From Candidatus Latescibacterota bacterium (GTDB lineage: Bacteria > JAAXHH01 > JABIQT01): DNA of 6,653 bases. Position 1 is the first letter of the stretch. Every line of letters begins with the position of its first letter. The stretch lies in assembly GCA_018667995.1 (NCBI GenBank), contig JABIQT010000262.1:1-6653 (forward strand). The letters run 5' to 3'. The position numbers and the translations under genes are program-made. Below are positions 1 to 6,653 of the stretch, in pieces. The notes below the pieces were generated by a model. The model was not told where the DNA came from. It did not search any database and saw only the letters and a program-made list of their open reading frames with translations.

Positions 1-1
1 A

Positions 2-652
2 GGACATGGTGGAAAGAGCGACACCAGGTTCATTCCGGCATCTACCTTCAAGGTATTCAGCTCTCTGGTGGCGCTGGAAACAGAGATCATAGATAGCAAG
101 AGCTCCGTGATAGCCTGGGACGGAGTAATCCGCGAGCGCGCTGAAATCAACAGAGATCTGGATCTGCAGACAGCCTTTCGCCTATCTGCTGTCCCCCACT
201 ACCAGCAATTAGTAAGGCGTGTAGGAACCGAACGCATGCAATATTCCATCGATACGATCGGGTATGGAAATCGTGATATTTCGGGTGGAATAGACCGTTT
301 CTGGCTTAGTGGCGGGTTGAGAATCTCACCGAGAGAACAGGTCGAATTCCTGACCCGGCTGTACCATGGCGACCTGCCCTTTTCATCCGATACTATGTCA
401 GCCGTCAAAGCCATGATGGTGACAGAGCAAACTGATGATTACGTCCTCCGAACAAAAACAGGTTGGGCGGTGATTGATGACACGGACAACACGGGCTGGT
501 GGATCGGGTGGATAGAGAAGTCGTCGAACGTATATGTCTTTGCCACCGTTCTACGGACCTCGACTCCCGGCACGGATTTCGGGGCCGCACGGATCGCGGT
601 AACACGTACCATCTTTGATGCACTTGGATTAACGGATTCGATACAGGAATAA
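2..652 (+). CDS. Class D (OXA-like) serine beta-lactamase, 5' end cut off by window
   Basis: The frame is open from the first complete codon at position 2 to TAA at 650-652, so about 216 C-terminal residues are visible; the N-terminus and any signal peptide lie outside. All class D landmarks are present in order: the catalytic STFK tetrad at 41-52 (nucleophile Ser and the Lys that is carboxylated in the family) within R-F-I-P-A-S-T-F-K, the WDG element (about 116-124), SAV (185-193), YGN (263-271), the KTG box (455-463, as K-T-G-W) and the late GWWIGW strand. Known for the family: hydrolysis of beta-lactams through an acyl-enzyme, usually in the periplasm; related domains occur in BlaR-type sensors, but sensors end at this domain after a membrane N-terminus that cannot be checked here. 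The GTG at 68 is an internal codon, since STFK lies before it. The next gene starts 3 nt after the stop, which suggests co-transcription. Confidence 0.9.
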   Translation, partial: GHGGKSDTRFIPASTFKVFSSLVALETEIIDSKSSVIAWDGVIRERAEINRDLDLQTAFRLSAVPHYQQLVRRVGTERMQYSIDTIGYGNRDISGGIDRFWLSGGLRISPREQVEFLTRLYHGDLPFSSDTMSAVKAMMVTEQTDDYVLRTKTGWAVIDDTDNTGWWIGWIEKSSNVYVFATVLRTSTPGTDFGAARIAVTRTIFDALGLTDSIQE

Positions 653-655
653 TGC

Positions 656-1597
656 ATGAGAACGGGCGCGAGAACAAAACGCCATATCCACATAGCAAAT
701 GAACAACAAGGCCATAATATGACAATGGACCCCACCAGCTGGTCCAGTTGCTGGTTATTAGGATCCCAGGGACTCCACCAAAGCCGCGACGGATCGGAGT
801 GGAACGAGGTCGGCGCCAGCGGATATCCCGTACAGGATTTGGTGCGCGAAACGGAAAGAGTGCTCTGCGCCACCCTGTGGGGCCTGTGGGAAGTCGGCCA
901 GGCTGAGGCGCCCTGGATTCAGTTGCACGACGAGACTTTGACGGAGGTCCAGAGTATCGTACCCCGCCCCGGTCATCCAGGAGTTGCGGCCGTATCTGCC
1001 TATGGCCTCAGTTTCGGAAACAAGAGCGAACACGGTACGACTCGGTGGATCAGCCACGCAGAGGGGCTGACGCTCAATGAGCGCTTCAGCAATGCGCTAC
1101 TGGCACTCCCGGAATGCGAGGATCAATGGCTCGTGGGCACGGAACAGGGCGTTCTAATCTATGATGAAACGAAAGACCTCTGGCATCGTACAGAATTATC
1201 AGGGCACCCCTGCAGGGCCCTCCTCTTCGTTCACGATAGACTCTGGGCCGGCACCGATGGAAACGGCATCTGGCAGTCCACCGACGGCCACAACTGGAGT
1301 AGAGCTGGTTCCGGTCTCGATGACGAAAGCATCTTCGCATTGGGCGCAACACAGGATCAAATCCTGGCTGGTTCCCTTCGCGGTATCTGCTCAGGTGATG
1401 GTACGTCCAGATGGAGGCGCTCCGGCCCCGCATTACTGGTTTCCGCCATCGGGGCACATCCGGCAAGCGAGGGTCCCTGGCTCGCCGGTGCTACGCCTGG
1501 AGGTCTTTGGCGCAGCGATGATTCCGGGGCACGGTGGCATCAGGTGGGCGACTTCCACACCGTAAGAGTCATTTTACCTCCAGAGGAAACAGCATGA
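656..1597 (+). CDS. Beta-propeller protein with Asp-box (BNR-like) repeats
   Basis: The protein has 313 residues from ATG 656, or 292 from the in-frame ATG at 719. ATG 656 has AGGA at 645-648 (7-nt spacing). ATG 719 has only AAGG at 708-711, but the first 21 residues are basic and do not look like part of the fold, so the start is uncertain. Asp-box-type turns recur: S-R-D-G-S-E-W (residues 43-49), S-T-D-G-H-N-W (208-214) and S-D-D-S-G-A-R-W (287-294), with a weaker G-D-G-T-S-R-W (247-253). Between them are short beta strands of the type L-W-A-G-T and I-L-A-G-S. This pattern is typical of sialidase-like or Ycf48-like six- to seven-bladed propellers. The sialidase Arg triad and a signal peptide were not recognised, so a hydrolase call is not justified; a binding or scaffold role is equally possible. 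The TGA overlaps the next ATG (ATGA), which indicates translational coupling to the 581-residue protein. Confidence 0.8.
   Translation: MRTGARTKRHIHIANEQQGHNMTMDPTSWSSCWLLGSQGLHQSRDGSEWNEVGASGYPVQDLVRETERVLCATLWGLWEVGQAEAPWIQLHDETLTEVQSIVPRPGHPGVAAVSAYGLSFGNKSEHGTTRWISHAEGLTLNERFSNALLALPECEDQWLVGTEQGVLIYDETKDLWHRTELSGHPCRALLFVHDRLWAGTDGNGIWQSTDGHNWSRAGSGLDDESIFALGATQDQILAGSLRGICSGDGTSRWRRSGPALLVSAIGAHPASEGPWLAGATPGGLWRSDDSGARWHQVGDFHTVRVILPPEETA
1594..1597 (+). other. ATGA stop/start overlap (translational coupling)
   Basis: The TGA stop of the propeller gene (1595-1597) shares bases with the ATG start (1594-1596) of the 581-residue gene, with a GAGGA ribosome-binding site at 1583-1587 inside the end of the upstream gene. 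This arrangement normally means one mRNA and coupled translation, and it fixes the start of the downstream gene. Confidence 0.85.
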
Positions 1598-3339
1598 CCG
1601 AATCGGACTACCAGCGTCAAGTCGACACCCGCTCCCGCCAGGCTCTTCAGGCCAGCTTGGAACGGGGTAGTTACCGTTCCTTGTGGGGTTTCCATGCCTC
1701 CCTGGCATGCGGTGGTGATCCTGACGAACTGGTGGAGATAGCCCAGGGGCATCACGAACCGGGTCCCTTCAACATCATTCCTGGTATGTTCCTGCTTGGA
1801 CGCTGGCCGGACCGCATTCCCGCCGAGGCCGAGAAGAGCATCAAGCACATGTTCATGGAGGCTCCCCAGCAGCGAGGGAACACGGAGAATCACTGGCTCA
1901 TGTATTATGCAGGAAATCTGCTCGCAGCGGAGCGGTGGGCGGATGAAGAGACACTCTGGAACGGGCTACCCCCAGCGGCTATGCACGCCGAGGCCAGTCG
2001 ATGGATCCTGGGAATGATCTCACGTACGGCCACCATAGGACACTACGAATACGACTCCACGGGCTATCACAACGAGCACTATGTGCCCTATCTGGCGCTG
2101 GCCGAATACGCCCGGGATCCCTATGTACGACGTCAGGCGCGGCAGATGGTCCATCTACTCCTGGCCGACATGGCAATCGAGTACTTCCATGGCGCCTATG
2201 CGGGCGGTCACAGCCGCGAAGGCAACGTGAATACCTGGACACAGGTCGGGCCGGGTCAGGGCCTCAACTACCTTTACTTTGGTGACGAGGAATTCGACGC
2301 CGACCGGCACTGTCACGGATATGCGATTCCGGCCATCGCTGCTGAATTCCGACCGCCGGCACTGATTGCCCGTATGGCCCTGGATCGAGCCCAACCCCAT
2401 GCGGTGCGCAAGACGAAACCACCACGCGCCATCTACCGGCACGTCAGCGAACCACCTGATCCTGTGCGTAAATATACCTGGATGAGCCGATCCTTCGCCC
2501 TGGGCTCAACGCAAACGGGACTCAACGAAGCGCCAGCAGCACCCATCGACCTGACGTCCTGGGATCTGACATGGCGCGGCCCGAGACACCACGCTAAAAT
2601 CGTCTGTAACCATCCCTACAGGTCGCCGGCCCGTTTCAGTGCATTTCTTCCCGAGTTACCACAGCGCGTGGGTCGTGCCGTGGCCACAGGAAAGCCCTAT
2701 CTCCAAGTGTCGGATCGCCTGTTCGGCGCATCACCCTATGAAAGAATGATGCAGCATGAAGGCGCCATCATTCTGATGTACCAGATACCGGAAGACGACC
2801 TGGCGCCGTACGTCAACTGCTTCCTGCCGAAAACACATACCTGGTGCGAACAGGATGGCTGGATCCTCAGTGATTTCGGCGACTTCTACGTCGGGTTGCG
2901 CATCATAGGGCCATATCGATGGGAGGATATTCACGAATCCGGGCAAGACGGAAACTGGATCGATGGTTGGATGCTGCGGATCAAGGACCTTCACGCCGCC
3001 ATGGTACTGGAGGCTATCGAAGCGGAAGAAGCCGGTTCGTTTCAAAATTTCTGTGATGCCCGGTGCCAGGAGGACCTTGATCTATCCGGTTGGCCAGAGA
3101 ACGGTCTCATAGCCATGGATACGCTTTCAGGCCATCGTCTCGAAATGAATTACGAGGATCATCACACCGTCGATGGCAAGCTCATCGATTATAGCACCTA
3201 TCCACTGTTTGATGGTCCCGGAATCGATGCCCCCACCGATACCGGAAAGATCACATTCCGGCACGGTGATGATAAACTGACGCTCGATTTTGACATCGAC
3301 AGGACTACCGCCGCATTACCTATGCGGGTGATTGGATAG
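1594..3339 (+). CDS. Uncharacterised 581-residue protein, lyase-like (alpha/alpha)-toroid plus beta-domain layout
   Basis: The start is ATG 1594, not the upstream in-frame ATG at 1534: it has GAGGA at 1583-1587 (6-nt spacing) and overlaps the preceding stop as ATGA. I do not recognise a named family. Residues about 1-265 look alpha-helical and rich in aromatic and His residues: T-E-N-H-W (97-101), Y-H-N-E-H-Y (158-163) and G-G-H-S-R-E-G (204-210). From about 290 the sequence turns beta-rich, with many Trp/Tyr/Gly, e.g. G-D-F-Y-V-G-L-R (429-436), Y-R-W-E-D (441-445) and G-W-M-L-R (458-462). This two-part arrangement, with Asn/His/Tyr clusters in the helical half, resembles polysaccharide lyases of the alginate lyase and heparinase II/III type, where Asn, His and Tyr form the active site. 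The comparison is by layout only. No signal peptide is visible, so a cytoplasmic site is likely unless exported otherwise. The coupled propeller gene upstream is the likely functional partner. Confidence 0.85.
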   Translation: MTESDYQRQVDTRSRQALQASLERGSYRSLWGFHASLACGGDPDELVEIAQGHHEPGPFNIIPGMFLLGRWPDRIPAEAEKSIKHMFMEAPQQRGNTENHWLMYYAGNLLAAERWADEETLWNGLPPAAMHAEASRWILGMISRTATIGHYEYDSTGYHNEHYVPYLALAEYARDPYVRRQARQMVHLLLADMAIEYFHGAYAGGHSREGNVNTWTQVGPGQGLNYLYFGDEEFDADRHCHGYAIPAIAAEFRPPALIARMALDRAQPHAVRKTKPPRAIYRHVSEPPDPVRKYTWMSRSFALGSTQTGLNEAPAAPIDLTSWDLTWRGPRHHAKIVCNHPYRSPARFSAFLPELPQRVGRAVATGKPYLQVSDRLFGASPYERMMQHEGAIILMYQIPEDDLAPYVNCFLPKTHTWCEQDGWILSDFGDFYVGLRIIGPYRWEDIHESGQDGNWIDGWMLRIKDLHAAMVLEAIEAEEAGSFQNFCDARCQEDLDLSGWPENGLIAMDTLSGHRLEMNYEDHHTVDGKLIDYSTYPLFDGPGIDAPTDTGKITFRHGDDKLTLDFDIDRTTAALPMRVIG

Positions 3340-3459
3340 GACACGGATCTACCAAAACAGCCTGTTGCCAAGCCCCACGGCAGCGAGATTCCCCCAGCCT
3401 TACCTAAACTTTCGTACCTCCGTGGCAAAATGCTTTTTCTCCATTAATTCGAAAGACAG

Positions 3460-3488
3460 TTGATGCATTCGTTAAATCGGTCTATATC
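3460..3488 (+). promoter_or_regulatory. Possible sigma70-type promoter in the 3340-3564 spacer
   Basis: TTGATG at 3460-3465 and TATATC at 3483-3488 are separated by 17 nt, each matching 4 of 6 consensus bases. The surrounding DNA is the most AT-rich part of the window and lies about 75 nt upstream of the 67-residue gene. It is a weak match found by eye. The rest of the 225-nt spacer holds no supportable gene or convincing terminator. Confidence 0.3.
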
Positions 3489-3550
3489 TTAAACCAGTTG
3501 ATACTTACCGTCCATTATTCTCCAACAGCATCCTAACCTCGTCACTCCGC

Positions 3551-3558
3551 AAGGAGGT
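3551..3558 (+). promoter_or_regulatory. Near-perfect Shine-Dalgarno AAGGAGGT
   Basis: AAGGAGGT lies 6 nt before ATG 3565. It is the strongest ribosome-binding site in the window and is the main evidence that the short downstream reading frame is a real, well-translated gene. Confidence 0.8.
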
Positions 3559-3564
3559 ACGGTC

Positions 3565-3768
3565 ATGGAAATCTTACAACTCGCCATCCTGCTCGGTATT
3601 CTCGGCATCGGCGTCTACGCCATTCTGGTTGGCACGGGGAAGGCCGGCAGACAATCATATCCCGACTACGAAACGTGGTATTTACAGAATGGTGCGACTG
3701 TGAAATGGGGCGGAATATTCGTCGTACTCTCTGCGAGCGTTCTCATTATCATCAGCTTTCTTGAATAG
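3565..3768 (+). CDS. Small two-helix membrane protein, 67 residues, unknown function
   Basis: ATG 3565 follows AAGGAGGT by 6 nt and the frame ends at TAG 3766-3768. Two hydrophobic segments, residues about 4-24 and 48-65, each long enough to span a membrane, flank a polar loop of about 25 residues (G-T-G-K-A-G-R at 23-29, then an aromatic and acidic stretch with Y-P-D-Y-E-T-W-Y at 32-39). The sequence therefore predicts a helical hairpin in the cytoplasmic membrane with both termini on the same side. The C-terminus is the single acidic residue E67 after a run of Ile/Phe. I do not recognise the family. The gene stands alone, 225 nt after the lyase-like gene, with a possible promoter of its own. 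Roles such as a holin, toxin or accessory subunit are possible in proteins of this size, but nothing here selects one. Confidence 0.75.
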   Translation: MEILQLAILLGILGIGVYAILVGTGKAGRQSYPDYETWYLQNGATVKWGGIFVVLSASVLIIISFLE

Positions 3769-3770
3769 TC

Positions 3771-3839
3771 TACCATGCTTATTGGGTAGCCTTGGACATT
3801 GTGGCCGTATAGCTGTCCAGATATTTCACGGCTATGGTA
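3771..3839. repeat. Nested inverted repeat after the small membrane protein gene
   Basis: Three complementary pairs are nested in order: TACCA 3771-3775 with TGGTA 3835-3839, TAGCC 3787-3791 with GGCTA 3830-3834, and TGGACA 3793-3798 with TGTCCA 3814-3819. On RNA this would give a 16-bp interrupted stem with asymmetric internal loops, beginning 3 nt after the stop codon. There is no good T-run after it, so a classical terminator is not supported; a 3'-UTR structure or chance are the alternatives. Confidence 0.35.
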
Positions 3840-3907
3840 ACATGCCAAAGGCACGCACGCAGGTGGACGGTCTGGCTCATTACCCCGGCCTGTCCGCCTC
3901 ATCCTGA

Positions 3908-4492
3908 ACGGGAGGCAGGACCGCGGTAAAAACTGGTATCCAAGATAATAGCTCGAGCCTTCTCACACGTGCGGCGATTCCGCTCGATACGGACGCATTA
4001 GTCTGGAAACGAAGGTTTGATGTACCAGCGGTGAAGGTCTGGCAGACCATCTCTACGAAAGAGGGACTCGAGACATGCTGGATGGTTCGCTCTGAGATTG
4101 AGATTGATCTAAGCGTGGGAGGTCTTTTCAAGCACCACTGGATCAGCACGATTCACGACATCAAGCATGAACGACATATCGTATTTGACGAACCGGAAGG
4201 TGGATGGATGCGATTCCAGGTAGAACCGGATGTTGGAGGAAGCGTCTTCACCTTGATGGTCGTATGACAACAGGGCCTGGATGTACGTCAGCCGAAGCTC
4301 TGGGACGGTACCGCGGGTGGATGGCACGGTGCGGTGGGCGAATTGGAGAAAGCGCTAACAGGTAAGGCTCCTTGCACGCAGTCTCTATCCGAGAATGAGG
4401 GATGGGAACTGGAAGGTAGATTCTATCTCGACTACCTGAAAGATCTGGACCGATTGACTCAAGAGGCGGCCGCCCTTAAGGCGCATCGTTAG
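3908..4492 (+). pseudogene. SRPBCC/AHSA1-like domain gene interrupted by in-frame TGA, no normal start
   Basis: One frame, open from 3908 after a TGA at 3905-3907, reads L-V-W-K-R-R-F-D-V-P-A (3998-4030) and K-V-W-Q-T-I-S (4034-4054), then D-L-S-V-G-G-L-F (4109-4132). This is the usual opening of Aha1/START-like SRPBCC proteins, which bind hydrophobic ligands or act as Hsp90-cochaperone-like folds. At 4265-4267 a TGA interrupts it, yet the same frame continues without shift into G-W-H-G-A-V-G-E-L-E-K-A-L (4319-4357), the expected C-terminal helix of the family, and a further tail to TAG 4490-4492. No ATG or TTG precedes the conserved start within the open part, and the only GTG (4031) would delete the first strand. 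The nearest in-frame ATG (3842) is cut off by the TGA at 3905. A decayed gene is the simplest reading. A sequencing error, or readthrough, is possible. Codon 4265-4267 would be CGA (Arg) after one C-to-T change. Confidence 0.65.
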
Positions 4493-4563
4493 TTTTTCCC
4501 TACGCCTACCAATGAACAGCGTACGAGCAGTGAGCCACCGTTTGTCTCCTCCTAGGATACCCC

Positions 4564-5325
4564 ATGAACCCTTCCCTGAGGCTGATTCTTTTCTGCCATG
4601 CTCGAAGCGGCAGCACGAGCCTTTGCAGAATGCTGAACCTGCATCCACAACTGAACATTCTGGAAGAACCGCTCAGCGAGGATTTTACCAAATGGCATCC
4701 CGAGGAGAGAGATTACGCCGAACTCATCAACGACATCGATTCACTTAATGAGCAGATGGATCATATCTTTAGCCGATACAATGGCATCAAGGTGCTTCAT
4801 TTTGAGCTCCGACCACCGCGTTTTATCTACCTATTGGGACTACCGGCCTACACCGTAATATTCCTCAGACGGCGTAATCTACTGCAGACCGTAGTGTCCA
4901 GCGAACTGGCCGAACAAAGCACAAAATGGACCATCGGAGATCTTGAACGTCCCATTGCCGAGACCTACGCAGATCTCAAACCGCTCTCGATCGAACAGGT
5001 TCAAGGCCAGATGGAGGCCTTGCAGCGTGAACTCGAACTCTTTGATGCGGTAATCTCGCACAGGCCGGCAGGAACTTATCTCAAACTGTGGTATGAGGAT
5101 CTGTACATGGTGCCTGCGGATAAGCGACTGGCAACGGTGGGCAGCATTTGCCGTTTTCTGGAACTGGCCCCAATCGATGACGAGCAGATCCACGCATATC
5201 TCGACCCGTCAGAAGCCAAAATGAACAATGCGAGTACGTACCGCCTCATACCGAATGCCCATGAGATAGACCAACAGTTGGGTAGTGATGCGACAGGCTG
5301 GCTGTTCGACCAGAACGCGAATTGA
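4564..5325 (+). CDS. PAPS-dependent sulfotransferase-like protein
   Basis: The protein has 253 residues; ATG 4564 is preceded by AGGA at 4554-4557 (6-nt spacing). The N-terminus goes straight into beta strand 1 and the 5'-phosphosulfate loop, C-H-A-R-S-G-S-T-S-L at residues 11-20. The 3'-phosphate site is the strand and helix V-I-F-L-R-R-R-N (98-105) followed by S112/S113. L-E-E-P-L (33-37) occupies the place where Stf0-like enzymes carry a Glu near the acceptor, and Y-E-D-L (177-180) is the usual late family motif. Length is normal for small bacterial sulfotransferases. Family knowledge: transfer of sulfonate from PAPS to a hydroxyl (or amine) of a sugar, lipid or small molecule in the cytoplasm. 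The acceptor cannot be inferred. The gene follows the broken SRPBCC frame by 71 nt and precedes the dioxygenase by 72 nt in the same direction; a shared transcript is possible but not shown. Confidence 0.88.
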   Translation: MNPSLRLILFCHARSGSTSLCRMLNLHPQLNILEEPLSEDFTKWHPEERDYAELINDIDSLNEQMDHIFSRYNGIKVLHFELRPPRFIYLLGLPAYTVIFLRRRNLLQTVVSSELAEQSTKWTIGDLERPIAETYADLKPLSIEQVQGQMEALQRELELFDAVISHRPAGTYLKLWYEDLYMVPADKRLATVGSICRFLELAPIDDEQIHAYLDPSEAKMNNASTYRLIPNAHEIDQQLGSDATGWLFDQNAN

Positions 5326-5397
5326 CTAGAGATAATCCGAGTGACCGGACAATACGGATCCTCAGCGTCGGTCATTTAACACGGAGAAATTAGCACC

Positions 5398-6201
5398 ATG
5401 AAATTAGGACCTTCAGAGATCGAGAACGGGGTGCTGTCGGCGGAGCACCTGGAATTGGCTCTGCGAAGCTTGAATGAGGTCGGATATATCGTCCTCGAGA
5501 ACATACTACCAGACGACCTCGTCGCATCTCTGAATCAGGGGTTTGAGATGGAATTCGAGAGACGGATGGCCGAATGCAAAGAGGAGTTGGCGAAGGTAGA
5601 AGGGCACAAGGGGATCGGGATTCCTTTCGAGCAACCATTCATGGACCCTATGATAATCGCAAATCCTCTCGCGCTTCAAATCATCGGTTCAGCAATGGGC
5701 CCCGACAGCTTCTCTTTTCTTCCCTATCATAGCAATACCGCATGGCCGGATTCTGGCGTGCAGCATATCCACCGCGATACCAGACATCTCTTTCCTGATA
5801 CGACCAATGTGCTTCCCCCCACGCTGGTCGTGGTCAATATACCCCTCATAGATTTTACCATAGAGAACGGCGCCACTGAGGTATGGCCGGGCACGCACCG
5901 CATTCTTGATTCCGATCCCTCTGGGGACGAGCACGCATGCAGTGAGGAGCGTGCCGCACAGATGCCGTCTCTGCAAACCGTAATGCCGGCCGGTTCGATC
6001 GTGGTGCGCGACATGCGCATGTGGCATCGGGGCATGCCCAACGGGACTAGTCAGCGCCGTTCCATGGTTGCCCTGGTGGTGTATCACGCGCTTCACAATC
6101 AGGCGAGGCTGGAACGAAATACACCAATACCAAAATCTGTCTGGGAGTCACTACCAGACCAGGGCCGGAATCTATACCGATTTCAACCTGTTGGGGCGTA
6201 G
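5398..6201 (+). CDS. Phytanoyl-CoA dioxygenase (PhyH) family Fe(II)/2-oxoglutarate oxygenase
   Basis: The protein has 267 residues from ATG 5398, with GGAG at 5383-5386 (11-nt spacing, somewhat long). The double-stranded beta-helix landmarks are complete: H-R-D at residues 125-127 (His125 and Asp127 as Fe(II) ligands), N-G-A-T-E-V-W-P-G-T-H at 157-167 (the typical PhyH core segment), the distal iron ligand His210 in M-W-H-R-G-M-P-N (208-215), and Arg221, eleven residues further on, as the likely 2-oxoglutarate carboxylate anchor. The N-terminal part (G-Y-I-V-L-E-N at 29-35) also fits the family. The enzyme is therefore predicted active: hydroxylation or another oxidation coupled to decarboxylation of 2-oxoglutarate to succinate. 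The family includes phytanoyl-CoA, ectoine and many natural-product oxygenases, and the substrate here is unknown. No signal peptide is seen. The 106 nt after its stop hold nothing supportable. Confidence 0.93.
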   Translation: MKLGPSEIENGVLSAEHLELALRSLNEVGYIVLENILPDDLVASLNQGFEMEFERRMAECKEELAKVEGHKGIGIPFEQPFMDPMIIANPLALQIIGSAMGPDSFSFLPYHSNTAWPDSGVQHIHRDTRHLFPDTTNVLPPTLVVVNIPLIDFTIENGATEVWPGTHRILDSDPSGDEHACSEERAAQMPSLQTVMPAGSIVVRDMRMWHRGMPNGTSQRRSMVALVVYHALHNQARLERNTPIPKSVWESLPDQGRNLYRFQPVGA

Positions 6202-6307
6202 TGGTTACGCCGGGGACATGCATCAAATACTGATCCCTACCGCCTTGCAGTTCGTTTAGAGGCTACGCTACGAATCGAGAACCATCTGACGTGAGACGAA
6301 CTTGCAT

Positions 6308-6653
6308 ATGGATGATACCACGAAGGATCCGGTCAAGTTTACGGGTTGCAGACCAGTACTCCGAGTATCTGATCTTGCTGCCAGCCTGACGTACTACTGT
6401 GGCAACCTCGGGTTCGTGAAGGAGTGGGTTATGCCCGCCGATGGCAAACCCACATTCGCCTATGTATACAGAGGCGATTTTGAGCTCTTTCTGTCGCAGG
6501 AACTCCCGGTGGGTTCCCCCATGTGCATCGTAGTAGGTCTACCGTCTACCGGAGCCGTGACGGCGCTCTGGGAAGAGTATAAGATGACGGACGCCCTGGT
6601 CGTCGAAACGCCTTCTCGAAGACCGTGGGGCACATTCGAGATGCGTGTCCGGG
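6308..6653 (+). CDS. VOC (glyoxalase/bleomycin-resistance fold) family protein, 3' end cut off by window
   Basis: The frame is open from ATG 6308 to the window edge (115 codons visible). Residues 16-36 read P-V-L-R-V-S-D-L-A-A-S followed by Y-Y and N-L-G-F, the classic first beta-alpha unit of the vicinal oxygen chelate fold. F-E-L-F-L (58-62) and the late W-G-T-F-E-M-R-V (107-114) match the second half of the fold, just before the usual D-P-x-G-N stretch, which would lie beyond the window. The position that often carries the first metal ligand (around C14-R15) is not His, which fits bleomycin-resistance-like or other non-metal members better than glyoxalase I, but this is weak evidence. The ribosome-binding site is poor, so the start is only likely. 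With the beta-lactamase at the other end, a resistance role is tempting but not shown. Confidence 0.85.
   Translation, partial: MDDTTKDPVKFTGCRPVLRVSDLAASLTYYCGNLGFVKEWVMPADGKPTFAYVYRGDFELFLSQELPVGSPMCIVVGLPSTGAVTALWEEYKMTDALVVETPSRRPWGTFEMRVR

Follow-up and report, generated by a model that had tools for sequence, protein, structure and literature searches.

A toroid-lyase-like enzyme family and its Asp-box propeller: a predicted two-subunit uronate-glycan lyase in Latescibacterota and other bacteria

The window analysed here, a complete contig of 6653 bases (C40) that is one piece of a fragmented 6.06-Mb metagenome-assembled genome, carries a pair of genes that probably encode (with a likelihood of about 0.6 by our estimate) a two-subunit uronate-glycan lyase, in which a toroid enzyme of a new family would be made by coupled translation with a dedicated beta-propeller. 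The computational evidence comprises the fold, the conserved residues, the pairing, the co-inheritance and the matched localisation signals of the two proteins, from which we infer the catalysis, the class of substrate, the role of the propeller and, on genetic grounds only, a physical complex between enzyme and propeller. Polysaccharide lyases with the toroid fold are usually reported as the products of single genes, and a literature search for a described lyase–propeller pair found none among the papers searched. What is new is a family within a known superfamily together with an unusual obligate partner, the lyase activity and the complex being predicted only. If the family is indeed hardly ever found without a propeller of its own, through changes of both gene order and compartment, then it would represent an obligate two-component lyase, and Pfam and NCBIfam would be overlooking enzymes in Latescibacterota, Verrucomicrobiota, Acidobacteriota and other groups.

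Layout of the gene pair

The two genes lie on the forward strand and share an ATGA stop/start overlap at 1594..1597. A ribosome-binding-site-like AGAGGA that would serve the enzyme gene sits inside the propeller gene at 1582..1587, ending six bases 5' of the enzyme ATG, so that both the overlap and the internal ribosome-binding site described in an earlier sequence-only reading are present. The enzyme gene (1594..3339) encodes 581 amino acids and lacks a signal peptide. The first gene had been given as 656–1597, and an open reading frame of 313 amino acids does open at 656, but its start is more likely the ATG at 719 or 725, since residues 1 to 21–23 have no counterpart in relatives and are modelled with a pLDDT under 50. 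The 5' extension (656..718) is accordingly probably untranslated, and the propeller gene is taken as 719..1597 on the basis of homologues, the model and the Asp-box residues.

The overlap is more than a chance curiosity: the genome holds a further copy of the pair (C451), 54% identical and with the identical type of overlap, and among relatives 43 of 73 scored pairs have a four-base xTGA overlap. Where the propeller gene is downstream, 21/24 pairs overlap in this way (20 ATGA and one TTGA), and where it is upstream there are 16 ATGA and 6 GTGA/TTGA overlaps. Shared ancestry partly accounts for this wide occurrence. Coupled translation would ensure that both proteins are made together and in the same compartment.

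Fold and conserved residues of the enzyme

The proposal that the 581-residue protein combines a lyase-like alpha toroid with a beta sandwich was borne out by structure prediction and by two kinds of structural comparison. The AlphaFold2 model, for which 40 homologues were supplied (pLDDT 89.8, pTM 0.92), has 13 helices within residues 3–263 followed by a beta-rich half (269–565), which places an alpha/alpha toroid domain at about 1600..2382 and an antiparallel beta-sandwich domain at about 2398..3288. PL5, PL12, PL15 and PL17 lyases had been named as the structures to compare, and the best PDB matches all belong to the toroid-lyase superfamily: the 18 best from Foldseek, with E values between 1.5e-5 and 1.4e-3, consist entirely of toroid polysaccharide lyases and dermatan sulfate epimerase, including PL33 BT4410, human dermatan sulfate epimerase, GAGase VII, exo-heparinase, heparinase II, alginate lyase Atu3025 and another chondroitinase. 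VIA structural comparison gave Z scores of 10.7 for GAGase VII (PL35) and 10.6 for a PL8 hyaluronate lyase over 419–432 residues, 9.9 for human dermatan sulfate epimerase and 9.4 for heparinase III, with aligned lengths of roughly 380–465 residues among the matches listed. TM-scores against known lyases over both domains were low (0.31–0.41), which suggests that the enzyme is distantly related to them and that its two domains may be set at another angle.

Neither the single enzyme sequence nor its 40-member profile gave a sequence match in Pfam, NCBIfam or the PDB. The family likewise showed no significant sequence or profile match to Pfam Hepar_II_III_C, other Pfam families or PL families with solved structures, and its comparison with heparinase II/III-like proteins by hhalign was not significant (probability about 1%). 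Since the model matches the toroid-lyase fold yet the sequence matches none of these collections, the enzyme is predicted to constitute an undescribed family within the superfamily of polysaccharide lyases built from an alpha/alpha toroid and an antiparallel beta sandwich, which takes in PL8, 12, 15, 17, 21, 33, 35 and 39. Both proteins had been assigned to unrecognised families; this holds for the enzyme and fails for the propeller, relatives of which match Asp-box, sortilin and YCF48 models.

Residues invariant in 70 paired enzymes are R13, F59, R94, G95, T97, E98, N99, H100, G149, E152, Y158, D175, R208, R278, R282, G304, W323, P341, S380 and Q387. Among 13 much more divergent Opitutae proteins, here called ‘bridge’ homologues (E 1e-28 to 1e-75), N99, E152, Y158 and R208 are again invariant (13/13), position 100 is H or Y, and R94, R278 and R282 vary. 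The candidate active-site residues thus fall in a T97-E98-N99-H100-W101 motif (1882..1896), an E152-x2-S155-x2-Y158 motif (2047..2067) and R208 (2215..2217). The Asn/His/Tyr clusters picked out beforehand at residues 97–101, 158–163 and 204–210 hold the invariant T97–H100, Y158 and R208, and far from being scattered they show the strongest conservation in the family and stand at the N-termini of successive toroid helices. In the model N99/H100, Y158 and R208 sit at, or immediately ahead of, the N-termini of helices 98–114, 159–172 and 222–229, and because these are the ends of every second helix, the residues probably share one face of the toroid, judging by helix boundaries rather than coordinates. 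The enzyme would cleave uronic-acid-containing oligo- or polysaccharides by beta-elimination, with N99 and H100 neutralising the uronate carboxylate, Y158 acting as base and/or acid on the C5 hydrogen and the leaving oxygen, and R208 binding the substrate.

PL35 GAGases II and VII have the same toroid and beta sandwich with a corresponding toroid Asn/Tyr (Asn192/Tyr246 in GAGase II), and GAGase VII is the best VIA match to the enzyme (rmsd 5.9 over 419 residues). PL35 differs in having no sequence similarity and in its beta-domain His401, which has no strictly conserved counterpart in the enzyme; to our knowledge PL35 lyases have no propeller partner. The beta-domain catalytic His of most classical families, from which the PL8 AC type is an exception, is similarly without a strictly conserved equivalent in the enzyme family, the nearest candidate, H340, being Q or N in some members. 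The 59 residues that separate the conserved N99 and Y158 fall within the range of about 53–59 of known families, since the Asn (or His) neutraliser precedes the Tyr by 53–57 residues in most of them and by 59 (Asn183–Tyr242 in 1RWA) in PL8 chondroitin AC lyase (PMC12088678 Table 4), and active-site arginines are also used by PL8 (PMC8733870). PL8 hyaluronate lyases match the fold as well (Z 10.0–10.6), but the catalytic His of PL8 lies 9 residues before the Tyr, where the enzyme has the invariant E152, whereas the His of the enzyme (H100) follows the Asn, and the sequences do not match. PL33 BT4410 and human dermatan sulfate epimerase, the top two Foldseek matches, have the two-domain fold in common with the enzyme and differ from it in sequence (8–12% identity, no profile link) and in gene context.

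The propeller and its pairing with the enzyme

The partner is predicted to be a seven-bladed Asp-box propeller of the sortilin/YCF48/GH74-like kind. Its model (pLDDT 90.6) matches seven-bladed proteins with Z 24–27, repeated S-x-D-x-G-x-x-W boxes are evident from model, profile and conserved residues, and the family profile matches GH74 xyloglucanases, sortilins (Vps10 domain), YCF48/HCF136 and BNR proteins (3e-25 to 1e-9). Pfam Sortilin-Vps10, PSII_BNR and BNR were matched by 14–16 of 31 propeller members, and the window's own propeller had no Pfam match at E 1. Compared with those Asp-box propellers the partner is a single seven-bladed domain, without conserved catalytic residues and nearly always paired with the lyase-like gene. 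As invariance across 70 propellers is limited to Gly, Trp and Asp-box Ser residues, a structural or binding function suggests itself; no invariant polar catalytic-type residue was found among the 70, which may set them apart from PL22-type catalytic propeller lyases, the mark of which is conserved metal-binding and catalytic residues. The proposed role is that of a dedicated partner without catalysis of its own, binding to the enzyme and probably also to the glycan.

Searches covering the phylum, genome contigs and the class to which an Opitutae genome belongs yielded 80 non-redundant full-length enzymes, 68 of which are well flanked (>1 kb on both sides). Counting a propeller as paired when within 300 bases on the same strand, 63 of these 68 loci have one beside the enzyme, 41 upstream and 22 downstream, and the five well-flanked enzymes without one are L032, three tandem copies in L053, and L102. 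The organism labels of the loci, which can be wrong for metagenome-assembled genomes, include Latescibacterota, Gemmatimonadetes, Spirochaetes, Bryobacterales, Rhodothermales, Kryptonia and Opitutales/Opitutaceae/Puniceicoccaceae. The pairing, for which conservation across genomes had been set as the check, is therefore near-obligate and spans several phyla rather than being an adjacency peculiar to this genome, and that the propeller stayed beside the enzyme across many bacterial groups suggests that the pair works as one unit. The propeller-downstream order occurs mainly in one Opitutales clade, which would fit a change of gene order. Across 70 pairs the tree distance matrices of enzyme and propeller correlate with r = 0.96 (maximum 0.14 in 1000 permutations); such mirrored trees indicate common inheritance of the pair rather than proving contact, since adjacent genes are inherited together and would correlate highly even without it.

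Operon partners need not form complexes, and the two genes could instead be co-regulated neighbours whose products do not touch, the propeller being an independent binding protein or enzyme; the few enzymes that lack an adjacent propeller would fit such an arrangement. We regard it as rather unlikely, given immediate adjacency that is near-universal and has survived a reversal of gene order, signal peptides that match, mirrored trees and a propeller without invariant catalytic-type residues.

The bridge homologues had no propeller in the 1–1.5 kb of flank inspected, and scanning them against Pfam for a link to a named family gave no match. The deeper set of homologues (L119–L131) is propeller-free in the inspected flanks, and the ten of them scanned against Pfam gave no match; they are possibly further undescribed lyase families. 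Lyase-family frames in L094, L119 and L120 have one internal stop codon inside the match. Plasmid collections yielded four weak partial matches, three of them in haloarchaeal Haladaptatus and labelled hypothetical protein, and phage collections yielded no match. The enzyme gene lies on contigs of several megabases in genomes G051, G108, G112, G120 and G144, which suggests that cultured carriers may exist, in which the pair could be tested.

Localisation, genomic context and possible substrates

A scan for N-terminal hydrophobic stretches showed that the two proteins of a pair agree, either both or neither having a signal peptide. L031 and L039 seem discordant in this crude scan, but their enzymes do show a hydrophobic N-terminus in the alignment. 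In the window's branch neither protein has such a stretch, in agreement with the sequence-only reading, and we assume that the window pair is cytoplasmic. Most divergent relatives appear to be secreted and the signal-peptide-free state belongs to one branch, so the proposed unit would operate in the cytoplasm in the window's branch and in the periplasm or at the cell surface in most divergent relatives. A cytoplasmic lyase-like enzyme with its own propeller had been flagged as unusual. This stands for the obligate propeller partner; the location by itself is less unusual, because cytoplasmic toroid lyases such as the oligo-alginate lyases already exist.

Four Opitutae loci (L041, L144, L145 and L146) contain a syntenic operon of a GH78-like rhamnosidase, DUF6807, a class V aminotransferase (undetected in L145), the propeller, the lyase, an M28 peptidase and an SSF symporter, with an S51 peptidase in L041 and L144; the operon extends over 2080–13985 in L041, 2504–14889 in L144 and 3715–13663 in L145. 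Three other loci (L043, L046 and L051) have a heparinase II/III-like protein near the pair. These contexts would suit the degradation of a glycan that is acidic and possibly rich in rhamnose, and the peptidases and aminotransferases nearby raise the possibility of amino-acid decoration of the glycan. Published work describes Latescibacteria as breaking down algal polyuronides and annotates PL6, PL12, PL15, PL17 and PL21 in them (PMC4454575). More tentatively, at clearly lower odds than the two-subunit lyase itself, the Asp-box propeller would be the obligate partner of the new toroid-lyase family, the two having acted as one unit through changes of gene order and compartment on an acidic, rhamnose-bearing and possibly amino-acid-bearing glycan.

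Two further readings concern the reaction and the substrate, and we consider each of them a little less probable than neighbours without contact. The enzyme could be a polymer-acting uronate C5-epimerase comparable to dermatan sulfate epimerase, with the propeller presenting the chain to it: the human enzyme is the second-best Foldseek match (E 1.6e-5; VIA Z 9.9), and epimerases and lyases of the toroid fold have a common Tyr/His arrangement. The rhamnosidase and sodium:solute symporter of the Opitutae operon fit breakdown and uptake better than they fit polymer remodelling. Alternatively, at similar odds, the lyase could act on a glycan or glycoconjugate bearing amino-acid or peptide groups, the pair being part of a system that strips both, as might be read from the M28 peptidase that adjoins the lyase in L041-type operons and is near the pair in L028-type loci, from the S51 peptidase of the L041-type operon and from the class V and III aminotransferases near several pairs. 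This association is found in some clades only, there is no such gene beside the window pair, and many neighbours of the pair in Latescibacterota are housekeeping genes.

A link to sugar-acid catabolism through a mandelate-racemase/enolase-superfamily gene, which many Latescibacterota genomes have at 2–5 kb from the enzyme gene, was given little weight since there are 33–56 such genes per genome (in G000 and order relatives) and the loci share synteny. In the closest relatives a 2-oxoglutarate (2OG-Fe(II)) oxygenase gene (L018 9746–10774; L019 5543–6544) shares one base with the end of the lyase gene, and the window has no such gene directly beside its lyase gene.

Around the pair, the window opens with a class D beta-lactamase-like gene that is cut by the contig start, so that its 3' part remains (2–652; NCBIfam bla_class_D_main, 231 bits against a cut-off of 250); it ends 3 bases before the start codon at 656. 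Downstream are an AHSA1-like fragment (4031–4490) that may be a decayed or frameshifted gene, its frame being broken by a TGA near 4265–4267, a sulfotransferase (4564–5325), a phytanoyl-CoA dioxygenase family protein (5398–6201) and, from 6302 (region to 6652), the start of a glyoxalase/bleomycin-binding-like gene.
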